Assembly (NCBI GenBank): GCA_902610975.1
Contig: CACLXL010000001.1
Location: 186,001-250,000 of the forward strand
Direction: 5' to 3'
DNA length: 64,000 bases
Source: an uncultured Pelagibacteraceae bacterium
GTDB lineage: Bacteria; Pseudomonadota; Alphaproteobacteria; Pelagibacterales; Pelagibacteraceae
A model generated the notes under the pieces. The model was not told where the DNA came from and ran no database searches. It saw only the letters and a program-made list of their open reading frames with translations. The number at the start of each line of letters is the position of its first letter. The stretch's first letter is position 1. Below, piece after piece: positions 1 to 64,000 of the stretch. A program made the translations under genes and the position numbers.

Positions 1-2
1 AA

Positions 3-209
3 ACTTATATTTACCACGCTGGTACAAAATTTGTTAATCACAAATTACTTTCTATCGGTGGTAGAGTTTTAAACGTTACAGCGGTAGGATCAAGTTTTTC
101 AAATATTAGATATCAAATTTTAAAAACTTTGAGAAAAATTAATTGGAAGGGAGGGTTTTTCAGAAGAGATATTGGCTGGAGAGTTATAAAAAAAAATGAG
201 AATAATTAG
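3..209 (+). CDS. purD: Phosphoribosylamine--glycine ligase, C-terminal fragment
   Basis: This is the last 68 codons of PurD, the ATP-grasp ligase that makes glycinamide ribonucleotide in purine synthesis. The N-terminus lies outside the window. The fragment opens with YHAGTK, continues with GGRVLNVTAVG and ends near FFRRDIGWR. These match the C-terminal domain of the family, which normally reads FHAGT...GGRVL.VTA.G...YRRDIGWR. The stop at 207-209 lies inside the start of rsmD, so the two genes overlap by 14 bases and are probably translated together. The identification rests on these conserved blocks only. Confidence 0.88.
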   Translation, partial: TYIYHAGTKFVNHKLLSIGGRVLNVTAVGSSFSNIRYQILKTLRKINWKGGFFRRDIGWRVIKKNENN

Positions 210-753
210 TGGACAGTTTAAAGGAAGAACTATTGAATTTTTAAAAAATTTAAATACAAGACCGCTTAAAGACTCAGTAAAAGAGAGTATCTTTAATATA
301 ATAGGTCATTCTAGTGAAGTTATGGTTAAATTGAAAAATTCAAATGTTCTTGATCTTTATTCTGGAGTTGGATCTTTTGGTTTAGAGTGTATTTCACGTG
401 GTGCAGACCATGTAACGTTTGTAGAAAATAACCCGAAAACACTTAAAATTTTAAAAAGGAATATAATCAAACTTTCAAATAAAAATGCTGTAGTTTTTGA
501 AAGTAAAATTGAAAATTTTTTACAGGAAAATAATAAAAAAAAATACGAGATTATTTTTTTTGATCCCCCGTTTTCTGATGAAGAATTTATTGTACATTTA
601 GAAAATTTAAGTAAAAATAATTTTCTCAAAAAAAATCATTTAATAATTATTCATAGAGAAAAAAAATCAAATGATAATTTAAAAAATATTTTAAAAGTTA
701 TAAAGATTAAACAATATGGACGATCAAAAATTATATTTGGCAATTTTATTTAA
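196..753 (+). CDS. rsmD: 16S rRNA (guanine966-N2)-methyltransferase RsmD
   Basis: RsmD methylates N2 of G966 in 16S rRNA during assembly of the 30S subunit. The protein has 185 residues, a usual length. It starts with the family signature MRIISGQFKGR. The SAM-binding motif I (VLDLYSGVGSFG) spans about residues 51-62. The catalytic DPPF motif of N2-guanine methyltransferases is at about 123-126. The ATG at 196 overlaps the end of purD. The 3' end overlaps the convergent pgi by 8 bases, so no room remains for a separate terminator. Confidence 0.9.
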   Translation: MRIISGQFKGRTIEFLKNLNTRPLKDSVKESIFNIIGHSSEVMVKLKNSNVLDLYSGVGSFGLECISRGADHVTFVENNPKTLKILKRNIIKLSNKNAVVFESKIENFLQENNKKKYEIIFFDPPFSDEEFIVHLENLSKNNFLKKNHLIIIHREKKSNDNLKNILKVIKIKQYGRSKIIFGNFI

Positions 754-1945
754 GGAGCATTTTTGTAAATATTTTTACTTGTTCAACAGCAGGTTGATTA
801 AATGGATTTATTCCTACTAGCTTTCCAACAAAAATTGTTTCTAAAATAAAATAAGAAAATAATTCCCCAATAGTTTTTTCGTCTTTTTTATTAATTATAA
901 ATTCCCTAAAAGAAATTTTTTTCTTTAAAAGCGATTTGATTAGTGCAGATTTTTGTGCGTCTTTTATTTCATCTAAAGTTTTTTGATTTAAATATTTAAT
1001 TTTAGAAATATTTTTATAATTTATTTTTCTGGATAAATTTTCTTTTGAACTAAATATATAAAAAAAATTTTTCTTAGGACCATCTAAATAAAGCTGCAAT
1101 AAACTGTGGTGATCCTTGGGAACATTAGAAATAATCGGCATATATCCAAAGTTATTTTTCCCTAAGCTTTCAGCGACTAATTGTTGGCACCAATAAAGAA
1201 ATTTTTCGAGCTCTGGACAGTAATTTAAAAATATTAAATTATTCAATTTCTTTTCTTTAAGTATGCAAGCTAACTTTATAACGCTGTCTTTTAAAAATCC
1301 TTTTTCTTTAAAAGAAATATATTTTCTAATATTTCTTCTGATTTGCAAAATATCTAAGCCCATTAAAAAAGCAGGTACAATTCCTACTTCTGATAATACT
1401 GAATATCTTCCACCAATTGTTTTCTTATGTTCTATAAAAAATAAATTAAATTTTTTTACTAGAGAATATAATACATTATCCTTTTTTTCTGAGATAATGA
1501 TTAAACTTTTACTTTTATTCTTCAAAATTTTTAGAAAAGATAGATTTGTTAAAGTTTCAATGGTGTTCCCAGATTTAGAAATTATTATAAAGAGTGTATT
1601 ATTATTATTTTTCGTTTTTTCAAAATTAACAATCATACTGTTGTCTAGATTATTAAAAAAGTAAACCTTTTTTTTTATTTTAAATTTTAAAAAGTTATAA
1701 ATTGCCTCAGTCCCTAATATAGAACCTCCCATACCAACAATAGCTATTTTTTTAAATTTTTTGAATTTTTTTAAATCGTTTAAATTAAAATTAAATTTAT
1801 AATTTTTATTTAAGATATTAAGTGTTTTTTCAGAATCATCAATGCTTGCTAATATTTCTTTGTTTATAGAATTATAATTTGATAAGAATTCTTTTTTTAA
1901 TTTGCCATTAATATTTTTATTGTAAATAAAATTTTTTGGTCTCAA
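746..1945 (-). CDS. pgi: Glucose-6-phosphate isomerase
   Basis: Pgi interconverts glucose-6-phosphate and fructose-6-phosphate in the cytoplasm. Recognisable blocks are GMGGSILG (about residues 71-78), the phosphate-binding SKSGNTIET (about 123-131), GGRYSVLSEVG and the C-terminal NPFNQPAVEQVK with the conserved glutamine. At 399 residues it is shorter than the 450-550 residues of Bacillus and E. coli enzymes; most of the loss seems to be N-terminal. It is the last gene of a minus-strand run from the HAD hydrolase through ribF, ileS and lspA to this point. Its 3' end overlaps rsmD. Confidence 0.9.
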   Translation of the reverse strand: MRPKNFIYNKNINGKLKKEFLSNYNSINKEILASIDDSEKTLNILNKNYKFNFNLNDLKKFKKFKKIAIVGMGGSILGTEAIYNFLKFKIKKKVYFFNNLDNSMIVNFEKTKNNNNTLFIIISKSGNTIETLTNLSFLKILKNKSKSLIIISEKKDNVLYSLVKKFNLFFIEHKKTIGGRYSVLSEVGIVPAFLMGLDILQIRRNIRKYISFKEKGFLKDSVIKLACILKEKKLNNLIFLNYCPELEKFLYWCQQLVAESLGKNNFGYMPIISNVPKDHHSLLQLYLDGPKKNFFYIFSSKENLSRKINYKNISKIKYLNQKTLDEIKDAQKSALIKSLLKKKISFREFIINKKDEKTIGELFSYFILETIFVGKLVGINPFNQPAVEQVKIFTKMLLK

Positions 1946-1955
1946 ACTTTATTTC

Positions 1956-2261
1956 TCACTTTCGAATTTTATTTAAAATGGACTCTTCAACTGATGATTT
2001 AGTATTTTGACTTTTTTGAACCTTTGGTGCTTTTAAAATTTTTTTAATTTCATCCTCTTCATTTAAATTTTCTCTTTTGACACTGTCAGGTGTTGGTAGT
2101 TCATTATAATCTGGAGGAAGAACTAAAGGCTTTCTTTTCTTTACTAAAAACTCATCAGTGGTTTTTACTTTCTCATTTCTCATTATTTTTCCCGCATCTT
2201 TTATAGATTGGCAAGATGTAAGCACGAATAGAAAAACTAATAAATAATAAATTCTTTTCAT
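1956..2261 (-). CDS. Small lipoprotein, DUF3035 / BamF-like
   Basis: A 101-residue predicted lipoprotein. The N-terminus is a hydrophobic signal followed by a lipobox, LTSC, with the lipidated cysteine at residue 17. The stretch KRKPLVLPPDYNELPTP resembles the DUF3035 family; in Caulobacter a member, BamF, is part of the outer-membrane beta-barrel assembly complex. The start overlaps the end of lspA by 4 bases, which fits, since LspA cleaves prolipoprotein signals. The BamF role is inferred from family resemblance, not shown by this sequence. Confidence 0.65.
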   Translation of the reverse strand: MKRIYYLLVFLFVLTSCQSIKDAGKIMRNEKVKTTDEFLVKKRKPLVLPPDYNELPTPDSVKRENLNEEDEIKKILKAPKVQKSQNTKSSVEESILNKIRK

Positions 2262-2755
2262 AAGATTTCTTTTTTGTTTAATCCGCTAAACAAATAAATA
2301 ATAATTCCCATTGTAATAAATATATCTGCAAAATTAAAAGTAAACCAATGAAAATTTTTGTAATGTATATCAATGAAATCTGGAACTGCATTATAACTTA
2401 TTCTATCGTAAAAATTACCGAGTGCTCCTCCAATAATTATTGAAAAACTAAATTTTTCAAGTCTTTTTGATTTAATTGCATAAAATAATAAAAGAATAAT
2501 TACTAAAGCTATTATAGCAGAAATTAAATTATAAAATATTTGATTATCGAAGCTCATTAACCCAAATCCAATACCTGTATTCCAAACTAAATCTAAATTA
2601 ATATAATCATTTAAATAATATGTATTTTCAGTGAAATTATTTAATATGAATACTTTTGTATATCTATCTAAAAAAAATATTATTAAAATAGCACAAAAAC
2701 AATAGAGATTATTTTTTGTAATAATTTTATTTTTTATTTCTTTAGGATCAATCAA
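2258..2755 (-). CDS. lspA: Lipoprotein signal peptidase (signal peptidase II)
   Basis: LspA is an inner-membrane aspartyl protease that removes signal peptides from prolipoproteins. The 165-residue protein shows four hydrophobic segments. The two conserved catalytic regions are visible: NFYDRISYNAVPDFID, holding the first aspartate region, and FNFADIFI, holding the second catalytic Asp. It sits 12 bases after ileS, and an ileS-lspA pair is common in proteobacteria. It overlaps the lipoprotein gene that follows. Confidence 0.92.
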   Translation of the reverse strand: MIDPKEIKNKIITKNNLYCFCAILIIFFLDRYTKVFILNNFTENTYYLNDYINLDLVWNTGIGFGLMSFDNQIFYNLISAIIALVIILLLFYAIKSKRLEKFSFSIIIGGALGNFYDRISYNAVPDFIDIHYKNFHWFTFNFADIFITMGIIIYLFSGLNKKEIL

Positions 2756-2767
2756 AATATTGACTTT

Positions 2768-5497
2768 CTATTTTATTGGACAACTTTCTCTCTCACATTT
2801 TTTCTCTAAAATTTTCCAACATCTTTCACATTTTTGTCCCTTTGCTTTTTTCACTTCAATCTTGATTTCATCATTATTTGATAATTCTTTTTCTGCTTTT
2901 GAGACGATAAAATAATCTGGTAAATCCAATTTATCGAGAAGTTCAAATTTATCTTTTTTTAATATAAGCTTTATTTCAGCTTCTAAACTCGATCCAATTT
3001 CTTTGTTAACTCTCTTCTCCTCTATTGCAATATTTGCATCTTGTTTAATTTTGAACAATTTCAACCATTTTTCATTTAGCTTTTCGTTTTGCCAACTTGC
3101 TGGAATTTTTACAAAATGATTTTCATGAATACTTTCAGAATTATCTCTGTTCACTAAACTATAAATTTCTTCAGTAGTAAAAACTAAAATTGGAGCGAAC
3201 CACTTTAATAGGCTTTCTAAGATTATGTTCAGAACGATTACACAGTTTTTTCTTTTCTTTGAATTTAAGCTATCACAGTAAAGAACATCTTTTCTGATAT
3301 CAAAATAAAAAGAAGAAAGATCAAGTGTGCAAAAGTTCAAGAGTTCTTTATATAATTTGTGAAAATTATAATTTTTCAAATTTTCATAAAAAGATTTGTT
3401 TATTGAAAATAATTTGTGCAAAATAAATTGCTCCAATTCATCGAATTCATTTATCTTTATTTTGTCAAATTTTTGCTTTTCAAAATTATCTTTAAGGTTA
3501 CCAAGCATAAATCTAAATGTATTTCTAATTTTTCTATAAGACTCTGCGTGTTGTATTAAAATATTTTTATCTATTCTTAAATCTTCAGCATAATCAGACG
3601 CTGAAGCCCAAACTCTAAGTATGTCTGCACCATAATTCTTTAATATATCTTCGGGTGAGATAACATTGCCCATCGATTTAGACATTTTCATACCTTTACC
3701 ATCCACAACGAAACCATGTGAAAGTATACTCTTAAATGGTGCTTTGCCCCTAGTTCCACATGATTCTAATAAGGAAGAGTGAAACCATCCCCTATGCTGA
3801 TCAGATCCCTCTAAATACATGTCTGCAGGCCATTTTAAATCTTTTCTTTTCTCTAAAACAAAACTGTGTGTTGAACCGCTATCAAACCAAACTTCAACAA
3901 TATCATTTAGTTTTTCATAATCATTTGCATCATAGTCATTGCCTAAAAAAGTTTTAGCATCATCTGTGAACCAACAATCGGAGCCTTGCTTTTCGTAAAT
4001 AGATGCAATTCTATCTATAATTTTTTGATCTCTTAACGGTTCTTTTGTTTTTTTATTTATAAATATAGGCAATGGCACACCCCAAACTCTTTGTCGTGAG
4101 ACACACCAGTCCGGTCTTCCTTCAATCATCGATAAAAGCCTTTCCTTGCCTTTATTTGGGTAAAAAACAGTCTCACTTATAGCTTTAACTGCTTTATCTC
4201 TTAATTTATTTTTTTGCATAGAAATAAACCATTGAGGTGTTGCTCTGTAAATTAGTGGAGCCTTAGATCTCCAAGAATGAGGATAGCTATGATTAAGTTT
4301 ATCATTTTTAAGTAATTTGTTTTGCTCTTTAAGTTTTTCTATAACGATTGAGTCTGCCTTAAATACATGTGTATTTGTAAAATATGGGACCTCTTTAGTA
4401 TAAACACCCGCGTTATCAACTGTGTAAAGTGATGGAATATTATTTTTTAAACATAAATTAAAGTCATCAGGACCATGGCTAGGAGCACAATGAACTATCC
4501 CTGTTCCTTGCTCTAAGTTTACAAATTGTGCATCCAGCATTGGAACGTCGTAATCAAAATCCATTTTGACAAACGGATGACTACATAAGGTTCCTTTAAA
4601 TTCTGATCCTTTAAAAGTACTCAATTCTTTGTAGCTTTTTATTTCACATTCTTTAGTAATCGATTCAATTAAATTTTTTGCAACTACAATTCTCTTGTCT
4701 TTAAAATTTTCAAGGTTATCAATTTCCAAAACTGAGTATTCGATGTTACTATTAAAAGCTAATGCTTTATTTGCAGGTATAGTCCAAGGTGTGGTAGTCC
4801 AAATTATTATGCTTGAGTCCTTAAGAAAGTCTTTGTTAGTTTTCTTAACCTTAAATGCAACATAAATTGTATTAGAAGTATGATCTAAATACTCTACTTC
4901 GGCATCAGCCAAAGCAGTTTTTTCTACAGTAGACCATAGAACTGGCTTAAACCCCTGATATAAACTTCCATCTAAAAGAAATTTACCTAACTCTCTCACA
5001 ATTTGGGCTTCAGCCTCGTAACTCATTGTAGAATAATAATTTTCAAAATCACCTACTACTCCTAGTCTCTTAAACTCTTTAATGTGAACATCGATCCAGC
5101 TTTTTGCAAACTCCCTGCATTCTTGTCTGAAATCTTTTATAGGCACTTCGTCTTTGTTCTTTTTCTTTTTTTTGTATTGTTCCTCAATTTTCCATTCAAT
5201 AGGTAGCCCATGACAGTCCCAACCTGGTACATAAACAGAGTCTCTACCGTTCATTTGATGAAAACGAGTTATCATATCTTTTAAAATTTTGTTTAGCGCA
5301 GTACCCATATGTATATGACCGTTTGCATAAGGGGGGCCATCATGAAGCACGAACTTTTCTTTTCCTCTAGATTGTTTTCTAAGCTTTTCAAAAATCTTGT
5401 TTTTTTCCCATTTCTTTAAAATTTCAGGTTCTTTAAGTGGCAAACTAGCTTTCATTGAAAAAGCTGTTTTGGGAAGTTGTAAGGTATCTTTGGACAT
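2768..5497 (-). CDS. ileS: Isoleucyl-tRNA synthetase
   Basis: Class I aminoacyl-tRNA synthetase charging tRNA-Ile, 909 residues. The HIGH-type motif is HIHMG at about residues 61-65 after DGPPYANG. The KMSKS loop is present as GKGMKMSKSMGN. The editing (CP1) domain shows TTTPWTIPANKAL and GTGIVHCAPSHGPDD. The C-terminus carries a zinc-binding cysteine set (CERCWK...CERESC), as in bacterial IleRS. It overlaps the ribF stop by one base. Confidence 0.96.
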   Translation of the reverse strand: MSKDTLQLPKTAFSMKASLPLKEPEILKKWEKNKIFEKLRKQSRGKEKFVLHDGPPYANGHIHMGTALNKILKDMITRFHQMNGRDSVYVPGWDCHGLPIEWKIEEQYKKKKKNKDEVPIKDFRQECREFAKSWIDVHIKEFKRLGVVGDFENYYSTMSYEAEAQIVRELGKFLLDGSLYQGFKPVLWSTVEKTALADAEVEYLDHTSNTIYVAFKVKKTNKDFLKDSSIIIWTTTPWTIPANKALAFNSNIEYSVLEIDNLENFKDKRIVVAKNLIESITKECEIKSYKELSTFKGSEFKGTLCSHPFVKMDFDYDVPMLDAQFVNLEQGTGIVHCAPSHGPDDFNLCLKNNIPSLYTVDNAGVYTKEVPYFTNTHVFKADSIVIEKLKEQNKLLKNDKLNHSYPHSWRSKAPLIYRATPQWFISMQKNKLRDKAVKAISETVFYPNKGKERLLSMIEGRPDWCVSRQRVWGVPLPIFINKKTKEPLRDQKIIDRIASIYEKQGSDCWFTDDAKTFLGNDYDANDYEKLNDIVEVWFDSGSTHSFVLEKRKDLKWPADMYLEGSDQHRGWFHSSLLESCGTRGKAPFKSILSHGFVVDGKGMKMSKSMGNVISPEDILKNYGADILRVWASASDYAEDLRIDKNILIQHAESYRKIRNTFRFMLGNLKDNFEKQKFDKIKINEFDELEQFILHKLFSINKSFYENLKNYNFHKLYKELLNFCTLDLSSFYFDIRKDVLYCDSLNSKKRKNCVIVLNIILESLLKWFAPILVFTTEEIYSLVNRDNSESIHENHFVKIPASWQNEKLNEKWLKLFKIKQDANIAIEEKRVNKEIGSSLEAEIKLILKKDKFELLDKLDLPDYFIVSKAEKELSNNDEIKIEVKKAKGQKCERCWKILEKKCERESCPIK

Positions 5498-6405
5498 TAT
5501 TTTTTTGCCTGTTTTATATCAAGTTGTATTTGTTTTTTTAAATATTTCAAATTTCTAAATTTTTTTTCTGGTCTTATAAATTTTTTAAAACTTACACCTA
5601 TCTCTTTATTATATAAATTTTTGTTAATTCCAAAGATATTTGTTTCTAATAATAAATTTTGCCCATTAAAAGTTGGTCTATAGCCTACATTAGCTATGCC
5701 ATTTTTAATAAAATTATTACTTTGAACTTTAACAGCATAAACTCCGAGTTTGGGGACAACGTAATCATTTAATTTCAAATTACATGTTGGAAAACCAATT
5801 TTATGTCCTCTTCTCTGTCCTTTAATTACTTTTCCAACAACAGTCCAATTACGATTTAATAATTTATTTATCTCATCTATTTTACCCAATCTTATTTTTT
5901 TTCTTATAAGTGTTGATGAAATTATTTTATTATTTTTTTTGAAAGGTTTAGTTACAATATTTTTAAAATCGTATTTTTTTTCAAATTTTTTTAAAGTCTT
6001 GATGTTTCCTTGTCGTTTAAAACCAAATTTAAAGTTTTTACTTACATATAAGAATTTACATTTTGTTTTTTTGAAAATAATTTTTTTAATAAACTCTTCT
6101 GCTGATTGAGATGAAAACTTTTTATTAAATTTTATTATTATTAAGAAATCTAACTTAAATTTCTTAAGCTGTTGCTTTTTCTGTTGTAACGAATTTATTC
6201 TGTGGTGTTTAATTTTTTTATTAAAAAACATCACAGGCACTGGCTCGAAAGTTATAGCTCCAAAAGGTATTTTATTTTTTTTAGCTTTTCGTTTGGCCTC
6301 ACTTATTACTTTCTGATGGCCCAAATGTAATCCATCAAAATTACCTATTGCTATAACACCGTTGCAATGTTTTTGATCAAGAATTGGACTCTTATAAATT
6401 TTCAT
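5497..6405 (-). CDS. ribF: Bifunctional riboflavin kinase / FAD synthetase
   Basis: RibF phosphorylates riboflavin to FMN and adenylylates FMN to FAD. The N-terminal nucleotidyltransferase domain carries IAIGNFDGLHLGHQ at about residues 18-31, the family's HxGH-type motif. The C-terminal riboflavin-kinase domain (about 185-300) shows RRGHKIGFPTCNL, in which GxPTxN binds the nucleotide, then GVYAV and NVGYRPTF. Length (302) is typical. It lies one base after the HAD hydrolase and directly before ileS, a common arrangement. Confidence 0.93.
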   Translation of the reverse strand: MKIYKSPILDQKHCNGVIAIGNFDGLHLGHQKVISEAKRKAKKNKIPFGAITFEPVPVMFFNKKIKHHRINSLQQKKQQLKKFKLDFLIIIKFNKKFSSQSAEEFIKKIIFKKTKCKFLYVSKNFKFGFKRQGNIKTLKKFEKKYDFKNIVTKPFKKNNKIISSTLIRKKIRLGKIDEINKLLNRNWTVVGKVIKGQRRGHKIGFPTCNLKLNDYVVPKLGVYAVKVQSNNFIKNGIANVGYRPTFNGQNLLLETNIFGINKNLYNKEIGVSFKKFIRPEKKFRNLKYLKKQIQLDIKQAKK

Positions 6406-6406
6406 T

Positions 6407-7213
6407 TTACCATTTTAATTCTTTTTGAAAAAAATTTGCTTTTACACTATATTTTCCTAAAATTTTTTTAAGCTCAGAAAAATTATTGAACTCTTTACGG
6501 TGAACACCTTCAGTTATAAAAATAGAGTCTATATTTAAATTATTGGCCCCTTTTATATCTGTTCTTAAATTATCTCCGATAGCTAAAACTTTTTCGTTTG
6601 GTTCAAAACACAAATTGTAAATTTCCTTATGTGGTTTCCCAAAATAAATTACTTTACCTCCGAGATCTTCAAAAACTTTTGCTACTGAGCCTGCACAGAG
6701 TTCTTCAATGCTACCTCTGTGAACTATTAAATCTGGATTGGTGCAAATTAATTTTTTTGAAACATGGTCCAATAAAATTTTTTTATAATAGTTCAAGTCA
6801 TTTTCGTATTCGTCAAATAATCCTGTACATAAAATAAAATCGCAACTCTTAAGATCAGTTTTATTGTCTTTTACTTTTTCAAATATTGAAGAGTCTCTAA
6901 CTGGTCCTAGATGATAAAATGTCTTCCCAAATTTTTTTTGGTTTATGGCATGCATTGCTGCTTCACCTGAAGTCATTACATTTTCAAGGAGTCTTTTATC
7001 CATCTTCATTTTTAATAGAAAATTAATCACGTTCGAACTAGGCCTAGGTGCATTAGATAGAAATACTATTTTTTTTGCATGCTTTTTCAATTGAGCTGCT
7101 GCTTCTATAGCTTTTGGATTAAGATTTACTCCATTATGAATTACTCCCCATAAGTCTATAATAAAAGTATCATATTTTTCGAATATATCTGCCAAGTGGT
7201 TTAGTTCTTTCAA
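6407..7213 (-). CDS. HAD-superfamily class IIA hydrolase (TIGR01459-like)
   Basis: A 268-residue HAD hydrolase of the NagD-like class IIA group. The N-terminal nucleophile motif reads IIDLWGVIHNG; the DxWG form is typical of the TIGR01459 subfamily instead of DxDGT. A second motif with a hydroxyl residue follows (FLSNAPRPS). Lys appears in FGKPHKEIY and the acidic motif in AIGDNLRTDIKGA. The substrate is unknown, probably a phosphorylated metabolite. It is the first gene of the minus-strand ribF-ileS-lspA run and is divergent from groES. Confidence 0.75.
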   Translation of the reverse strand: MKELNHLADIFEKYDTFIIDLWGVIHNGVNLNPKAIEAAAQLKKHAKKIVFLSNAPRPSSNVINFLLKMKMDKRLLENVMTSGEAAMHAINQKKFGKTFYHLGPVRDSSIFEKVKDNKTDLKSCDFILCTGLFDEYENDLNYYKKILLDHVSKKLICTNPDLIVHRGSIEELCAGSVAKVFEDLGGKVIYFGKPHKEIYNLCFEPNEKVLAIGDNLRTDIKGANNLNIDSIFITEGVHRKEFNNFSELKKILGKYSVKANFFQKELKW

Positions 7214-7280
7214 TGTACTATTTCTCTCCTTTTAATGCTCATAAATATTGTTTATATTGGTTTTTTTAATGATTTTGCCT

Positions 7281-7308
7281 CTTGAAATATAGTTAAAACA
7301 TACCATAT
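7281..7308 (+). promoter_or_regulatory. Sigma32-type heat-shock promoter of groESL
   Basis: CTTGAA at 7281-7286 is followed after 14 bases by TACCATAT at 7301-7308. The RpoH consensus is CTTGAA, 13-15 bases, CCCCATNT, so the -35 matches fully and the -10 in six of eight positions. No CIRCE inverted repeat is seen upstream of groES. Transcription would start near 7315, giving a leader of about 30 bases with GGAG at 7331-7334. Heat-shock control by RpoH is inferred. Confidence 0.7.
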
Positions 7309-7343
7309 CAACACTACATTAAAATTTATAGGAGAAAATACAT

Positions 7344-7640
7344 ATGAAATTTAGACCTCTGCACGATCGTGTGCTTATTAAAGTGCTAGACAGTGAGGAA
7401 AAAACTGCTGGCGGAATTATTATACCTGATACTGCTAAGGAAAAACCTCAGGAAGGTGAAGTTGTTGCTGTAGGTCCTGGAGCTAAAAATGAAAATGGAA
7501 AAGTTTCTGCAATGGACGTTAAAGTTGGAGATATAGTACTTTTCGGAAAATGGTCTGGAACTGAAGTCAAAATTGATGGTAAAGAGTATAGCATTATGAA
7601 AGAATCAGACATAATGGGAATTTCAAAAAGTAAAAAATAA
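7344..7640 (+). CDS. groES: Co-chaperonin GroES
   Basis: The 10-kDa heptameric lid of the GroEL folding chamber. It has 98 residues and begins [13 protein letters not shown]. The mobile loop ([18 protein letters not shown]) that contacts GroEL is intact, and the conserved [10 protein letters not shown] and [16 protein letters not shown] follow. The start at 7344 is supported by GGAG 9 bases upstream. groEL follows after 18 bases with its own AAAGGAG. Confidence 0.97.
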
Positions 7641-9317
<1,677 letters not shown>

Positions 9318-9323
9318 TTTCAT

Positions 9324-10001
9324 CTACACAAAAGATTTTAAAAAAGGCTGCAATTTCGCAGCCTTTTTTTTTGCAATAAATAAACATGCTCTAGAGCTAA
9401 GTATTAAACCATCTTTAAGAACTCTTAAATTATTATCAGCCAAAGTTTTCCCTGTAGATGTAATGTCAGTAATTATTTCTGAAGAACCTATAAAGGGATA
9501 TGTTTCTGTAGCACCGAGACTGGATATCAATTTATATTGAGTAACTCCTTTAGATATTAAAAAATTATTAGTTAGATTTGGATATTTAGTCGCTACTCTC
9601 AATCTAAAGTTTCTTTTAGATCTTATGTCAAATGATACCTCCTCAAGATCAGCAATAGTCTGAACGTCTATCCAATCATCAGGCACTGCAACAACTAAGT
9701 TGGCATCACCAAAGTCAAGTTTTTTTTGAATATTTATTCTAGCTTGTAAATTTTGATCAGATTCTTTTAAAAGATCTAACCCAGATACACCAATGTCTAA
9801 AGTTCCATCTCCTAATCTTTGAATGATTTCTTTAGCATGAAGAAAAATAACTTTAATTTTCGAATTATTTTCAATAGTCCCAAAATAATTTCTTTCTTTT
9901 TCATTTTGTAATATCTTCAGATCTCTATCATTAAAAAATGAAATTGCTTTATCTTTTAAACGTCCTTTACTTGGTAGACCTATAGTAATTAATTCCTTCA
10001 T
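9324..10001 (-). CDS. hisG: ATP phosphoribosyltransferase, short form
   Basis: Catalyses the first step of histidine synthesis, condensing ATP and PRPP. At 225 residues it is the short HisG form, which lacks the C-terminal regulatory domain and depends on HisZ, encoded immediately upstream with a 4-base overlap. Conserved segments are ITIGLPSKGRLKD at the N-terminus, DIGVSGLDLL and the PRPP-binding EIITDITSTGKTLADN. The last codons overlap the groESL terminator. Confidence 0.93.
   Translation of the reverse strand: MKELITIGLPSKGRLKDKAISFFNDRDLKILQNEKERNYFGTIENNSKIKVIFLHAKEIIQRLGDGTLDIGVSGLDLLKESDQNLQARINIQKKLDFGDANLVVAVPDDWIDVQTIADLEEVSFDIRSKRNFRLRVATKYPNLTNNFLISKGVTQYKLISSLGATETYPFIGSSEIITDITSTGKTLADNNLRVLKDGLILSSRACLFIAKKKAAKLQPFLKSFV
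9346..9372 (+). terminator. Intrinsic terminator of groESL, inside hisG
   Basis: GGCTGC (9346-9351), loop AATTTC, GCAGCC (9358-9363), then a run of nine T. It follows the groEL stop by 28 bases. The same bases encode the last residues of HisG on the other strand (AKKKAAKLQP), so the terminator is embedded in a convergent coding region. Read on the minus strand the run of T precedes the hairpin, so it should terminate only plus-strand transcription. Confidence 0.85.
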
Positions 10002-11035
10002 ATATTTTTTAGGTTAATTGCAGCACCAACAGCTGGGATATTTTTTTTTGCGCCTAAACTTTTTAGTAAATCATCATATCTGCCGCCCCTAGCAATTTCT
10101 TTCTTCCCTGAAAATACTTCAAACACAATTCCAGTGTAATATTCTACATCTCTACCGAAATTTGCGATGAAGTAAATATCCTGATTAAGTTTTTTTAGAC
10201 TAAGAACAGACTTAAATTCCTTAAATATATTTTTTTTTAGATTATTTTTATTAGCAAAATCTAATAACCTTTCGTCAATTTTTGATAGTTTGCAATTAAT
10301 TTGTAAAAATGATTTAATAATTTTTACAATTTTTTTTCCATTTGTAAAAGATCTTGGATCTTTAACTTTTTTATCAAATCTTTTTAAAATTTCTGATATT
10401 GATCTCCCTGCAATAATTTTATCCTGATCTAATTTCTTCATTTCATAAAATCTTTTTTTGTCTTCATCAAAAGTAACTGCATCTATATCTGTATTTTTTT
10501 CCAATCTTCTAAGAAGCTCTTCAAAATAACTTGGCCTCCAAAAGTGTCTTATTAATCTTAGCTTCCATCTTTCAGGCATTTCTAAAGCATTAATTAGACA
10601 TTTAAATAGACCAATGTCTCCAACTTTAATTTGAATATTTTTCTTTTTAATCTTTTTTGCTGAATTCAAAATTGTACTTATTACTTTAAAATCATCTTGA
10701 GTTTGGTTTTTTGAACCTAAAATTTCAATACCTAGTTGATCGTTGATAAAATCAGATCCTTTCTTATTAGATCTTCTGTAAGCTTGTCCGGAGTAATAAA
10801 TTTTAGAAGATGATTTATTTTGCAAAAAACTTATACAAGAGGCGACTGTTAAATCTGGTCTTAGACACATAGTTTTTCCATCTTCTCTTTTAAAGGTAAG
10901 CATGGAGCTTCTAAATCTTTCTCCAGACCTTTCAATTATGTAGTCTGAGTCCAAAAGAACATCGGGTTCAGATAAAACAAAACCATTGCTCTTAAAAGTT
11001 TTAATTATTGTTTCAGATAATTTTTTTGATTTCAT
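9998..11035 (-). CDS. hisZ: ATP phosphoribosyltransferase regulatory subunit HisZ
   Basis: HisZ is a HisRS paralogue that lacks aminoacylation activity and forms a complex with short HisG. The 345-residue protein keeps the class II synthetase fold: motif 2-like SSMLTFKREDGKTMCLRPDLT and motif 3-like AVGAAINL with GGRYDDLLKSLG before it. It overlaps hisS by 23 bases and hisG by 4, giving a tight hisS-hisZ-hisG unit. The pairing with a 225-residue HisG supports HisZ over a second HisRS. Confidence 0.9.
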   Translation of the reverse strand: MKSKKLSETIIKTFKSNGFVLSEPDVLLDSDYIIERSGERFRSSMLTFKREDGKTMCLRPDLTVASCISFLQNKSSSKIYYSGQAYRRSNKKGSDFINDQLGIEILGSKNQTQDDFKVISTILNSAKKIKKKNIQIKVGDIGLFKCLINALEMPERWKLRLIRHFWRPSYFEELLRRLEKNTDIDAVTFDEDKKRFYEMKKLDQDKIIAGRSISEILKRFDKKVKDPRSFTNGKKIVKIIKSFLQINCKLSKIDERLLDFANKNNLKKNIFKEFKSVLSLKKLNQDIYFIANFGRDVEYYTGIVFEVFSGKKEIARGGRYDDLLKSLGAKKNIPAVGAAINLKNI

Positions 11036-12347
11036 TTACTAATTCTTTTATTTCAATTGATAATTCTTTACCTGAGCTAAGATTTCTTAAAGTTGGTTTA
11101 CCTGATTTAATTTCATTCTCACCGTATAAAATTACAGCTGGTGATTTAATTTTGTTAGCATACTCCATTTGTTTTTTTAATTTGCCTTCACCAGAATAAA
11201 TTTCTGAACTGACATCAGCATTTCTTAATATCGCTTGCACATTTATGTACTCTTTCATTAAGTTTTTATCGATAACACAAATCACAACAGGTTTAGATTG
11301 TTTAACTTTAAATTCTTTTTTTTGCATTAAAGCATAAACCAATCGATCTAGTCCGATTGATATACCTGTAGCAGGAGCATCATAGTTTCCGAAGTTGTTG
11401 ACTAAATTATCATATCTGCCACCGCCTCCAATAGAGCCAAATTGAATTGCTTGACCTTTGTTATTAGTAACATCAAATTTTAAATTCACTTCAAAAATTG
11501 CACCGGTGTAATATTCCAATCCCCTAATAATTGAAGGGTCAAACTCAAAATTATTAAAATTGTAATCTTTAAAAATTTTAAATATCTCAACTAAATCCTC
11601 TGTTTCAGGTATTTTTTTCTTGAGTGTTTCTTCTATTGTTTCAATATCTTTAGCTTTTAATTTCGCACCTCTCGTGAAATCTCCAGATTTGTCTTTTCTG
11701 CCCTCACCTAATAATTTTTTCACTTCCTCCCAGCCAAGTCTTTCGATTTTATCTAAAGCTCTTAAAGCAGTAAGTTTTTGATCGTTGTCTTTTATATTTA
11801 TCTTTTTAAATAAACTTTCAGTTATTTTTCTTGATGATATCTTAATTATATAATCTGATTTTGTTAGACCACTCTTCTCGAGAATTTCTGAAATCATTAC
11901 ACATAGTTCAGCATCTGCTTGTAAACTTTTAGCGCCAACAAAGTCAGCATCAAATTGTAAAAATTCTCTAAATCTTCCCGGTCCAGGTTTTTCATTTCTC
12001 CAAACAGTCCCAAGCTGATATCTTTTAAATGGTTTTGGAATTTCTAAATAATTTTTTGCAACATATCTTGCAAGGGGTGCGGTTAGATCATACCTCAAAG
12101 ATAACCACTTACTATCATCCTTGAATGAAAATACACCTTCATCAGGTCTATCTTTGTCAGGCAAAAATTTTCCAATACTATCAGAATACTCAAAACTAGG
12201 CGTTTCAAGATATTGAAAACCATATTTGATCATAATTTCTCTAATATTAGAAATTATAAAATCACGTACTAGTAATTCTTTTTCTTTTCTGTCTACAAAC
12301 CCTATTGGAAGTTCTTTTGAAGGTTTGTTCTTTTTATCTTTTGTCAT
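11013..12347 (-). CDS. hisS: Histidyl-tRNA synthetase
   Basis: Class II synthetase charging tRNA-His, 444 residues from the ATG at 12347. Motif 2 reads RYDLTAPLARYVA...YQLGTVWRNEKPGPGRFREF; the histidine signature GLEYYTGAIFEV and motif 3 GISIGLDRL are present. An in-frame start farther upstream would run through the tRNA-His gene and is rejected. The chosen ATG lies only 4 bases after the encoded CCA of tRNA-His, so there is no leader able to hold a Shine-Dalgarno outside the tRNA. Expression probably depends on read-through from the tRNA promoter. Confidence 0.93.
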   Translation of the reverse strand: MTKDKKNKPSKELPIGFVDRKEKELLVRDFIISNIREIMIKYGFQYLETPSFEYSDSIGKFLPDKDRPDEGVFSFKDDSKWLSLRYDLTAPLARYVAKNYLEIPKPFKRYQLGTVWRNEKPGPGRFREFLQFDADFVGAKSLQADAELCVMISEILEKSGLTKSDYIIKISSRKITESLFKKINIKDNDQKLTALRALDKIERLGWEEVKKLLGEGRKDKSGDFTRGAKLKAKDIETIEETLKKKIPETEDLVEIFKIFKDYNFNNFEFDPSIIRGLEYYTGAIFEVNLKFDVTNNKGQAIQFGSIGGGGRYDNLVNNFGNYDAPATGISIGLDRLVYALMQKKEFKVKQSKPVVICVIDKNLMKEYINVQAILRNADVSSEIYSGEGKLKKQMEYANKIKSPAVILYGENEIKSGKPTLRNLSSGKELSIEIKELVNEIKKII

Positions 12348-12351
12348 TTTT

Positions 12352-12428
12352 TGGTACAGCAGGGTGGATTCGAACCACCGACCCCTAGTTCCACAAACTA
12401 GTGCTCTAACCAACTGAGCTACTGCTGC
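12352..12428 (-). tRNA. tRNA-His (GTG), no encoded G-1
   Basis: A 77-nt cloverleaf including encoded CCA. The acceptor pairs GCAGCAG with CTGCTGT, the anticodon loop is TTGTGGA with anticodon GTG, and the T arm is GGTGG-TTCGAAT-CCACC. The base before position 1 is T, not G; pair 1-72 is G-U and the discriminator is A73. Most bacterial tRNA-His genes encode G-1 paired with C73. Loss of G-1 is documented in a group of alphaproteobacteria including Pelagibacter. The cognate synthetase gene follows after 4 bases. Confidence 0.95.
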
Positions 12429-12475
12429 ATCCCCTTTATTTTTATCTTAATTTTAATTAAATTTATATATTTTTG

Positions 12476-12500
12476 ATTATAAGCTAAGCAATAGCTTAGC
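12476..12500 (-). promoter_or_regulatory. Candidate promoter with adjacent palindrome upstream of tRNA-His
   Basis: On the minus strand a perfect TATAAT (12476-12481) lies about 48 bases before tRNA-His. Immediately upstream is an inverted repeat, GCTAAGC-4-GCTTAGC (12483-12500), in the position of the -10/-35 spacer. No good -35 is seen. This could be the promoter of the tRNA-His-hisS-hisZ-hisG unit with an operator, or the end of a short transcript. A second hairpin, CATTCT-ATG-AGAATG, lies at 12504-12518. Confidence 0.35.
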
Positions 12501-12557
12501 GTGCATTCTATGAGAATGTGATCTTAAAGTTGAAATGGCTTTACTTTTTATAATCAT
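12477..12557 (-). CDS. Possible 26-residue peptide (uncertain)
   Basis: A short open frame starting at ATG 12557 and ending TAA at 12477 would encode MIIKSKAISTLRSHSHRMHA plus six residues. GAGA lies 5 bases before the ATG. It spans both hairpins upstream of tRNA-His. It contains two histidines but no histidine run, so it does not look like a His attenuator leader peptide. No family is recognised and it may be chance. Confidence 0.2.
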   Translation of the reverse strand: MIIKSKAISTLRSHSHRMHAKLLLSL

Positions 12558-12604
12558 AATTCTCTATTTAGAAAAAAATTGTGACTTTTTCAAGATTAAA
12601 TTAG

Positions 12605-12644
12605 CGGGACAATAAAAATAGCAAAGACTATAGTTAATGTCCCG
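12605..12644 (-). repeat. Inverted repeat downstream of cspA
   Basis: CGGGACA (12605-12611) and TGTCCCG (12638-12644) form a 7-bp inverted repeat with a 26-base interior, 26 bases after the cspA stop. There is no run of T after it on either strand, so it is not a classical terminator. It may stabilise the 3' end of the cspA mRNA. Confidence 0.4.
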
Positions 12645-12669
12645 ATAATCAGTGATTTGGAAATTTAGA

Positions 12670-12882
12670 TTAAGATGTTTTCTGCAATTTTACTGCTGAA
12701 GGACCTTTTTCTGTGCTCTCCACTTCAAACGTTAACTCATCACCCTCGTTTAAGTATTTTAAACCAGCTTCTCTAACCGCAGAAGAATGGACGAACACGT
12801 CTTTTTCTTTGTCTTCTCTTTCAATGAAACCATATCCTTTAGTACCATTGAACCACTTTACTTTACCTTTTAGTGTACTCAT
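12670..12882 (-). CDS. cspA: Cold-shock domain protein
   Basis: A 70-residue single cold-shock domain protein that binds single-stranded RNA and DNA. RNP1 is KGYGFIER and RNP2 is DVFVHSSAV, both with their aromatic residues, and the protein begins LKGKVKWFN. It is monocistronic: a probable promoter lies about 60-90 bases upstream and an inverted repeat lies after it. The name cspA is used for the family; orthology to E. coli CspA is not implied. Confidence 0.93.
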
Positions 12883-12915
12883 ATTTACTTTATTCCTTAT
12901 TATTTATTATCTTTA

Positions 12916-12932
12916 ACTAATCATAGATTAGT
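12916..12932 (-). promoter_or_regulatory. Hairpin at 5' end of cspA leader
   Basis: ACTAATC-ATA-GATTAGT (plus-strand reading) is a perfect 7-bp stem with a triloop, 34 bases before the cspA start codon. Cold-shock mRNAs often use leader structure for temperature-dependent stability, but that role is inference here. Confidence 0.45.
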
Positions 12933-12941
12933 CTTGATCAC

Positions 12942-12970
12942 CTTAAATAGATTTGCTTGGCAAAAGTCAA
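12942..12970 (-). promoter_or_regulatory. Candidate promoter of cspA
   Basis: On the minus strand TTGACT (12965-12970) and TTTAAG (12942-12947) are separated by 17 bases. The -35 matches five of six consensus bases; the -10 is weak. The start would be near 12935, immediately before the hairpin at 12916-12932. Confidence 0.4.
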
Positions 12971-13015
12971 TAGAAGAATAATAATATTTGACGCAATTGT
13001 TTTTTTGCAACTATG

Positions 13016-14122
13016 CTAAGATAATAGAGTAATTAAGCCAACAATTGACACTATGCTTACTCCTAAATAGATATACTTATATTTATCAATATGCGTTTTT
13101 AATTTCCTTGAATATGAGTCTTTGTAACTCAAGCTACCATCACTTATACTCGACGACTTACTAAACCCTTGGTCTCTTCCAATTTGAAGAAATTTAGATT
13201 TTCTGTGGTCATAGACTTCATCCTTGCTATAGTTTTTAAAATTATTTAAATTTTTGATAATTGAGTGTTTAATATCTGCTGCTATTGTTTCAGGGTCGCG
13301 ATGAGCCCCTCCAAGTGGCTCGGGTATTACCTCATCAATAATATTAAGTTTTAATAAATCTTTAGCAGTCAATTTCATTGCCTCTGCAGCTTGTAATGAT
13401 TTACTTGGATCTCTCCAAAGTATTGAAGCGCATCCCTCTGGAGAGATAACTGAGTAAATTGAGTTTTCTAACATTATAACTTTATTTGAGGAAGCCAAAG
13501 CAATAGCTCCTCCAGAACCTCCCTCTCCAATTATAATTGATATATTTGGAACAGTTAATGACATGCAGCATTCTATTGAATTAGCTATCGCTGAAGCTTG
13601 CCCCCTTTGTTCTGCTCCAAGACCCGGGTAAGCTCCCGGTGTATCAATAAAACTTATCACAGGTATTTGAAATCTATCAGCTAGTTTCATAAGTCTTATA
13701 CATTTTCTATATCCCTCTGGTCTCATCATACCAAAATTTCTCTCAATTCTACTATTGAGGTCTTCTCCTTTTTCCTGACCAATAACTAAAACCGATTTAT
13801 TATCTATTAAACCAAATCCTGCAATTACAGATTTATCGTCTCCAAAATATCTATCACCAGACAGAAGAGTGAACTGAGAAAATATTTTTTTAATGTAATA
13901 ATTAGCTTTAGGACGATCTTCGTGCCTTGCTACTTGAGTTTTTTGCCAACTATTAAGATTAGAGTAAATTTCCTCTAACTTTTGATTAATTTCGTGTTGT
14001 GTGTTTTTGATCTTATCAGTATCAACTTCTGAAATTCCCTCAGAACCGAAAGGACTTTTTAAACTATCAACTTCTTGCTCTAATGCTTTAATTTCTTTTT
14101 CAAAATCTAAATAATTTTTCAT
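13016..14122 (-). CDS. accA: Acetyl-CoA carboxylase carboxyltransferase alpha, with C-terminal membrane segment
   Basis: AccA with AccD (52942-53895) forms the carboxyltransferase that makes malonyl-CoA for fatty acid synthesis. The carboxyltransferase core is clear: [30 protein letters not shown] and [12 protein letters not shown]. The family normally ends near residue 317. This protein has 368 residues: after [10 protein letters not shown] comes a Ser-rich linker and then a hydrophobic segment, [19 protein letters not shown] (350-368), at the very end. That resembles a tail anchor. It is divergent from glcB with about 62 bases between them. Confidence 0.93.
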
Positions 14123-14184
14123 ATAAAATGATACAAATATACCTGTATTATTATACTATAAAATATTATAAAAATCTGCAGGTT

Positions 14185-16329
14185 ATGAAAATGATAGAAA
14201 AAAATGGCTTAAAAATTAGTTCATCTCTATTTAATTTTATAAATAATGAGGTCATACCTGACATAAAAATTGATTCTGAAGATTTTTGGAACAAATTTTC
14301 TAAAGTTGTTCATGAGCTCTCGCCAATTAATAAAGCTTTGCTTAAGAAAAGGGAGGATATACAAAAAAAAATAGATGATTGGCATAAGGCGAGTAAAGGC
14401 AAAGACTTAAATAAAATTGAATATCTAAATTTTTTAAAATCTATCGGATATCTTATTGAGGAAAAAGATGATTTTAAAATAGAAACAGATAACGTTGATA
14501 ATGAAATATCATCTGTGGCTGGACCGCAGCTAGTAGTACCTGTTGATAATGCGAGATATGCTCTTAATGCAGCCAATGCCCGTTGGGGGAGTTTGTATAA
14601 TTCGTTATACGGCACTGATGTAATATCAGGTGAAGTTAATGAAAACTGGGACAAAGATAGAGCTATAAAAGTTATAAATTTTGTAAGAAATTTTTTGGAT
14701 GAAATATTTCCATTGTCAAAGAACAGTTGGAAAGAAGTTTCTAATTTTAAAATAGAAGAAAATAGATTAGCTTTTTACTCTGGTTCAAAAAAAGATTTTC
14801 TTAAAAACAACAATCAATTTATTGGTTATAATGGCAACAAAGATAAACCTAGTTCTGTTTTAATTAAAAATAACAATCTTCATATAGATATTTTAATTGA
14901 TCCTAGCACAAATGTTGGAAAAATTGATAAAGCATCTATCTCGGATATTGTCTCAGAGTCAGCTTTGTCAACCATAGTTGATAATGAAGACTCTGTTGCG
15001 GCAGTTGACGCTGAGGATAAAGTAAAATGTTACCGAAATTGGTTAGGGCTAATGAAAGGAAATCTTACATCTACTTTTGAAAAAAATGGGAAAAAAATTA
15101 TTAGAAAATTAAATCCAGATAGAATTTATACTTCTAAGGAGGGAAAAAATATTAGTCTTCACGGAAGAGCACTATTGTTGAATAGAAATGTGGGACATTT
15201 AATGACGAACCCTTCGATTTTATTAAACGATGGATCAGAAATACCTGAAGGTATCATGGACGCATTTTTCTCTACGTTATGTGCTTTACATGATTTTAAA
15301 AATAAAAAAAATTCTAGAACTGGATCAGTTTACATTGTTAAACCAAAAATGCATGGACCGGAAGAGGTCGCATTTACAAATAATTTATTTGGTAAAGTTG
15401 AGGAAACTTTAGGGATTAAAAAATATTCTATTAAAGTTGGAATTATGGATGAGGAAAGAAGAACTACCGTTAATTTAAAAGAATGTATTAGACAAGTCAA
15501 AAATAGAATAGTTTTTATCAATACAGGGTTTTTAGATAGAACAGGAGATGAGATGCATACTTCTTTTGAGGCTGGTCCAATGATTTTTAAAGGTGATATG
15601 AAAAAATCAACATGGTTAAACTCATACGAAAATTGGAATGTTGATATAGGGTTAAGTTGTGGTTTTTCTGGAAAAGCACAAATCGGAAAAGGTATGTGGG
15701 CAATGCCAGATCAAATGGCGAATATGATGGAACAAAAAATTGGTCATCCAAAATCTGGTGCAAACTGTGCTTGGGTACCATCTCCAACTGCAGCAACTTT
15801 ACATTCTCTTCACTACCACAAAGTAAACGTCTTTAAAGAGCAAGATAAAATTAAGACTAGAGAAAAAGCGAAGGTAGAAAATATTTTAGAAATACCAAAA
15901 GCTGATAGACCAAATTGGTCAATGCAAGATATAAATCGTGAGTTAGAAAACAACGCTCAAGGAATTTTAGGCTATGTGGTCAGATGGGTCGACCAAGGAG
16001 TTGGTTGCTCTAAAGTTCCAGATATTAATAACGTAGGACTTATGGAAGATAGAGCGACTCTTAGAATATCATCCCAACATATTGCTAATTGGATACATCA
16101 TGGAATTTGTAGTGAAGAACAGGTGATGAAAATAATGAAAAAAATGGCAAAAATTGTAGATACTCAAAATGAAAAAGATCTTAACTATAAAAAAATGTCA
16201 GATGACTTCGATAAATCGATCGCATTCTCAGCTGCATGTGATCTTGTTTTCAAAGGAAGGGTTCAACCATCAGGATATACAGAGCCATTATTGCATCAGA
16301 AAAGATTAGAAAAAAAATCTATTAATTAA
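14185..16329 (+). CDS. glcB: Malate synthase G
   Basis: Condenses glyoxylate and acetyl-CoA to malate. The frame is open from 14128, but the start is placed at ATG 14185 (714 residues) or ATG 14191 (712), preceded by AGG; E. coli malate synthase G has 723 residues. Conserved regions include [34 protein letters not shown] with the catalytic region, [20 protein letters not shown] and [16 protein letters not shown]. The upstream gap is too short for the glycine riboswitch reported before malate synthase in Pelagibacter ubique. It overlaps convergent recR by 4 bases. Confidence 0.93.
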
Positions 16330-16928
16330 TCAGTAACTGGAACTCTATTTTTAAAAGCAGAAAGCAAAGTTCCATCGTCAAGTTGTTCAATTTCCCCGCC
16401 TACAGGTAAACCTTGAGCAAGTTTAGTAATCTTTATCTTATCATTTTTTACTGTATCCTCTATATAATGTGCAGTTGTTTGACCCTCTACAGTTGCACTT
16501 GTAGCAATAATAACTTCCTTAAGATTATTTTTTTTTATTCTTTTAACGAGTGACTCAATAAGTAAATTCTTTTGTTCGTAATTTTCATTAGAGTTTAATG
16601 TTCCACCTAAAATATGATAATGACCCTTAAATATATTTGCAGACTCTATGACCCACATATCTGCAAGATTTTCTACTACACATATTTTATCGTAAGAATT
16701 ATCTGATGAGCAAATACAAATATTATCTATCACTTTCAGGTTCCCACAATCAATACAACGTACTACTTTCTTATAAACTTGGGCTAAAGATTTAGCTAAA
16801 GGTTTAACCATATTTTCTTTATTATTTATTAACTTAAGAATTATTCTTTTAGCAGATTTTGGTCCTAGACCAGGTAATTTGGAAAATTGTTTTATTAGTT
16901 CTTTAATTTCAGGAATATCGTTATCCAT
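16326..16928 (-). CDS. recR: Recombination protein RecR
   Basis: RecR works with RecO/RecF in loading RecA at gaps. The 200-residue protein has the N-terminal helix-hairpin-helix ([12 protein letters not shown]), a zinc-finger region and a Toprim domain ([15 protein letters not shown]...[10 protein letters not shown]) ending with [15 protein letters not shown]. The zinc motif is C58-x2-C61-x9-C71-x-C73, one residue shorter at the second knuckle than the usual CxxC. Gene order dnaX-ybaB-recR is widely conserved. Confidence 0.92.
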
Positions 16929-17248
16929 TAAAAAGGTAATTTAAAATCAGTTGGTAAATTTAAGCCACCTGTTACTTTTGATAATTCTTCTGCAGATTTT
17001 TTTTTCAAATTTTCTTTTGCATTATTATACGCAGCAATTATCAAGTCATTTATAATTTCTTGGGACTCTTTTTTTGCTTGTTCATTAATTTCAATTGTTT
17101 TTAATTCATAATCTCCAGAGAGAACAACTTTTACTAAATTGCCTCCTGAAACTCCCTCGACTTCAATTTTTTTTATTTGCTCTTGAGCAATTTTCATTTT
17201 TTCTTGCATTGCTTTTGCTTTTGAAAGCATATCTGAAAAATTAGTCAT
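16928..17248 (-). CDS. ybaB: YbaB/EbfC nucleoid-associated protein
   Basis: A 106-residue DNA-binding dimer of the YbaB/EbfC family. It has an N-terminal helix (SDMLSKAKAMQEKMKIAQEQ), the central EVEGVSGGNLVKVVLSGDYEL and the C-terminal VTGGLNLPTDFKLPF. Its stop overlaps the recR start by one base, and it follows dnaX directly. This operon position supports a role near recombination and replication, though the family's function is loosely defined. Confidence 0.9.
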   Translation of the reverse strand: MTNFSDMLSKAKAMQEKMKIAQEQIKKIEVEGVSGGNLVKVVLSGDYELKTIEINEQAKKESQEIINDLIIAAYNNAKENLKKKSAEELSKVTGGLNLPTDFKLPF

Positions 17249-18916
17249 CTATTCCTCACTATTTTGCACATCTATTAATTCTGCATCAGGAAAAGCAGCC
17301 TCAATTTCCTTTGCAATTTTACTATCTCTAAAAACTTCAATAAGATTATTTTTACTCTCTTGATTTTTTTCATATATACTTTTTGCTTCAGTATTTTTAC
17401 TTAAAGTGATAATCCATCTTTCTCCAGTCCATTTAAGTAATTTTTCACTTAAATTTTTAATAAAGTTTTTATTTAAACTTTCGTTAAAACATATATTAAT
17501 TTTTCCTTTGTTAAAGCTTACAAGTTTAACGTTACGTTCCAAATCATATTTTAATTCTATTTCTTTTTCTTTGTTAGCTAAATCAACAAGATCATTAAAA
17601 CTTGTTATTTCAATTTTAGTTTTCTCAAACTCACCCGAGATTTTTACGGGATTAGGTTTAATTTGATCAGTACTTTTGAGCTGGTTTTTAATTTGATTAG
17701 ATATTTTATCATCCATGTCCTCTTTTTCGATTTTTTTTCCTATTAAGTTCTGTTGGGTTTCATTATTTAAATTTTTGTCTGCATTATATGTTTTGTATTC
17801 ATCTAAATTTTTTAAATGCACCATTTGCATAATATACATTTCAATCACAATGTTTTCATTTCCAACTATTTTTAGATCATCTAGTGTTTTAATTGTAAGT
17901 TGCCAAAATAGTCCTATATCTTGCATATCTATATCTTTAGAATAATCATCAATCATTTTTAGTTCTGACTCGGAAATTGACATATCTTTCTCAATAGGTC
18001 CTAAATTAATTCTTCTACTGAAAAGATATAAAATTTCTAAAATATCATTTAAAAAATTTTTAGCATCTAGTCCGTCATTTATAAGTTCTTTTAGGTATTT
18101 GCTTGCCTCTTTTTCTTTACCATTTAGAACTTCTTTAAAAAGCTCGATGACCTTGCTTTTATCTGAAAGTCCAAGCATTTCTCTCACATCTTTTTCCTCA
18201 ATAGCTTTTTTTTCATCAATAGATTGGGAAATCAAAGCTCGATCTAGCAACGATATAGAGTCTCTAACAGAACCTTCTGAGGTGCTTGCTATTAATCTAA
18301 TTGCATCATCAGTTATATTGCCTTTTTCTTTAAGCGCAATTTTTTTTAAATGAACACAAAGTTGTTCTATACTAACTCTTTTTAAATCAAATCTTTGGCA
18401 TCGAGAAAGGATAGTAACAGGTATTTTTCTTACCTCTGTAGTAGCTAGTATAAATTTTAAACTTTGTGGGGGTTCCTCTAATGTTTTAAGAAGCCCGTTG
18501 AATGCTTGCTTCGATAACATGTGTACCTCATCGATAATAAAAATTTTAAATTTAGCACTTGTAGGACTATATTTTGAATTTTCAATTAATTCTCTCACAT
18601 CGTCAATACCAGTTTTTGATGCCGCATCCATTTCTAAAACATCCATATGATTAGACCCTACAATTTCTTTACAATGACAGTTTTCACTTTCTTTACATTT
18701 TTCACCTGAAGAAAAATTTTTGGTGCAATTCAAAGCTTTAGCAATTAATCTTGCTGTCGTTGTTTTTCCTACTCCTCTAATACCAGTGAGCAGGTAAGCG
18801 TTAGGGGTTTTTCCTAGTTTAATTGCATTAATAATTGTTTGAGCCATTATTTCTTGGCCTATTAAATCTTTAAATTCTTGTGGTCTATATTTTAAAGCTA
18901 AAATTTTATTTATCAT
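17249..18916 (-). CDS. dnaX: DNA polymerase III gamma/tau subunit
   Basis: Clamp-loader ATPase. From ATG 18916 it has 555 residues. Walker A is GIRGVGKTT, zinc cysteines follow (CTKNF...CKESENCHC), Walker B is IIDEVHML and the SRC motif is TILSRCQRFDL. An upstream in-frame TTG would start inside SRP RNA and is rejected. The ATG lies 7 bases after the SRP RNA 3' end with no Shine-Dalgarno. An A8 run at 17731-17738 (minus-strand reading) falls at about codon 393, where a short gamma form would end; one added A leads to a stop after about eight codons. Confidence 0.93.
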   Translation of the reverse strand: MINKILALKYRPQEFKDLIGQEIMAQTIINAIKLGKTPNAYLLTGIRGVGKTTTARLIAKALNCTKNFSSGEKCKESENCHCKEIVGSNHMDVLEMDAASKTGIDDVRELIENSKYSPTSAKFKIFIIDEVHMLSKQAFNGLLKTLEEPPQSLKFILATTEVRKIPVTILSRCQRFDLKRVSIEQLCVHLKKIALKEKGNITDDAIRLIASTSEGSVRDSISLLDRALISQSIDEKKAIEEKDVREMLGLSDKSKVIELFKEVLNGKEKEASKYLKELINDGLDAKNFLNDILEILYLFSRRINLGPIEKDMSISESELKMIDDYSKDIDMQDIGLFWQLTIKTLDDLKIVGNENIVIEMYIMQMVHLKNLDEYKTYNADKNLNNETQQNLIGKKIEKEDMDDKISNQIKNQLKSTDQIKPNPVKISGEFEKTKIEITSFNDLVDLANKEKEIELKYDLERNVKLVSFNKGKINICFNESLNKNFIKNLSEKLLKWTGERWIITLSKNTEAKSIYEKNQESKNNLIEVFRDSKIAKEIEAAFPDAELIDVQNSEE

Positions 18917-18923
18917 TTTTAAA

Positions 18924-19013
18924 GAGGCAGGCAACAACCTGAAAAATTTTCACTACGGCTGCTTCTTTTCAGACCTGACCGGGTTTATGAAACATCCACC
19001 TGATGCCAACCTC
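18924..19013 (-). ncRNA. ffs: Signal recognition particle RNA (4.5S type)
   Basis: The conserved domain IV core reads GGTCAGGTCTGAAAAGAAGC on the minus strand, the Ffh-binding loop and tetraloop region of bacterial SRP RNA. The ends pair imperfectly (GAGGTTGGCATCAGG with CAGGTTGTTGCCTGCCTC), closing a rod of about 90 nt. It lies upstream of dnaX-ybaB-recR, the same order as in Bacillus subtilis. Ends are estimated from pairing and may be off by a few bases. Confidence 0.93.
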
Positions 19014-19019
19014 AATATG

Positions 19020-19049
19020 AGTATATCAAGATCAATTTAAATACTACAA
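19020..19049 (-). promoter_or_regulatory. Promoter of SRP RNA
   Basis: On the minus strand TTGTAG (19044-19049) and TATACT (19020-19025) are 18 bases apart. The -10 matches five of six consensus bases. A start seven bases downstream gives 19013, the predicted 5' end of SRP RNA. It probably also drives dnaX by read-through. Confidence 0.6.
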
Positions 19050-19071
19050 GGGTAGAATTAAATTTTGTGGA

Positions 19072-19914
19072 CTATTTTTGCCTAAATGGTGAGGCCTCGT
19101 AAACTCCCAAAATATCTAAAGTTTCGGTATGGAAACCCAATTCCTCTAACGCTTTTTTTACCCCAGGTTGTTCTATGTGGCCTTCTAAATCTAAATAAAA
19201 ATTTGCTTGGTCAAAAGTATTTTTTACTGAAAAACTTTCAAGTTTCGTTAAATTCACCTGATTAGTTGCAAATCCTCCAAGGCATTTATACAAAGCTGAT
19301 GGTTCGCTTTTTACTCTGAATATACAACTGGTTATAAATTTTTTTTCTTTTTTAAATTCGGGCTGTTCGATATTTTTTCCCATTATTAAAAAACGGGTAA
19401 CATTTCCTTTTTCATCTTCAATATTTTTTTCTAATATTTTTAAATTGTATATTTTTGCTGAGAGCTCAGATGCAATTGCAGCTATTGTTTTATCTTTTCC
19501 TTCAGCTAAATCCTTAGCAGAACCTGCTGTATCCGCTGAGATTAATGACTTAAATTTTTTTTTTATTATCAAATTTTGACATTGGCCTAATGCTTGTGCA
19601 TGACTTCTAACAAATTTAATATCGTTGATACTAGCTTCAGGTTTACATAATAAATTATGTTCTACTGATTGAAAGTGCTCTCCGTGAATTTGCAATTTAT
19701 ATTTTGGGAGTAGATAATGAATATCGGCTACTCTCCCAGCCAAAGAATTTTCTATAGGTATTACAATTTTATAACTTGAGTTATTGTAAGCTTGTTTAAA
19801 AGTTTCCTCAAAAGTCGCACAAGTCATTATCTCGGCATCTTTGTAGAGATTGTCTGCTGCAATATGAGAATAGGCTCCCAGCTCACCTTGTATAGCTATT
19901 TTTTTTTTACTCAT
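19072..19914 (-). CDS. pheA: Prephenate dehydratase
   Basis: Converts prephenate to phenylpyruvate in phenylalanine synthesis. The 280-residue protein is monofunctional. The N-terminal catalytic region includes IQGELGAYSHIAA and IPIENSLAGRVADIH. A threonine motif for catalysis follows (EKGNVTRFLIMG). The C-terminal ACT domain (about 190-275) carries the ESFSV phenylalanine-binding segment, suggesting feedback control. It overlaps kdsB by 8 bases. Confidence 0.9.
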   Translation of the reverse strand: MSKKKIAIQGELGAYSHIAADNLYKDAEIMTCATFEETFKQAYNNSSYKIVIPIENSLAGRVADIHYLLPKYKLQIHGEHFQSVEHNLLCKPEASINDIKFVRSHAQALGQCQNLIIKKKFKSLISADTAGSAKDLAEGKDKTIAAIASELSAKIYNLKILEKNIEDEKGNVTRFLIMGKNIEQPEFKKEKKFITSCIFRVKSEPSALYKCLGGFATNQVNLTKLESFSVKNTFDQANFYLDLEGHIEQPGVKKALEELGFHTETLDILGVYEASPFRQK

Positions 19915-20644
19915 TTTTTTCCATTGTCTTTTTAACCTTGTCTAAATCTTTTTGGGTATCTACACTTAAAGGTTTTGTGTTTACAAAACCAACATGTATC
20001 TTCATATTATTTTCAAAAGCTCTCATTTGTTCTAGATTTCTTTCCAATTCTAACTTACTTCTTTTAAGATTTACATATTTAATTAATGCTTCTTTAGTAA
20101 ATCCGTAAATGCCAATGTGATGGTATACAAAATTAGTTTGACCTATATTAATTTTTCTATCAAAGTCTGAAGCAGTCGCAAATGAAAAGTCTTTGATTTT
20201 TTCTTTTGTATAAACTTTTACCACATCTTGATTATTAGCCTCTTCAGCAAGTAATGTGGAACCTAAAGTAGCAATTTCACATTTTCCATTTCCCATATAA
20301 TCAATTAATTGCTTGATTGAATCTGGATTAATATTTGGCATGTCGCCTTGAAGATTAATAATTGTACTTGGGGCTTCGTTTAATGTTTTTTTAAAAACTT
20401 CAAATACTCTATCAGTTCCAGTGTTATGGTTTTTTGCTGTCAATATTGCATTTCCACCATAACTTTTCACTTTTTCAATTATTTTTTGATCAGGCGAAGC
20501 CACGTAAACTTCTCCGGAGTCGGATTTTTTTGCTGCATCATAAACATGAAGAATCATCTCTTTATTGTTTATAAGTTTAAGAGGTTTGTTAGGTAATCTC
20601 TGAGCATCTAATCTTGAAGGTATTATTATTGCAGTTTTTTTCAT
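19907..20644 (-). CDS. kdsB: 3-deoxy-manno-octulosonate cytidylyltransferase
   Basis: Activates Kdo as CMP-Kdo for lipopolysaccharide. The 245-residue protein shows IIIPSRLDAQRLPNKPL at the N-terminus, NLQGDMPNINPD at the active site and YHHIGIYGFTKEAL, all family hallmarks. kdsD lies elsewhere in the window (43367). A perfect hairpin (TGCGTC-5-GACGCA) lies just upstream of its start. Confidence 0.93.
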   Translation of the reverse strand: MKKTAIIIPSRLDAQRLPNKPLKLINNKEMILHVYDAAKKSDSGEVYVASPDQKIIEKVKSYGGNAILTAKNHNTGTDRVFEVFKKTLNEAPSTIINLQGDMPNINPDSIKQLIDYMGNGKCEIATLGSTLLAEEANNQDVVKVYTKEKIKDFSFATASDFDRKINIGQTNFVYHHIGIYGFTKEALIKYVNLKRSKLELERNLEQMRAFENNMKIHVGFVNTKPLSVDTQKDLDKVKKTMEKNE

Positions 20645-20649
20645 AATTA

Positions 20650-20666
20650 TGCGTCCTAGAGACGCA
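20650..20666 (-). repeat. Inverted repeat just upstream of kdsB
   Basis: TGCGTC (20650-20655), CTAGA, GACGCA (20661-20666). It sits 5 bases before the kdsB ATG on the minus strand. It lacks a T run on the downstream side, so it is more likely a leader hairpin or operator than a terminator. Confidence 0.4.
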
Positions 20667-20737
20667 AAAAAATTTGGTAATTTTAAGTTTTTTTTTAAAA
20701 ACTCATGTTATATGTCTTTAAAGTACTTACCAAAATT

Positions 20738-21283
20738 ATGGATAGTTTTGAATTAAATAAAATAATAGCCGCAGTCCTTCTAACGGCCCTAATTGTTATT
20801 GGTATAGGAAAATTCACTGATATTTTATTTCATGTAGAGAAACCAGAACAGTCGGCATATAAAGTTGAAGGTTTGGAAATTGCTTCAGCTGGTAGCACTA
20901 CTGAGAAGATTGAAAAGGTTGCGGAAGTAGTGGACATAAAAGCTCTATTGGCTATGGGAGACTTAGCACACGGAGAAAAAGTTTTTAAAAAATGTAGTGC
21001 TTGTCATATGATTGCAGCAGGTGGAAAAAACATGATAGGTCCAAATTTGTGGAATGTGATCGGAAGAACCGCTGGTTCGGTAAACGATTATAAATATTCT
21101 AAAGCAATGGTTGCTTACGCGAAAGAATGGTCTTTTGAAGAAATGAATAGTTACTTAATTAAACCACAAGCATATATAAAAGGAACTAAAATGGCATTTG
21201 CAGGTCTTAGAAAAGAAAAAGACAGAGCGTCAGTTATTTTATATATGAATTCAAAAGGTGATAATCCAAAACCTTTACCTTAA
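20738..21283 (+). CDS. Membrane-anchored c-type cytochrome (CycM-like)
   Basis: A 181-residue class I cytochrome c. The start at ATG 20738 (MDSFELNK) is preferred to an in-frame ATG at 20705, since the family begins close to this motif. One N-terminal membrane segment (residues 8-24) anchors a periplasmic domain. Haem is bound at KKCSACH (86-90), and GTKMAFAGL provides the axial methionine. This architecture matches CycM/cytochrome c552 donors to terminal oxidase. It overlaps convergent argF by 4 bases. Confidence 0.82.
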   Translation: MDSFELNKIIAAVLLTALIVIGIGKFTDILFHVEKPEQSAYKVEGLEIASAGSTTEKIEKVAEVVDIKALLAMGDLAHGEKVFKKCSACHMIAAGGKNMIGPNLWNVIGRTAGSVNDYKYSKAMVAYAKEWSFEEMNSYLIKPQAYIKGTKMAFAGLRKEKDRASVILYMNSKGDNPKPLP

Positions 21284-22206
21284 TCGAGACACCATTTAAT
21301 AATACTTTTTTGAGCATGCACTCTGTTTAATGCTTGTCTCCAAACTACTGATTGCTTTCCATCTATTACTTCATTTGTAACCTCTTCTCCTCTTCCTACT
21401 GGAAGGCAGTGCATAAAAACAGCATCCGAATTAGCTTTGCTCATTAATTTCTTATTAACCTGGTAAGGTTTTAAAATTTTCTTTTTAGAAACTTTATTTA
21501 CTTTATCATTCATTGAAACCCATTTGTCAGTCATTACACAATCAGCGCCTTTAGCCGCTTCTAAAGGTTTTGAAGTAATTGTTAATTTTACTTTCTCCTT
21601 TTTCGCTAGCTTCAATATACTCATATTTGGAGAATATTTTTTTGGACAACCAATATTTAGTTTAAAATTGAATTTCACAGCAGCTTCTATTAAGGAATTT
21701 GACATATTATTATTACCGTCTCCAATCCAAGAAATAGTTTTCCCCTCAATAGAACCATTACTTTCTTCATAAGTAAGAATATCAGACATGATTTGACATG
21801 GATGGCTCACATCAGAAAGGCCATTGATAATTGGGATATCTAAATGCTTTCCGAATTCCTCTAAATTTTTGTGAGATGAAGTTCTCAACATAACGATATC
21901 GACATATTCCGATAGAACTTTTGCCGTGTCTTTTAAAGTTTCCTCTCCCTTGCCATAATGTATGCCATCTGGATTTAAAATAATTGATGACCCACCTAAT
22001 TGTTTAACAGCAATATCAAATGACATTCTTGTTCTTGTTGAGGGTTTTTCAAATATCATAGCCATCGACTTACCTTCAAAGGGCTTATCTTCATCAGGCG
22101 CAGATTTATTTAATCCAGATCTATTTTGTTTTCTCTTCTTTGCTTCTTCAATAATCGCTCTAAGCTCTACTGAAGAACAGTCAGAGATATTTATAAAGTT
22201 TTTCAT
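21280..22206 (-). CDS. argF: Ornithine carbamoyltransferase
   Basis: Makes citrulline from ornithine and carbamoyl phosphate in arginine synthesis. The 308-residue protein has the carbamoyl-phosphate-binding FEKPSTRTRMSFD, HPCQIMSD and the ornithine-binding HCLPVGRGEEV. It follows argD with no gap (argD stop 22207), a common alphaproteobacterial pair. Confidence 0.93.
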   Translation of the reverse strand: MKNFINISDCSSVELRAIIEEAKKRKQNRSGLNKSAPDEDKPFEGKSMAMIFEKPSTRTRMSFDIAVKQLGGSSIILNPDGIHYGKGEETLKDTAKVLSEYVDIVMLRTSSHKNLEEFGKHLDIPIINGLSDVSHPCQIMSDILTYEESNGSIEGKTISWIGDGNNNMSNSLIEAAVKFNFKLNIGCPKKYSPNMSILKLAKKEKVKLTITSKPLEAAKGADCVMTDKWVSMNDKVNKVSKKKILKPYQVNKKLMSKANSDAVFMHCLPVGRGEEVTNEVIDGKQSVVWRQALNRVHAQKSIIKWCLD

Positions 22207-23370
22207 CTAAAATTTTTTGCAAACTTTCTCTATTATTTTTAAACCTAAGTTTATTTCACTCTTTGTTACATTCAAAGGAGGCAAAAGTCTGACAACATTT
22301 TCAGCAGCTCTTACTGTCAACAAATTATTATCTAAAAGTTTTTGAATAAATTTTACTTGATTTACGTGAAGACAAAGTCCAATCAGTAATCCTTTGCCTC
22401 TAACCTCTTTGATAATTTTAGGATACTTATTTTTAATTTTATCAAGTTGACTTATAAAATATTTTCCATTTTTGCTTACATTATTTAAGAAACCTTTTTT
22501 AAACATAACATCCATGACTGCATTTCCGGCACTCATTGCTAAAGGGTTTCCACCAAATGTTGATCCATGGGTTCCCGGTTTCATACCTGATGCTACTTTT
22601 TTATTAACTAAAACTGCACCTATTGGAAAACCACCACCGATACCTTTTGCTATTGGGACAATATCAGGTTTTATTTTTGCATATTCAAAAGCAAAAAACT
22701 TTCCACTTCTTCCAATACCGCATTGAACTTCATCAAGAATTAATAAAATTTTTTTCTTATTACATAGTTTTCTTAAGCCTTTGAGGCAAAAATCTGGAAT
22801 AACTTTAATGCCCCCTTCTCCCATAATTGTCTCAACCATAATAGCGGCAGTTCTGCTGGTTATCGCTTTTTCTAAACCTTTGTGATCACCAAAGTTAAAG
22901 TGATCAAAACCATCTACTTTAGGTTTAAAACCTTCTATGGCTTTTTTACTATTGCTAGCAAAAATAGCTGCGATAGTTCTCCCATGGAAACTATTATTAA
23001 TACAGAGAACTCTATTTTTTCTTGGTTGACCTTTTGAATAAAAATATCTTCTAGCAAATTTGATAGCTGCTTCTGTTGCTTCAGCGCCAGAATTTTGAAA
23101 AGTTACATAATCCGCAAATGTTTTTTGAGCAAGTCTTTTTGCCAGTCTCTCTTGCTCAGGGATAGTGAAAACGTTTGAAACGTGCCATAATTTTTTTGAT
23201 TGTTTATTTATTGATCTTATTAAATAGTCATTAGCATGACCAAGGCAATTTACAGCAATTCCTTGAACGAAATCTAAATATTTCTTTCCATTCGTTGTAT
23301 ATAAGAAACTTCCTTTTCCCTTGGAAAAAGAGATTTTCTTTCTGTTATAAGTATTTAAAATTTTACTCAT
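22207..23370 (-). CDS. argD: Acetylornithine aminotransferase
   Basis: PLP-dependent class III aminotransferase of arginine synthesis; it may also act on succinyldiaminopimelate. The 387-residue protein has NSGAEATEAAIKFARRY, LILDEVQCGIGRSGKFFA and the PLP lysine in PIAKGIGGGFPIGA. THGSTFGGNPLA follows. It overlaps the upstream ABC permease by 4 bases. Confidence 0.92.
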   Translation of the reverse strand: MSKILNTYNRKKISFSKGKGSFLYTTNGKKYLDFVQGIAVNCLGHANDYLIRSINKQSKKLWHVSNVFTIPEQERLAKRLAQKTFADYVTFQNSGAEATEAAIKFARRYFYSKGQPRKNRVLCINNSFHGRTIAAIFASNSKKAIEGFKPKVDGFDHFNFGDHKGLEKAITSRTAAIMVETIMGEGGIKVIPDFCLKGLRKLCNKKKILLILDEVQCGIGRSGKFFAFEYAKIKPDIVPIAKGIGGGFPIGAVLVNKKVASGMKPGTHGSTFGGNPLAMSAGNAVMDVMFKKGFLNNVSKNGKYFISQLDKIKNKYPKIIKEVRGKGLLIGLCLHVNQVKFIQKLLDNNLLTVRAAENVVRLLPPLNVTKSEINLGLKIIEKVCKKF

Positions 23371-24179
23371 GATTTTATTTTATAGCCTTTTTTATACAAT
23401 AAATAACAAACAAGCCAGCTAACAAAGCTTAAAGCAGTTAAATATACTAAACCAATAGAGATTGAACCGTCTGAAGTGCCAATAAAACTATATCTAAAAC
23501 CATCAATCATATAAAAAAACGGATTAACTTTACTTACTGCTTGCAAAAAGTCAGGGAGTCTCTCAATTGAATAAAAAGTACCTGATAAGAAAGATAATGG
23601 AACTATTACAAAATTAGTGACTGTTGCCATATGATCGAATTTTTCGGCCCATAGTCCAGCAATTATTCCTATATTTCCTAAAATAAAAGAAGAAAGTAAG
23701 GTGAATGCTATAAGCGTTAAATAATTTTTAATTTCAATATCAATTATTAAATGAAATACAATAATCGAAACTATTCCGATTACGACGCTTCTTGTTACAG
23801 CTGCAAGTGAAACTGAGATGGTAACTTCTCCAGCAGATAAGGGAGCAAATAATAAATCAACTATAGTTCCATCAATTTTCTTAATCATAAAAGATGATGA
23901 GGAATGTGAAAAAGATTGCTGAATTACCTGCATAGAAATCAACCCTGGCGCTAAAAAAGTTATAAAAGGCACTCCAAGTACATCGCCTCTATCTGCTCCA
24001 ATAGCTAAAGATAAAACAAGTAAAAACAGTAAAGATGAAACTAGTGGGGAAAAAATAGTTTGTATCCACACAATTAAGAATCTTAGAACTTCTTTTTTAT
24101 ATAAAGTCCATGTTCCGTACCAATTAACTAATCCAAATCTTCTTTTTCCAATTTTATATTTTTTCGAAATTTCAACCAT
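23367..24179 (-). CDS. ABC-2 type transporter permease
   Basis: A 270-residue integral membrane protein of the ABC-2 family with about six hydrophobic segments and the late signature SFLSGTFYSIERLPDFLQ...NPFFYMIDGFRYSF. It resembles YadH-type permeases. No ATPase gene is next to it, so its partner must lie elsewhere. It leads the argD-argF run with a 4-base overlap, although no metabolic link is obvious. Confidence 0.8.
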   Translation of the reverse strand: MVEISKKYKIGKRRFGLVNWYGTWTLYKKEVLRFLIVWIQTIFSPLVSSLLFLLVLSLAIGADRGDVLGVPFITFLAPGLISMQVIQQSFSHSSSSFMIKKIDGTIVDLLFAPLSAGEVTISVSLAAVTRSVVIGIVSIIVFHLIIDIEIKNYLTLIAFTLLSSFILGNIGIIAGLWAEKFDHMATVTNFVIVPLSFLSGTFYSIERLPDFLQAVSKVNPFFYMIDGFRYSFIGTSDGSISIGLVYLTALSFVSWLVCYLLYKKGYKIKS

Positions 24180-24315
24180 TGATAGTCTTATAACCTGTTA
24201 TTAAAAAAACTGTGCAAAACTAAATCTACTCACAGCTTTGATGCGTTTTAATGTTTTAAACCCCAATATTATGCCCTAAGTTTTTAATAATTACTAAATA
24301 TTGTAATTATATACT

Positions 24316-24810
24316 ATGAGTTGGACAGAAGAAAAAGTCGCTAAATTAAAAGAACTCTGGTCTAAAGGGCATACTGCAAGTCAGATCGCTGAAGCATTAG
24401 GTGACACCACTAGAAACGCAGTAATTGGAAAAGCTCATAGGTTAAATTTAGAAGCTAGAGCCCCTTCTAAGCAATCTAACTCACCTAGAACCAATGATAA
24501 TAAGCAGATTAGAAGAGGACCCGCGCCCACATCAAGAAAAGCTAAATTTCAATCAATTTTATTAGATAAAAACTTTGAGCCAGAAAACCCGAAATCTCTT
24601 GAAGAACTTACAGATGAAACTTGCAAGTGGCCTATCGGTCATCCTAATGAAGAAAAATTCTATTTTTGCGGCAGAAAACCTGAAGGAGATTTTCCTTATT
24701 GCAAACTTCATGTTTTGTATGCCTTTCAACCTAAAAACCAAAAAGACGATGATCTTGGTGATGAGATACCAGAATTTATCGAGAAAAAAGTTAAAGCCTC
24801 GTCTGGTTAA
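24316..24810 (+). CDS. gcrA: GcrA cell-cycle regulator
   Basis: GcrA is an alphaproteobacterial transcription factor that in Caulobacter acts at CcrM-methylated promoters. The 164-residue protein starts with the helix-turn-helix signature MSWTEEKVAKLKELWSKG, then RNAVIGKAHRLNLEAR. A basic linker leads to a C-terminal Cys/His segment (CKWPIGHP...FYFCGRKPEGDFPYCKLH). No GANTC site is seen in the 136 bases upstream. Confidence 0.92.
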   Translation: MSWTEEKVAKLKELWSKGHTASQIAEALGDTTRNAVIGKAHRLNLEARAPSKQSNSPRTNDNKQIRRGPAPTSRKAKFQSILLDKNFEPENPKSLEELTDETCKWPIGHPNEEKFYFCGRKPEGDFPYCKLHVLYAFQPKNQKDDDLGDEIPEFIEKKVKASSG

Positions 24811-24843
24811 CAAAACTTTAACATTACAATCATATAATTGATT

Positions 24844-25071
24844 ATGAAGTTTATTAAAAAATACCTTAAATGGTTAAGTACTTTTTTAGTTCTTACAGGT
24901 ATTTTATTAACAAATTTGAATATGTATCCAGTAAATATAATGTTTCATGGAGCGGGAGTTGTTGGTTGGACAATTGCAGGTTTTATTTCTAAGGATAAAG
25001 CAATATTAACCAATTTTGGGTTACAGATTCCATTATTTATTATTGGTTTTTATCAAATTTTGGTTCCGTAA
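24844..25071 (+). CDS. Small membrane protein, two hydrophobic segments
   Basis: A 75-residue protein from ATG 24844; a TTG two codons earlier is also possible. Residues about 10-27 and 45-70 are hydrophobic, with the glycine-rich MFHGAGVVGWTIAGF between. It resembles small uncharacterised alphaproteobacterial membrane proteins, but I cannot name a function. It lies 33 bases after gcrA and 26 before arsC. Confidence 0.7.
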   Translation: MKFIKKYLKWLSTFLVLTGILLTNLNMYPVNIMFHGAGVVGWTIAGFISKDKAILTNFGLQIPLFIIGFYQILVP

Positions 25072-25097
25072 GTTCGGGACACTTCAATACATTTTTT

Positions 25098-25541
25098 ATG
25101 AGGAAAATAAAAACAATATTATTTGTCTGTACTGGAAACTCTGCGAGAAGCATAATAGCGGAAAGTATTGTAAACAATAATTTCCGAAATCAATTCATCG
25201 CATTTAGCGCTGGAAGTAATCCTTCAGGGAAAATCAATCCCTACATTAAAGAGTATCTTGAAGGAAAAAAATTTAATTTAGCCACGTATTATTCGAAAAA
25301 TTTTGATGAATTTTTAAAAAATGATATTGATATTGATTACGTGATTACAGTTTGTAATAACGCCAATAAAGAAGTTTGTCCTGTATGGCCCAAAAAAAAA
25401 ACCATTACGCACTGGGACATCGAGGATCCTGTTGAAAAAATTAAAAAAACTAAAAATAAAGATAAAATAAATTTAATAGCTGAAGAAACTTATAATATAA
25501 TTAATGAAAAAATTAAACATTGGGTAAAAAATGAAAAGTAA
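25098..25541 (+). CDS. arsC: Arsenate reductase, low-molecular-weight phosphatase type
   Basis: A 147-residue protein with the phosphatase loop VCTGNSARS (Cys11, Arg17), then AFSAGSNPSGKINPY. The mid-protein CNNANKEVCP gives the second cysteine pair of thioredoxin-linked ArsC (C..x..C), followed by THWDIEDP. It reduces arsenate to arsenite. It overlaps the aquaglyceroporin gene by 11 bases; the arsC/aqpS pairing resembles the Sinorhizobium ars operon. No arsR is seen. Confidence 0.85.
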   Translation: MRKIKTILFVCTGNSARSIIAESIVNNNFRNQFIAFSAGSNPSGKINPYIKEYLEGKKFNLATYYSKNFDEFLKNDIDIDYVITVCNNANKEVCPVWPKKKTITHWDIEDPVEKIKKTKNKDKINLIAEETYNIINEKIKHWVKNEK

Positions 25542-26178
25542 AAAGATATTTATTGGTGAATTTATAGGAAGTTGTTTTTTAGTCATGATTATTGTTGGTT
25601 CAGGTATTATGGCTCAAAATCTAACTGATGATATCGCTGTAATGTTAATAGCGAATACTTTAGCTACAGGTGCAGGATTATTTGTTCTGATTACTTCAAT
25701 CGGTGATATCTCCGGCGCACATTTCAATCCTGTCGTTACTTTAGCAATGTATTTTACCAACAAGATTAAAAAAAATTTAATTATCACTTATATCTCTGCT
25801 CAAATCTTAGGTTGCATGTTAGGGGTAATGTTAGCAAATTTTATGTTTGATCTTCCTTTGTTGCAGCTTTCACAGAAGATAAGACCTGGAATAAATATTT
25901 TTACAGCTGAGATCATTGCAACTTTTGGATTAATTTTTGTGATATTTGGATCTTTAAAGAGCGGCAAACTTGCGGTCGCTTCATCAGTAGCTACTTTTAT
26001 AACAGCGGGGTATTGGTTTACCTCTTCAACTTCTTTTGCAAATCCAGCGGTAGCAATCGCAAGAACTTTTACAGACACATTTACTGGAATTAATTACTTA
26101 AATACTCCTAGCTATATCATTGCTGAGATGCTTGGTGGAATATTGGCTGTCTATTTAATCAGAAAAATTATTTTGTAA
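25531..26178 (+). CDS. aqpS: Aquaglyceroporin, AqpS-like arsenite channel
   Basis: A 215-residue MIP-family channel with six hydrophobic segments. The first half-helix has HFNPVV (NPV at 66-68) and the second FANPAVAIAR, the Arg of the selectivity filter. NPV in place of NPA is found in some channels of this group. Placement after arsC suggests efflux of arsenite down its gradient, as shown for AqpS in Sinorhizobium. Glycerol or silicon transport cannot be excluded. Confidence 0.78.
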   Translation: MKSKKIFIGEFIGSCFLVMIIVGSGIMAQNLTDDIAVMLIANTLATGAGLFVLITSIGDISGAHFNPVVTLAMYFTNKIKKNLIITYISAQILGCMLGVMLANFMFDLPLLQLSQKIRPGINIFTAEIIATFGLIFVIFGSLKSGKLAVASSVATFITAGYWFTSSTSFANPAVAIARTFTDTFTGINYLNTPSYIIAEMLGGILAVYLIRKIIL

Positions 26179-26187
26179 TTGGAGGGC

Positions 26188-26216
26188 AGCCCAAGGAAAT
26201 ATTGGTACCTTGGGCT
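26188..26216. terminator. Hairpin after aqpS
   Basis: AGCCCAAGG (26188-26196), 11-base loop, CCTTGGGCT (26208-26216), a perfect 9-bp stem between convergent aqpS and ppx. No T run follows, so termination efficiency is uncertain. A further small palindrome (ACTGAT-A-ATCAGT, 26240-26252) lies in the same gap. Confidence 0.55.
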
Positions 26217-26308
26217 AATTAATTAACAACAGTTGGGAGACTGATAATCAGTTAATAATATATAAATGCTAAAAAAATATTTAAATTAAGTTAAAGATTT
26301 ATTAATTT

Positions 26309-27814
26309 TCAAGAATAAATGATATTGGAGTCGACATTCATCTCTCTTGCCAGGTTTTTAAGTCTTTTAGTTACTTGTTTTGAGACTATATCGCTATGAT
26401 TGTTAGGTATTTTCAAAAAAATAGTCTTATTTCTTTTATAAATTTTAAATTCATCTAACAACAAAGAAGACATGCTAGTGAGTGACTCTGCTAATCTTAA
26501 AGCAGATCCCACTTGCTTTGAGGATAAAATTTCGTTGTTATTTAATAAGGATAAAAACTGATAATTCGGATTATATTTTAAGCCACAATGTCTCCAAAAA
26601 CTTGCTGATGCAACTTTTACTCTATCTCTATGTTCTAGTTTTAGTAATGGAGTATTTAACACTTCCATAAAAACTAATTCTGCTTTTTGAAAAGCTCCTA
26701 GGCCCCAATCCATTTTACTTAAGATGCAAGCCAAGGTTAGTAATCTTCGATTAAAATATTCGTTGTCTTCAAATAATGGTGAAATAAAATTAAAATATTT
26801 CTCAAAACTCTTTCCATAGTCCCCTTTTTTAAAAGATATACCATCAGTTTTTAATTTGAAAATTTCATCCTCGCTCATTCCTTGGTTTATAATTGTATCC
26901 ATATGCCCCTCTCTCAGTCCACTGATTGAGCAAATAACTTTTGAGGGGCTTGCTGCTTCAATTATTTCGTTAAGTATTATAGAGCTAAAAGGTAAATAGG
27001 GAGTTCTAGATTTAGTAATATATTCCATTGATTTCAAAGATGATTTATTAAATTTTGAAATTCTGTTTAAGTATTTAACTGCTACATCTTTTGAGAGTTT
27101 ATATTGATGCAAAATATGTAATGGGTGTTTTTCTTTAAAGAGATGATATTTAAATAATGATCTCCAAGTCCCTCCTACCAAATAAATATTTTTAAATTTC
27201 TTTTTAGAAAGCCATTTTTCATCTCTTAAAAGTTTTCTAACATATTTTCCCAAATTTCTTTTTTTTATAATAGGATTATTTTCAAGTCTTAATACTCCGA
27301 GAGGTAAAGAGGTTGTTTCAAAAATTTGATTTTTAGAAACTCTGGCAAGTTCTAAACTTCCACCTCCTAAATCTGCAACTAATCCATCTACTTCATCAAA
27401 TCCTACCATTACACCATTTGCTGATGTTCTTGCTTCTTCCTCGCCAGATAATACTAGTGGTTTTTTATTAAATATTTTTTCAATTTCTCTTAAAAATTCA
27501 CTTGCATCAGTGGCCTCTCTAAAAGCTGCTGTTGCAATAATTTCTAAATCTTGAACGTCTGAAATATCTAAAATTTCTTTAAATCTATTTAGAACTTTTA
27601 AAGAACCTTTAATTCCATCGGGATTTAGTTTTTTAGATTTATCTAAATTTTTTCCAAGTTTGCAAACTGCTTTTTCATTAAAGACTGGGATTGGAGAAAT
27701 TTTAAAATTATCGTATATGAGCATTCTTAATGAATTTGATCCAAGATCTATTATGGCTTGCTTAGACTTTTTATTAGACTGAAATTTAAAAAGATTTTTT
27801 AATTCTGGTTTCAT
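26309..27814 (-). CDS. ppx: Exopolyphosphatase (Ppx/GppA family)
   Basis: Hydrolyses polyphosphate; members may also act on pppGpp. The 501-residue protein has the actin-like N-terminal IIDLGSNSLRMLIYD, the catalytic ATAAFREATD and the second phosphate motif DLGGGSLELA. A C-terminal helical domain with HD-like features follows. It overlaps ppk by 4 bases, forming a ppk-ppx operon within the phosphate island. Confidence 0.92.
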   Translation of the reverse strand: MKPELKNLFKFQSNKKSKQAIIDLGSNSLRMLIYDNFKISPIPVFNEKAVCKLGKNLDKSKKLNPDGIKGSLKVLNRFKEILDISDVQDLEIIATAAFREATDASEFLREIEKIFNKKPLVLSGEEEARTSANGVMVGFDEVDGLVADLGGGSLELARVSKNQIFETTSLPLGVLRLENNPIIKKRNLGKYVRKLLRDEKWLSKKKFKNIYLVGGTWRSLFKYHLFKEKHPLHILHQYKLSKDVAVKYLNRISKFNKSSLKSMEYITKSRTPYLPFSSIILNEIIEAASPSKVICSISGLREGHMDTIINQGMSEDEIFKLKTDGISFKKGDYGKSFEKYFNFISPLFEDNEYFNRRLLTLACILSKMDWGLGAFQKAELVFMEVLNTPLLKLEHRDRVKVASASFWRHCGLKYNPNYQFLSLLNNNEILSSKQVGSALRLAESLTSMSSLLLDEFKIYKRNKTIFLKIPNNHSDIVSKQVTKRLKNLAREMNVDSNIIYS

Positions 27815-29937
27815 TTTACTAATCTCAAATTTTGAGGTTTAGCTCTTAAAATTGACTTACCGCGACCTGATAAACTTGGATTCTTCATGAAATAGGAATG
27901 TGCGGAAAAGCCTTTTTCTTGTTCTTTATGATAGTTTCCTATGCTATCTAAATACCATGTTTCCGATTTATCTTTAAAGTTGGCTAACATAATTTGATCT
28001 AAAATTTGCTCATGTACAGTATTGTTTTCTATCGGAATTATAATTTCAATTCTTCTATCTAAATTTCTAGGCATTAAATCTGCAGATGAAATATATACCT
28101 GATTCTCTCGAGAGGGCATAGAACTACCATTTGCAAAACAATAAATTCTTGAGTGTTCTAAAAATCTGCCAATAAGGCTTTTTACTTTTATATTTTCAGA
28201 TTGACCTTTAATTCCAGGTCTTAAGCAACATACTCCTCTTACCGATAAATTTATTTTTACTCCTGCGTTTGAAGCTTCGTAAAATTTCTTAATAATTCCA
28301 GGGTCTACAAGAGAATTCATTTTTGCCCATATTTCTGCAGGTTTTCCTTTATTTGCATTTACTATTTCATTTTCAATTTTTTCGTCAAAAAAATTCCTAC
28401 TATTTAATGGAGACATAAAAATTTTATTCAATTTTTTTGGTTTTGCATAACCAGTTACATAATTAAAAAATTTTTCGACATCTTTGGCCAAGTCTTGATT
28501 AGAGCTAAACAGTGATAAGTCAGTATAAATTTTTGCGTTAATAGGATGATAGTTTCCTGTACCTAAGTGAACATAGCTTCGCGTTTTAGCTCCTTCTTTT
28601 CTTAAAACTAAACTTGCCTTTGCATGCGTTTTGTATTTTGCGAATCCGTAAACAATTTGAACGCCAGCTTTCTCTAGTTTCCTAGATAATTCAATATTAG
28701 CTTCCTCATCAAATCGAGCTTTTATTTCTATTACGGCTGTAACAACTTTTCCGTTTTCTGCTGCTCTACTTAGTGCTTTTACGATAGGAGAGTCAGGTGT
28801 GGTTCGATACAAAGTTTGTTTGATACCGATAACTTTAGGATCTTTTGCTGCAGCTTCTAAAAATTGAATTACTACATCAAAAGTTTCAAAAGGGTGGTGT
28901 ACAACAAAATCTTTACTTCTTATAGCCGAAAAAAATTTATCATCAAATTCCTTCAATCTTTCAACTTCTCTAGGATTAAACTTTTTAAATCTCAGCTTTG
29001 GATCTTTCTTTTTACAAATTTCATCTATATCTTGTATTCCAACCAATCCTTCAACCTCATAAATATGATCTTCATCCATTTTAAATTTTTTTGAAATAAA
29101 ATTTAAAAGTTTTTTGTTTGAATTAGTGAGTACTTCGAGTTTAACTACGTTTCCCCTTCTTCTTTTCTTAATTGCTTTTTCAAAATATCTCACAAGATCA
29201 GCGGCTTCATCATCTATTTCAATTTCGCTGTCTCTAATTATTTTAAACTGCAAACTTGCCTCGATATTATGGTCTGGAAATATTTCATTAGCAAATTTAC
29301 AAATTACGTCATCAATTGTGACAAATTCATTTATTGTTTCAGAGTTGTTTAGAGATACAAATTTTGGAAGTGCTCTTGGTATAACTATAATTGCATTTAG
29401 TTCTCTTTTTTTTTTTATTCTAGTCATTCTTAGTAAAATTGCTTGGCCTTTATTTGGTATAAAAGGAAAGGGATGTGATGGGTCAATGGCAGTAGGTGTT
29501 ATTATAGGATAAATTGTTTCCTGAAAATATTCTCTTAGATACATAAGATCCTTCTTATTCAGTTCTGACATTTTTCGAATGAAAATTTTTTCTTTCGATA
29601 GCTCTTTTTTCAACTCTAGGAATGCTTCGTTTTGCTTCTTTAATAGATCTTTAGTTTTTAATACGACCATATTCAATTGATCCTCTGCAGTTAATCCATC
29701 TGCGCTTAATTCGTCAAAACCATCTTTAATTTGATTAAAAAGTCCAGCGACTCTTACCATAAAAAATTCATCTAAATTTGTACCTGCGATTGATAAAAAT
29801 TTTACTCTTTCAAATAAAGGATTTGTTTTATCTTTTGACTCTTCTAAAACACGATCATTAAACTGAAGCCAAGATAATTCTCTGTTTATGAGTTGATTGC
29901 TAATATTAGCGTTTTCTGAAAATGATGCTTTCGACAT
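27811..29937 (-). CDS. ppk: Polyphosphate kinase
   Basis: Reversibly polymerises the gamma phosphate of ATP into polyphosphate. The 708-residue protein contains NRELSWLQFNDRVLEE at the N-terminus, the catalytic histidine segment KTHAKASLVLR with YVHLGTGNYHP, and the C-terminal DLMPRNLDRRIEI. Divergent from sixA with 22 bases between starts. Confidence 0.94.
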   Translation of the reverse strand: MSKASFSENANISNQLINRELSWLQFNDRVLEESKDKTNPLFERVKFLSIAGTNLDEFFMVRVAGLFNQIKDGFDELSADGLTAEDQLNMVVLKTKDLLKKQNEAFLELKKELSKEKIFIRKMSELNKKDLMYLREYFQETIYPIITPTAIDPSHPFPFIPNKGQAILLRMTRIKKKRELNAIIVIPRALPKFVSLNNSETINEFVTIDDVICKFANEIFPDHNIEASLQFKIIRDSEIEIDDEAADLVRYFEKAIKKRRRGNVVKLEVLTNSNKKLLNFISKKFKMDEDHIYEVEGLVGIQDIDEICKKKDPKLRFKKFNPREVERLKEFDDKFFSAIRSKDFVVHHPFETFDVVIQFLEAAAKDPKVIGIKQTLYRTTPDSPIVKALSRAAENGKVVTAVIEIKARFDEEANIELSRKLEKAGVQIVYGFAKYKTHAKASLVLRKEGAKTRSYVHLGTGNYHPINAKIYTDLSLFSSNQDLAKDVEKFFNYVTGYAKPKKLNKIFMSPLNSRNFFDEKIENEIVNANKGKPAEIWAKMNSLVDPGIIKKFYEASNAGVKINLSVRGVCCLRPGIKGQSENIKVKSLIGRFLEHSRIYCFANGSSMPSRENQVYISSADLMPRNLDRRIEIIIPIENNTVHEQILDQIMLANFKDKSETWYLDSIGNYHKEQEKGFSAHSYFMKNPSLSGRGKSILRAKPQNLRLVK

Positions 29938-29959
29938 ATTTAAATGTTAAATTAAAAAT

Positions 29960-30484
29960 ATGTTTAAATTATATGCGATGAGACATGCTAAATCTAGTTG
30001 GGATTTTCCAGATTTAGATGATCATGACAGGCCATTGAATAAAAGAGGGGTAAATTCAGCAAAATTAATTTGTGAATTTTTTATTAAAAAGAAATTAAAA
30101 TTTGATTTAGTTTATTGCTCATCCTCTAAAAGGACAATACAAACATTAAATATATTGTCAGAAAAAATCAGTTTTAAGAAAATTATTAAAAAAAAAGCGC
30201 TTTATCATGCTAGTGAGGATGAAATTATTCATATCTTAAAACAAACAGTTGATAATTATAAAACTTTACTTTTAATCAATCATGAACCTTCAATTAGTGA
30301 ACTCATAAATCGAATCTGTCTTAAAGAAAACTCTGAACAATTTGAAAATTTAAAAAGAAAATTTCCTACTGCAGCCGTTGCTGAAGTAAGTTTTAATTTC
30401 AATGATTGGGAAAAGTTATCAAAAGTTAAAGGAAAATTAATATCATTTATAAAGCCAAAAGATCTTCAAACATCTAAGGAATAG
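29960..30484 (+). CDS. sixA: Histidine phosphatase, SixA family
   Basis: A 174-residue member of the histidine phosphatase superfamily. The RHG-type motif is MRHAKS (Arg8-His9), then DRPLNKRG and the late INHEPSISEL with the second catalytic His. SixA in E. coli dephosphorylates phosphohistidine proteins; here a target in the PhoR/PhoB or PTS-like relay is only a guess. It overlaps phoB by 19 bases. Confidence 0.8.
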   Translation: MFKLYAMRHAKSSWDFPDLDDHDRPLNKRGVNSAKLICEFFIKKKLKFDLVYCSSSKRTIQTLNILSEKISFKKIIKKKALYHASEDEIIHILKQTVDNYKTLLLINHEPSISELINRICLKENSEQFENLKRKFPTAAVAEVSFNFNDWEKLSKVKGKLISFIKPKDLQTSKE

Positions 30485-31149
30485 CCAGCAGATCTTACTG
30501 TTCTGATAAGATCTTTCTTGCCATCAATATTTATTGCTTTTCTTAGTCTTCTTATATGAACATCTATAGTTCTGGACTCAACATAAATATCATCTCCCCA
30601 TACAGAATTTAGAAGTTGCTCACGCGAATATACTCTTTTTGGATTCTTTATTAAAAAATCAATTAGTTTAAATTCGGTTGGGCCGACTATAACTTGTTTA
30701 TCTGCTCTATAAACTCTTCGTTGAACTCTATCTACTTTAAGATCCTCAAATACTACAACATCAGCGGCAACACTTGGTTTAGATCTCTTTAATAAAGCGT
30801 TAATTCTTGCAATAAGTTCTTTTTGGCTGAATGGCTTAGTTACATAGTCATCAGCTCCTGTTTCAAATCCTTTAAGTTTGTCCTCTTCCTCACCTTTGGC
30901 TGTTAACATAATGATTGGGATATTTTTGTGAAGATTGCTTCTTTTCAAATTTTTACAGACTTCAACACCTGAAATATCTGGCAACATCCAATCTAATAAA
31001 ATTAAATCAGGATTTTTTTCCTTTATATTTCTAATAGCGTCTTCTCCATTGACTGCATAATCAACTTTGTGACCCTCTTTTTCTAAATTGTATTTAAGTA
31101 AAGTTACGATGGGCATTTCATCTTCAACAATGAATAAATTTGCCCTCAT
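30466..31149 (-). CDS. phoB: Phosphate regulon response regulator PhoB
   Basis: OmpR-type response regulator, 227 residues. The receiver domain has the phospho-acceptor Asp53 in LLDWMLPD and Lys in VTKPFSQKEL. The C-terminal winged helix (about 130-225) carries FKLIDFLIKNPKRVYSREQL and RTIDVHIRRLRKAI. It lies directly after phoU, and Pho-box-like sites in the window are its probable targets. Confidence 0.93.
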   Translation of the reverse strand: MRANLFIVEDEMPIVTLLKYNLEKEGHKVDYAVNGEDAIRNIKEKNPDLILLDWMLPDISGVEVCKNLKRSNLHKNIPIIMLTAKGEEEDKLKGFETGADDYVTKPFSQKELIARINALLKRSKPSVAADVVVFEDLKVDRVQRRVYRADKQVIVGPTEFKLIDFLIKNPKRVYSREQLLNSVWGDDIYVESRTIDVHIRRLRKAINIDGKKDLIRTVRSAGYSLDV

Positions 31150-31829
31150 TATCCTTTTGGTCGGTCTCCCTCTAAATAATCTCCTGTAATCAGAAAATAA
31201 ACTTGCTCTGCAATATTGGTTGCATGATCTCCAATCCTCTCAATATTTTTAAGCATGAAAAGTAGTTGGGTTACTTTTTGTATATCGTTTTTATTTTTTT
31301 CTAAATGCTTTACTGCAGCTTCCATATTAGAATTAGTCAATTGATCTATTTCTTCATCAGAATTCCAAACATTTTCTGCTGTATCTTTAGCTCTATGTAA
31401 ATACGAATTTAAAACTGCATTGACTTGTTTTGATGCTTTTAAACCAGCTATTTCGAAATTTTTAGTAATATCATTAGGTAAATCAGTTCCAATTTTAGTT
31501 AATCGTTTTGAGATGTTTTTTGCTAAATCACCAATTCTCTCTAAGTCTGAAGAAACTTTTAAGGCAACAACTGTTTCTCTTAAATCTATTGCCATAGGTT
31601 GCCTTAAGGCAATCAAATTTACAACTTGCTCTTCTATATTTATTTCATACTTATCAGTCAATTCGTCATCTTTGATAGATTTTTCTGCTAAACTAATGTC
31701 TTTTTTAACTAAAGATTGAATAGTGTTTTCAAGCTGTTTCTCAACTCCAGTTCCCATTTTCACTATTGTATCTTTTAATAACTGAAGTTGCTCTTCGTAA
31801 GATTTTACAATGTGCGGTTTTTCACTCAT
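31149..31829 (-). CDS. phoU: Phosphate transport regulator PhoU
   Basis: PhoU links the Pst transporter to PhoR and dampens the Pho response. The 226-residue protein has two three-helix repeats with the family motifs DLRETVVALKVSSDLERIGDLAKNI and NIERIGDHATNIAE. It overlaps phoB and pstB by one base each, giving a pstB-phoU-phoB coupled unit. Confidence 0.94.
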   Translation of the reverse strand: MSEKPHIVKSYEEQLQLLKDTIVKMGTGVEKQLENTIQSLVKKDISLAEKSIKDDELTDKYEINIEEQVVNLIALRQPMAIDLRETVVALKVSSDLERIGDLAKNISKRLTKIGTDLPNDITKNFEIAGLKASKQVNAVLNSYLHRAKDTAENVWNSDEEIDQLTNSNMEAAVKHLEKNKNDIQKVTQLLFMLKNIERIGDHATNIAEQVYFLITGDYLEGDRPKG

Positions 31830-32584
31830 TAACCAAACCTTCCTGTAATATAATCCTGAGTTTGCTGATTATCAGGATTTTTAAATATTTTATCTGTTGG
31901 TCCAAATTCTATAAGTTTTCCCAAATGAAAGAAACCTGTTTTTTGAGATACCCTAGCTGCTTGTGACATTGAGTGGGTAACTATCACAATTGTGACCTCT
32001 TTTTTAAGATCATCTATAAGTTCTTCAATTTGAGCTGTTGCTATTGGGTCAAGCGCTGAACATGGTTCGTCCATAAGAATCACTTCTGGACTTACAGATA
32101 TAGCTCTAGCAATACATAGTCGTTGCTGTTGACCTCCTGATAAACCAGTTCCGATTTCATCAAGTCTATCTTTAACTTCGTTCCACAAGGCAGCTTTTTT
32201 CAAACTTGTTTCAACTATTTGATCCATTTCTTCTTTGCTCTGTGCAATACCGTGAATAGTAGGACCATAAGCTACATTTTCATAAATTGTTTTAGGGAAT
32301 GGATTGGGTTTTTGAAAAACCATACCAACGTTCTCCCTAAGTCTCACAACATCTAACTTTCTTGAATTCAGTTCTAGGTTGTCCATTTTAATACTGCCTT
32401 CAACTCTACAAATTTCTATGACGTCGTTCATCCTGTTCAAGCATCTTAAGAAAGTAGACTTTCCACACCCAGATGGTCCAATTAAAGCTGTAACTTCTTT
32501 TTCTGCTATATCTATAGAGACGTCAAATAATGCCTGTTTGGATCCGTAATAAACATTTACATTTTCCGCTTTTATTTTACTCAT
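31829..32584 (-). CDS. pstB: Phosphate ABC transporter ATPase PstB
   Basis: ATPase of the high-affinity phosphate transporter. The 251-residue protein shows Walker [11 protein letters not shown]-loop VFQKPNPFP, signature LSGGQQQRL, Walker [14 protein letters not shown] and H-loop VTHSM. The family signature [10 protein letters not shown] opens the protein. It directly follows pstA. Confidence 0.96.
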
Positions 32585-33857
32585 TTAACTCCATTTCTTT
32601 TCAAATTTGTGTCTAACGATTTGAGCTGCCAAGTTCATTAAAATTAAAAAAGCTAGAAGCACCATAATACATGCAGATACTTTTTCAACAAAACCCCTCT
32701 CAGCACTTTCTGACCATATATATATCTGAACTGGTAAACTTGCAGCAGGATCAACTGGCGTACCAGGTATTGTATTCACAAAAGCAACCATTCCTATTAA
32801 AATTAAAGGGGCTGTTTCCCCTAAAGCTTGAGCCAAGCCAATTATCGTTCCAGATAAAGTTCCAGGCATTGATAGTGGCACAGTATGATGCATGGTTGTT
32901 TGCATATTACTTGCACCAATCGCTAAAGCAGCTTCTCTTATACTTGGGGGAACAGCTTTTAAAGAAGCTCTTGCAGCAATAATTATTGTTGGTAATGTCA
33001 TAAGAGACAAAGTAATTCCTCCAACAAGTGGTGTCGATCTTGGTAAATTAAAAACTGCTAATAAAACACCAAGACCTAGCAAACCAAATACTATCGATGG
33101 AACAGCTGCCAAATTGTTAATGTTTACTTCTATAAAATCTGTAAATTTATTTTTTGGTGCAAACTCCTCGAGATAAATTGCAGCTAGCACTGCAACAGGA
33201 AATGAAAACGCTAAACATACTAGTATACTAAAAACTGTTCCCATAAACGAGCTAGCTATACCTGCTAGTTCTGCCTCTCTTGAATCAGGACTTGTAAAAA
33301 AACTAATGTTAAACTCTGATAAAATATCTCCTCTTTCATTAAGCATATCGTAAATCTGCAACTGGTAATCATTTACTCTTCTATTCTCCTCAGGAATATC
33401 TCTTGGATAATTTCCCTTATGAACTTGATCAACATCATCAGAAGCTGTTAATTTTATGGGCACTATTTTACCTAGATAGTCTGGATTTTTTAAAAGTAGA
33501 TCTTTAACCTCTGCCTCATATTTATACGAAACCATTTGTATCAATTGACGATCCTCTTCTTCAGGAAGTCCAGGATCTAATGAGGTCATAGCTTTGTAAG
33601 CAACATCATAATAGTCTGCATTTTCTAAATCATCTTTTGATGGGCTTTCTGCATCGATTAAAAGTAATTCTTTATCATAATGAACTTCTGTTACTATCCA
33701 AGTTTTTTTGGAAAGCTGAGTAACCTTTTGAAAATATCTGAAACATAAAAACTGCTAAAAAGCTTAAAGCTAATCCTATAGCTATTTTGCCATACCATTG
33801 AAATCTTCTTTCAGCGTTATATCTTTTTTTTAATAAATTTTTCTTAAAACTATTCAT
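32585..33857 (-). pseudogene. pstA: Phosphate ABC transporter permease PstA, apparent frameshift
   Basis: PstA is one of two membrane subunits of the Pst importer. Reading from ATG 33857 gives about 60 residues (MNSFKKNLLKKRYNAERRFQW... with one membrane segment) and then a stop near 33675. Removing one A from the A7 run (plus-strand T7 at 33703-33709) restores one frame: FQKTWIVTEV, then HYDKELLLID, then the long downstream part. That part (32585-33589 and upstream) has the permease motif EAALAIGASNMQTTMHHT. The restored protein would have about 423 residues, usual for the long form. Sequencing error, a real mutation or slippage cannot be told apart. Confidence 0.85.
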
Positions 33858-35226
33858 ATTTTTCCCTATATTTTTTAACAACTGAAAGAGCGATTACATT
33901 TAAGAGTAAAGTTACTATAAATAAAGATATTCCTAATGCAAAAGCTGATTGAGTTTTTGGATCTCCAAATTGTTGGTCTCCAATTAAAATTACTACAATT
34001 TGTGCTGTAATGGTAGAAGTTGACTCAAGTGGATTCATTGTAAGATTAGCCGCTAGTCCTGAGGCCATTACAACAATCATTGTTTCTCCTACCGCTCTCG
34101 ATACTGCTAAAAGTATCGAACCTACGATACCAGGTAGGGCTGCTGGAAAAATTACTTTTTTTACAGTTTCAGATTTTGTTGCGCCCATTGCGTAACTCCC
34201 ATCTCTTAAATTTTGAGGTACTGCCGTCATAACGTCATCGCTTAGACTTGAAATAAAAGGAATTATCATTACTCCCATAACTGCTCCTGCAGCTAAAGCG
34301 CTCTCCGCTGAAACTTCTAAACCCATAGCGTTACCAATTTCTTTAACAAAAGGACCGACGGTTAAAGCTGCAAAAAAACCATATACCACTGTTGGAATAC
34401 CAGCTAAAATCTCAATAATAGGTTTCGCATATTTTCTTATGCCTCTTCCAGCATACTCAGATAGATATATCCCACTCAGCAAACCTATGGGGATGGCAAC
34501 ACACATTGCAATAAAAGCAATAAAAAAAGTTCCAGCAAATAAAGGCACAGCTCCGAAAGCATCCTTCATTAATTCAGGATCTGGTTGGCCATCTCTTACA
34601 AAAGTTTTAGCAGGATACCAATGAGTTCCGAATATAAAGTCAAAGATTTTTACTGCTTGAAAAAACCTAATCGCTTCGAATAAAAGTGAAAAAACTATTC
34701 CGATTGTAACTAAAACTGCGCCTAATGATGCAACAAATAACACCCATTTAAGAAAAATTTCTACTGGTTCTCTCATTCGATCATTTTTCTGAACAGATCT
34801 ATACGCAAAACTCAGAGAGAAAATTAAAATTGCTAAAATAATTGCTACTTTAGCGCTGTTAGCTATTCCTTTTAATTGAATGTACTTATTAGCAGACTCA
34901 TCTAGAAAATTAGTAATATTTCCCGTGTAAGTTCCTGCGGCTAATGCTTTAACCTTTGTGTAAATAAGCTGAAGCTCATTTTTAGTTAAGTTCTGATCAG
35001 TGTAATCTTGTAAAATAAATGTTTTAACTATTGATGGTTCAAAAACTGACCAAAGAGCAAAAATTATTAATGCTGGTGCAGCACACCAAGCAGCTAAATA
35101 ATATCCATAAAATTTTGGTAATGCCGTAAGTCTTTGTGATGATTGAATAACTAGAGCTTTTTTTCTACCGAAATAATAACTTGTGAAAGCTAAGAGAATA
35201 ATAAAAGTTACAAGTATTAAATTCAT
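33850..35226 (-). CDS. pstC: Phosphate ABC transporter permease PstC
   Basis: The second membrane subunit of the importer. At 458 residues it is the long PstC form with an extra N-terminal region of several hydrophobic segments. The core begins near residue 225, with AFGAVPLFAGT and IAMCVAIPIGLLSGIYLSEYA. The permease loop is DGSYAMGATKSETVKKV. Its stop overlaps the pstA start (ATGAATAG). A hairpin separates it from pstS. Confidence 0.94.
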   Translation of the reverse strand: MNLILVTFIILLAFTSYYFGRKKALVIQSSQRLTALPKFYGYYLAAWCAAPALIIFALWSVFEPSIVKTFILQDYTDQNLTKNELQLIYTKVKALAAGTYTGNITNFLDESANKYIQLKGIANSAKVAIILAILIFSLSFAYRSVQKNDRMREPVEIFLKWVLFVASLGAVLVTIGIVFSLLFEAIRFFQAVKIFDFIFGTHWYPAKTFVRDGQPDPELMKDAFGAVPLFAGTFFIAFIAMCVAIPIGLLSGIYLSEYAGRGIRKYAKPIIEILAGIPTVVYGFFAALTVGPFVKEIGNAMGLEVSAESALAAGAVMGVMIIPFISSLSDDVMTAVPQNLRDGSYAMGATKSETVKKVIFPAALPGIVGSILLAVSRAVGETMIVVMASGLAANLTMNPLESTSTITAQIVVILIGDQQFGDPKTQSAFALGISLFIVTLLLNVIALSVVKKYREKYE

Positions 35227-35243
35227 ATTGAGCTTCCAGAGAT

Positions 35244-35270
35244 AAAAAGGGGGTAAAATACCCCCTTTTT
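35244..35270 (-). terminator. Hairpin between pstS and pstC
   Basis: AAAAAGGGGG (35244-35253), loop TAAAATA, CCCCCTTTTT (35261-35270). It is symmetrical and followed by T on both strands. On the minus strand it lies just after pstS and before pstC. It should act as a partial terminator, giving more pstS than pstCAB mRNA, as expected when the binding protein must exceed the membrane complex. Confidence 0.8.
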
Positions 35271-35285
35271 GTTTAATTGATACTA

Positions 35286-36290
35286 CTACTTCTTAGCAGG
35301 CATGTTAACTAACTTCGTAGCGTTAGTTCTAGATGTTTTGTATAACTTGCCATCTAGAGGTACTAGCCCGATATCAGTTAAATAACCTTTATTACCCATA
35401 GCTTTTTTACTTGTGAACTCTTTTACGAATTCATGTAAGCCAGGTACAACGCCCACGTGAGCTTTTTTCACATAGAAGAATAAAGGTCTTGCAACTGCGT
35501 AACTGTAATCTTGAATCGAAGATAGACTTGGTTGACCACCTTCAATGCTTGCAGCTTGCAATTTATCTTTTGCAGCTAAGAAATAACTGAAACCAAAGAA
35601 ACCGAACATTTCTTTGTCCGCAGCTAATTTTTGAATAATAAGTGAGTCGTTCTCACCAACTTCAATTACCGCACCATCTTCTCTTAACGCTTTATATTTA
35701 GCGCCAGCTTTTTTAGAAGCATCATCGATACCTTTTTTCATTACTAATGAATTCCAAGCATCTCTTGTTCCTGATGTTCCTGGAGGCACCATAACTTTGA
35801 TAGGGTAGTTTGGTAATGATGGGTCGATATCACTCCAATTTTTATATGGATTTGGTACTAACGCACCATCTTTAGCAACTTCTTTTGCTAATGCTGCCCA
35901 TAATTGTTTTTTTGTAAAGTTTACTGGTTTAGCATCTTTAGAATAAGCTAACGTTATTCCGTCGTTACCAACTGTAATCTCTACGATTTCTTCAACACCA
36001 TTTTTTTGACATAGCGCATACTCTTTAGCCTTCATAGCTCTAGATGCATTTGTTATGTCTGGGTGCTCTGTACCAACTCCAGCACAGAATAATTTAGCTC
36101 CACCACCTGTTCCTGTTGACTCGATTACTGGTGTTTTAAATTTACCAGACGAACCAAATCTTTCAGCAACGATTGTTGCATAAGGGAATACAGTTGAAGA
36201 ACCTACGATTTTAATCTGATCTCTAGCTTGAGCAGAAGTTACAACTAACATTGCAACTAATGAAGCTAAAGCGATTGATAGTTTTCTCAT
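35286..36290 (-). CDS. pstS: Phosphate-binding periplasmic protein PstS
   Basis: High-affinity phosphate receptor of the importer. The 334-residue protein has a signal peptide ending SAQA before RDQIKIVGSSTVFP, the phosphate-binding GSSTVFP and ESTGTGGGAKLFCAG. PGTSGTRDAWNS forms another phosphate contact. It is the first of the pst genes, with a Pho-box-like repeat 68-87 bases upstream. Confidence 0.95.
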   Translation of the reverse strand: MRKLSIALASLVAMLVVTSAQARDQIKIVGSSTVFPYATIVAERFGSSGKFKTPVIESTGTGGGAKLFCAGVGTEHPDITNASRAMKAKEYALCQKNGVEEIVEITVGNDGITLAYSKDAKPVNFTKKQLWAALAKEVAKDGALVPNPYKNWSDIDPSLPNYPIKVMVPPGTSGTRDAWNSLVMKKGIDDASKKAGAKYKALREDGAVIEVGENDSLIIQKLAADKEMFGFFGFSYFLAAKDKLQAASIEGGQPSLSSIQDYSYAVARPLFFYVKKAHVGVVPGLHEFVKEFTSKKAMGNKGYLTDIGLVPLDGKLYKTSRTNATKLVNMPAKK

Positions 36291-36338
36291 TGTTTATCCT
36301 TTCATTTATTAATTAATTAACAAACATTGGACTCATAG

Positions 36339-36358
36339 AATTAAGAGGACTCTTAATT
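36339..36358. promoter_or_regulatory. Palindrome overlapping the pstS -10 region
   Basis: AATTAAGAG-GA-CTCTTAATT is a perfect inverted repeat with 9-bp arms and a 2-base centre, immediately downstream of the Pho box. It covers where the -10 of pstS should be. It could be an operator for a second regulator or a hairpin ending the upstream gene; no T run follows. Confidence 0.5.
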
Positions 36359-36377
36359 ATTACAGATATGTTACAAA
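36358..36377 (-). promoter_or_regulatory. Pho box upstream of pstS
   Basis: On the minus strand TTTGTAACATATCTGTAATA contains two half-sites, TGTAACA and TGTAATA, repeated with an 11-bp period. PhoB boxes are direct repeats of a CTGTCAT-like 7-mer with the same period. A weak -10 (CTTAAT) lies about 12 bases further on. The same arrangement occurs before plcP. Confidence 0.7.
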
Positions 36378-36397
36378 TTTATTAAAATGATAACTTT

Positions 36398-37009
36398 TTA
36401 GTTGAACTTTCTAGTTATCTCGATTTGTTGATAATCAGAGGCTAAAGACCCTCCGCAACTAAAAGGTCTTACTTTATTTTTAACTGCGTAGGATTGAGTT
36501 GGCTTTAATGTAACTTCTAGTTGTACAAAGTTAACTAATTTTTGAGTAAAACCTTTATCATATCTCCAAGCATTCCATTGTGTTGGAGCGGTGAATACTT
36601 CACTTAAATAAGATGCAGCTTTTGAGTGAATCATATTGCTCTCGTTTTGTCCTTTTAAAAGATTATTTTTAACTTTTTCAAAAATTTTTCTACATTTAAT
36701 TGAGTCCACCATGTACGAGTTAGCATTTAAATGAGTGCTCATCGGTGCTGACACAATTAATTGAATTCCATCGTCTTTTCTAGAAAATAAAGCTTCAGTA
36801 TAAATTGTAGATACATTTTTATTATCTACTTCAAGAACTAAATCGTTTTTAGCTTGCCTAAGATCGTTTTTAAGTCTTAAAAGTCCAAGATCAAAAACTG
36901 TAAGAGGTTGAGAACGTAAAGTTTTCTCAATTAAGTTTACATCTGCCTTAACAGTTGTAAAAGTTAAAGTTAATAAAACCAGAATTATATAATTTGTTAT
37001 TCTAGTCAT
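36398..37009 (-). CDS. Unknown secreted protein in the pho locus
   Basis: A 203-residue protein with a clear signal peptide (hydrophobic residues 7-19, likely cleavage after TVKA). The mature part has no family I recognise. It has two cysteines (SIKCRKIF and FSCGGS) that could form a disulphide, and FTAPTQWNAWRYDKGF in the middle. It lies between phoR and pstS on the same strand, 107 bases before pstS, so a role in the phosphate response is plausible but unproven. Confidence 0.75.
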   Translation of the reverse strand: MTRITNYIILVLLTLTFTTVKADVNLIEKTLRSQPLTVFDLGLLRLKNDLRQAKNDLVLEVDNKNVSTIYTEALFSRKDDGIQLIVSAPMSTHLNANSYMVDSIKCRKIFEKVKNNLLKGQNESNMIHSKAASYLSEVFTAPTQWNAWRYDKGFTQKLVNFVQLEVTLKPTQSYAVKNKVRPFSCGGSLASDYQQIEITRKFN

Positions 37010-37072
37010 ACTAGAATTTTAACTATTTTACTGTCTATCTCAAGACATAATTTAATAAATTTGTGATATTTG

Positions 37073-38269
37073 CTAAAATTTAGAAAAGTGAACCTTTATT
37101 TCGGTGCCACTTTGAGCCTCACTTTTTATTTCTAACTCACCTCTATGCTGATTAACAATGTGCTTCACGATCGCCATTCCAAGTCCAGTGCCACCAACTT
37201 TTTTACTTTTAGCTGCATCAACTCTAAAAAATCTTTCTGTAATTCTCGGAAGTTGTTCAGTTGGAATTCCAATACCATTATCTTTAATGGACACGGTGTA
37301 AGAGTCTCCTATTACTTTTCCGTTACCTTGTCCACAATTAACCTCGATCTTTTTATTTTTTTCTGAATATTTTATACTGTTATCAATAATATTTGAAAAA
37401 ACTTCAATTAATTTTTCATGATCGCCTTTAATAAAGAAATCATCTTTTATATTATTTTTAAATTCAAAAGATTTTAAATTTTTTTGATGGATGTCTTCAA
37501 CGTTACTTAAAATTTCTTTTAAATTTACTTTATCTTGAGGCTGTATATGTTCCTCTAACTCAATTTTACTTAGTGAAAGTAAATCTTTAATTAAGCTTTC
37601 CATCCTATCAGCTTGCTCAAGCATTATCGGTATGAATTTTTTTTGTGCTTCTAAATCATCTTTCGCATGTCCGCTTATAGTTTCTAGAAATCCTTTAATA
37701 GAAACTAAAGGCGTTTTAAGTTCATGGCTTACATTGGCTACAAAATCAGATTTGAACCTTTGCGCTTTTATAATATCAGTTAAATCTTTTAGAAATAAAA
37801 CAACTGAGTCAGGATCATCGACATATGAGGTCGGTCCAGAGAATAGATGAACTTTAAAGAACTGAAATGAGGGAGAGGATAATTCTAAATCCATAGTAAT
37901 TGTCTCTTTTTTTAAAAGCACTAAATCAATATTTTGGAGTAAATCAGGAACTCTCAATAAAGTAGCCACGTGCTTATTTAAATTATTTTCTCCAAATTTT
38001 TTTTTTGCGCTATTATTAAAAAATTTGATATTTTTAAATTTATCTACAATTAAAATTAGATCATCGATTTGATTTATAATCTTTACTTGCTCATTAGTTT
38101 TTTCAATATTTTCATTGGTGATGTCTTCTATTCCCTCTTCATTATTACTTGGTTTGTTCTCTCTCTTAATATCGGATCTTGCCTCCATACCTGCTACAAT
38201 TGATTTTCTGGATACTGCAATTACTACGATCACAATTATTCCAGCAAGAGAGTAAAATAATAATTCCAT
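37073..38269 (-). CDS. phoR: Phosphate regulon sensor kinase PhoR
   Basis: A 398-residue histidine kinase. One N-terminal membrane segment (2-20) is followed by a charged linker, a PAS-like region (about 65-165), the dimerisation/phosphorylation site SHELKTPL with His182, and a catalytic domain with DNGIGIP and GTGLGMAIVKHI. Only one membrane segment and no periplasmic domain fit PhoR, which senses through PstB/PhoU. Unusually, phoB lies at the other end of the pst cluster. Confidence 0.87.
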   Translation of the reverse strand: MELLFYSLAGIIVIVVIAVSRKSIVAGMEARSDIKRENKPSNNEEGIEDITNENIEKTNEQVKIINQIDDLILIVDKFKNIKFFNNSAKKKFGENNLNKHVATLLRVPDLLQNIDLVLLKKETITMDLELSSPSFQFFKVHLFSGPTSYVDDPDSVVLFLKDLTDIIKAQRFKSDFVANVSHELKTPLVSIKGFLETISGHAKDDLEAQKKFIPIMLEQADRMESLIKDLLSLSKIELEEHIQPQDKVNLKEILSNVEDIHQKNLKSFEFKNNIKDDFFIKGDHEKLIEVFSNIIDNSIKYSEKNKKIEVNCGQGNGKVIGDSYTVSIKDNGIGIPTEQLPRITERFFRVDAAKSKKVGGTGLGMAIVKHIVNQHRGELEIKSEAQSGTEIKVHFSKF

Positions 38270-38311
38270 GATTTGATTATACTTTAAAGATATAGACTAA
38301 AGAAATATTTT

Positions 38312-39319
38312 TTAGCGGTTTGATACCGCACTATTTAAAAAGATTTTTGCGCAATTTTCCCAGGTATATTTTTTTGCATGCTCAATGCAAGCGCTTCTAT
38401 CTGATTTAAGAGCTTCAAGTGCTGCTTTTTTAAGATCGTTGTTTAACGAGCCAATGTTTGTACCGTTAAAAATATCTTTTGGTCCTGCTACTGGGTAAGC
38501 AGCTACTGGCAATCCACATTTTAAAGCTTCTATAATTACAATTCCAAAAGTATCTGTTTTGCTCGGGAAAACAAAAACATCAGAAGAAGCAAAGTAACTT
38601 GCAAGCTCACCATTTGTTCTCTCTCCTTTAAATATTGCTTCAGGGTATTCTTTTTTAAGTTTATCTAAATCAGGTCCTTTACCAACAACTAGTTTCGTGC
38701 CTTCTAACTCTAAATCCAGAAATGCTCTGATGTTCTTCTCAATAGATACCCTACCCACATAAAGATAAATTGGTCTTTTATACTCTAAATTAATCTTTTT
38801 AGGCTTTTGAAATGCCCCGTGGTTTGCCCCTCTGGTCCAAACAACCATCTTATCCTTATCAAAACCAATTTCTTGAAGTTCATCTTTCATTGATTGAGTT
38901 GTTACTAAAATTTTTTCCGCCTTTGAATGAAATCCTTTAAGGAACTTTTGAGCAAGCTTAATCGGCAAATAGGGATAGTATAGCTTCAAATATTTATCAA
39001 ATTGAGTATGGTAAGACGTGGTAAACTTAAGCTTATTTTTTACACAATATCTTTTTGCAAATATTCCTATCGGGCCTTCTGTTGCTATGTGAATTATGTC
39101 AGCATCGGCTTTAGAAATTAATCTACCTACTCTAGGCCAAACATTAAGAGAAAGTTTTATTTCATTATATTTTGGCATTGGCACAGTAAAAAATTGATTA
39201 GGTTCAATATATTCAACCTGATGTCCAATTTTTTTTAATTCATCGCCAAGATTTTTTAAAGTTCTACAAACACCATTCACTTGCGGATACCAGGCATCAG
39301 TAACGATTAAAATTTTCAT
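38312..39319 (-). CDS. agt: GT4 glycosyltransferase, Agt-like lipid glycosyltransferase
   Basis: A 335-residue glycosyltransferase of family 4. The N-terminal acceptor domain has TDAWYPQVNGVCRTL, and the donor domain has YVGRVSIEKN and the E-x7-E region FPSKTDTFGIVIIEALKCG. It follows plcP with no gap. In SAR11 and other marine alphaproteobacteria a PlcP-Agt pair replaces phospholipids with glycolipids under phosphate starvation; Agt adds sugar to diacylglycerol. The name is given by context and resemblance. Confidence 0.75.
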   Translation of the reverse strand: MKILIVTDAWYPQVNGVCRTLKNLGDELKKIGHQVEYIEPNQFFTVPMPKYNEIKLSLNVWPRVGRLISKADADIIHIATEGPIGIFAKRYCVKNKLKFTTSYHTQFDKYLKLYYPYLPIKLAQKFLKGFHSKAEKILVTTQSMKDELQEIGFDKDKMVVWTRGANHGAFQKPKKINLEYKRPIYLYVGRVSIEKNIRAFLDLELEGTKLVVGKGPDLDKLKKEYPEAIFKGERTNGELASYFASSDVFVFPSKTDTFGIVIIEALKCGLPVAAYPVAGPKDIFNGTNIGSLNNDLKKAALEALKSDRSACIEHAKKYTWENCAKIFLNSAVSNR

Positions 39320-40135
39320 TTATTTATTTACTACTTTTAGATATGGCTTGTAATCGACAACATCACCTCTGATTTTGTCCCAGTCAATAACTTCCATGCG
39401 ACCATCGAAATGTTCTACCAAGAAAGTTGCACCTTCTACCCAATCACCACAATTTAAATATCTCACACCATCTAAGACTTGATCGGCAGAATGATGAATA
39501 TGACCACAAATTATACCATCAACATTTTTTTTTTTAGCATAAGTTGCTAAAGTTTTTTCATAATCGCCTATATATTTTACAGCGTTCTTTACTTTGTGTT
39601 TTAAATATTTTGCTAAAGACCAATTACCCTTTTTAAATAATCTTCTAAAAAAATTGATAACAACATTAAACTCAAGTAAAAAACTATAAGCAATAGCTCC
39701 TACTTTTGATAACCATGGAGCATATTTCATCACTCCATCCCAGGCATCACCATGAACAACAATATACTTTTTATTATCTGAGCTTACATGTATGGCTCTA
39801 TTTACAACTTCAATATCGCCAAAATGTAATGGTAAAAATTTTCTGAAGACATCATCATGATTTCCAACAATATATTTTACTTTTGTTCCATGTCTTGCTT
39901 TTCTTAATGTTTTTTGAATCACATCATTATGTTCTTGAGGCCAGTAAAATTTTGTTTTTAAAGCCCAAACATCAATGATATCACCAACAAGATATAAATT
40001 CTCTGACCTTGAATGTTTGTAAAATTCTAATAATTTGTTTGCTGCACTTTTTCTATGCCCAAGGTGCAAGTCGGAAATAAAGATGCTTTTGTAATTTAAA
40101 ATCTTTCCCTCAGATTTAGTTTGAATTGTTTCCAT
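39320..40135 (-). CDS. plcP: Metallophosphoesterase, PlcP-like phospholipase C
   Basis: A 271-residue calcineurin-type phosphoesterase resembling LpxH. Metal-binding motifs are ISDLHLGH, VGDIIDVW, VGNHDD, VVHGDAWD and GHIHHS. The start is placed at ATG 40135 (METIQTKS); a start at 40174 would add 13 hydrophobic residues. Placement next to agt, a Pho-box-like repeat upstream and the phosphate island support PlcP, which removes the head group from phospholipids to give diacylglycerol. LpxH-type activity on lipid A precursors is the alternative. Confidence 0.8.
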   Translation of the reverse strand: METIQTKSEGKILNYKSIFISDLHLGHRKSAANKLLEFYKHSRSENLYLVGDIIDVWALKTKFYWPQEHNDVIQKTLRKARHGTKVKYIVGNHDDVFRKFLPLHFGDIEVVNRAIHVSSDNKKYIVVHGDAWDGVMKYAPWLSKVGAIAYSFLLEFNVVINFFRRLFKKGNWSLAKYLKHKVKNAVKYIGDYEKTLATYAKKKNVDGIICGHIHHSADQVLDGVRYLNCGDWVEGATFLVEHFDGRMEVIDWDKIRGDVVDYKPYLKVVNK

Positions 40136-40179
40136 ATTTTTTATAAAACGAATCTCTAGTACAAGTAGAATCATAAATA

Positions 40180-40198
40180 TGTTACAGAATTGTTAAAA
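40180..40198 (-). promoter_or_regulatory. Pho-box-like repeat upstream of plcP
   Basis: On the minus strand TTTTAACAATTCTGTAACA contains TTTAACA and TGTAACA with an 11-bp period, the same layout as upstream of pstS. It lies 45 bases before the plcP ATG at 40135 and directly next to the dagK start at 40200. A candidate -10 (TATGAT) lies close by, at less than the usual distance. Confidence 0.6.
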
Positions 40199-40199
40199 T

Positions 40200-41096
40200 A
40201 TGAATAAAAAATTGAATTTTGCGGTGATATTTAACTCAAATGCAGCAGGTGGTAGAAAACTTAAATTAATTAACAAGGTCATTAATCTTTTAGAAAAAAA
40301 TCATATTGTAGATCTTTTTAAAACCGAAAGCGAGGATCATGCAAGGAATGTATTTAAAGAATTGTCTAATAAAAAATTTGATCGGTTAGTATTTGCTGGC
40401 GGTGACGGGAGCGTATGTTTTGGTATTAATGAAATGTTTAAAAGTGATAATCTAAAAGACAAATTAGTTGGATACATACCTGCTGGCACTGCAAATATTT
40501 TACAAATAGAAACTCAAATTAAGAAAAAGGCGGAGGAGATTTACAACGTCCTAGTATCAGATAATCATAAGAAAATTTCATTAGCAAAAATAAATGATAA
40601 GTACTTTTTCTTGATGGCTGGTGTAGGTTTTGACTCTCGAATTGTTGAGTCCATAAATACTAATATTAAAAAGTATCTTGGAAAAGTAATTTTCGCTTTA
40701 AAAGGTTTTCAGCATTTTTTATTTTTAAAAAATAATAAAATGGAGGTTGAGGTAGATAATGAAAAAATTATGGCTGATTGGATTTTATGTACTAATTCAA
40801 AATACTATGCTGGTCCCCATTCTATAACAAATGATACCAATATATTTGAAAACAGGATAGTGGCTTACATATTTAAAGACCTGACCAGAATAAAATTACT
40901 TTATTATGTTTGGTTAATTTTAACCAAAGGCGACTTAACTCCTGCAAAAAGTGTAATTAAAAAAGAATTGAACAGATTAAAAATAAATGGTGTAAACAAT
41001 AAAGTTCTATCACAGGTTGATGGTGAAAATTGTGGTTACGTAAACAGTCTTGAGATCCAAAAAACAGAGAGATTTATAAATTTATTAGTTCCGTAG
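40200..41096 (+). CDS. Diacylglycerol kinase family lipid kinase
   Basis: A 298-residue protein of the DAGK/YegS family. The nucleotide-binding motif GGDGS is at 67-71 (VFAGGDGSVCFG), followed by GYIPAGTANILQIE. It probably phosphorylates diacylglycerol to phosphatidate, returning lipid released by PlcP to phospholipid synthesis. It is divergent from plcP-agt, and the Pho-box-like repeat ends one base before its ATG, so its own promoter or leader is not evident. The substrate is inferred. Confidence 0.8.
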   Translation: MNKKLNFAVIFNSNAAGGRKLKLINKVINLLEKNHIVDLFKTESEDHARNVFKELSNKKFDRLVFAGGDGSVCFGINEMFKSDNLKDKLVGYIPAGTANILQIETQIKKKAEEIYNVLVSDNHKKISLAKINDKYFFLMAGVGFDSRIVESINTNIKKYLGKVIFALKGFQHFLFLKNNKMEVEVDNEKIMADWILCTNSKYYAGPHSITNDTNIFENRIVAYIFKDLTRIKLLYYVWLILTKGDLTPAKSVIKKELNRLKINGVNNKVLSQVDGENCGYVNSLEIQKTERFINLLVP

Positions 41097-41198
41097 GATT
41101 TTCTAAATTTTTTCAACTTTTAGTTTAAAAGATTTTTCTTAATTTCATTTGAAAAATTTTTTAGATTATTTTAGATTTTTCTTTTTTGGAGGAACAAT

Positions 41199-41396
41199 AT
41201 GAAAAAAAAGTTAAAAAAAAACGAAAAGAAAAAGAAAAAAATACTAAAATCAATCGATAAGCTTAAAAATAAGATAAGCACTAAACAAAAAAAACTATCA
41301 AAGATTGATCTAAAGATAGCTAGTATCGAGAAAAAAATCGCTGAAAAAAGAGCTAACAAAAATAAAGAACCTATCACAGCATCTTTAAATAATTAG
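41199..41396 (+). CDS. Small lysine-rich coiled-coil protein
   Basis: A 65-residue, strongly basic protein: the first half is almost all Lys with Ile/Leu at heptad-like spacing (KILKSIDKLKNKIST...KIDLKIASIEKKIAEK). It should form a helix or coiled coil and could bind nucleic acid. A strong Shine-Dalgarno, GGAGG at 41188-41192, lies 6 bases before the ATG, which supports translation. No family is recognised. A terminator-like hairpin follows. Confidence 0.6.
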   Translation: MKKKLKKNEKKKKKILKSIDKLKNKISTKQKKLSKIDLKIASIEKKIAEKRANKNKEPITASLNN

Positions 41397-41415
41397 TTTA
41401 TAATGTAATTAAATG

Positions 41416-41439
41416 CCCCTGATTTAAAAACATCAGGGG
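41416..41439. terminator. Hairpin after the Lys-rich gene
   Basis: CCCCTGAT (41416-41423) and ATCAGGGG (41432-41439) form an 8-bp stem with an 8-base loop between two convergent genes. Only a few T follow on either side, so termination may be partial or bidirectional. Confidence 0.6.
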
Positions 41440-41440
41440 T

Positions 41441-41785
41441 TTACTTTAATTTACCAAAAAGGTTTAAAAGTATAACTCCTGAAACAATTAAAATTAATCC
41501 AACAGTACCATAAAGATTAGGAGTTTGATTGTATTTAAATATTCCAAATAATGTAACTGCAGTTATCGTTAATGCTCCGTAAGTGGCATAAGTAAATCCT
41601 ACAGGTATTATAGTCATTGCTCTAGATAAACAAAAAATACAAACAACAATACTTGTGATGCAAAAAATTGTTGGTAAGAGCTTAGTAAAACTTTCAGTAG
41701 TTTTGAGAAAACCGTTAGTGGCAATACCTGTTATGATTGCAAGAATTAAATAAATATATCCACTAAATAAACTTATACTTTTCAT
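41441..41785 (-). CDS. SMR (EmrE-like) membrane protein lacking the key Glu
   Basis: A 114-residue protein with four hydrophobic segments and the SMR layout. The first helix aligns with EmrE (AIxxE...LK.SE.FT) as LAIITGIATNGFLKTTESFT, so the essential proton- and substrate-binding Glu14 of EmrE is Gly20 here. The third helix has IPVGFTYATYGALT, with Tyr where Trp63 sits. It overlaps the next gene by 4 bases. Its transport role is therefore uncertain; it may belong to a non-canonical SMR or DMT-like branch. Confidence 0.75.
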   Translation of the reverse strand: MKSISLFSGYIYLILAIITGIATNGFLKTTESFTKLLPTIFCITSIVVCIFCLSRAMTIIPVGFTYATYGALTITAVTLFGIFKYNQTPNLYGTVGLILIVSGVILLNLFGKLK

Positions 41786-42726
41786 TGTGCTTTAGCGAAC
41801 TGACCGCCGTCTTTATATCTCCATAACCATTTTTTCATCTCTGCTTCAACGTCAACTGGGTCTATATCAAGGTCTTTAAGTGTTAGATGGTTATTGGAAA
41901 CAATATTATCTGCCTCAGATAAAATTTCGCATTGGTCTCTAGTTAAAATCGGAGGGAAAGGAAGTAAATCCGTTATAGTGCTCTGTATTTTTGCAATAGG
42001 CATTGGCATTTCAACAACAAATCTTTTTTTATTAATAGTTGATAAAATTGACTTAACCATATCTCCAAAACTAATTATTTTTGGTCCTCCAATCTCATAA
42101 ATTTTACTTTCATTATTTTTAATTTCAATTGCCTTTAAAATGGAGCTTACGACATCTGAAACTAAGATTGGTTGAAACTTATAATTTTTCCCAACAACTG
42201 GTATTACAGGCAATATACTTAATTTTGAAAAAAGATTTGTAAAGTTATCTTCGGGGCCACATACTACACTAGGTCTTATAATTACTGTTTTCTTAAAATT
42301 CTCAATTGCTTTTTGTTCTCCGAGAAATTTTGATTTTTGATATAAAGATTTTGATTTATCATTTGCCCCAATAGCGCTAACGTGAATAAATTTCTTAACA
42401 TCTGACTCTGAACAAATTTTAGCAACAGCTTCAGGAATTTTCGAATGTATATTGTAAAATTTTTGTTTTCTATTCTCAAAGAGGATGCCGATTAAATTCA
42501 CAACTACATCTGAATTTTTAATTGCTTCTTTCAAATCTGAAAAATTATTTGGGTTCCAATCTAATAGCTCTATTGCACCTGGCGTTGCCTGAGTCTTTAA
42601 ATACCCTTTTTGAAAGGCTTTTCTTGTGGTGATTATGCAACGATAATTTTTCTTGGTCAAATTTCGAACAAGATATCTTCCTATAAATCCCCCGCCACCT
42701 AAAATTGTGCAAATATGATTTTTCAT
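41782..42726 (-). CDS. NDUFA9-like NAD(P)-binding protein
   Basis: A 314-residue atypical short-chain dehydrogenase. The N-terminus has the dinucleotide-binding GGGGFIGRYL, with NLIGIL and HVSAIGAN following, as in the mitochondrial complex I subunit NDUFA9 and its alphaproteobacterial homologues. The active-site Tyr/Lys lies in YQKSKFLGE. It is usually an accessory of respiratory complex I; here it is apart from nuo genes. Confidence 0.8.
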   Translation of the reverse strand: MKNHICTILGGGGFIGRYLVRNLTKKNYRCIITTRKAFQKGYLKTQATPGAIELLDWNPNNFSDLKEAIKNSDVVVNLIGILFENRKQKFYNIHSKIPEAVAKICSESDVKKFIHVSAIGANDKSKSLYQKSKFLGEQKAIENFKKTVIIRPSVVCGPEDNFTNLFSKLSILPVIPVVGKNYKFQPILVSDVVSSILKAIEIKNNESKIYEIGGPKIISFGDMVKSILSTINKKRFVVEMPMPIAKIQSTITDLLPFPPILTRDQCEILSEADNIVSNNHLTLKDLDIDPVDVEAEMKKWLWRYKDGGQFAKAQ

Positions 42727-42743
42727 GGTATTTAAAGTTATAT

Positions 42744-43367
42744 ATGAAAATTACTAAGTTTAAAGAGGACATAACTCCAGAAATAGCAAATTCGTTTAAA
42801 AATAGTATTGCGATTGATACAGAGGCTACTGGTCTTCAAATCCCTGAAAGAGATAAATTAAGCCTAATTCAAATATGTGACGAAAAGGAAAATGTATTTA
42901 TAATCCAACCTAATAAAAAAAATTACCTGGCTCCAAATTTAGTTTCAGTTCTTGAAAATGAAAAAATTTTAAAAATTGGTCACTTTTTAAGATTTGATAA
43001 AAATTCTTTAGAGTTTTTTTTAAAGTGTAAGATTAAGAATATTTTTGATACAAAAATTGCATCTAAAATAGTGAGAACATACACCGACGCTCACGGATTA
43101 AAAAACTTAGTACAAGAGTTTTGTAATAAATCATTAGATAAACGACAAGGCAGTAGTGATTGGAATAAAGATATAGATGAATTAAGTAACAAACAATTGG
43201 AATACGCAGCTAATGATGTCATCTATTTGCATAAAATTAAAAAAGAACTTGAGAATATGTTAATTAGAGAAAATCGAATAGAAATATTTAAAAAATGTTT
43301 AACTTTTTTAGATACTCGAGTCGAATTGGATCAAAAGGGATTCAAGGAAGACATATTTGAACATTAA
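42744..43367 (+). CDS. rnd: Ribonuclease D-like 3'-5' exonuclease
   Basis: A 207-residue DEDD exonuclease; ATG 42744 (MKITKFKED) is preferred over an in-frame start at 42705. Motif I is IAIDTEATGLQ, motif II KIGHFLRFDKNSLEF and motif III LEYAANDVIYLHKI (DEDDy). It lacks the HRDC domains of E. coli RNase D, which is common in short alphaproteobacterial forms. It ends one base into kdsD. Confidence 0.87.
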   Translation: MKITKFKEDITPEIANSFKNSIAIDTEATGLQIPERDKLSLIQICDEKENVFIIQPNKKNYLAPNLVSVLENEKILKIGHFLRFDKNSLEFFLKCKIKNIFDTKIASKIVRTYTDAHGLKNLVQEFCNKSLDKRQGSSDWNKDIDELSNKQLEYAANDVIYLHKIKKELENMLIRENRIEIFKKCLTFLDTRVELDQKGFKEDIFEH

Positions 43368-44344
43368 TGAATAAGAATAATTACATATCACTAGCAAAAA
43401 AGGCTGCAAATATTCAAATAAGCGAATTAAAAAAAATTAAAAAGATTTTTAATAAGTCTTTTGTTAAAGCAGTAGATTTAATTTTAACTTGTAAAGGGAA
43501 AGTGATATTCGCTGGTATTGGAAAATCAGGTTTGATAGCTAGAAAAATCTCAGCTACTTTTTCAAGTGTAGGTATACCTAGTTTTTTTTGTGATCCAGCC
43601 CAAGCTTTACACGGTGACATGGGTCAACTTGAAAAAAAAGACATATTAATAATTTTTTCCTATTCTGGAAACACTGCTGAATTAAATAATATGCTAAAAT
43701 ATGCAAATAGATATTCAGTGAAAATAATTGGTGTAGCTTCAAAGCCGGATAGTATTTTATTAAAAGCAAGTGATATAAAATTAATTCTTCCAAAAGTAAA
43801 AGAGTCTGATGTAACTGGAATGGTTCCTACGTCTAGTACATCAATTACTCTTTTGCTTGGCGATTGTCTTGCAACTACAGTAATGAGTCTTAAAAAATTT
43901 TCTAAAGAAAAGTTTAAAATATTTCATCCAGGAGGAAATATTGGTAACTCACTGCTGTTAGCAAAAGATATTATGGTTACTAAACAAAAGATGCCGATAA
44001 TAAATTACAAGAAAAAATTCAGGGAAGCTATAAAAGTAATGAATCAAAAAAAACTTGGTATAGTTGTAATTTGTAAAAATAAATTTATCAGAGGTATAGT
44101 CACAGATGGAGATCTTAGAAGAGAACTAAAAAATTTTTCAAAAAATGAGAAACTAGATAAATATATGACAGTAAATCCTTTCGTCGTAAATGAGAATATG
44201 CCAGCTTCTAAAGCACTTGCAATTATGAATGATAAAAAAATTACAAGCTTACTCGTAGTTTCAGATAAAGATTTAAATAAAAAAAATAAAGTGCTTAAAG
44301 GAATAATTCACATTCATTTTTTGCTACAAAATGGAATAAAATGA
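43367..44344 (+). CDS. kdsD: Arabinose-5-phosphate isomerase
   Basis: Makes arabinose-5-phosphate for Kdo synthesis. The 325-residue protein has an N-terminal SIS sugar-isomerase domain (VIFAGIGKSGLIARKISATFSS; IFSYSGNTAELN) and two C-terminal CBS domains (about 205-320). It leads the lptC-lptB pair, the usual Kdo/LPS gene group. Confidence 0.92.
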   Translation: MNKNNYISLAKKAANIQISELKKIKKIFNKSFVKAVDLILTCKGKVIFAGIGKSGLIARKISATFSSVGIPSFFCDPAQALHGDMGQLEKKDILIIFSYSGNTAELNNMLKYANRYSVKIIGVASKPDSILLKASDIKLILPKVKESDVTGMVPTSSTSITLLLGDCLATTVMSLKKFSKEKFKIFHPGGNIGNSLLLAKDIMVTKQKMPIINYKKKFREAIKVMNQKKLGIVVICKNKFIRGIVTDGDLRRELKNFSKNEKLDKYMTVNPFVVNENMPASKALAIMNDKKITSLLVVSDKDLNKKNKVLKGIIHIHFLLQNGIK

Positions 44345-44946
44345 TGGAAAGAAAGAAAAAACTGAGATCAATTCAGATTAGTTTGTTTATTTTAGGTGCT
44401 TTAATAATTTTCTTAACATATTCAGATAGAAATAAAACTTCAAAAGAGAAAATAATACCAAAGGAAACTCAAGAAAAAATAAAAAAACAATTAGCAGAAC
44501 AATCAGATTCTGGAGATGTATTTTATAATATCGAGTATTCCGGGATAGACTTAGCTGGAAATAGATATATTTTAAAATCTAAAGAGGCTTATAACAATAA
44601 ATCAAATCCTGAAGTTGTTGTAATGAAATATGTTGAAGCAAGATTTTTTTTTAAAGATGATACTATTTTATATGTTTGGTCAGATGGAGGAGAATACAAT
44701 AATAAATCTTTAGATATGAAATTTAGCAAGAATGTTGAGGCTAAATATGAAGGAAGTGAGCTCAAAGCTCAACAAGCGGAATATTCAAATACCAAAAGTT
44801 ATTTAATTATCTATGAGAATGTTGAAATAAAAGATTTTAAAGGTACAGTATTTGCCGATCAGCTTTTATTTGATATAAAAAAACAAACACTTAATATTGC
44901 ATCATTTAATGATGAAAAAATTAATGCTAATATAAATCTAAAATGA
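44341..44946 (+). CDS. lptC: LPS export periplasmic protein LptC
   Basis: A 201-residue protein with one N-terminal membrane segment (about 12-25) and a periplasmic beta-jellyroll of the LptC/OstA type (DVFYNIEYSGIDLAGNRYILKSKEAYN). LptC passes LPS from LptB2FG to LptA. It overlaps kdsD and lptB by 4 bases each. lptA, which usually sits between lptC and lptB, is not here. Confidence 0.8.
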   Translation: MMERKKKLRSIQISLFILGALIIFLTYSDRNKTSKEKIIPKETQEKIKKQLAEQSDSGDVFYNIEYSGIDLAGNRYILKSKEAYNNKSNPEVVVMKYVEARFFFKDDTILYVWSDGGEYNNKSLDMKFSKNVEAKYEGSELKAQQAEYSNTKSYLIIYENVEIKDFKGTVFADQLLFDIKKQTLNIASFNDEKINANINLK

Positions 44947-45704
44947 AAAAAGGTTTCAGAATTTTAAAATTTAAGAAAACTTCTCCAATACTAGAAATTA
45001 AAAATCTATCAAAAAGTTTTGATGGTCGACCTATACTTAAAAAGCTTTCTCTAAAAGTTTATCCAGGTGAGATCGTAGGTTTACTTGGTCCTAATGGAGC
45101 TGGTAAGAGTACTTTGTTTAATATTGCTATAGGCGCAGAAAATGCAGATAGCGGTGAAGTCTTTGTAAACGGAAAAAACATTACTCAAATTCCAATTCAT
45201 TTAAGATCTAAGCTAGGCTTAGGTTACATGCCCCAACTTAGATCACTTTTTGACGATCTTTCTGTTTTTAATAACCTCATGGGGCTGATTCAATTATTTG
45301 AGAAGAATAATAAAAAAGCTAAAGAAAAATGTGAGTTGCTCCTAGAACAATTTAACCTAACTCACCTACGTTCAATAACAGCAGGAAATGTCAGCGGAGG
45401 TGAGGCCAAGAGAATTTCTCTTGCTAGAATTATGATTAATAATCCAAAAATTGTTTTATTAGATGAATCATTTTCCAACATAGATCCGATTCATGTGCAA
45501 GAAATACAAAAATATATAATGAAAATTCAATCGCAAGGTGTTGCATGTATCTTAAGTGAACATGGCCTAGAGAATTTATTTAAAATTACTGATCGTAACT
45601 ATTTGATTAACGATGGTCATATAGTAGCCGAGGGCACTAAACGTGAGTTACTTAAAAATTCTGAAGCAGTAAAAAGTTATTTTGGATTGGATTTTTCCAA
45701 GTAA
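44943..45704 (+). CDS. lptB: LPS export ABC transporter ATPase LptB
   Basis: Cytoplasmic ATPase of the LPS export machine, 253 residues. Walker A is GPNGAGKST, the Q-loop region YMPQLRSLFDDLSV, signature NVSGGEAKRI and Walker B IVLLDESFSNIDP. The H-loop is SEHGLEN. Its permeases LptF/LptG are not in this window. Confidence 0.92.
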   Translation: MKKGFRILKFKKTSPILEIKNLSKSFDGRPILKKLSLKVYPGEIVGLLGPNGAGKSTLFNIAIGAENADSGEVFVNGKNITQIPIHLRSKLGLGYMPQLRSLFDDLSVFNNLMGLIQLFEKNNKKAKEKCELLLEQFNLTHLRSITAGNVSGGEAKRISLARIMINNPKIVLLDESFSNIDPIHVQEIQKYIMKIQSQGVACILSEHGLENLFKITDRNYLINDGHIVAEGTKRELLKNSEAVKSYFGLDFSK

Positions 45705-45706
45705 AA

Positions 45707-47056
45707 ATGTCTCATAAAAGCTTTTCTATTAAAATAAAAAATAGAATTAAACCTTATAATAAAACAATTGAAGTTGACTCTGACAAGTCTTTGTCAATCA
45801 GGTCTTTTTTAATTGGCTCAATTTGCGAAAATATTTCAACAGTGACAAATGTATTAGAATCTGAGGATGTTAAAAGTACAATAGAGGCTTGTAAAAAACT
45901 TGGAGTGAAAATTGTTAAATTTAGTTCAGGTTCATATAAAATTTATGGAAAAGGTCTCGGTTCTTTATTTGCCAAAAAAAATACAATCATAAACTGTTTT
46001 AATAGTGGCACCTTAGCAAGGTTGCTTTTGGGAATTTTATCAACAACTCCTAACATAAAAATTATGATAACTGGTGATAGCTCTTTAAGAAAGCGAAGTA
46101 TGAAGAAATTAGTTCAACTAATGTCAGAGTTTGGAGCAACTTTTTTACCAAAAAATAAATTTAATTTTCCTCTCAAAATAATTTCAACTGATATGCCTAT
46201 AGGCATTAATTATTCTGCAGGGGTAAGTGCTCAATTAAAATCTGCAGTTATTCTAGCCGGACTAAATAGTTATGGAAATACGAAAGTAATTGAGAGAACA
46301 ATGTCTCGTGATCATACTGAAAATTTATTAAAAAAAAATAAAAAAACTATAAACATTAAGTATGACAAGAAAAAAATAATAGAAGTTTATGGAAAAAAAA
46401 GCCTTGAGCATTTTAAGTTAAATATTTCTGGTGATCCTTCAAGTTCAGCTTTTTTTTCAGCTTTAACTTTATTAAACAAAAATTCATTACTAAAGATAAA
46501 AAATGTAGGCTTAAACCCCACAAGAATAGGTTTTTATAAATTACTTAGAGAACAAAAAGCAAAGATAAAATTTATGAATATAAAAAAAGACAATAATGAA
46601 TTAAGAGGTGATATAGTAATAAAGAGTTGTAAGCTAAAGCCTATTATTTCTCCAGCTCATTTTTATCCTAGCACGGCTGATGAATTTCCAATTCTATTTG
46701 TATTAGCAGGACTTACTAAAGGAATATCTGTGTTTAAAGGCATAGGCGATCTTGTAAATAAAGAAAGCAATAGAATAAAGGAGATGCAAAAAGTTCTCGG
46801 TCAGGTTGGAATTAAAACTGTTTCAACAAAAAATGAACTAAAGATTTATGGGAAAGGGATGGTGGATGCCAGCAACAAAATAATTATTATACAAAAAGGT
46901 ATCCACGATCATAGAATTCATATGGCTAGTTTTGTTTTAGCATTACTGACTGGTTCAACAACAAAATTAAAAGGCTTTGACACGGTTTTCACATCTAGCC
47001 CATCATTTTTAAAAATAATGAAGAAATTAGGAGCAAAATTTGAAATACAAAGATAA
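45707..47056 (+). CDS. aroA: 3-phosphoshikimate 1-carboxyvinyltransferase
   Basis: EPSP synthase of the shikimate pathway. The 449-residue protein has VDSDKSLSIRSFLIGSI (DKS..R region), FNSGTLARLLLGIL, GDSSLRKRSM and SRDHTENLL. PSSSAFFSALTL and STADEFPILFVLA are present. It lies just before cmk and overlaps it by 17 bases; aroA-cmk-rpsA is a conserved order. Confidence 0.92.
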   Translation: MSHKSFSIKIKNRIKPYNKTIEVDSDKSLSIRSFLIGSICENISTVTNVLESEDVKSTIEACKKLGVKIVKFSSGSYKIYGKGLGSLFAKKNTIINCFNSGTLARLLLGILSTTPNIKIMITGDSSLRKRSMKKLVQLMSEFGATFLPKNKFNFPLKIISTDMPIGINYSAGVSAQLKSAVILAGLNSYGNTKVIERTMSRDHTENLLKKNKKTINIKYDKKKIIEVYGKKSLEHFKLNISGDPSSSAFFSALTLLNKNSLLKIKNVGLNPTRIGFYKLLREQKAKIKFMNIKKDNNELRGDIVIKSCKLKPIISPAHFYPSTADEFPILFVLAGLTKGISVFKGIGDLVNKESNRIKEMQKVLGQVGIKTVSTKNELKIYGKGMVDASNKIIIIQKGIHDHRIHMASFVLALLTGSTTKLKGFDTVFTSSPSFLKIMKKLGAKFEIQR

Positions 47057-47681
47057 ATCTATTCAAATTTCTTGTGACGGTGGTGCTGCTACGGGTAAAA
47101 CTACTGGTGCTAAATTGTTAGCTAAAAAATATGGTCTTAGTTTTTTGTCAAGTGGACTTCTATATAGATACGCGAGTTACTTAATTTTAAAATATAGACC
47201 GAAAAATAAAAAACTTTTTTTAAAAAAAAAATTCAAAAATTTAAATTACAAGAAGTTAAGCAAGATTAACTTACATACACCAAAAATTTCGTCGCATAGC
47301 TCAGAAATAGCAAAAATACTTTCAATAAGAAATATATTAAAAAAATATCAAATTGAGTTTATTAAAAAAAATAAATGTTGTGTACTAGAAGGTCGAGATT
47401 CTGGTACTAAAATTATGAGAAAAGCTGATATAAAATTTTTCTTTAAGTGTAATTTAGAAACAGCATCTAAAAGAAGATTTATTGAACTAAGAAAAAAAGG
47501 TATTAAAATAAATTTTAAAAATTTAAAAAAAGCTTTAAAATCAAGGAATATTTCAGATAAAAAAAGAAAACATAGCCCTTTAAAAAAAGCTAAAAATGCA
47601 GTATTGGTGGACACCACAAGACTAAATAAACAAGCTATGCTAAATAAAATGATTAAACATGTGGAAAGAGTTTTAAAATAA
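47040..47681 (+). CDS. cmk: Cytidylate kinase
   Basis: Phosphorylates CMP/dCMP. The 213-residue protein begins at a TTG codon inside aroA and carries the P-loop SCDGGAATGKTTGAKLLA, SSGLLYRYASY, and EGRDSGTKIM with the NMP-binding arginine. Family members usually have DGPAASGKGT, so the loop is slightly divergent. It ends 3 bases before rpsA. Confidence 0.88.
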   Translation: MKYKDKSIQISCDGGAATGKTTGAKLLAKKYGLSFLSSGLLYRYASYLILKYRPKNKKLFLKKKFKNLNYKKLSKINLHTPKISSHSSEIAKILSIRNILKKYQIEFIKKNKCCVLEGRDSGTKIMRKADIKFFFKCNLETASKRRFIELRKKGIKINFKNLKKALKSRNISDKKRKHSPLKKAKNAVLVDTTRLNKQAMLNKMIKHVERVLK

Positions 47682-47684
47682 ATT

Positions 47685-49403
47685 ATGTCTTCTGAACAAG
47701 GGATTAAAGACTCTTCACAGCTACATAAAGAATTCCAGTCACTTTTAGACAAAGAATTCAAGGAATTACCAAAAGAAAACCAAATCAATAAAGCTACAGT
47801 GTCTGAAATTACAAAGAATTATGTAATTTTAGATATTAAAAATGCAAAAATGGAGGGTATGATACCTATTGAGGAATTTAAAGACGAACTCTCAAAACTC
47901 AAGGTTGGATCAACAACAGAGGTTTTCATAGATCGGCTGGAAAGTTTTAAGGGAGAAATAATTGTTTCTAGGGATAAAGCGAAGCGATTAGGTGCATGGA
48001 ACCGTGTAGTAAAAGCTTTTGAGAATCAAGAAGAGATAACAGGGGAAGTTCGTACGCGTATAAAAGGCGGATATATTTTTTATGCGTTTGACGGCTCATT
48101 ACCATGCTTTCTTCCATCTTCGCAGCTGGACACGCGCCCATTAAAAAAAGTAGATCATCTTCTAAATACTAAAATAAAGGTTTTACCTGTGCGTCTTGAT
48201 AAGGCCAGGGGCAATTGTTCGGTATCGAGAAGGGCTGTGCTTGAGAAAAGTAAAAATGCAGAAATTAGCGAAGCTTTAAAAGAAATTAAAGAAAATGACA
48301 TAGTCACGAGTCACGTTCACGCAATCAATGACTGGGGAGTATTTTGTACTTATAAAAGTATTCAGATGTTGGTTCATGTCTCAGACCTTTCCCACTCGCG
48401 AGTAAAAAAACCATCAGATTTGGTATCCATAGGTGATCCGTTAACAGTTCGTATAATAAAAATTGACAAAGAAACTAATAGAGTATCGGCCTCAGTTAAA
48501 GCTTTAACGGAAGATCCTTTTGTAAATATAGAGAAGAAATATAAAGTGGGCGAAATTTATGAAGGATCAATAAGTAAGATCGTAGATTACGGGGCTTTTA
48601 TTTCTCTCGGTCCACATGTAGAAGGACTTTGTCATACCTCGGAAATGGACTGGACAAATAAAAATGTAAAACCAGGTAAGATTTTTTCGGTTTCAGAAAA
48701 GGCGAAATTTAAAATAGTAAGCATTGATAAAGAAACTAAACGTATTTCACTTTCATACAAGGCCACTTTAGAGAATCCTTGGGAAAAAATAAAAAATGAA
48801 ATTGGAAAAACTGTGAAAATTAAAATTAATAACATTACTGATAAAGCAATTTTTGCAGAATTAATGGACTCTGGGCTTACAGGTATGCTTCATTACAAAG
48901 AAATATCATACGATGAAAATATTGAAGATTTAAAAAAATTCAAAAAAAATGAAATATTAGAAGCTAAAATTATTGAAATTAAAGACGATAAAATTAAATT
49001 TTCAAAAAGGGCTCTAAACAAAGATCCTTTAGATTGGTTCAAAGATAATAAAAAGAAAGTAGGAGATGTAATTACAACTAGAATTCATGAGGTTTTAAAG
49101 ACCGGTGTAAAAGTTTCAATAGATAAAGAAAAAAAACTAATTGTGACTATAAGAAAAAACGAGCTGGCAAAAGATTCTGCCGATGCTAGGCCAGAAGTTT
49201 TTTCATCTGGGAATGCACTCGATGCTAAAATTACAGAGTTAGATCTAAGTCAAAGAAAAATTAAACTCAGCGTTAAAGCTGCTCAAATTGACGAAGAAAA
49301 ATCCTTAATCGAAAAATTTGGAGAAAATGCAACAAAATCTGGAGCTACTCTGAAAGGAATTTTCGAAAAAGCAATTGGGAAAAAAGGTAAAAAAGAAAAG
49401 TAA
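47685..49403 (+). CDS. rpsA: 30S ribosomal protein S1
   Basis: S1 unwinds and presents mRNA to the ribosome. The 572-residue protein has six S1/OB repeats. Repeat signatures include KVGSTTEVFIDRLE, GGYIFYAFDGSLPCFLPSSQ, DWGVFCTYKSIQMLVHVSDLS and DYGAFISLGPHVEGLCHTSE. The first two repeats act in ribosome binding, later ones in RNA binding. It is followed directly by ihfB. Confidence 0.94.
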   Translation: MSSEQGIKDSSQLHKEFQSLLDKEFKELPKENQINKATVSEITKNYVILDIKNAKMEGMIPIEEFKDELSKLKVGSTTEVFIDRLESFKGEIIVSRDKAKRLGAWNRVVKAFENQEEITGEVRTRIKGGYIFYAFDGSLPCFLPSSQLDTRPLKKVDHLLNTKIKVLPVRLDKARGNCSVSRRAVLEKSKNAEISEALKEIKENDIVTSHVHAINDWGVFCTYKSIQMLVHVSDLSHSRVKKPSDLVSIGDPLTVRIIKIDKETNRVSASVKALTEDPFVNIEKKYKVGEIYEGSISKIVDYGAFISLGPHVEGLCHTSEMDWTNKNVKPGKIFSVSEKAKFKIVSIDKETKRISLSYKATLENPWEKIKNEIGKTVKIKINNITDKAIFAELMDSGLTGMLHYKEISYDENIEDLKKFKKNEILEAKIIEIKDDKIKFSKRALNKDPLDWFKDNKKKVGDVITTRIHEVLKTGVKVSIDKEKKLIVTIRKNELAKDSADARPEVFSSGNALDAKITELDLSQRKIKLSVKAAQIDEEKSLIEKFGENATKSGATLKGIFEKAIGKKGKKEK

Positions 49404-49685
49404 TTGTCAAGACCAGTCATAATAAAAAAACTCAAAGAGAAAAACCCAAAACTTACACAGCCTGAAATAGAATTAATCATAGATAGCTTTTGTGAGGTCA
49501 TTGAAAAATCTTTAATAAATCGTAAAAGTATAGAGATAAGAGGATTTGGTACTTTTTTTTTGAAAAAGATAAAAGAGAGACATAACTCTAGAAATCCAAA
49601 AACTGGAGAAATAATTTATGTTCCAGAAAGAAATAAGGTAAGATTCAAAGCTAGTAAAAAATTAAAAGAGTTTATTAACAAATGA
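49404..49685 (+). CDS. ihfB: Integration host factor subunit beta
   Basis: A 93-residue DNA-bending protein. It begins at a TTG codon immediately after rpsA. IRGFGTFFLKK and the DNA-contacting arm RHNSRNPKTGEIIYVPERNKVRFKAS are intact. rpsA-ihfB is a conserved pair. The alpha subunit is not in this window. Confidence 0.9.
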   Translation: MSRPVIIKKLKEKNPKLTQPEIELIIDSFCEVIEKSLINRKSIEIRGFGTFFLKKIKERHNSRNPKTGEIIYVPERNKVRFKASKKLKEFINK

Positions 49686-50356
49686 AAAAACAATTAATTT
49701 TTATAGCTTGTGATACTCCTAATCGTAAAAAAGTTAAAGAAATAATTCAAAAGACTCAAAATTCAAATTTAAACTTCGGATATAAATTTGGTTTAGAATT
49801 TTTAAATTCCAAAAACGGTAGAAAATTTGTAGCTAATCTTAAAAATATAATCACTTTTGGTGATTATAAATTAGCCGATATACCAAATACCTGTGCATCA
49901 ACAATAAAAGCAGTAAAAGATTTAAAATTTAATTATTTAACTATTCATATTAGTTCTGGTATTGAAGCCATGAAAGCAGCTAAAAAAGTATCAGGTAAAA
50001 CTAAATTGATTGGAGTTTCCATACTCACATCTTTAAATAACAAATCTTTAAAGGAAATCGGTTTCGATAAAAATATAAAAAAAATAATAACCAATCAGGC
50101 TAAACTGGCAGCTAAAGCTAAATTAGATGCGATTGTTTGCAGCCCTCATGAAATTAAAATAGTGAAAAAATTTTTTAAAAAAGAGATAATAACTCCAGGA
50201 ATAAGATTGCATGGAGATTTAAAAGGAGATCAGAAAAGAGTAACAACGCCTAAACAAGCATTTAAAGATGGAGCAACTGCAATTGTAATCGGGCGAAGTC
50301 TTGTAAAAGGAAATATAAAGAAAAATATCCAAAAACTTGTTAAAGATTTAAAATAA
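49682..50356 (+). CDS. pyrF: Orotidine 5'-phosphate decarboxylase
   Basis: Last step of UMP synthesis. The 224-residue TIM barrel has FGDYKLADIPNT, the catalytic D-x-K-x-x-D, preceded by KFGLEFL, and ends with ITPGIRL and AIVIGRSLVKG. It overlaps ihfB by 4 bases and is 1 base from trpF. Confidence 0.9.
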   Translation: MKKQLIFIACDTPNRKKVKEIIQKTQNSNLNFGYKFGLEFLNSKNGRKFVANLKNIITFGDYKLADIPNTCASTIKAVKDLKFNYLTIHISSGIEAMKAAKKVSGKTKLIGVSILTSLNNKSLKEIGFDKNIKKIITNQAKLAAKAKLDAIVCSPHEIKIVKKFFKKEIITPGIRLHGDLKGDQKRVTTPKQAFKDGATAIVIGRSLVKGNIKKNIQKLVKDLK

Positions 50357-50357
50357 T

Positions 50358-50978
50358 ATGAAGGTTAAAATTTGCGGTTTGCACCCGGTTAGAGACGTGC
50401 AACTTTGTATTGAACTAGGAATAGATTTTTTAGGTTTCGTATTTTACGAAAAATCTCCACGAAATTTAAACGTAGACGACGTTCATAAACTAAAGCAGTA
50501 CAATAAACAAAATTCATTTTTTACTGCTGTAACAGTAGATCCGACTAATGAATTTATCAAAAAAGTAGTTTTGAAAAACTTCGATTATATTCAGCTACAT
50601 GGTTCAGAAACTGCTGAGCGAGTTAAGGAAATTAAAGCGATGGGAATTAAAATTATTAAAACAATAAAGATTAGAGAGGGCTTAGATATAAATAAATATA
50701 AAGAATATGAAGATGCTGACATTATTTTATTTGATACTCCTGGCATGGAAAAATCAATCGAGTTCCCTAGAAATCTTATATCAAAACTGCCTAAAGGAGA
50801 TAGATACGCATTAGCAGGCTCAATCAGCATAGATAATATAGAAAATATAGTAAAATTAGGGGTTAACTTTTTTGATTTATCGTCTAGTTTAGAATCTAAA
50901 TTAGGACAAAAAGATCATTTAAAAGTCAAAAGTTTTATGAATAAAATCAAACAATTCAATGAGCACAGAAAAAATTAA
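50358..50978 (+). CDS. trpF: Phosphoribosylanthranilate isomerase
   Basis: Third step from anthranilate in tryptophan synthesis. The 206-residue barrel has KICGLHPVRDV with the catalytic Cys, IQLHGSETAERV and LFDTP with the general acid Asp. It overlaps trpB by 20 bases, forming trpF-trpB-trpA. Confidence 0.92.
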   Translation: MKVKICGLHPVRDVQLCIELGIDFLGFVFYEKSPRNLNVDDVHKLKQYNKQNSFFTAVTVDPTNEFIKKVVLKNFDYIQLHGSETAERVKEIKAMGIKIIKTIKIREGLDINKYKEYEDADIILFDTPGMEKSIEFPRNLISKLPKGDRYALAGSISIDNIENIVKLGVNFFDLSSSLESKLGQKDHLKVKSFMNKIKQFNEHRKN

Positions 50979-52149
50979 AAATTCTTTAAAAACTGGTTCT
51001 GATAAAGACGGCTATTTCGGTGAATATGGAGGAATAGCAGCTGGAGAGAATTTAATGAATAATCTTGAAGAGCTTAAAAAAGCTTTTGAAGATGCAATTA
51101 AAGATAAAAAATTCTTAGATGAATTTGCTTATTACTGCAAACATTGGATTGGAAGGCCCAGCCCGATATATTTTGCCGAACGAATAACAAAAAAAATTGG
51201 TGGAGCAAAAATTTATTTTAAACAAGAACATTTAAATCATACAGGCAGTCACAAACCTACAAATACTTTGTTTCAAGTTTTACTGGCAAAAAGAATGGGT
51301 AAGAAAAAAATTATTTGTGAATCTGGAGCAGGTCAACATTGGTCTGCGGCTGCGGCTACTGCTGCTAAGTTTGGTATGCCAATTGTAGGGGTGATGGGGA
51401 AAATTGACTGCGCCCGGGTTAATCAAAATTTAATAAAAGCTAAACATTATGGGGGAAAGCTCAAGATTGTTGAAGGCTCGCTTCGCGAAGCTATAACAGC
51501 GGCTATAAAAGAATGGTCTAACAATCCAGATTATTACTATTTAATTGGTTCAACATGTTCTTCTTCACCATTTGTTGATATCGTAAGATACGCTCAAAGT
51601 ATCATCGGAAAAGAAATGAGAGAGCAGTTTATGGAACTTGAAGGAAAACTTCCTAATGAAATAATAGCATGTGCTGGAGCGGGTAGTAATTTTACCGGTT
51701 CAATTTTTGAATTTTTGGATGAGCCTGAAATTAAAAAAGTTGTTGTTGAAGCTGAAGAGACTGCTGCTTTAACTAATGGTACAAAAGGAATTCAGCAAGG
51801 TATGGTTACGAAATTTCTTCAATCAGATGACGGATCAAAGTCACTTGGCGGAAGTTCACTCGGAGCTGGAATTATGTACTACGGAATATCTCCTCAACTA
51901 GCACATCTTAAAGATATTGGTGCAATAGAAGCCTCCGCTGCAAGTGATAAGGAACTTTTAGAGACTTATAAGCTTGTCGCACAAAACGAAGGTATAGGAA
52001 TTTCATTTGAACCTGCTGCGGCAGTTACTGAAGCTTTGAAAAGAGCCAAAGGTAAACCTAAAGACTATATTATCTGTGCCACAGCATGTGGAAGAGTAGA
52101 AAAAGACCTTGATGTAATTGAACGCTTAATAGGTAAAGATTTTGAGTAA
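50959..52149 (+). CDS. trpB: Tryptophan synthase beta chain
   Basis: PLP enzyme joining indole and serine. The 396-residue protein has HLNHTGSHKPTNT with the PLP lysine, ESGAGQHWSAAAATAA, CAGAGSNFTGS and GRVEKDLDVIE. It starts within trpF and overlaps trpA by 8 bases. Confidence 0.95.
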   Translation: MSTEKIKNSLKTGSDKDGYFGEYGGIAAGENLMNNLEELKKAFEDAIKDKKFLDEFAYYCKHWIGRPSPIYFAERITKKIGGAKIYFKQEHLNHTGSHKPTNTLFQVLLAKRMGKKKIICESGAGQHWSAAAATAAKFGMPIVGVMGKIDCARVNQNLIKAKHYGGKLKIVEGSLREAITAAIKEWSNNPDYYYLIGSTCSSSPFVDIVRYAQSIIGKEMREQFMELEGKLPNEIIACAGAGSNFTGSIFEFLDEPEIKKVVVEAEETAALTNGTKGIQQGMVTKFLQSDDGSKSLGGSSLGAGIMYYGISPQLAHLKDIGAIEASAASDKELLETYKLVAQNEGIGISFEPAAAVTEALKRAKGKPKDYIICATACGRVEKDLDVIERLIGKDFE

Positions 52150-52945
52150 TAGATTTAAAAAGATTTTCTCTAATAAATCACAAAAAACAAAAATGATAGC
52201 TTACTTCGTTGCTTGTTATCCTAATTTTGAAAAATCATTAGAAATAATCAAGAAATCGATAGATGCCGGAGTTAATATTTGTGAAATTGGTTTTCCGACA
52301 CAGGAGGCAAGTGGTGAAGGAATAGTTATTAAAAATGCTCATGATCATTGCTTGCAAAGAAATGTTACTTTAAAAGATACTATAAAATTGGCTAAAGCTG
52401 TCAGAAACTATAACAATGATGTTGGCATAATTTTAATGGGCTATATGTCTAATATCTTCAAATATCCTATTAAAAACTTTGTGAGTGACTTAGCTTCAGT
52501 AGACGTTGATGGGTGTTTAATTGTCGATGCACCACATGAATTACGAGAAGAGAATGAGCTTAGAAACTTGATGAATAAAAAAAATCTTTCTTTGATAAAA
52601 TTAGTGGCTCCAACAACTAAAGAAGAAAGGCTTAAAAAATTATCAAATTTATTTTCTGGTTGGGTTTACAGTCTAAATTTTTCTGGCATCTCAGGTTCTA
52701 AATCAGCTAATTTGGAAGACGTTAAAAATATGATAAAAAAAATTAAAACTTATACCGATTTACCTGTTTGCTCAGGATTCGGTATCAAAACACCCGGAGA
52801 TGCAAAAAAAATGACCCAGACTGGTTGTGATGGTGTTATTGTTGGTTCTAGTATAGTTGAATACATAGGAAAAAATTTAAATGACACTAAATTGCCAAAA
52901 AATGTTGGAAATATAATTAAAACTTTTGTAGAAGAATTAAAATGA
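52142..52945 (+). CDS. trpA: Tryptophan synthase alpha chain
   Basis: Cleaves indole-3-glycerol phosphate to indole, passed to TrpB. The 267-residue barrel carries CEIGFPTQEASGEG with the catalytic Glu, MGYMSNIFKYP, DAPHELREE, SLNFSGISGSK and CSGFGIKTPGD. It overlaps accD by 4 bases. Confidence 0.93.
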   Translation: MSNRFKKIFSNKSQKTKMIAYFVACYPNFEKSLEIIKKSIDAGVNICEIGFPTQEASGEGIVIKNAHDHCLQRNVTLKDTIKLAKAVRNYNNDVGIILMGYMSNIFKYPIKNFVSDLASVDVDGCLIVDAPHELREENELRNLMNKKNLSLIKLVAPTTKEERLKKLSNLFSGWVYSLNFSGISGSKSANLEDVKNMIKKIKTYTDLPVCSGFGIKTPGDAKKMTQTGCDGVIVGSSIVEYIGKNLNDTKLPKNVGNIIKTFVEELK

Positions 52946-53895
52946 ATTGGATTCAAAAAAAATTGCAAAGCTTTGTAGAAAAAGCAAAAGAAACTTTTAA
53001 GCGAGAAAGACCTTCAAGGAAAGATCAAGATGATAGCATGTGGGTTAATTGTCCTGGTTGTAACCAAATGTTGTTAAAGGAAGATTTGAGAAAAAATTTT
53101 AATGTTTGTAAATGTTCATATCATTTTGATTTAGATCCAAAAATAAGATTTTCAGAAATGCTTTTTGATGATGGTGAGTACGAATTAATTGAATGTCCCG
53201 AATGGGCAGATCCAGACCCTCTAAATTTTAAAATTGGAGATAAGAAATTTATTGATAAATATAATGCTTACAAAAAGAAAACTGGTCAACAAAGTGCTAT
53301 TCTTGCAGCTAAAGGTACAGTAAACGGATTAAAGATAATTGCTTTTGGTTATAATTTTCAACACGGCGGAGCAGCCTTAACTCAAAGAGAGGGTGAACAT
53401 TTGCTTTCAGGAATTCAAACGGCTCTTAATGAAAAAGTCGATGCAGTAGTTTCCTTTTATCAAAGTGGTGGTATGGCTGTCACGGGAAATCTTAATTCAT
53501 TAAAAAATATGCCAGTACAAATGATGGCAATGAAAATGTTAAAAAAAGCTGGAATAGTAACCATTGGAATTTGTGGATCAAAAATTACTGGAGGAACATT
53601 TTGTAATGTTTATGGTAATGACTTTATTTTTGCAGAAAATCCAAAGAGTGAGAATCTTTTGTTCGCTGGAAAAATAGTTTCTGCTTCAGTCAATAAAGGT
53701 CAAGAATTACCACAAGACTTTGGTCAAGCTTCGAGTATAGTTGATCATGGTATGATCGATGGAGTTTTCCATTCAAGAATGGAAATAAGAGAAAAGATAA
53801 CAAATTTAATAAGAGTTATTCTTAAAAAATCTGAAATAGAAGCTAAAGCTGAGTCAACATCTAATGTCAAAGTTGATCTACAATCAGCTAGCTAA
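52942..53895 (+). CDS. accD: Acetyl-CoA carboxylase carboxyltransferase beta
   Basis: Partner of AccA. The 317-residue protein has an N-terminal zinc knuckle and the carboxyltransferase core (GGAALTQREGEH, FYQSGGMAVTGN, GICGSKITGGTFCNVYG). The knuckle is C37-x2-C40...C56-x-C58; the second pair is one residue shorter than the usual CxxC. Gene order trpB-trpA-accD-folC is widespread. It overlaps folC by 32 bases. Confidence 0.93.
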   Translation: MNWIQKKLQSFVEKAKETFKRERPSRKDQDDSMWVNCPGCNQMLLKEDLRKNFNVCKCSYHFDLDPKIRFSEMLFDDGEYELIECPEWADPDPLNFKIGDKKFIDKYNAYKKKTGQQSAILAAKGTVNGLKIIAFGYNFQHGGAALTQREGEHLLSGIQTALNEKVDAVVSFYQSGGMAVTGNLNSLKNMPVQMMAMKMLKKAGIVTIGICGSKITGGTFCNVYGNDFIFAENPKSENLLFAGKIVSASVNKGQELPQDFGQASSIVDHGMIDGVFHSRMEIREKITNLIRVILKKSEIEAKAESTSNVKVDLQSAS

Positions 53896-55120
53896 TCACA
53901 AGTTATTTAACAAATCTATTAAGTTTGGTCTTAAAAGAATAAAGCTAGCGCTTAAATTATTAGGAAATCCTGAAAAGAAGCTTAATAATGTTATACAGGT
54001 AATTGGAGAGTCTGGAAAGTTCACAACTTTATACTCATTGAAATCATTTATAGAAGCTAATGGTCAAACTACCACAATGCATATTTCTCCTTCACTAAAA
54101 GATATTAGAGAAAGATTCTATATGGGAAATAGATATCTTTCACATAAAGAAATTAAAAAAACTATTAATCAAATTGAAAAATTAAAAATTCCATTAACAG
54201 TGTATGAGTGTCTTACTCTTGTGTTTATTTTGAATGCGTCCAAACTAAATACTAACTACAATATACAAGAAACCGGAGCCTTATGGCGACTCGACTCAAA
54301 TAACGTCCACGACTTTCCAGTAATACAAATTTGCACAAATATAAATAAGCAACACTTAAATTTTTTGAAAAAAAAAACTTTAAATGAAATAATTAAAGAA
54401 GATGTTGCTTACCTGAATAATTTTACAAATATTTACATTGGAAAACAAACGCCTTACGTTCTTCAAAAAATTAAAGTGCATTTAAAAAAAAACAAAAGCA
54501 AGATAGTGTATCCAGAAACTTGGAAAATAATTAAAAGTGGTAATTCATTTTATTACAAGGATAAAAAAACTATGATTAGGCTAAATACTAAACATGTTTA
54601 TTCGAAAGGGATGAGAGAAAATGTTTGTCTTGCAATCAAAGTAGCGTTAGATCTCAAAATTGATAAGAAAATTATTCAAAAAACTTTACCAAAACTCTTT
54701 TTTGAAGGTCGTTTCCAGTATTTAAGAAAAGGTAAAATAAAAAAGAAACTTCAAAAAAATGAGTCAATTATGGTCGATGGAGCTCACTCACCTTGGGATG
54801 CAAAAAATATCTCAAACTATCTTAAAACTATCAAAAAACCTAAATATGCAATTTTAGCAATGATGAAAAATAAACAATCAGACTTGTTTGTCAAAAATTT
54901 AAGAGGTGTTTTTAAAAAAATTTACACAGTTCCAATTGAAAATGAAAAAGGATCTCTTAAATCAAAAGAATTACACAAAATAGCATCAAATAATAAAATT
55001 AACTCTGAAAGTTGTAAAAATTTTGATGAAGCTTTAAAAAAAATAAGCTCAAAAGAAACTAAATTATGCGTTGTTCTGGGTTCACTTTATCAAATTGGTA
55101 ATGTGTTAAAAAAGAACTAG
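53864..55120 (+). CDS. folC: Divergent FolC (folylpolyglutamate/dihydrofolate synthase)
   Basis: A 418-residue Mur-ligase-like protein in the folC position after accD. It keeps FEGRFQYL and DGAHSPWDAKN, close to YPGRFQ and DGAHNP. Other motifs are degraded: the P-loop reads GESGKFTT (48-55) instead of GTNGKGST, and the ExGxGGRxDxTN motif is ETGALWRLDSNN. Position and C-terminal motifs support FolC, but ATP binding may be altered. Orthologues in the same clade would show if this is a lineage trait. It overlaps convergent thioredoxin by 4 bases. Confidence 0.75.
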   Translation: MSKLIYNQLANHKLFNKSIKFGLKRIKLALKLLGNPEKKLNNVIQVIGESGKFTTLYSLKSFIEANGQTTTMHISPSLKDIRERFYMGNRYLSHKEIKKTINQIEKLKIPLTVYECLTLVFILNASKLNTNYNIQETGALWRLDSNNVHDFPVIQICTNINKQHLNFLKKKTLNEIIKEDVAYLNNFTNIYIGKQTPYVLQKIKVHLKKNKSKIVYPETWKIIKSGNSFYYKDKKTMIRLNTKHVYSKGMRENVCLAIKVALDLKIDKKIIQKTLPKLFFEGRFQYLRKGKIKKKLQKNESIMVDGAHSPWDAKNISNYLKTIKKPKYAILAMMKNKQSDLFVKNLRGVFKKIYTVPIENEKGSLKSKELHKIASNNKINSESCKNFDEALKKISSKETKLCVVLGSLYQIGNVLKKN

Positions 55121-55434
55121 ATGTGCTGGTTTATCCAAGAGACTATGTCAGCTTTATTTGACATTCCAACTTTTTGTGAGACTAGCTTTGAGTCAACATA
55201 CAAAAAAAGAGAGGGAACGCCGCGCACAGAATTTAAAGTGGGAAAATTAGGATCTGAGTCTATATCATGTTTTGCAATTACAATTTTATCTTTCATGTCA
55301 GAAGCAATTTCGTCAAGAATCGGTGATAGGGCAGAACATGGAGAACACCAAGTTCCAAAAAAATCAAAAATAATAACTTTATTTTCTTTAATAAGTTTCT
55401 CGTAAGTATTATCTGTAGACTTTATCGTAGACAT
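55117..55434 (-). CDS. trxA: Thioredoxin
   Basis: A 105-residue thioredoxin fold protein. The active site is WCSPC (Cys30, Cys33) instead of the usual WCGPC, after FFGTW; the cis-proline segment is VRGVPSLFLY. Length and fold match thioredoxin 1, though the Ser variant may shift its redox potential. Confidence 0.87.
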   Translation of the reverse strand: MSTIKSTDNTYEKLIKENKVIIFDFFGTWCSPCSALSPILDEIASDMKDKIVIAKHDIDSDPNFPTLNSVRGVPSLFLYVDSKLVSQKVGMSNKADIVSWINQHI

Positions 55435-55478
55435 AAAACCGTATTAGTTATTTGAAAAAAAAAGTCAACTTAAGAAAT

Positions 55479-55679
55479 TTACTTATATATCGATAATTGT
55501 TTATAACATTTAGGTTTTTTATTGGATCTACCTATTTCAATTCGTCTGCCGTTCTCTAATATACAGTAAATATACCAATAAGGCTTGAATTGAAAATCGA
55601 CATCTCTAATCTCTTCTATTCGAATTTCTGTAACAGAATTATTTAATTCCTTTTCGTGTAATTTAATGATGTTTCTCAT
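55479..55679 (-). CDS. Unknown 66-residue protein, last gene of the exonuclease operon
   Basis: A short protein with an acidic start and IEEIRDVDFQF, YWYIYCILENGRRIEIGRS; the predicted pattern is beta strands ending in a basic tail. No family is recognised. It overlaps the 121-residue gene upstream by 17 bases, so it belongs to the 58720-55479 minus-strand run. Confidence 0.5.
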   Translation of the reverse strand: MRNIIKLHEKELNNSVTEIRIEEIRDVDFQFKPYWYIYCILENGRRIEIGRSNKKPKCYKQLSIYK

Positions 55680-56028
55680 TATTTTTTTTTTTATCTTTAT
55701 TTAACATTGGTAAAATAGTTTTATCTATCCATTCATGCTGTAATTTAACTGTTTTATCGTATTCTTTAATAAATTCTTCCATAATTTCTATATCAACTTT
55801 AGCACGCTCGTAATCCCGTCTATCCTTCAAATGATTAAGGTATTTAAGAATTTTGGTTGGTAAATTTAAAATAAAGATAAATAAACTCGTAAAAGGAGAT
55901 CTCGCTAAAAGCCTAAGCTCTCTTTGTTTATAAAGTGCACGGTAAGTAAAGTAATCATCCATTCGACTTAAATAATCTTCTCTAGCTTTTATACTTTCTT
56001 TAAAATATTTGTAAATTTTATTGCTCAT
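55663..56028 (-). CDS. Unknown 121-residue helical protein
   Basis: Charged helical protein with a short hydrophobic patch (SPFTSLFIFILNLPTKILKYL, split by proline) flanked by Arg/Lys-rich helices. It may be membrane-associated or simply helical; no family is recognised. It lies 4 bases after the exonuclease gene and overlaps the next small gene by 17 bases. Confidence 0.55.
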   Translation of the reverse strand: MSNKIYKYFKESIKAREDYLSRMDDYFTYRALYKQRELRLLARSPFTSLFIFILNLPTKILKYLNHLKDRRDYERAKVDIEIMEEFIKEYDKTVKLQHEWIDKTILPMLNKDKKKNNEKHH

Positions 56029-56032
56029 GTCA

Positions 56033-57472
56033 TTAAATGTATTTTTCGTAATTTGATTGCATATTAAAAAGATACTTATCGAGTTTAATTAATTTTTTCA
56101 TTTTTTCGTTATCTTCATCATTTTCAGCTTGTAGCTTTAAAGTATCAAGCCTTGCAAACTGAGCAGGTATATTCGTAAATACTGAGTCATCTCCATCATT
56201 GTTTAAAATAAAACTCGCTATTCTTTTTTTTATTCTTGTGTAATCTCTTTTACTTAATATCTTAATAAAATCTTCTTCGGTATGTTCCTCATAAATAACC
56301 ATTTCAGCTAAAGTCTTTATTTCATCTCTTTTAAATTTATTAAATATCTTTTTCTTTTCGTCATTTGTTTCCGCTAGATTAAATGCATCCATTAATTTTC
56401 TCTCTTCAATAGATGGATTTAATTTGTAAATCATTTGTTCAGGCTCTAATTTTCGCTGATCATTTTCCATTTTTTCATCGAGTCTCTCTTGTTGAATTGT
56501 CTTAATTTTATTTAATATTTCCTCTCTATTTTGACTTATAACTTTTTGTCTTCTCTCTAATTCTTTCATTCCCAGGTTTTTATAAACATCATCATTAAGA
56601 GCATATTTTTTATCCATTAAAAGAGGCGAACGGTTTGCCTTCTGGGTTCTGCACCATTTAGGTGATGCATCCAATTCTTTTTTAAATGCATCAGTGTCAT
56701 TTAAAACACTCAGAATTTCTTCTGGTGGTTTACGAAGATCATACGTCAAGTACCAGGAAGGGTAGATCCCTTCTCCAAGTAACGTTCCCGCATATATCTT
56801 TGCAACCCTCCATGCTTCCATCCAACAGAAAATGGGAGTCGATTGGAGTTTAGGAAATACATCGGGTTTTCTTCTTAAAGCTAGAGACGCCTTAAAAACT
56901 TCAGGAGCTTTCTTAGCTAACAACTCTCCTAACTTCATAGTACTGACAGTATCTCCATAGCTAGTATGAGCTACAGTTTTTATATTATTCACTCTACAAA
57001 CTGACTCGAGTTTATATATGGGTAAATTTTTATCGTTTAGTTCAAAAGAGATAGAATTAGGTGCAAAAAGATTTACTGATCTCACGACAGGTAATAAATC
57101 AAACGAGTCGGAATTAGTCAGATAAGGCCAACGTAAATTCACAAATAAACTATGATTTAGTAAGACTGTATCGTAGTTATGATTATTAAATCCAACAAAT
57201 ATAGCTCCCATTTTTTTCCACTTAGTAAATTTCTCTTCTAATTTTTTTAGCATCACGCCATACGTGTCCTGTTTCATCAAATAATCAACATCGAGTCCAT
57301 TAACTAGCATGGCGTCGACCTCTAGAGGTCTACTTTTTCTTGGTCTAGCAGACAAAGTAAACTCATCTAAGATTTGAAATTTATCGTTTGAAAGAACTCC
57401 AGAAATTTGGAGGACAGATGCCTTACCGCATGCACCTGAGTCACTTTCAATATCGAACCATGCAAAAATCAT
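56033..57472 (-). CDS. DEDDh exonuclease, ExoI-like
   Basis: A 479-residue protein whose first 180 residues form a DEDDh exonuclease domain: WFDIES (Asp7, Glu9), NNHNYDTVLL (Asp101) and H169-x4-D174 in AHTSYGD. The middle (about 190-280) with FCWMEAWRVAKIYAG resembles ExoI/SbcB-type proteins, and the C-terminus is a long charged helical region. It likely degrades DNA or RNA 3'-5'. It lies 12 bases after the S24-like gene and is the catalytic member of this accessory operon. Confidence 0.75.
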   Translation of the reverse strand: MIFAWFDIESDSGACGKASVLQISGVLSNDKFQILDEFTLSARPRKSRPLEVDAMLVNGLDVDYLMKQDTYGVMLKKLEEKFTKWKKMGAIFVGFNNHNYDTVLLNHSLFVNLRWPYLTNSDSFDLLPVVRSVNLFAPNSISFELNDKNLPIYKLESVCRVNNIKTVAHTSYGDTVSTMKLGELLAKKAPEVFKASLALRRKPDVFPKLQSTPIFCWMEAWRVAKIYAGTLLGEGIYPSWYLTYDLRKPPEEILSVLNDTDAFKKELDASPKWCRTQKANRSPLLMDKKYALNDDVYKNLGMKELERRQKVISQNREEILNKIKTIQQERLDEKMENDQRKLEPEQMIYKLNPSIEERKLMDAFNLAETNDEKKKIFNKFKRDEIKTLAEMVIYEEHTEEDFIKILSKRDYTRIKKRIASFILNNDGDDSVFTNIPAQFARLDTLKLQAENDEDNEKMKKLIKLDKYLFNMQSNYEKYI

Positions 57473-57484
57473 ATTTTTATTTTC

Positions 57485-58720
57485 CTAAGCTCTTTTCTTT
57501 TTAATATCTTCATTTGACATTCCGTCTGACTCATCAGAAAATAAATTTGGCTCAGACTTAAGTCCTCTGCTTAAAAACTCTGGAATTTCAAAATCCTGGT
57601 CGAATAAATTTTTATTCATAATAGTCTTGTTTTCATTAGTAAATCCTGATTTCCAAATTACTTTGCCAATTATATAATCTTTTCTAGGTTTGCCTTTATT
57701 GTCCAATGCAGCAATAGTCTGTCTAGAATACTTGTTATTATCTGGAATAGAAATAATCTGATAAGTATCTTTGAACATCGTAAATTGCAGTCGTCTAATA
57801 CATATCTTATTAAATTCTTTGACAACAAATAAACCTCCTTTAAATGCATTTGTTTCACCTAAAGTTGTCTTTATAGCCAAACATTCATCACCAATTGAAA
57901 TTGCAGGACTCATATAATCATCATCGACTTTAATTAAAAATAATTTAGAAAAATCACTAATTGAAAAGTTTTTACGAATTGCACTTTTCTTCATTAAAAA
58001 GCCATCTGATTTTGAATTAATAAAGTTTATCTTTTTATACTCTGAAGGTGAAAAGAAGTTAGGCAGAAAGGTTTTTCTTAAACTCTCACAAATTATATAA
58101 AAATCTTTAATTGCTTTTATTTCTAATTCAAAATTCTTGTACTCGTCGGTATAAGTTTCTTTAATATCATCGATAGCTTCAAAATCTTCAACTATCATAT
58201 TCTGTAGCCAATCTTCTGTGTTTTGATATCCTTGTAAAAATCCAATATAATCTTCATACTTTTCAGGCTCAATTTTTTCAATATACTTGTCTAAAATAGT
58301 TAATTCATCTTGATCAAAAATATCATTCTTGTTTATTGAGATATTTTCCCCAGATCCTATTTTAATACCTGGATTAAGACTGCTAATTGCTAATATGTGA
58401 TGCTCTAGTGCTGGGATTAAAAGTTTTTCAATAACTCCCCCATTTTTACTTATCATGTTATAAAATAAATCAAATCTACTAATTTTTTCTTTAGGATTGT
58501 GTTTTTTAGCTAAAGCGCGATAAATACTTAAAAGGAAGAAGTAAGAAAAACTTCTTGGAAATATTTTTTTATCGTATCTATAAATATAACCTACCAACGA
58601 ATTCCTATGATGTGAAAGTGTTAGAGAACATTGACTTTGGGATAAGCCAGCAAACTTTAATAAATTAGTTAAAAGTAGCTTATTAATAGACAATAATGAA
58701 TTTCTAGAATCCATACTCAT
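57485..58720 (-). CDS. S24/LexA-like protein with catalytic dyad lost
   Basis: A 411-residue protein with an N-terminal helical half and a C-terminal S24-like domain (about 258-360). The core motif reads DDDYMSPAISIGDE (266-279), where Tyr269 replaces the catalytic Ser of the D-S-M-x-P motif. The second catalytic position, V-K-R-L in the family, is IRRL (308-311), so the Lys is Arg. Self-cleavage is therefore unlikely. The start ATG 58720 could also be 58714. It probably acts as a DNA-binding or sensor protein for the operon below it. Confidence 0.7.
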   Translation of the reverse strand: MSMDSRNSLLSINKLLLTNLLKFAGLSQSQCSLTLSHHRNSLVGYIYRYDKKIFPRSFSYFFLLSIYRALAKKHNPKEKISRFDLFYNMISKNGGVIEKLLIPALEHHILAISSLNPGIKIGSGENISINKNDIFDQDELTILDKYIEKIEPEKYEDYIGFLQGYQNTEDWLQNMIVEDFEAIDDIKETYTDEYKNFELEIKAIKDFYIICESLRKTFLPNFFSPSEYKKINFINSKSDGFLMKKSAIRKNFSISDFSKLFLIKVDDDYMSPAISIGDECLAIKTTLGETNAFKGGLFVVKEFNKICIRRLQFTMFKDTYQIISIPDNNKYSRQTIAALDNKGKPRKDYIIGKVIWKSGFTNENKTIMNKNLFDQDFEIPEFLSRGLKSEPNLFSDESDGMSNEDIKKKRA

Positions 58721-58758
58721 TATATATACTTATTTTATGCAAAAATAAAGTAAAAAAA

Positions 58759-58778
58759 AGTCAATTTTACTGTTGACA
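58759..58778. promoter_or_regulatory. Back-to-back TTGAC elements between divergent genes
   Basis: On the plus strand TTGACA at 58773-58778, and on the minus strand TTGACT at 58759-58764, form an inverted repeat GTCAA-8-TTGAC. On the plus side TTAAGT lies 17 bases downstream (58796-58801). These are candidate -35 elements of divergent promoters for the S24-like operon and the rmuC operon, or one shared operator. Confidence 0.4.
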
Positions 58779-58807
58779 TGCAAAGATTTGTGTGATTAAG
58801 TGCTTTT

Positions 58808-58887
58808 ATGAGTAAAAAAAAGACGAATATTAGGATGTTCTTTCCTTTCTACCTTTCTGATCCTTTTACTTGTCTTTTTTTACTCAT
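58808..58887 (+). promoter_or_regulatory. Long inverted repeat in the leader of the rmuC operon
   Basis: ATGAGT-A8-GAC (58808-58824) and GTC-T7-ACTCAT (58872-58887) are near-perfect complements (one extra A) around a 47-base interior. It lies between the candidate promoter and the Shine-Dalgarno AAGGAG (58896-58901). If transcribed it would fold into a 16-bp stem at the 5' end. Confidence 0.5.
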
Positions 58888-58907
58888 TAACAAAAAAGGA
58901 GAAAAAA

Positions 58908-59291
58908 ATGCCTAAAACAAAAAAAAACAAGTCAAAAAACAATGTAGTTCCTTTCAATAAGCCTAAAATAGATAAAGAGGCTGATGAAAAACTAAAGTTA
59001 AGAGAAAGTGAAAAAGACCGATTAAACACTGTGTTAAAACAAAAGTGCGATGAGATAATAGAAATTATAGATACAAGTCAAATCGATAAACAGTGGGGTG
59101 TCTATGCAGCTCTTTTCCATGTAAAACAAATGGGCGTATTTAATCTTCATACTTCAGATTATGATTTAGCCAACAAAACATCTTCTGATGAAATTATGAA
59201 GAACCAAAGAGAATATCTGCAAACGTCTTTTCCGCAATTTGTGAACAATGATGAAAATAGTGAAGAAACTACAAAAAAGGTACTACACTAA
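58908..59291 (+). CDS. Unknown 127-residue protein before rmuC
   Basis: A basic N-terminus (KTKKNKSKNN) is followed by helical charged residues and a central segment DKQWGVYAALFHVKQMGVFNLH, with an acidic tail. No family is recognised. A strong Shine-Dalgarno (AAGGAG) precedes the ATG. The stop is one base into rmuC, so the two are coupled. Confidence 0.7.
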   Translation: MPKTKKNKSKNNVVPFNKPKIDKEADEKLKLRESEKDRLNTVLKQKCDEIIEIIDTSQIDKQWGVYAALFHVKQMGVFNLHTSDYDLANKTSSDEIMKNQREYLQTSFPQFVNNDENSEETTKKVLH

Positions 59292-60454
59292 TGCTTGAAC
59301 CCTTAATCTATACATTAGTTGGATTTGCCCTAGCCTCTGTATTTTGGTTTTTATACTTTAAGACTAAAAGCTCAAACTTAGTTGATAGATCTGCACTTGA
59401 AGAGAAAGCTATATTAAATACAAAACTAGAGGGTCAAATCGCAGCTTTTCATAAAGAAGTTGCGTTATTAAATAAAGCAAAAGACGAGATAGGTAACACT
59501 TTAAAATTAGAAAGAGAAAATGCAAAAGAGCAGTTAAAAACTATAAACAACGTTGAAAAATGGAGAGTAAATACTGAAAGAGACGTAAAAAAGTATGAAG
59601 AGTATGTTAACGATACAAAGAATTTCGTAGATAAATTAACTGGAAACGTGAAATACCAAGGTGATTTTGGTGAAAAGCTGCTTGTTAAACTTTTAGAAAT
59701 TCACGGTTTGTCTCTAAACATTGACTTTACAGTGCAGGAGGGCAATAAAGTTTATGATCAAGTAGATGATGAGTTGCTGCAAAGAGTAAGACCTGATGTA
59801 ATTATGAATTTATCGAAGAACGACCATGTAGTTGTTGACAGTAAAGTGTCTTTGATTGAATGGAAAAATTTTGTAAACGAAAAAAAAGATGAGAAAGAAA
59901 GACAAATACATTTAAAGAAACATATTTCAGCTATAGATAAACATATTACAACTTTATCTGGAAGAAATTATCAAAAATTGCTCGGTAAAAATGTTTTTCC
60001 TAGTGTCATTTTATTTATTCCTTTTGTGCCTGCTTACTTAGCTGCGATAGAAGAAGATACTGAATTAATGGATAGAGCTTATAAAAAAAACGTTATTTTG
60101 ACTTGTCCGGGTTCTTTATTGCCCGTAATAAAAATTATCGAGACTATTAAAAGTAAAGACAAACAATTAGAAAATGTAAAAGAGATCTCAAAGAATGCTA
60201 CTTTTTTAATTGACAAGTTTGTTTCACTTAAGAAATCTTTAAAAGGTACGATTAAATCATTCAGAGATCATGCACTAAACTTACAAAAAGTTATTGACAC
60301 TGGATGGGGTTCAAAAAATTCATTAGAGAAATCGTTTGAGAAGTTTCAGAAAAAACATGGTTTAAATGAAGCTAAAGATATGCCTACAAGTTCTGTGGAA
60401 GAAGACCAAATCATAGATATCAATGATCCAGAGGATAAAACAGCTGTAAACTAA
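59291..60454 (+). CDS. rmuC: RmuC-family DNA recombination protein
   Basis: A 387-residue RmuC protein: one N-terminal membrane segment (about 5-22), a coiled coil (about 40-115) and the RmuC nuclease-like domain with GDFGEKLLVKLLEIHGL, RPDVIMNL, HVVVDSKVSL and LFIPFVPAYLAA. The D..DSKV motif is a PD-(D/E)XK-like core. RmuC limits DNA inversion in E. coli, and homologues appear near defence genes. It is divergent from the exonuclease operon. Confidence 0.88.
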   Translation: MLEPLIYTLVGFALASVFWFLYFKTKSSNLVDRSALEEKAILNTKLEGQIAAFHKEVALLNKAKDEIGNTLKLERENAKEQLKTINNVEKWRVNTERDVKKYEEYVNDTKNFVDKLTGNVKYQGDFGEKLLVKLLEIHGLSLNIDFTVQEGNKVYDQVDDELLQRVRPDVIMNLSKNDHVVVDSKVSLIEWKNFVNEKKDEKERQIHLKKHISAIDKHITTLSGRNYQKLLGKNVFPSVILFIPFVPAYLAAIEEDTELMDRAYKKNVILTCPGSLLPVIKIIETIKSKDKQLENVKEISKNATFLIDKFVSLKKSLKGTIKSFRDHALNLQKVIDTGWGSKNSLEKSFEKFQKKHGLNEAKDMPTSSVEEDQIIDINDPEDKTAVN

Positions 60455-60455
60455 T

Positions 60456-60536
60456 ATGAAAAAACACTTAGAATATACTGACGCTAAATCTAATAAGTTC
60501 TGGAAGATAGAGCTTAAAGGTAAATCGATTTTTTGA
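60456..60536 (+). pseudogene. WGR-domain N-terminal remnant
   Basis: ATG 60456 opens a 26-residue frame beginning MKKHLEYTDAKSNKFWKIEL, close to the start of WGR domains (LEFTD..SNKFWEIEL). It stops at 60534-60536, far short of a full domain. It starts one base after the rmuC stop. It is probably a leftover of a deleted gene. Confidence 0.5.
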
Positions 60537-60623
60537 AGTTTCATTCATGACTTTAAATGCTTCAAAAAATTCTTTAGTAAGTTTTAAATCTTTTGGTAAT
60601 TCTGTATTTTTTTCTAGTGGCAT
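60468..60623 (-). CDS. Small 51-residue open frame, possible truncated gene
   Basis: ATG 60623 starts MPLEKNTELPKDLKLTKEFF followed by EAFKVMNETSKNRF, with orderly protein-like composition. The C-terminal part overlaps the WGR remnant on the other strand, and likely reads into unrelated sequence after about residue 33. It is probably the 5' end of a second gene, fused at a deletion junction near 60530. Confidence 0.4.
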   Translation of the reverse strand: MPLEKNTELPKDLKLTKEFFEAFKVMNETSKNRFTFKLYLPELIRFSVSIF

Positions 60624-60627
60624 TATT

Positions 60628-61581
60628 TTAAATGTATTCTAAAATTTTTTTTGCAGGAATTGTTTTTTTAATCCAGGCTAATGGAATGTTTCTATCTTTT
60701 AATGCTGCAAAGTAACTTCCGCAGAAAATTGCCCGGCTAACGTTACAGCCTCCGGCTTTGATTGTTTTAATAATAGCCTGTTCATAATTACTTGAGGTAA
60801 TTACACAATGAACCGAACTTTTAAAATTTCCAGGATCTGAACATGCTTTGCCTAACATGCGAGTGACTTTAGTATGATCTTGATTTTTAAATTTGAACAC
60901 CCTCTTAATGTCTTTAATTACTTCTTTAAAATACTTATTTTTCTTATTCAATTTAATAAATTTTTGAATAGGATTTTTTTCTCTCTGACTTGCTAAATCT
61001 ATAATTTTCAATCTAGCCAAACCGTAGACTTCGTTTGTGTGTGAATCTGCTGCAATTCTAATAACTTTTTTAACTTCCTTATCATCCTTACTTACTAAAA
61101 AATAATACGGTATCGCGGCATTGAAACCATCTGTTTCTTGAACGACATTTAAACCTCCTTTAACTCTTTTTTTACTTTTAATTTTCTTAATGGCCACAAG
61201 TGTATTTTGATGTATCCAATTTCCTTTAAGCGGTTTTAGCCATTTTTTTTTCTTGTACTTACGTCTCTCATTTAAGTTCTTATAATAAATAGAACCAGGC
61301 CCAAAATGTGTAACTAAGTTTTTTTTAAAATTTTCAATTATTTCTAATTTTTTTTTTGATGTTATTATTGTTTGAAACATTACCTGAGCCATGTCGTTGT
61401 AACCGCTAACGGCTCCCAGGGGTATAGAATAAAAAGGACATTTGTTTTCTCTAAAAAAAGCTATATCTTTTTTGCCTTTAATATAACTTTTTAATTTTTT
61501 AGGATCATAAACCCAATGTAAAGGTCTCGCTGCTGCATCGGCAACTGTAGCTCCTAATAAAATTTTTAGACCTTCATACAT
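60628..61581 (-). CDS. ADP-ribosylglycohydrolase / J1-crystallin-like protein
   Basis: A 317-residue protein. The N-terminus GATVADAAARPLHWVYD and SGYNDMAQVM, and the C-terminal KAGGCNVSRAIFCGSYFAAL, match the ADP-ribosylglycohydrolase fold. In the J1-crystallin/selenoprotein J branch the C-terminal motif has GGCNxSR rather than the GGDxD of typical hydrolases, as here. It may remove ADP-ribose or have another ligand. It overlaps rlmN by one base. Confidence 0.75.
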   Translation of the reverse strand: MYEGLKILLGATVADAAARPLHWVYDPKKLKSYIKGKKDIAFFRENKCPFYSIPLGAVSGYNDMAQVMFQTIITSKKKLEIIENFKKNLVTHFGPGSIYYKNLNERRKYKKKKWLKPLKGNWIHQNTLVAIKKIKSKKRVKGGLNVVQETDGFNAAIPYYFLVSKDDKEVKKVIRIAADSHTNEVYGLARLKIIDLASQREKNPIQKFIKLNKKNKYFKEVIKDIKRVFKFKNQDHTKVTRMLGKACSDPGNFKSSVHCVITSSNYEQAIIKTIKAGGCNVSRAIFCGSYFAALKDRNIPLAWIKKTIPAKKILEYI

Positions 61582-62681
61582 TAGTTTATTTTTTTATTTA
61601 CCGGCAAACTTGAGGTTCTTAACTGTCCACAACCACTTAATGATTTTTGATCAGCGCCGCCACTTCTTCTTACCGTCACAATAAATCCTGCATTTTTAAC
61701 TATTTGAGCAAATTCATTTGTCTTATCTTCAGAGACAGGTTTTATTTTACATCCTGGCCATGTATTCATAAAAATTAAATTTAATTTAGACGGAAACTGT
61801 TTCATTACTTTTACTAACTCTCTTGCATCTTCCGGGCTGTCATTAATTCCTTTCATGAGAGTATATTCGACAAACACTTTCTCTTTCACAACACTAGTGT
61901 AATATTTACAACTTTTAATAACTTCTTCTAAAGGATATTTTTTATTTATAGGAATGACTTTATTTCTTTTTTCATTTGTTCCTGCGTGAATTGAAAGCGC
62001 TAAATGCACCCCTACCTCATCAGTAAATTGAATAATTTTATCTGGTACTCCAATAGTTGATAAAGTTATCGATTTTTTTCCCATATGAATTCCCTCAGGT
62101 TCCATTAAAATTTTAATAAATTGTTTTGTTTCTATATAATTTGTTAACGGTTCTCCTGATCCCATGAGCACTACTCTACTTAAAAGTCTTTGATCCCCAA
62201 AATCATTGAGGTATCTTTTTGCTATCATCATTTGCATAACTATTTCACTAGCAGATAAATTTTTAACTAATAGCTGCGTTCCAGTTGCACAATGAATACA
62301 AGCACTATTTTTTGACATCGCACATCCAACCTGCACTGATACACAAATAGTGTTATGTGATTTACTAGGTATTAATACGACCTCAATTAAATTTTTGTTC
62401 TCATCATTTAATTCTAAAAGCCATTTAATTGTTTTATCGCCTGCGACTTCTTTTTTTAAAATTTTTGGTAATTCTAAAGATAAAACATTATCTAATTTTT
62501 TTCTTAGTTCAAATGTAACTGTGGTTAAATCAGAAAAGCTTGTTATACCTTTTTGGTATATTCCCTTGTAAAGTTGTTGAGCCCTCATTTTAACTTTGCT
62601 TTCTTCAACTCCAATCTTTTCAATAAGGAAATTTTTCAGTTCCTCAAAAGATAAACCGTAAAAGTTTTGCTTTTTTTGCAT
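61581..62681 (-). CDS. rlmN: RlmN-like radical SAM methyltransferase with CX7CX2C motif
   Basis: RlmN makes m2A at 23S A2503 and m2A37 in tRNA. The 366-residue protein keeps the family's catalytic Glu (LIEVVLIP), the SAM region VVLMGSGEPLTNY, and the C-terminal methyl-accepting Cys (about 351) in SGCGQL. The cluster motif, CxxxCxxC in the family (GCALECKFC in E. coli), is GCAMSKNSACIHC here: C120-x7-C128-x2-C131, with four extra residues. It overlaps the J1-crystallin-like gene by one base. Confidence 0.85.
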   Translation of the reverse strand: MQKKQNFYGLSFEELKNFLIEKIGVEESKVKMRAQQLYKGIYQKGITSFSDLTTVTFELRKKLDNVLSLELPKILKKEVAGDKTIKWLLELNDENKNLIEVVLIPSKSHNTICVSVQVGCAMSKNSACIHCATGTQLLVKNLSASEIVMQMMIAKRYLNDFGDQRLLSRVVLMGSGEPLTNYIETKQFIKILMEPEGIHMGKKSITLSTIGVPDKIIQFTDEVGVHLALSIHAGTNEKRNKVIPINKKYPLEEVIKSCKYYTSVVKEKVFVEYTLMKGINDSPEDARELVKVMKQFPSKLNLIFMNTWPGCKIKPVSEDKTNEFAQIVKNAGFIVTVRRSGGADQKSLSGCGQLRTSSLPVNKKIN

Positions 62682-62701
62682 TAATGGGACTTTATAGACT
62701 T

Positions 62702-62725
62702 GAGCGGGCTTATGAAAGCCCGCTC
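62702..62725. terminator. Strong GC-rich hairpin after the orphan gene
   Basis: GAGCGGGCTT (62702-62711), ATGA, AAGCCCGCTC (62716-62725), a perfect 10-bp stem. It lies 10 bases after the stop of the 64-residue orphan and before rlmN. No T run follows, so it may end transcription weakly or protect the 3' end. Confidence 0.6.
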
Positions 62726-62735
62726 TATAGGAATG

Positions 62736-62930
62736 TTAGAGTTTTTTTGGCTCTGTTTTTAAATGCTTAAGAATCTGCCCTTTCCGGGGACCATTCTTCA
62801 AGGTATATCCAGATGAGCCACCTCCGTTCACTTCCACCGTCGTTTGATTTTTACTTAACTGTAATGAAAGCCGCTGCGCAGATTTTTTACCGCAGATGCT
62901 TTTGTACAGTTGAGTGAACCTATTTGTCAT
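62736..62930 (-). CDS. Orphan 64-residue protein with structured leader
   Basis: Start ATG 62930 is chosen because AAGGAG lies 5 bases upstream (62936-62941); a longer in-frame ATG at 63050 would run through the hairpins. The protein is basic, with SICGKKSAQRLSLQLS and NGGGSSGYTLKNGPRKG. No family is recognised. Codons CGG, CTG, ACG and GCG are used, unlike the AGA/TTA-rich neighbours, which suggests recent transfer. Confidence 0.6.
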   Translation of the reverse strand: MTNRFTQLYKSICGKKSAQRLSLQLSKNQTTVEVNGGGSSGYTLKNGPRKGQILKHLKTEPKKL

Positions 62931-62958
62931 ATCAACTCCTTTGTTCTGCGATCTTTGC

Positions 62959-63037
62959 AATCCCCATGGAGATTCGGCATGATCATGCCGACACTTTGCA
63001 AGATGATAAACTATCATCTTTTCCATGTGATATGGAA
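62959..63037 (-). promoter_or_regulatory. Four-hairpin structured leader
   Basis: On the minus strand, in order: TTCCAT-5-ATGGAA (63021-63037); AAGATGATA-3-TATCATCTT (63000-63020); CGGCAT-GATC-ATGCCG (62975-62990); AATCTC-CATG-GGGATT (62959-62974). The first two and last two abut exactly. TTGCAA near 62996-63001 and at 62955-62960 are mutually complementary and could close or rearrange the last two. The leader ends 20 bases before AAGGAG of the orphan gene. It matches no riboswitch class I know. Confidence 0.6.
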
Positions 63038-63075
63038 TTACCTTAAACATTAATGTAAGAATATATTATTTGTCA

Positions 63076-63237
63076 ATGGATAATAAGTTTATATTAGGTT
63101 TGTGTATAATAGGTTTTGGCCTCTTGTTATTGATGTCACCTGAAAAACATAGCTGGATTTTTAGTGCTTTGGCCGTGGGGATAGGTAGCGGAATAATAGT
63201 TAAAAAAAGTGAAAAAAATGATAAAAACGAAAAGTAA
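63076..63237 (+). CDS. Small membrane protein, 53 residues
   Basis: ATG 63076 opens MDNKFILGLCIIGFGLLLLM, a first hydrophobic segment, then SPEKHSWIFSALAVGIGSGI with a second, and a basic/acidic tail. Two membrane helices are likely. The stop TAA overlaps the ATG of the next gene (TAATG), indicating coupling. No family is recognised. Confidence 0.6.
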   Translation: MDNKFILGLCIIGFGLLLLMSPEKHSWIFSALAVGIGSGIIVKKSEKNDKNEK

Positions 63238-63821
63238 TGTCTAAAAAAGTTTTTATTGCTTTTGCTCATCCAAAATATAAATCTGGTGAAAGTTTCAATT
63301 CATGTGTTCGCGACGAATTTATCAAAAGTTCAAAAGAGCGTAACTTTGAAATTGATTTAATGAATATATATGAAGAGAAGACAATTAAATTTTGGGATGG
63401 AAGTCCTCCTGACGAACAAATTTTAAATATAAGAAAAAGAATGGAGGACGCAGATATTATTTTTCTTCTGTCTCCTTGTCATAACTTTACTATGGTTGCT
63501 GCAATGGAAAATATGTTGAGTCACGTAATAAGTCCTCCCTGGGCGTTTAGCTATAAGACTATATTTGCTAATTGGGGCCGGCCTATCCCAAATAAATTAA
63601 AAAATAAAACAGTTATTATTGGTATGACTTACGGCTCACCAAGTCCGATAATAACTTTTGCACTTCATCAAATACCGAGAAGAATAAAAAAAATGGTTTT
63701 TAAACATCTTTGTGGCTGTCGGGTTTTGTATTTAAGGATGTATGAAGTGCTTCCTAAAATGCCTCAAAAAGTATTTGAAAAACACATGAAAAGTGTAAAA
63801 AAGTTAGTGCGAGGTTTATAA
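63237..63821 (+). CDS. Flavodoxin-like NAD(P)H oxidoreductase
   Basis: A 194-residue Flavodoxin_2 family protein. The N-terminus VFIAFAHPKYKSGESFNSC has the HP..SFN region of NQO/MdaB/KefF-type quinone reductases that bind FMN or FAD, and DIIFLLSPCHNFTMVAAMENMLSHV fits the cofactor-binding middle. It is likely a cytosolic reductase working on quinones or aromatic compounds. It is coupled to the upstream membrane peptide. Confidence 0.78.
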   Translation: MSKKVFIAFAHPKYKSGESFNSCVRDEFIKSSKERNFEIDLMNIYEEKTIKFWDGSPPDEQILNIRKRMEDADIIFLLSPCHNFTMVAAMENMLSHVISPPWAFSYKTIFANWGRPIPNKLKNKTVIIGMTYGSPSPIITFALHQIPRRIKKMVFKHLCGCRVLYLRMYEVLPKMPQKVFEKHMKSVKKLVRGL

Positions 63822-63859
63822 TAATTTAAAATTTTTTTTAAAAAGTATATAAATTATAT

Positions 63860-64000
63860 ATGGATAAAATAAAAAATTGGTTTTCTGATACCGCCTCTAT
63901 AATGTTCGATGACTCGCGCAACGATTTTCGTTCGCTCCCAAAAACTACGAGAATGCAACTTTTGGTTGTAATGAGTTTTTTATGGAGTTTAGTTTTTAGT
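63860..64000 (+). CDS. Unknown membrane protein, N-terminal fragment
   Basis: ATG 63860 begins MDKIKNWFSDTASIMFDDSR followed by a basic stretch (LPKTTRMQ) and a first hydrophobic segment (LLVVMSFLWSLVF) running off the window. The protein continues beyond 64000 and cannot be identified here. Confidence 0.6.
   Translation, partial: MDKIKNWFSDTASIMFDDSRNDFRSLPKTTRMQLLVVMSFLWSLVFS

What the first reader, a model, noticed from the sequence alone, without database searches (positions are those of the whole stretch)
55479..60454. Candidate accessory module: dead S24 protein, ExoI-like exonuclease and RmuC
Two divergent units share a short control region. The minus unit holds a 411-residue S24-like protein with both catalytic residues replaced (Ser to Tyr269, Lys to Arg309), an ExoI-like DEDDh exonuclease with intact D7/E9/D101/H169/D174, and two unknown small proteins. 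The plus unit holds an unknown 127-residue protein and RmuC. Two nucleases with a degenerate phage-repressor-like sensor could form a DNA-damage or anti-phage system. Family calls come from visible motifs; the joint function is inference.
Basis: partly seen in the sequence, partly recalled or inferred. Interest (0 to 1): 0.72.

Follow-up and report, generated by a model that had tools for sequence, protein, structure and literature searches.

The report
Repressor-linked ExoI–RmuC swap cassette, SAR11
In about 3% of the sampled SAR11 ocean bacteria, the cell's only copies of two DNA-processing genes (ExoI and RmuC) sit in the usual place on the chromosome but as a different version, placed back to back around a phage-repressor-like protein that has permanently lost its self-cutting activity, probably to keep them in check until foreign or damaged DNA appears.

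Summary
All six genes are present. The S24-like protein has Tyr269/Arg309 in place of the Ser/Lys dyad, and the ExoI catalytic residues are intact. The interpretation needs changing. ExoI and RmuC are not accessory: ExoI is found in 182 of 197 Pelagibacterales genomes, almost always as one copy, and RmuC as exactly one copy in 24 of 24 checked. They normally sit side by side next to trxA.

What varies is the version. In 11 of 397 genomes (30 distinct proteins, all Pelagibacteraceae, including cultured HTCC9565) the pair is replaced by a divergent cassette: S24-like–ExoI on one strand, small genes–RmuC on the other. S24-linked and unlinked ExoIs split on one 100/100 branch that cuts across genera. 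The S24 fold is confirmed (LexA, Z 12.4). The dyad is lost wherever the domain survives. A candidate operator overlaps the RmuC-side promoter and occurs once per genome in five carriers; the window keeps only half of it.

Best reading: a replacement allele of the ExoI–RmuC pair controlled by a non-cleavable CI/LexA-like repressor, probably protecting against foreign DNA. The arrangement is shown; repression is likely; the trigger and anti-phage role are inferred.

The parts
57485..58720 (-). S24-like regulator (411 aa): XRE-like helix-turn-helix, helical linker, dead S24 domain, disordered tail
58382..58720 (-). N-terminal domain (residues 1-113), XRE/HTH-like
   Evidence: AF2 pLDDT 88; best matches are R-M controller proteins C.BclI, C.Esp1396I, C.EcoT38I, C.AhdI and the CapH N-terminal domain, Z 5.5-6.1
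57635..58045 (-). S24-fold domain (about residues 226-362) with Tyr269/Arg309 in place of the Ser/Lys dyad
   Evidence: LexA 3k2z Z 12.4; also UmuD', 186 CI and lambda CI; residues
57572..57595 (-). short linear motif DFEIPEFL in the disordered tail, resembling the SSB C-terminal tip (DDEIPF)
   Evidence: 21 of 30 family tails against 0.03 expected in shuffles; 1 of 889 other proteins; SSB tails of relatives
56033..57472 (-). ExoI (SbcB)-like 3'-5' DEDDh exonuclease, the only copy found in this 76%-complete genome
55663..56028 (-). small helical protein p121; the family is found in 29 of 30 cassettes, on either side of S24
55479..55679 (-). small protein p66, downstream of p121, in the window's own subclade and G094
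58768..58784 (+). candidate operator TACTGTTGACATGCAAA: left half of the palindrome TACTGTTGACAACAGTA that is complete in other cassettes
58773..58801 (+). promoter-like TTGACA-17-TTAAGT for p127-RmuC, overlapping the candidate operator
   Evidence: and direct reading
58805..58890 (+). long inverted repeat (16 nt arms, 94% complementary, 54 nt apart) in the p127 leader, kept in relatives L073, L083, L086 and L087
58908..59291 (+). small protein p127, first gene of the RmuC unit
59291..60454 (+). RmuC with N-terminal transmembrane-like segment and intact PD-(D/E)XK motif; the only RmuC found in the genome
60468..60623 (-). remnant (51 codons) of a PIF1-like helicase that is whole in relative G346 (499 aa)
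55117..55434 (-). trxA, left border of the slot in most genomes examined
60628..61581 (-). ADP-ribosylglycohydrolase-like gene (ARH), right border of the slot in this genus

Best explanation
The cassette is a replacement allele of the chromosomal ExoI-RmuC pair. In most Pelagibacterales the slot beside trxA holds plain ExoI and RmuC. Here the same slot holds a distinct ExoI and an RmuC with an intact nuclease motif, arranged divergently around a CI/LexA-type DNA-binding protein. SHOWN: same slot; one copy of each nuclease per genome; fixed S24-ExoI order and divergent RmuC unit; S24 fold with the dyad lost; deep co-inheritance of S24 with its ExoI. LIKELY, NOT SHOWN: the S24-like protein binds the control region, represses the small-gene/RmuC promoter through an operator on the -35 box, and autoregulates its own operon with ExoI. 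INFERRED: repression is lifted without self-cleavage, perhaps because its tail (DFEIPEFL, like an SSB tip) docks on a partner such as ExoI when single-stranded DNA builds up; the outcome is raised ExoI and membrane-anchored RmuC activity against foreign or damaged DNA, as RmuC does in the Shield system.
For: ExoI in 182/197 genomes, nearly always one copy; one RmuC in 24/24. Congeners G118 and G038 carry trxA-ExoI-RmuC-ARH-rlmN where the window carries trxA-p66-p121-ExoI-S24|p127-RmuC-ARH-rlmN. S24 in 11/397 genomes and 29 loci, all Pelagibacteraceae. S24 directly precedes ExoI in 29/29 testable loci, 28 of them with gaps of -4 to 12 nt, and RmuC is divergent in 29/29. ExoI tree: linked and unlinked split at 100/100, across genera; RmuC agrees weakly, 83/74. 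S24 fold, HTH-like N-terminus, dead dyad. Palindrome TACTGTTGACAACAGTA on the -35 box in distant cassettes, one site per genome in five carriers; other lineages have other palindromes there. Purifying selection. RmuC motif intact in 29/29 cassettes but Lys-to-His in the standard pair of six g1/g3 genomes. RmuC-domain ShdA gives phage defence (PMC10270631).
Against: The window keeps only the left half of the palindrome although its N-terminal domain is 95% identical to that of L083, which has the complete site. Eight of the 30 distinct S24 proteins have lost the S24 core altogether, so that domain is not indispensable. The HTH call rests on Z 6 at best. There are no expression, binding or phage data. 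Because these nucleases are the only copies, strong repression of ExoI would remove a housekeeping activity.
Confidence: 0.6

Rival explanations
1. A dedicated anti-phage system: the cassette is a defence unit whose nucleases attack phage DNA, and it happens to be inserted at a defence hot spot.
For: Slot neighbours in relatives include an Eco57I-type R-M set, a C5 methylase, a Cas4-RNaseH-helicase protein with a Mokosh-like helicase part, and PIF1 and WGR proteins. RmuC is the effector of Shield (PMC10270631). Patchy distribution.
Against: ExoI and RmuC are core single-copy genes that are replaced, not added. PADLOC hits are only to generic RT-associated SbcB/RmuC and DEDDh models, and the standard SAR11 ExoI scores even better on the first and last of these. 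No phage challenge data.
Confidence: 0.3
2. An SOS-like DNA-damage response module with an S24 sensor.
For: S24 fold, two nucleases, divergent control region.
Against: The Ser/Lys dyad is gone in every member that keeps the domain, so RecA-stimulated self-cleavage is not expected. All 24 genomes checked hold other S24-family proteins with strong PF00717 matches, of LexA-like or UmuD-like size.
Confidence: 0.12
3. The S24-like protein is not a transcription factor but a protein partner of ExoI (chaperone, inhibitor or recruiter); the divergent layout is incidental.
For: Coupled genes (gap -4 to 12 nt), loss of the S24 core in one branch, and an SSB-tip-like motif in the tail.
Against: HTH-like N-terminus, among the best conserved parts of the protein, and the locus-specific palindromes. 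E. coli ExoI Arg148 and Tyr207, recalled as SSB-tip contacts, are not conserved here (alignment).
Confidence: 0.15
4. Neutral mosaicism: an S24 phage-repressor relic hitch-hikes with a horizontally exchanged ExoI allele and has no regulatory role.
For: Heavy recombination around the slot; neighbouring trpB, accD and rlmN also look like xenologues.
Against: dN/dS of 0.07-0.2 for S24; order and orientation kept across cassettes whose S24 proteins are about 30% identical.
Confidence: 0.08

Closest known systems
E. coli exonuclease I (SbcB), PRK11779 / PDB 1fxx
   Same: DEDDh catalytic residues and match over most of the length
   Different: 70.7 bits against an equivalog cut-off of 260; lies in an S24-linked branch apart from other SAR11 ExoIs
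RmuC (COG1322, PF02646) and ShdA of the Shield anti-phage system (PMC10270631)
   Same: RmuC domain, N-terminal transmembrane-like segment, PD-(D/E)XK motif
   Different: Shield is reported only from Pseudomonas, with ShdB-E partners or alone; here RmuC is the cell's only copy and is tied to ExoI and an S24-like protein
Bacteriophage 186 CI / lambda CI / LexA repressors
   Same: N-terminal HTH plus S24-fold C-terminal domain
   Different: helical linker of about 110 residues and a disordered tail; no Ser/Lys dyad; tied to ExoI and RmuC rather than a prophage
R-M controller (C) proteins and CapH
   Same: HTH regulators beside nuclease or defence genes; best fold matches of the N-terminal domain
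   Different: C proteins are single-domain; CapH has a partner protease CapP, and no protease gene is in the window's cassette
Replacement flexible genomic islands (PMC4033161)
   Same: fixed slot with similar functions but different genes, exchanged across lineages
   Different: those are described as typically coding exposed cell structures; here the swapped genes are core DNA nucleases

Membership tests
LexA/CI-type self-cleaving S24 repressor | S24 fold in the C-terminal half | tested here: met
   residues 230-360, Z 11-12.4 to LexA
LexA/CI-type self-cleaving S24 repressor | Ser/Lys catalytic dyad | tested here: not met
   Tyr269/Arg309; Tyr, Asn or Leu and Arg in all members that keep the domain
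LexA/CI-type self-cleaving S24 repressor | N-terminal HTH DNA-binding domain | tested here: inconclusive
   confident model (pLDDT 88); matches mostly HTH proteins but Z at most 6.1
Exonuclease I (SbcB) | DEDDh catalytic residues | tested here: met
   D7, E9, D101, H169, D174 invariant
Exonuclease I (SbcB) | curated equivalog score | tested here: not met
   70.7 against 260 bits for PRK11779: a divergent homologue, not an equivalog by score
RmuC (PF02646) | family score above the gathering cut-off | tested here: met
   168.7 against 26 bits
RmuC (PF02646) | PD-(D/E)XK motif | tested here: met
   RPDVIMN...VVVDSK; kept in 29/29 cassettes
Shield anti-phage system | ShdA-type RmuC protein with ShdB-E partners or alone | not tested
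   ShdA sequences were not compared; no ShdB-like gene is named in the cassette
Shield anti-phage system | protection against phage | not testable with these tools
   needs an experiment
DRT (reverse transcriptase with RTasSbcB/RTasRmuC) | a reverse transcriptase in the unit | tested here: not met
   no RT domain among the cassette proteins
CapH/CapP, ImmR/ImmA-type protease-controlled repressor | partner metallopeptidase in the unit | tested here: not met
   none in the window cassette; some relatives have a GHKL-like protein with a C-terminal HELSH motif, without family support
Replacement flexible genomic island | fixed locus, equivalent function, different alleles across lineages | tested here: met
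Replacement flexible genomic island | recombination signature at the borders | not tested
   no SNP-density analysis was made

The most novel reading that the evidence does not exclude
A SAR11-specific switch in which the cell's only ExoI and RmuC are exchanged for a repressor-controlled version, and the repressor, no longer able to cut itself, reads ssDNA status through an SSB-tip-like tail that competes for ExoI, releasing the RmuC operon during phage infection or fork collapse.
Probability: 0.13. Interest if true: 0.82.

Novelty: new variant of a known kind. Interest (0 to 1): 0.52.

Why it matters
SAR11 are among the most abundant cells in the sea and have very small genomes with few regulators. 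A fixed slot where single-copy recombination nucleases are traded as whole regulated alleles means that core DNA metabolism, not only the cell surface, is part of what these cells exchange, possibly under phage pressure. It also supplies a family of S24 regulators in which self-cleavage is lost throughout, and a cultured strain (HTCC9565, L097) carries a version (without the S24 core) that can be tested.

Tried and rejected
Prophage origin: no match of the S24-like protein in 50,697 phage records or IMG/VR, and only one weak ExoI match in phages. DRT system: PADLOC hits to RTasSbcB/RTasRmuC, but no RT, and the standard SAR11 ExoI scores higher on the same model. Spread beyond SAR11: 337 Alphaproteobacteria gave only G000 and one marginal S24-domain hit (E 1.7e-4); the short-pattern scan of GTDB contigs found only Pelagibacteraceae but would miss distant relatives. 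Tight SSB-tail mimicry: Arg148 and Tyr207 of E. coli ExoI (contacts recalled from memory, not checked against a paper) are not conserved in these ExoIs (alignment), so the motif is kept only as a lead. Consensus promoter scan: no more hits than shuffles. PDB search by sequence with the S24-like protein gave nothing useful, and with the GHKL-like protein of relatives none. The p127 alignment with c28 and the 108-114 aa ORFs is too weak to call one family.
Full report
OBSERVATION. Family scans give RmuC strongly (168.7 bits), ExoI moderately (PRK11779, 70.7 bits, E 9e-20) and S24 weakly (18.7 bits, under the cut-off); the three small proteins match nothing credible. Tyr269 and Arg309 occupy the catalytic Ser and Lys positions. 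D7, E9, D101, H169 and D174 of ExoI are invariant among 13 Pelagibacterales ExoIs, and a profile of them matches E. coli ExoI 1fxx at E 2e-41.

EXOI AND RMUC ARE CORE, NOT ACCESSORY. Among 197 genomes of the order, 182 hold an ExoI, nearly always a single copy. All 24 genomes checked hold exactly one RmuC. In congeners without S24 (L045, L046) the order is folC> <trxA <ExoI <RmuC <ARH <rlmN. In the window it is folC> <trxA <p66 <p121 <ExoI <S24 | p127> RmuC> <ARH <rlmN. The borders are the same; the interior is a different allele, with the RmuC half facing the other way. In the other main genus the right-hand border differs but the left one (folC/trxA) is the same. G000 is only 76% complete, so 'only copy' is inferred for it; the same holds in the 99%-complete carrier G024.

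THE S24-LINKED ALLELE. The S24-like protein occurs in 7 of 197 genomes by single sequence and in 11 of 397 by profile. A GTDB scan gave 29 loci, all Pelagibacteraceae, including isolate HTCC9565. Over 30 distinct proteins, S24 directly precedes ExoI on the same strand in all 29 loci with sequence on that side (28 with gaps of -4 to 12 nt, one annotated overlap of 50 nt), and the RmuC unit is divergent in all 29 loci that hold RmuC. A p121-type small protein is present in 29 of 30; p127 in 19 and the similarly placed c28 in 8. Variable extras are WGR (16), a 530-aa protein with GHKL-like and HELSH motifs (12), a Cas4-RNaseH-helicase protein (13) and a 150-200 aa protein c14 (16). The ExoI tree separates 29 S24-linked from 23 unlinked sequences by one branch with 100/100 support, each side holding both genera g1 and g3. 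RmuC shows the same split at 83/74. S24 and its ExoI have therefore travelled together for a long time and have entered different genera at the same slot. Within the window's subclade the parts also recombine: L086 has ExoI 96% but S24 68% identical, L083 has S24 96% but RmuC 78%.

THE S24 PROTEIN. AlphaFold2 on 11 sequences gives mean pLDDT 71. Residues about 226-362 match LexA (3k2z, Z 12.4), UmuD', 186 CI and lambda CI, so the S24 fold is confirmed. The N-terminal 113 residues, folded alone, reach pLDDT 88 and match mostly HTH proteins, led by R-M controller proteins and the CapH N-terminal domain, at Z 6.1 or less; this is consistent with, not proof of, a DNA-binding domain. The dyad is lost wherever the domain survives (Ser to Asn, Tyr or Leu; Lys to Arg), and 8 of the 30 distinct proteins (HTCC9565 type, and G315) have lost the domain core altogether. 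Every genome checked has other S24-family proteins with strong PF00717 matches, of LexA-like or UmuD-like size. The tail is disordered (pLDDT under 50) but keeps a [DE]x[DEQ][IV]PxF motif in 21 of 30 proteins, against a shuffle mean of 0.03; related sequences inflate this count, but only 1 of 889 other proteins in these loci has it. It resembles the SAR11 SSB tip, DDEIPF. That is a lead only.

CONTROL REGION. Several cassettes, from both distant ExoI branches, carry the palindrome TACTGTTGACAACAGTA with the -35 hexamer TTGACA in its centre. In five carriers it occurs once in the genome, at the cassette; five other genomes, including G000, have none within one mismatch. Other lineages carry different palindromes in the same region (TTGTCAAATGACAA, CACTTTACAAAAAAGTG). 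The window keeps the left half (TACTGTTGACATGCAAA, 58768-58784). Since L083 has a nearly identical N-terminal domain and the complete site, either the half-site suffices or the real operator is different. A long inverted repeat in the p127 leader is kept in four relatives; its role is unknown.

FUNCTION. Selection is purifying. All 29 cassette RmuCs keep PD-(D/E)XK, whereas the standard RmuC of six g1/g3 genomes has His for the Lys. The swap may thus bring in a nuclease-competent RmuC; this is inference. RmuC of Shield degrades DNA and protects against phage, and its partners restrain it (PMC10270631). RmuC was predicted to be a PD-(D/E)XK nuclease (PMC1189080). The slot also receives R-M genes. 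These points make a role against foreign DNA the most likely benefit, but no experiment supports it here.

COMPARISON AND NOVELTY. The event is like the replacement flexible islands of aquatic prokaryotes (PMC4033161), but with core nucleases and an attached regulator. A search for papers naming both SAR11 and RmuC gave one paper with a single mention of each. The arrangement is filed as a new variant of a known kind.

Noticed in passing
window 50959-52149, 52942-53895, 61581-62681: trpB is only 31-35% identical to trpB of three relatives that are 77-83% identical to each other across genera; accD (32-34%) and rlmN (41% to G118 but 94% to G346) also look like in-place xenologues around the same slot.
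   Followed up: partly
L045, L046, L049, L052, L079, L082 (standard RmuC): The standard RmuC in these g1/g3 genomes has the PD-(D/E)XK lysine replaced by histidine and lacks the PD, suggesting altered or lost nuclease activity.
   Followed up: partly
L039:11666-13258 and relatives: 530-aa protein with an N-terminal GHKL-like ATPase motif and a C-terminal HELSH zincin motif, in 12 of 30 cassettes; no Pfam or PDB support.
   Followed up: partly
L039:15001-18405, L042:2820-6179: 1100-aa Cas4-like + RNase_H_2 + SF1 helicase protein near RmuC in 13 of 30 cassettes; the helicase part resembles MkoA of Mokosh.
   Followed up: partly
window 60468-60623: 51-codon remnant of a PIF1-like helicase that is complete (499 aa) in G346 (L073:13029-14528).
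   Followed up: yes
L041:2541-8317 and L074: Eco57I-type methylase, T5orf172/ResIII helicase-nuclease and a methyltransferase inserted next to the cassette ExoI.
   Followed up: partly
L051, L077, L078 (G034, G094, G173): Congeners with RmuC-ExoI-p121 in one direction and no S24 (p127 also present in G034 and G094), a third allele of the slot.
   Followed up: partly
window 58805-58907: Long inverted repeat and a possible short ORF, out of frame with p127, in the p127 leader, conserved in the window's subclade.
   Followed up: no
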